Source: Pseudomonadota bacterium
GTDB taxonomy: Bacteria > Pseudomonadota > Alphaproteobacteria > Acetobacterales > Acetobacteraceae
Assembly: GCA_021805485.1 (NCBI GenBank)
Contig: JAJZFF010000605.1
Coordinates: forward strand, 1 to 5,563
Direction: 5' to 3'
Length of the DNA stretch: 5,563 nt
Both the position numbers and the translations under genes were made by a program. This document shows positions 1-5,563 of the stretch, one piece after another (position 1 is the stretch's first letter; each line of letters begins with the position of its first letter). Below the pieces are notes generated by a model, which saw only the letters and a program-made list of their open reading frames with translations, did not search any database and was not told where the DNA came from.

Positions 1-1766
1 AGGGCGGATTGCGGGCCGCAGAGAATCTCCCGCAACTGCGGCGCCGCCTTGCGCATGTCCGGGCCGAGCGCGGCGGCGAATCCCTGTTTCGGGCGGTTCA
101 TGACCGAGGCAGGCAGCAGCGACGCCGCCACGTCGCGCAGGATCGCCTTGCCGCGGCCGTCGCGCAGCTTCATGTGCGTCGGCAGCGCCAGGCCGAAGGC
201 CAGCAGGCGCGGATCGAGCAGCGGGCAGCGCACCTCGAGGCCGACCGCCATGCTCGTGCGGTCCGTCTTGACCAGGATATCGCCGGGCAGCCAGGTGGCG
301 AGGTCGATCCGCTGGGCAATGCGCAGCGCGTCGTCGTCCTCATGTTCCGCGGCGATGGCATGAAAGCGCGTGGCGGGATCATGGCCTTCGATATCGCGAC
401 GGAAGCCGGTGCTGAACAAACCGTGGCGCGTCGTTGCCTCGCTGCGGCCGACGCTGCGATAATACGCCTCGGCGGAGTCGAGGCTGAGTTCGGTGAGGGT
501 CGATTTCGCCCGCAGCCAGCGCGGCGCGGCGTCGAGCTTCGGATAGGCGCGGGCGATCGTGCCGATCACGCGGCGGCGGACCGCTCCGGGCAGCATGCGC
601 CGCGCCGCGTCGGTGAGGTGATGGAACCGGTATCGCCGATACCCGCCGAACGCCTCATCGCCACCATCGCCGGACAGCGCGACGGTAACGTGCCGCCGCG
701 CCAGGGCCGCGACGGCGCGGCTCGGGACCGAGGAATGATCGCCGAACGGTTCGCCGAACATCGCGGCCTGGGCAGCGGCATCGCCGAGAATGGTGTGAGC
801 CGACATCTCCGCGGTTTCGTGCTCGGCCCCGCAATGGCGGGCGATCTCGCTCGCGGCCTCCCGTTCGTCGGCCTCGGGGAAGCCGATCGTGAAGCAGTGG
901 AGCGGCTGGTCGGTCCGGCGCGCCGCGAGCGCGACGACGCAGCCCGAATCGATGCCACCCGATAAAAACGCGCCGAGCGGAACATCGGCGATCATCCGCT
1001 TGGCCACTGCATCCTCGAACATGCCGCCCATGACATCGGCGGCCTCGCGGGCATCGGTCGGCGGATGGGCGCTCGGCAGACTCCAGTAGCGGAAGGGGGC
1101 CGGCAGCGGCCGGTCGGCCTCGATCAGCATCGCATGGGCAGGCGGCAGTTTGCGGATGTCGCGGAACACGGAGGCCGGGTCGGGAATATAGCCAAGCGCG
1201 AGAAAATCCTCGATCGCCGTCGGGTCGAGCCGGTCGGTCAGGCCCGGAACCGGCCCGAGCGCGGCGAGTTCCGAGCCGAAAGCCAGCGTGCCGTCCGGCG
1301 CCGTGCCGTAATAGAGGGGTTTCTTGCCGATCCGGTCGCGGGCCAGCAGAAGCTGGCGCGTCCGCCGGTCCCACAGCGCGAAGGCGAACATGCCATCGAG
1401 CCGGTCGAGCACCCCGGCCCCCCATTGGCGCCAGCCGTTGAGGATGGTTTCGGTATCCCCCCGCGTGCGGAAGCTCTGACCCAGTTCCGTCAGTTCGGCG
1501 GCAAGCTGGCGGAAATTGTAGATCTCCCCGTTGAACACGATGGTCTGCGCCCCATCGGCGCTGTGCATCGGCTGCGGGCTACCGGCCAGGTCGATCACCG
1601 CAAGCCGGCGAAACCCGAGCCCGATCTGCCCGTCGAGCGCGAGCCCTTCGGAGTCGGGGCCGCGATGCGCGATGGCATCGGTCATGCGCTGGAGAAGGGC
1701 GCCATTAACCGGACCGGACCGGGCGAAAACGGAGTCACTCCGAAATAATCCGGTCAGGCCGCACAT
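1..1766 (-). CDS. Asparagine synthase-type glutamine amidotransferase, EPS-associated (C-terminus beyond window)
   Basis: Two-domain AsnB-family enzyme: an N-terminal class II glutaminase releases ammonia from glutamine, and a C-terminal ATP-pyrophosphatase domain adenylates a carboxylate for amidation. It begins MCGLTGLF; Cys2 is the expected nucleophile after Met removal, which fixes the start at 1766 although no Shine-Dalgarno is visible. Glutaminase motifs: HRGPDSEG (34-41), FRRLAVIDL (52-60), FNGEIYN (78-84), RGDTE (102-106). Synthetase motifs: PP-loop SGGIDSG (269-275; the family usually has Ser or Thr at the last position), SGDGGDE (365-371), LEVRCPLLD and, near the edge, NRPKQGF. 588 codons are visible without a stop; relatives run about 550-640 residues, so only the tail is missing. 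In EPS loci such enzymes are thought to amidate a uronic acid or other sugar carboxylate rather than make free asparagine; that role is inferred from context. It is the only gene here transcribed leftward from the AT-rich intergenic region. Confidence 0.95.
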   Translation of the reverse strand, partial: MCGLTGLFRSDSVFARSGPVNGALLQRMTDAIAHRGPDSEGLALDGQIGLGFRRLAVIDLAGSPQPMHSADGAQTIVFNGEIYNFRQLAAELTELGQSFRTRGDTETILNGWRQWGAGVLDRLDGMFAFALWDRRTRQLLLARDRIGKKPLYYGTAPDGTLAFGSELAALGPVPGLTDRLDPTAIEDFLALGYIPDPASVFRDIRKLPPAHAMLIEADRPLPAPFRYWSLPSAHPPTDAREAADVMGGMFEDAVAKRMIADVPLGAFLSGGIDSGCVVALAARRTDQPLHCFTIGFPEADEREAASEIARHCGAEHETAEMSAHTILGDAAAQAAMFGEPFGDHSSVPSRAVAALARRHVTVALSGDGGDEAFGGYRRYRFHHLTDAARRMLPGAVRRRVIGTIARAYPKLDAAPRWLRAKSTLTELSLDSAEAYYRSVGRSEATTRHGLFSTGFRRDIEGHDPATRFHAIAAEHEDDDALRIAQRIDLATWLPGDILVKTDRTSMAVGLEVRCPLLDPRLLAFGLALPTHMKLRDGRGKAILRDVAASLLPASVMNRPKQGFAAALGPDMRKAAPQLREILCGPQSA

Positions 1767-1800
1767 GGGTTCAAATGTCCGAAACCGGTCATATCGCCTT

Positions 1801-1806
1801 TGTCAA
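1801..1806 (-). promoter_or_regulatory. Perfect TTGACA -35 hexamer (alternative leftward promoter)
   Basis: On the minus strand 1806-1801 reads TTGACA, facing the amidotransferase. No recognisable TATAAT-like element lies 16-18 bases downstream (TTCGGA at 1783-1778 with a 17-base spacer). If functional, transcription would begin only a few bases before the ATG at 1766, giving an almost leaderless message. That would fit the absence of a Shine-Dalgarno sequence but is speculative. Confidence 0.22.
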
Positions 1807-1848
1807 AAATGGATGTTTTCACGGTCTTTTTACGATTCAAAACAACAA

Positions 1849-1875
1849 TTGATAGAAATCGAATTTAGCTATAAT
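1849..1875 (+). promoter_or_regulatory. Candidate sigma-70-type promoter toward the microprotein
   Basis: TTGATA (1849-1854, 5/6 match to the -35 consensus) is followed after 15 bases by a perfect TATAAT (1870-1875). The spacer is shorter than the usual 16-18 bases, which weakens the call. Transcription would start near 1882, giving a leader of about 80 bases before the ATG at 1964. Confidence 0.35.
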
Positions 1876-1889
1876 TATATCATAAATTC
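1861..1889. repeat. Nested inverted repeat (candidate operator)
   Basis: Outer arms GAATTTA (1861-1867) and TAAATTC (1883-1889) are perfect reverse complements. Between them lies the perfect 10-bp palindrome TATAATTATA (1870-1879), almost concentric: the centres are 1875 and 1874.5, and the arms are separated from the core by 2 and 3 bases. The structure covers candidate -10 elements of both strands, so a dimeric regulator bound here would be placed to control both divergent genes. Part of the symmetry could arise by chance in such AT-rich DNA, but the near-coincident centres argue against that. Confidence 0.6.
1874..1882 (-). promoter_or_regulatory. Candidate extended -10 promoter toward the amidotransferase
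   Basis: On the minus strand the sequence reads TGATATAAT: a perfect TATAAT (1879-1874) preceded by the TGn extended -10 motif (1882-1880), which can work with a poor -35. The nearest good -35, TTGTCA at 1899-1894, is only 14 bases upstream and so is badly spaced. Predicted transcription start is near 1867, giving a leader of about 100 bases before the amidotransferase ATG at 1766. Confidence 0.4.
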
Positions 1890-1892
1890 TTA

Positions 1893-1898
1893 TTGACA
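1893..1898 (+). promoter_or_regulatory. Perfect TTGACA -35 hexamer (alternative rightward promoter)
   Basis: A perfect -35 consensus faces the microprotein. The best -10 at 16-19 bases is poor (GAATGT at 1915-1920 or TGTAGA at 1918-1923, each 3/6). Alphaproteobacterial promoters often keep TTGAC strongly and the -10 weakly, so it remains possible. The transcript would start near 1928, about 36 bases before the ATG. Confidence 0.3.
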
Positions 1899-1933
1899 AT
1901 GCGTCTTGTGAGGCGAATGTAGAAAGCCATTGT
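1896..1933 (+). other. Possible leader hairpin upstream of the microprotein
   Basis: ACAATG (1896-1901) pairs with CATTGT (1928-1933). Immediately inside, CGTCT (1902-1906) can pair with AGGCG (1911-1915), with one G-U pair, around a TGTG loop, leaving 1916-1927 as a one-sided bulge. This gives about 11 stacked pairs in the predicted 5' leader, ending roughly 30 bases before the ATG. It could affect translation or mRNA stability, or may be chance pairing. There is no run of T after it, so it is not an intrinsic terminator. Confidence 0.25.
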
Positions 1934-1954
1934 AACAAGCATCGCGGGTGAATT

Positions 1955-1963
1955 GAGATCGGA
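1955..1963 (+). promoter_or_regulatory. Weak ribosome-binding site of the microprotein ORF
   Basis: GAGATCGGA directly precedes the tandem ATG. GAG (1955-1957) sits 6 bases before the first ATG and 9 before the second, so the spacing suits either start; the GGA that abuts the first ATG is too close to serve it. This does not settle which ATG is used. Confidence 0.35.
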
Positions 1964-2107
1964 ATGATGTCGCGTCTGAGTGCCGCGGCAAGATACATCC
2001 GCCGCGAGGATGCTGAACGGCTCGCCTGGCCGAAGGCGGCGCTGCTGATTTTTTGCGTCTCGGTCATGGCCTGGGCCGTCATTCTCGGATTGCTCATCTG
2101 GATCTGA
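1964..2107 (+). CDS. Putative single-pass inner-membrane microprotein (47 aa)
   Basis: I do not recognise the family. The ORF opens with tandem ATG codons (1964 and 1967) and ends at TGA 2105-2107; an in-frame TGA at 1949-1951 limits upstream extension. GAG at 1955-1957 is a modest ribosome-binding match, 6 or 9 bases from the two starts. Residues 1-24 form a basic, probably amphipathic segment (MMSRLSAAARYIRREDAERL then AWPK; net charge about +3). Residues 25-47 are an uninterrupted hydrophobic stretch rich in Ile, Leu, Val and Trp that ends at the C-terminus, predicting an N-in single transmembrane helix without a periplasmic domain. 36 of 47 third positions are G or C, consistent with coding in this genome. 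It is divergent from the amidotransferase and its 3' end overlaps the opposing glycosyltransferase gene by 14 bp. A role as membrane accessory or regulator of glycan assembly is inferred only from position; a spurious ORF remains possible. Confidence 0.6.
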   Translation: MMSRLSAAARYIRREDAERLAWPKAALLIFCVSVMAWAVILGLLIWI

Positions 2108-3191
2108 AGGCTCCGTTCGGTGCGAGGAGGCCGAGCCAGTCCGCCGTCATCCGCGCCACATCGAACAGCGTCTCGGCGCGGCGGCGATTGGCAGTGCCGA
2201 TCACGGAACCATCCATTGCCCCGGCCGCCCTGAAGGCGCCGGCCAGCGCGTCGTCGCTGCGGTCCGTCAGCAGTCCATGGTTCGGCTCCGCGACCATGGC
2301 GCGGATATCGCCGACCGCCGTCGCGATCACGGGCAGCCCGCTCGCCATCGCCTCGATCACGGAGAGCGGCATCTGCTCGGTGTCCGAGGATAGCGCGAAC
2401 AGATCCGCCGCACGATAGAGTGGCGCCGGATCGGCGACATCGCCGAGAAATTCGACATCCAGGGACAGGCGGGCCGCGAGGTCCCTCAGCGCGGCACCCT
2501 CGGGGCCGTCACCCGCGATGAGCAGGCGCGGCCGCGGCGTCAGGTCCGCCAGAGCGAGCGCGCGCAGCAGCCGGCCGAGATTTTTCTCCGGCCGCAGTCC
2601 GGCGACGCAGAGAACGGTCAGCCCGCTCCCCTCGATCCGGACCGGTGCCGCGGGATGAAAGCGCTCAAGGTCGATACCGTTGGCGATGTAGTGGAGGCGC
2701 TGCGGGGGCAGGCGCCAGACCTGCCGGGCAATGTCGTTCAGCGTTGCCGAGGGTACGACGATCTCGCTCCATCGCAGCGCGATCCGCCGTGTGAGGACGC
2801 GGCGGCGCAGCTGGCCCTGGCGCTCCTCCGGCCCGAAACCGTCCTCGGTGTGGATATGCTGGCGAATTCCGGCGAGCGGCCGGGCCATCGCCCATTCGAT
2901 CGAGCCCCAGTTGCTCGTGATCAGCAGGTCCGGGCCGATCTCCCGCAGCACCGCGCGGATGCGGCGCAGTCGCCCGGGTAGCGAGGGGGCCGGCGCGGGC
3001 GGATCGATGAAGGTGACGTCGAGGCCGGGATCAAGATGGCTCCGGCAGCCGGTCTGCCGGTCGAGGGCGACGATCGCGTGGCGGAACCGCGCGCCGAACC
3101 GGTTGGCCAGCGTCGCCATGCGCATCTGCGCGCCGCCGACGGCGAAGCTGGGGAAGACATGCAAGATCAGCATCGCGGCGGGCGGCGTCAT
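2094..3191 (-). CDS. GT4-family glycosyltransferase, last gene of the operon
   Basis: 365-residue GT-B fold retaining glycosyltransferase that transfers a sugar from a nucleotide donor, probably to a lipid-linked glycan at the cytoplasmic membrane face. The N-terminal acceptor domain starts with the beta-strand MLILHVFPSF and a glycine loop AVGGAQ (17-22). The C-terminal GT4 (Glycos_transf_1) domain shows NGIDLERF (171-178), LRPEKN (199-204), AGDGPEG (226-232) and EQMPLSVIEAMASGLPV (272-288), containing the EX7E pair E272/E280. The chosen start overlaps the preceding gene's stop as ATGA (3191-3188); an internal Met7 is an alternative. The open frame continues upstream to 3980, but that part is arginine-rich out-of-frame shadow of the previous gene. 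The short N-terminus with a GGAQ loop resembles the sugar transferases of XrtA-linked EPS loci, but donor and acceptor cannot be read from sequence. Its last 14 bases overlap the oppositely oriented microprotein ORF. Confidence 0.93.
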   Translation of the reverse strand: MTPPAAMLILHVFPSFAVGGAQMRMATLANRFGARFRHAIVALDRQTGCRSHLDPGLDVTFIDPPAPAPSLPGRLRRIRAVLREIGPDLLITSNWGSIEWAMARPLAGIRQHIHTEDGFGPEERQGQLRRRVLTRRIALRWSEIVVPSATLNDIARQVWRLPPQRLHYIANGIDLERFHPAAPVRIEGSGLTVLCVAGLRPEKNLGRLLRALALADLTPRPRLLIAGDGPEGAALRDLAARLSLDVEFLGDVADPAPLYRAADLFALSSDTEQMPLSVIEAMASGLPVIATAVGDIRAMVAEPNHGLLTDRSDDALAGAFRAAGAMDGSVIGTANRRRAETLFDVARMTADWLGLLAPNGAFRSR

Positions 3192-4306
3192 GTGCGGGTG
3201 GCGAGGGCGATGATGCGTGCCGCGTTCTCGTCCCACAGATAGGGGCGTGACAGCACTTCCGCGCGCGCGGCGCGGCTGAGGCGGGCGCGCAGCGCCGGAT
3301 CGGCGGCAAGCCGGCGCACCGCGCGCCACAGCGCCGCCCGATCGCCCGGATCGACCAGCAGCGCGGTACGCTCGTGGGTCAGGACCTCCCTGATATTGGG
3401 CTGGTCGGGGGCGACGATGGCGCAGCCAGCGGCCATGTATTCGAACAGCTTCAGCGGTGAGGCATAGGCGACGGAGGCGGGCTGCAGCGCGATATCGATG
3501 CCCGCGAGAAGGGCCGGAACCGCCTCGCGGTCGACAAGACCTGCGAAGCGCACCCGGTTCTCGATCCCGAGCGCGGCGGCGCGGGCCCGCAGGTCGGGCA
3601 GTGCGGGCCCGGTCCCGGCGATCACGAGGTCGAGCGGCAGGGTGCTGTCGCGAGCCATGTCGTCGATGATCAGGTCGAGCCCGTGCCAGGGGCGGACGAA
3701 GCCGATGAACCCGAGCGCAGGCGTGCGGGCGGCGGTGCGGTCCGGTTCGGGGAACCGGCCGATATCGACGCCGTTCGGCGTGATGGTGATGCGTTCGGCC
3801 GGTGCGCCCTCGGCCACGAGAATGTCGCCCAGCACGCGGGTGACGGCGAAAACCCGGTCCGCGGCGCGCCAGACGGCGCGTTCCCCGGCGCGCGCAACCG
3901 CTTTCAGGCGCAGGCTGCCATGCTGCGCGCGCTCGTCGGCCAGCGGGGAATTGACCTCGACGAAGTAGCGGCAGCCGCACAGCCGCGCGGTCCAGGCGCC
4001 GGCCAGGAAAAACAGGTTGTAGCGCTCGTAGATCAGGTCGGGCCGGAATGTCCGCGCCGCGCGCCAGAGGCGCCAGAAGGCGGGCAGATTATAGGCAAGT
4101 TCTGCCAGTTCGCCGATGGCGGCGGGTAGCACCCGGCGCAGCGCACCGGCCGCGCCGCCGGAATCGCCGAAGCGTGACGCGGCGTAGGCGCCGGGGCCGA
4201 CCACGAGCACCTCGTGCCCGGCCCGCCGGAACGCGGCGATCAGGTCCTCGAGATGGACGGACTGGCCGTCGCGCGACTGGATCCGGTGGCTGTAGAGAAT
4301 TTTCAT
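3188..4306 (-). CDS. GT4-family glycosyltransferase
   Basis: 372-residue GT-B glycosyltransferase, probably adding one sugar of the repeat unit. The N-terminal domain begins MKILYSHRIQSRDGQSVHLE, with the usual loop after the first strand, and later has PDLIYERYNLFF (89-100), a motif common in EPS-locus GT4 proteins. The donor domain shows TPNGVDIGRF (176-185), GFVRPWHG (202-209), AGTGPALPDL (230-239) and SPLKLFEYMAAGCAIVAPD (283-301). The second Glu of the EX7E motif is E289, while the position of the first is Tyr281, as in the subset of GT4 enzymes carrying a P-x-KLFEYMA motif. The start at 4306 overlaps the stop of the GNAT-like gene as ATGA; the stop in turn overlaps the start of the next glycosyltransferase. 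The in-frame extension to 4741 is shadow. No good Shine-Dalgarno is present, consistent with translational coupling. Substrate unknown. Confidence 0.93.
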   Translation of the reverse strand: MKILYSHRIQSRDGQSVHLEDLIAAFRRAGHEVLVVGPGAYAASRFGDSGGAAGALRRVLPAAIGELAELAYNLPAFWRLWRAARTFRPDLIYERYNLFFLAGAWTARLCGCRYFVEVNSPLADERAQHGSLRLKAVARAGERAVWRAADRVFAVTRVLGDILVAEGAPAERITITPNGVDIGRFPEPDRTAARTPALGFIGFVRPWHGLDLIIDDMARDSTLPLDLVIAGTGPALPDLRARAAALGIENRVRFAGLVDREAVPALLAGIDIALQPASVAYASPLKLFEYMAAGCAIVAPDQPNIREVLTHERTALLVDPGDRAALWRAVRRLAADPALRARLSRAARAEVLSRPYLWDENAARIIALATRT

Positions 4307-5364
4307 GAGGGAACGCCGCTCAACTGCTCTGGCCGTCTGCGGGCGCGGCGCAGCGCGCCGAGTCGCTCGCGGGCGAGCGTGGCGAGGCCGGCGGCGCTGC
4401 GCGGATTGATCAGCAGCAGTCCGGCCATGGTCCTGTGCCGGGAAACCCAGTCGCGCTTGTAGCGATCGTCGCCGCGCCCGAAATCGAGATGGTCCACGGC
4501 GTCGGCGGTGAGGATCGACCTGATCATCAGCGCGGTCAGAACCGTCCCGGGCGAGCGCGCCACGGCGCCCTCGACATGCGCCAGCTTGAGCAGATAGGCG
4601 CGGCTGCCGCTGATCGCCCAGTATTGCGCGGCGATCGGCCCGTCGGCATCGGCGAGAACTCCGGCGCGCAGCACTCCCGCACGCGCCAGGCCGCGCATGA
4701 CAAGTCCGTTGATTCCGGCGAAGGGCTCGGCGGGCTTCCATGATCGCTCGTAAACCGCGTCGAACTGCGCGACCGCCTGCTCAAGGCCGAGCGGTTCATG
4801 GTCGTGGTCGAGGCCGGACAGCACGCTCCCGAAGCCGAAGCGGCGAAACCGCAGCGCGCCGGCGGCCCGGATCCGCCGGCGGATGGTGTTGCGCAGCGCG
4901 CCCGGCCGGCCGGCCAGCCATCGCTCGAAATTGCCATCGACCGGCATGAACCAGTTGCTGAAATGATCGAACCGGCTGACGGCGAGGCCCTGCGCCGAGG
5001 CCGCCTGTTCCAGGTCGACGATGGCCGGATCGTCCGGGTCGAGCGCGTCGAGCCGGACGACGCCGCGCACATGGCTCATGAGATGGCGGGCGACGGCGGA
5101 CGGATCGCGACGAAGCGGCCGGAACGCGAGCGTGTAGTGGCTGGTCATCCCGGCCACTGGCACAAGCTTGCCCCCCCTTGCCCGGCACCATAGCGGCAGG
5201 GTCGCGCCGTCATGCGCGAGCGCTGCGGGAACCAGATCGCGCGGCCGCGCCGCTTTGGCGATCATGTCGAACCAGAGGAAACTGCCGAACAGGTCGCGCG
5301 CCGGATCGGCCCATCCGGTGGCGTCTGGACCGGGCCATGGCATGATGTCCGCCGCGCCGGTCAT
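4303..5364 (-). CDS. GNAT-superfamily CelD/BcsL (FemAB-like) protein
   Basis: 353-residue protein of the Acetyltransf_6/FemAB-like type, a tandem-GNAT fold family that transfers acyl or aminoacyl groups and recurs in EPS and exosortase-linked loci. Recognisable elements: an N-terminal half with SHYTLAFRPL (75-84) and WFMPVDGNFERWL (138-150); YERSWKPAEPF (205-215), where Ser-Trp-Lys is typical of the family; AAQYWAISGSRAYLLKLAH (245-263), the usual A-x-x-W strand followed by a K-x-A-H segment; SPGTVL (271-276), the acyl-CoA-loop-like part; and LDFGRGDDRYKRDW (293-306), the diagnostic D-x-G-x-G-D-x-x-YK element. The length fits FemAB-type XrtA-associated proteins (about 350). The start at 5364 is an ATGA overlap with the upstream glycosyltransferase; Met8 is an alternative. 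No signal peptide or membrane segment is evident, so it is probably cytoplasmic, modifying a glycan precursor. The real substrate is unknown. A G7 tract lies in the coding strand at 5177-5171. Confidence 0.85.
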   Translation of the reverse strand: MTGAADIMPWPGPDATGWADPARDLFGSFLWFDMIAKAARPRDLVPAALAHDGATLPLWCRARGGKLVPVAGMTSHYTLAFRPLRRDPSAVARHLMSHVRGVVRLDALDPDDPAIVDLEQAASAQGLAVSRFDHFSNWFMPVDGNFERWLAGRPGALRNTIRRRIRAAGALRFRRFGFGSVLSGLDHDHEPLGLEQAVAQFDAVYERSWKPAEPFAGINGLVMRGLARAGVLRAGVLADADGPIAAQYWAISGSRAYLLKLAHVEGAVARSPGTVLTALMIRSILTADAVDHLDFGRGDDRYKRDWVSRHRTMAGLLLINPRSAAGLATLARERLGALRRARRRPEQLSGVPS

Positions 5365-5563
5365 GGCCGTGCGCCGTCATGGCACGCGGCGAGAAATTCC
5401 GCGGCCTTCAGGCGCCAGTCCGATCGGCTCGCGCGGGACCGTCCGCCTTCGGCGAGGCGTGCGCGCAGCGGCGCGTCGTCGCGCAGGCGGCGCATCGCCT
5501 CGGCAATCGCCGGAACCGAATGACCATCGACCAGCAGGCCGTTCTCGCCGTCGCGCACGGCCG
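5361..5563 (-). CDS. Glycosyltransferase C-terminal fragment, probably GT4 (start beyond window)
   Basis: Only the last 66 codons are in the window. They begin AVRDGENGLLVDG, the conserved end of a GT4 donor domain (residues after the EX7E helix in the pattern V-x-x-G-x-N-G-L-L-V), followed by a helical tail with PAIAEAMRRL and LRARLAEGGR, typical of the C-terminal helices of this family. The gene ends at TGA 5363-5361, sharing bases with the ATG of the GNAT-like gene. It is therefore the most upstream visible member of the coupled operon, and the operon's promoter lies outside the window. Class assignment is good, but function beyond glycosyl transfer cannot be judged from this fragment. Confidence 0.8.
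   Translation of the reverse strand, partial: AVRDGENGLLVDGHSVPAIAEAMRRLRDDAPLRARLAEGGRSRASRSDWRLKAAEFLAACHDGARP

Follow-up and report, generated by a model that had tools for sequence, protein, structure and literature searches.

Predicted single-helix membrane microproteins encoded beside exopolysaccharide and PEP-CTERM genes in Acidiphilium and related bacteria

CydX and AcrZ are single-helix proteins with an accessory role in larger membrane complexes (PMC4325964, PMC7267776). PEP-CTERM proteins and exosortases are, on our reading of PMC1569441 and PMC9850573, tied to polymer and floc formation, and the coupling of protein sorting to polymer export is, on the same reading, little known. 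A conserved microprotein linked both to polymer genes and to sorted proteins would offer a small, easily mutated handle on this coupling. By title and abstract, no publication was found on such a small component of the exosortase/PEP-CTERM system, in a search of largely open-access literature.

The stretch of DNA analysed here (the window, 5,563 nucleotides) carries on its plus strand, at positions 1964 to 2107, an open reading frame (ORF) running from ATG to TGA and encoding 47 residues, which its frame, homologues, hydropathy and an AlphaFold model together describe as a predicted single-helix membrane protein. It was originally picked out as a rightward frame amid leftward glycan genes, and the flanking genes are indeed both on the minus strand. 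On one side lies asnB (3 to 1766), an asparagine-synthase-type amidotransferase gene (PF00733, PF13537) that is divergent from the microprotein gene and runs off the window; its best NCBIfam match is TIGR03108 (XrtA-type amidotransferase), at 646.6 bits and thus below the cut-off of 816.9. On the other side, tail to tail with the microprotein gene and overlapping it by 14 bases, stop codons included, is a GT4-type glycosyltransferase gene (2094 to 3191; PF13692, PF00534), whose best NCBIfam match, TIGR03088 (an XrtA/PEP-CTERM model), likewise scores below its cut-off. Beyond it on the same strand lie a second GT4-type glycosyltransferase gene (3188 to 4306; PF13692, PF00534), a gene for a FemAB-like GNAT-domain protein (4303 to 5364; PF13480), relatives of which adjoin some paralogues of the microprotein, and the end of another glycosyltransferase-like gene; together the minus-strand genes make up an exopolysaccharide block. 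At the orthologous locus of genome G233, which we take for A. multivorum, the first 300 residues of asnB are 95% and the glycosyltransferase 91% identical to the window, and the source of the window is therefore close to Acidiphilium. Rfam gave no match in the window or in the plasmid locus L083.

Besides the window's own entry, six database proteins matched the microprotein at 77% to 91% identity, close copies of it being present in Acidiphilium, and an 85% identical copy is already listed at NCBI as 'MULTISPECIES: hypothetical protein [Acidiphilium]', so that its description as unannotatable was wrong. Among 397 genomes of one bacterial family, that of Acidiphilium STC_15 (G001), a search with the single sequence gave matches in 28 at E<=0.01, from which five matches containing an in-frame stop (L095, L097, L106, L109 and L113) were then excluded; the weak matches free of internal stops were frames ending in the same motif. 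Profile A2 reached 108 of the 397 genomes at E<=0.01 and identified 57 places in 47 genomes at E<=1e-6, the threshold for membership, weaker profile matches not being counted as members, while in the wider class it matched 19 of 385 genomes, one of them strongly. STC_15 itself (L001), whose asnB matched best across the genome collection, has at the same site a diverged copy that the single-sequence search missed. A protein database search with the wider profile A3 returned 52 proteins including the window's, none with a Pfam domain and, where named, all hypothetical but one ('cobalamin synthase'); the genera named were Acidiphilium, Humitalea, Paracraurococcus, Roseomonas, Falsiroseomonas and Siccirubricoccus. 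Searches of Pfam and NCBIfam with 56 members, and of PDB sequences, gave no family for the microprotein, matches among phages came to just one phage (two records) at 34% identity and E 0.6, and no match in viral contigs was confirmed. Judged by its sequence relatives, the microprotein is a new family of predicted single-helix microproteins, absent from Pfam and NCBIfam.

The protein is laid out as a basic N-terminus (residues 1-21) followed by a predicted transmembrane helix from about residue 23 to residue 47, and the window's copy contains only one hydrophobic segment. The best 19-residue Kyte-Doolittle mean is 2.83, from residue 27, and on this scale the hydrophobic stretch reaches the final residue, as had been claimed; a recount likewise gave G or C at the third position in 36 of the 47 codons. 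In the AlphaFold model the helix spans residues 22-46 with a block pLDDT of 92-93, and an N-terminal helix (2-16) is modelled with low confidence. The N-terminus had been called basic and amphipathic, of which the first part stands (net charge +2 over residues 1-21) and the second is weak: over residues 2-19 the helical hydrophobic moment is unremarkable, being reached in 54% of shuffles, and the amphipathic look is confined to residues 1-14 (0.60). Conservation in the 56-row alignment A3 peaks at R19, W22, P23, A25, I29, S33, W37 and I40, which form a C-terminal signature, RLxWPxAxLxIxxxSxxxWxxI, encoded in the window by codons 2018 to 2083 of the plus strand (R19 L20 x W22 P23 x A25 ... I29 ... 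S33 ... W37 .. I40); the W, P, A, I and W columns are invariant or nearly so among the homologues. The conserved residues lie on a single helix face (permutation tests of helical periodicity on three stretches gave p 0.004, 0.007 and 0.02), and a helix that docks on another membrane protein would be expected to carry such a one-faced stripe. A basic flank of a membrane helix marks the cytoplasmic side (the positive-inside rule), and because a basic residue stands at most four positions before W22 in 50 of the 56 rows, an N-in topology is suggested for the microprotein. The designation as a membrane microprotein thus holds for a conserved protein predicted to cross the membrane once.

An ORF of this size calls for a comparison with chance. 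In 3000 Markov shuffles of positions 1767-2107, 76% contained an ORF of at least 47 residues in some frame, so the length by itself carries no weight, and only 0.03% gave an ORF with a comparably hydrophobic segment. Substitution was compared in pairs at 50% to 97% protein identity, and pN was smaller than pS in 30 of the 32 pairs listed (e.g., 0.03 vs 0.25 and 0.22 vs 0.40), pairs that are not independent and of which many share members. The synonymous bias that had been called for is thus present in these 30 and fails in the closest orthologue pair, the window against A. multivorum, where 10 differences comprise 1 silent and 9 changing ones; in the other exception (L121/L194) pN and pS tie. 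Pairs that include the broken copy on pACMV1 reach or exceed 1 in at least three of the pN/pS comparisons. We read the 9:1 excess as few events among hydrophobic helix residues that are freely exchanged, and it remains evidence against strict constraint. Together with an antisense frame at 1837-2097 that is likewise open, it is also what speaks for there being no gene here, only a frame that is open by chance or as a by-product of a control element or an antisense frame. This we consider extremely improbable: the motif, the frame and a stop just past the helix persist at about 30% identity, no alternative frame is consistently better, and pN is below pS in nearly all of the close pairs. Conservation in relatives settles the matter, and the ORF, as far as comparison of sequences can tell, is real and conserved, which confirms the initial observation.

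Between the divergent asnB and microprotein genes lies an intergenic region (1767 to 1963) that is AT-rich, as first noted, with a GC content of 0.405 over 1701-1900 and 0.385 over 1801-2000. Two blocks of it, 1892-1921 and 1934-1963, are identical in the A. multivorum alignment. An in-frame TGA at 1949-1951 limits the start of the microprotein, and GAG at 1955-1957 could, judged by eye, serve as a weak ribosome site. Promoter-like matches were found one per strand (2 found vs 0.5 expected); a TTGACA at 1893-1898, within a conserved block, was seen by eye and is absent from the list of promoter matches. The asnB and microprotein genes may share this control region. No sigma-54 box was found upstream of the microprotein in 1767-1963. 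At the PEP-CTERM genes of plasmid loci, sigma-54 matches had no mismatch in L083, one in L117 and two in L081 and L118, and the near-perfect boxes of L083 and L117 point toward the PEP-CTERM genes and away from the microprotein.

Neighbours were scored at all 57 places, which had been picked by sequence (profile A2) and not by context; the frames in them were located with profile A3, in which many of these frames are themselves included, and those E-values are therefore not independent. The results showed that an asnB start diverges from the microprotein, 77 to 413 bases away, in 35 of the 57 places, and that the tail-to-tail partner is a sugar epimerase in 32 and a glycosyltransferase in 2, which puts 34/57 in the window's arrangement. 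The conservation expected at the syntenic site, with the amidotransferase gene running away from the microprotein and the next glycan gene running towards it, was therefore found in relatives, and this case indicates that a 47-residue gene can be validated largely by conserved position. A PEP-CTERM gene adjoins the microprotein in 4/57 places. At least one of asnB, epimerase, glycosyltransferase and PEP-CTERM genes is present in 39 places, or in 41 when the FemAB-like gene is counted, and none of the tested neighbours is present in 16, of which at least one (L217) probably arose as a false match within a longer frame. Among 20 weaker profile matches that were fetched, 4 lie by asnB, 13 by asnB, epimerase, PEP-CTERM or FemAB-like genes, and 7 by none of them. 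A MOP-type flippase gene follows asnB in all four loci annotated and has matches in many more; the gene after asnB was at first guessed to be an exosortase, a guess that was rejected in favour of this flippase, itself below the NCBIfam cut-off. The recurrent neighbours are thus asnB, the sugar epimerase, the MOP-type flippase and PEP-CTERM genes.

Some members have other surroundings. In L185, L207, L226, L230 and L232 the microprotein lies without asnB beside a FemAB-like GNAT gene related to that at 4303-5364 of the window, a recurrent context; L131 has two members in tandem (9433-9579 and 9957-10091), far from any tested polymer gene; and in the paralogues L219 and L221, which are tail to tail with a gene for a spermidine-synthase-domain membrane protein, the helix is followed by 8 to 9 extra residues.

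Exosortase (PF09721) was detected in 134 of the 397 genomes, and its distribution was strongly skewed, with 41 of the 47 genomes that have the microprotein against 93 of the 350 without it (Fisher p 7e-16, kinship ignored). In 21 of these 41 genomes the exosortase gene lies within 50 kb of the microprotein on the same contig, and in A. multivorum the two are 1.54 Mb apart. Six genomes have the microprotein and no detected exosortase; in G203, G288, G361 and G258 it adjoins asnB, and in G245 and G369 it does not. The original interpretation is borne out in part: its exopolysaccharide link is supported by genomic context and is here widened to exosortase and PEP-CTERM genes. The microproteins could instead make up a large family whose members act more generally in the membrane (in stress, lipid or membrane-protein quality control) and are found in polymer loci by coincidence. 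Such a reading would account for the 16 places without a tested neighbour and for the paralogues beside the spermidine-synthase-like membrane protein gene, a NUDIX gene and others; the exosortase association argues against it, as does the presence of one or more of the tested polymer or PEP-CTERM genes next to 41 of the 57 places, and it keeps an appreciable though minor share of the probability.

Copies were also found on five plasmids. In four of these (A. cryptum pACRY01, A. multivorum JZ-6, pACMV1 and Acidithiobacillus ferrooxidans YQ-N3) the microprotein gene lies close to a PEP-CTERM gene and runs away from it, and around the copy on pACMV2 no PEP-CTERM gene is annotated within 6 kb. In L187, L198, L233, L240 and L241, of which L240 and L241 are near-identical and three come from the weaker match set, a PEP-CTERM gene lies 235 to 267 bases upstream of the microprotein on the same strand. 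PF07589 was confirmed in all 6 PEP-CTERM neighbours scanned. That the microprotein is a plasmid-type toxin or maintenance peptide captured by the chromosome would agree with its small size and hydrophobicity and with toxin-antitoxin genes near some of the plasmid copies, and yet we regard this as very improbable, given that many genomes have chromosomal copies at a single conserved site, that one particular face of the helix is conserved, and that no antitoxin-like partner is retained alongside.

The plasmid loci showed several further features. In L118 (pACMV1, about 9129-9340) a tandem duplication of 23 bases has shifted an unannotated copy, which looks broken. A 711-base stretch that includes the microprotein (locus positions 5990-6700) is 100% identical between L082 and L083, one a plasmid of Acidiphilium multivorum and the other of Acidithiobacillus ferrooxidans, pointing to a recent transfer across classes or else to a mixed culture. 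About 500 bases downstream of the microprotein are conserved in L081, L083, L117 and L118; a second gene was considered there and dropped, with no Pfam match and a frame broken in L117, and the stretch is possibly a non-coding or replication element.

To relate the microprotein to its commonest neighbour, 60 of the 93 exosortase genomes without a strong microprotein match were examined, TIGR03108 was matched in 45 and 30 asnB loci were obtained. The microprotein was at the site in 3 of these loci (L270, L272, L274) and not in 27, the latter including 3 that could not be judged (L258, L264, L266), and it is therefore tied to some asnB lineages and not to all. The asnB tree comprised 43 rows with the microprotein and 30 without, of which 26 came from the 30 exosortase-genome loci and 4 from 79 other asnB loci; L264 was without an asnB start, L272 repeats L227, L270 and L274 were counted with the microprotein rows, and for L258 and L266, with fewer than 160 bases upstream of asnB, the label of absence is unsafe. 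Of the rows with the microprotein, 37 form one supported clade, and the window falls in a second clade of 8 rows, 6 with and 2 without it. Presence requires 3 changes on the tree, compared with a mean of 23.5 after shuffling. That presence follows the asnB tree, that divergent asnB is the commonest neighbour (35/57) and that four genomes have the microprotein and asnB with no exosortase detected would all fit a membrane tether or regulator of AsnB, keeping the enzyme where lipid-linked sugars are amidated. We give this a rather small chance, as the PEP-CTERM-linked copies (on plasmids and in L187, L198, L233, L240 and L241) lack an adjoining asnB and 27 tree rows have asnB and no microprotein (upstream sequence enough or none).

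We give about an even chance to the reading that the microprotein is an accessory or regulatory helix that packs on one of the membrane proteins in the exopolysaccharide/exosortase (PEP-CTERM) machinery, which is its likeliest partner because the neighbourhood is shared with polymer, exosortase and PEP-CTERM genes. The microprotein would be translated and inserted as a single pass in the inner membrane, its short basic N-terminus on the cytoplasmic side and its C-terminus facing outward; R19-W22-P23 would fix the depth of the helix at the cytoplasmic edge, and the stripe A25-I29-S33-W37-I40 would pack against a multi-pass partner, which may be the exosortase, the flippase or some other membrane protein in this pathway and which the microprotein would stabilise or tune. 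Counting against this proposal are the 9:1 excess in the closest pair, the 1.54 Mb distance in A. multivorum, the six genomes without detected exosortase, the neighbourless places (16/57) and the lack of the microprotein beside asnB in many exosortase genomes. In a bolder version, which we hold to be unlikely, the microprotein is a so far undescribed small subunit of this machinery, or a factor that sets its specificity: by docking on the exosortase or flippase it would link the export of polymer to PEP-CTERM sorting, and the plasmid copies would serve the plasmids' own PEP-CTERM protein.

Three described systems offer a comparison. The YmiA family (NF000536, PF22868) also consists of small single-helix proteins, but of the 56 members searched a single one matched each model, below threshold (E 0.06 and 0.16), and by this measure the microprotein does not belong to it. 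PEP-CTERM sorted proteins, as described in PMC1569441, share with the microprotein, which is found beside them, a C-terminal hydrophobic segment, and differ in the position of the basic residues, which in the microprotein precede the helix and are not clustered after it (a mean of 0.63 K/R per member after W37, and none in the window's copy); the PEP motif before the C-terminal helix is absent from the alignment, which has WPxA instead, and PF07589 matched none of the 56 members. CydX and AcrZ bind a big membrane complex, whereas the microprotein, which has no Pfam or NCBIfam match, is linked to polymer and PEP-CTERM genes; like them, it is small and, by prediction, essentially one transmembrane helix.
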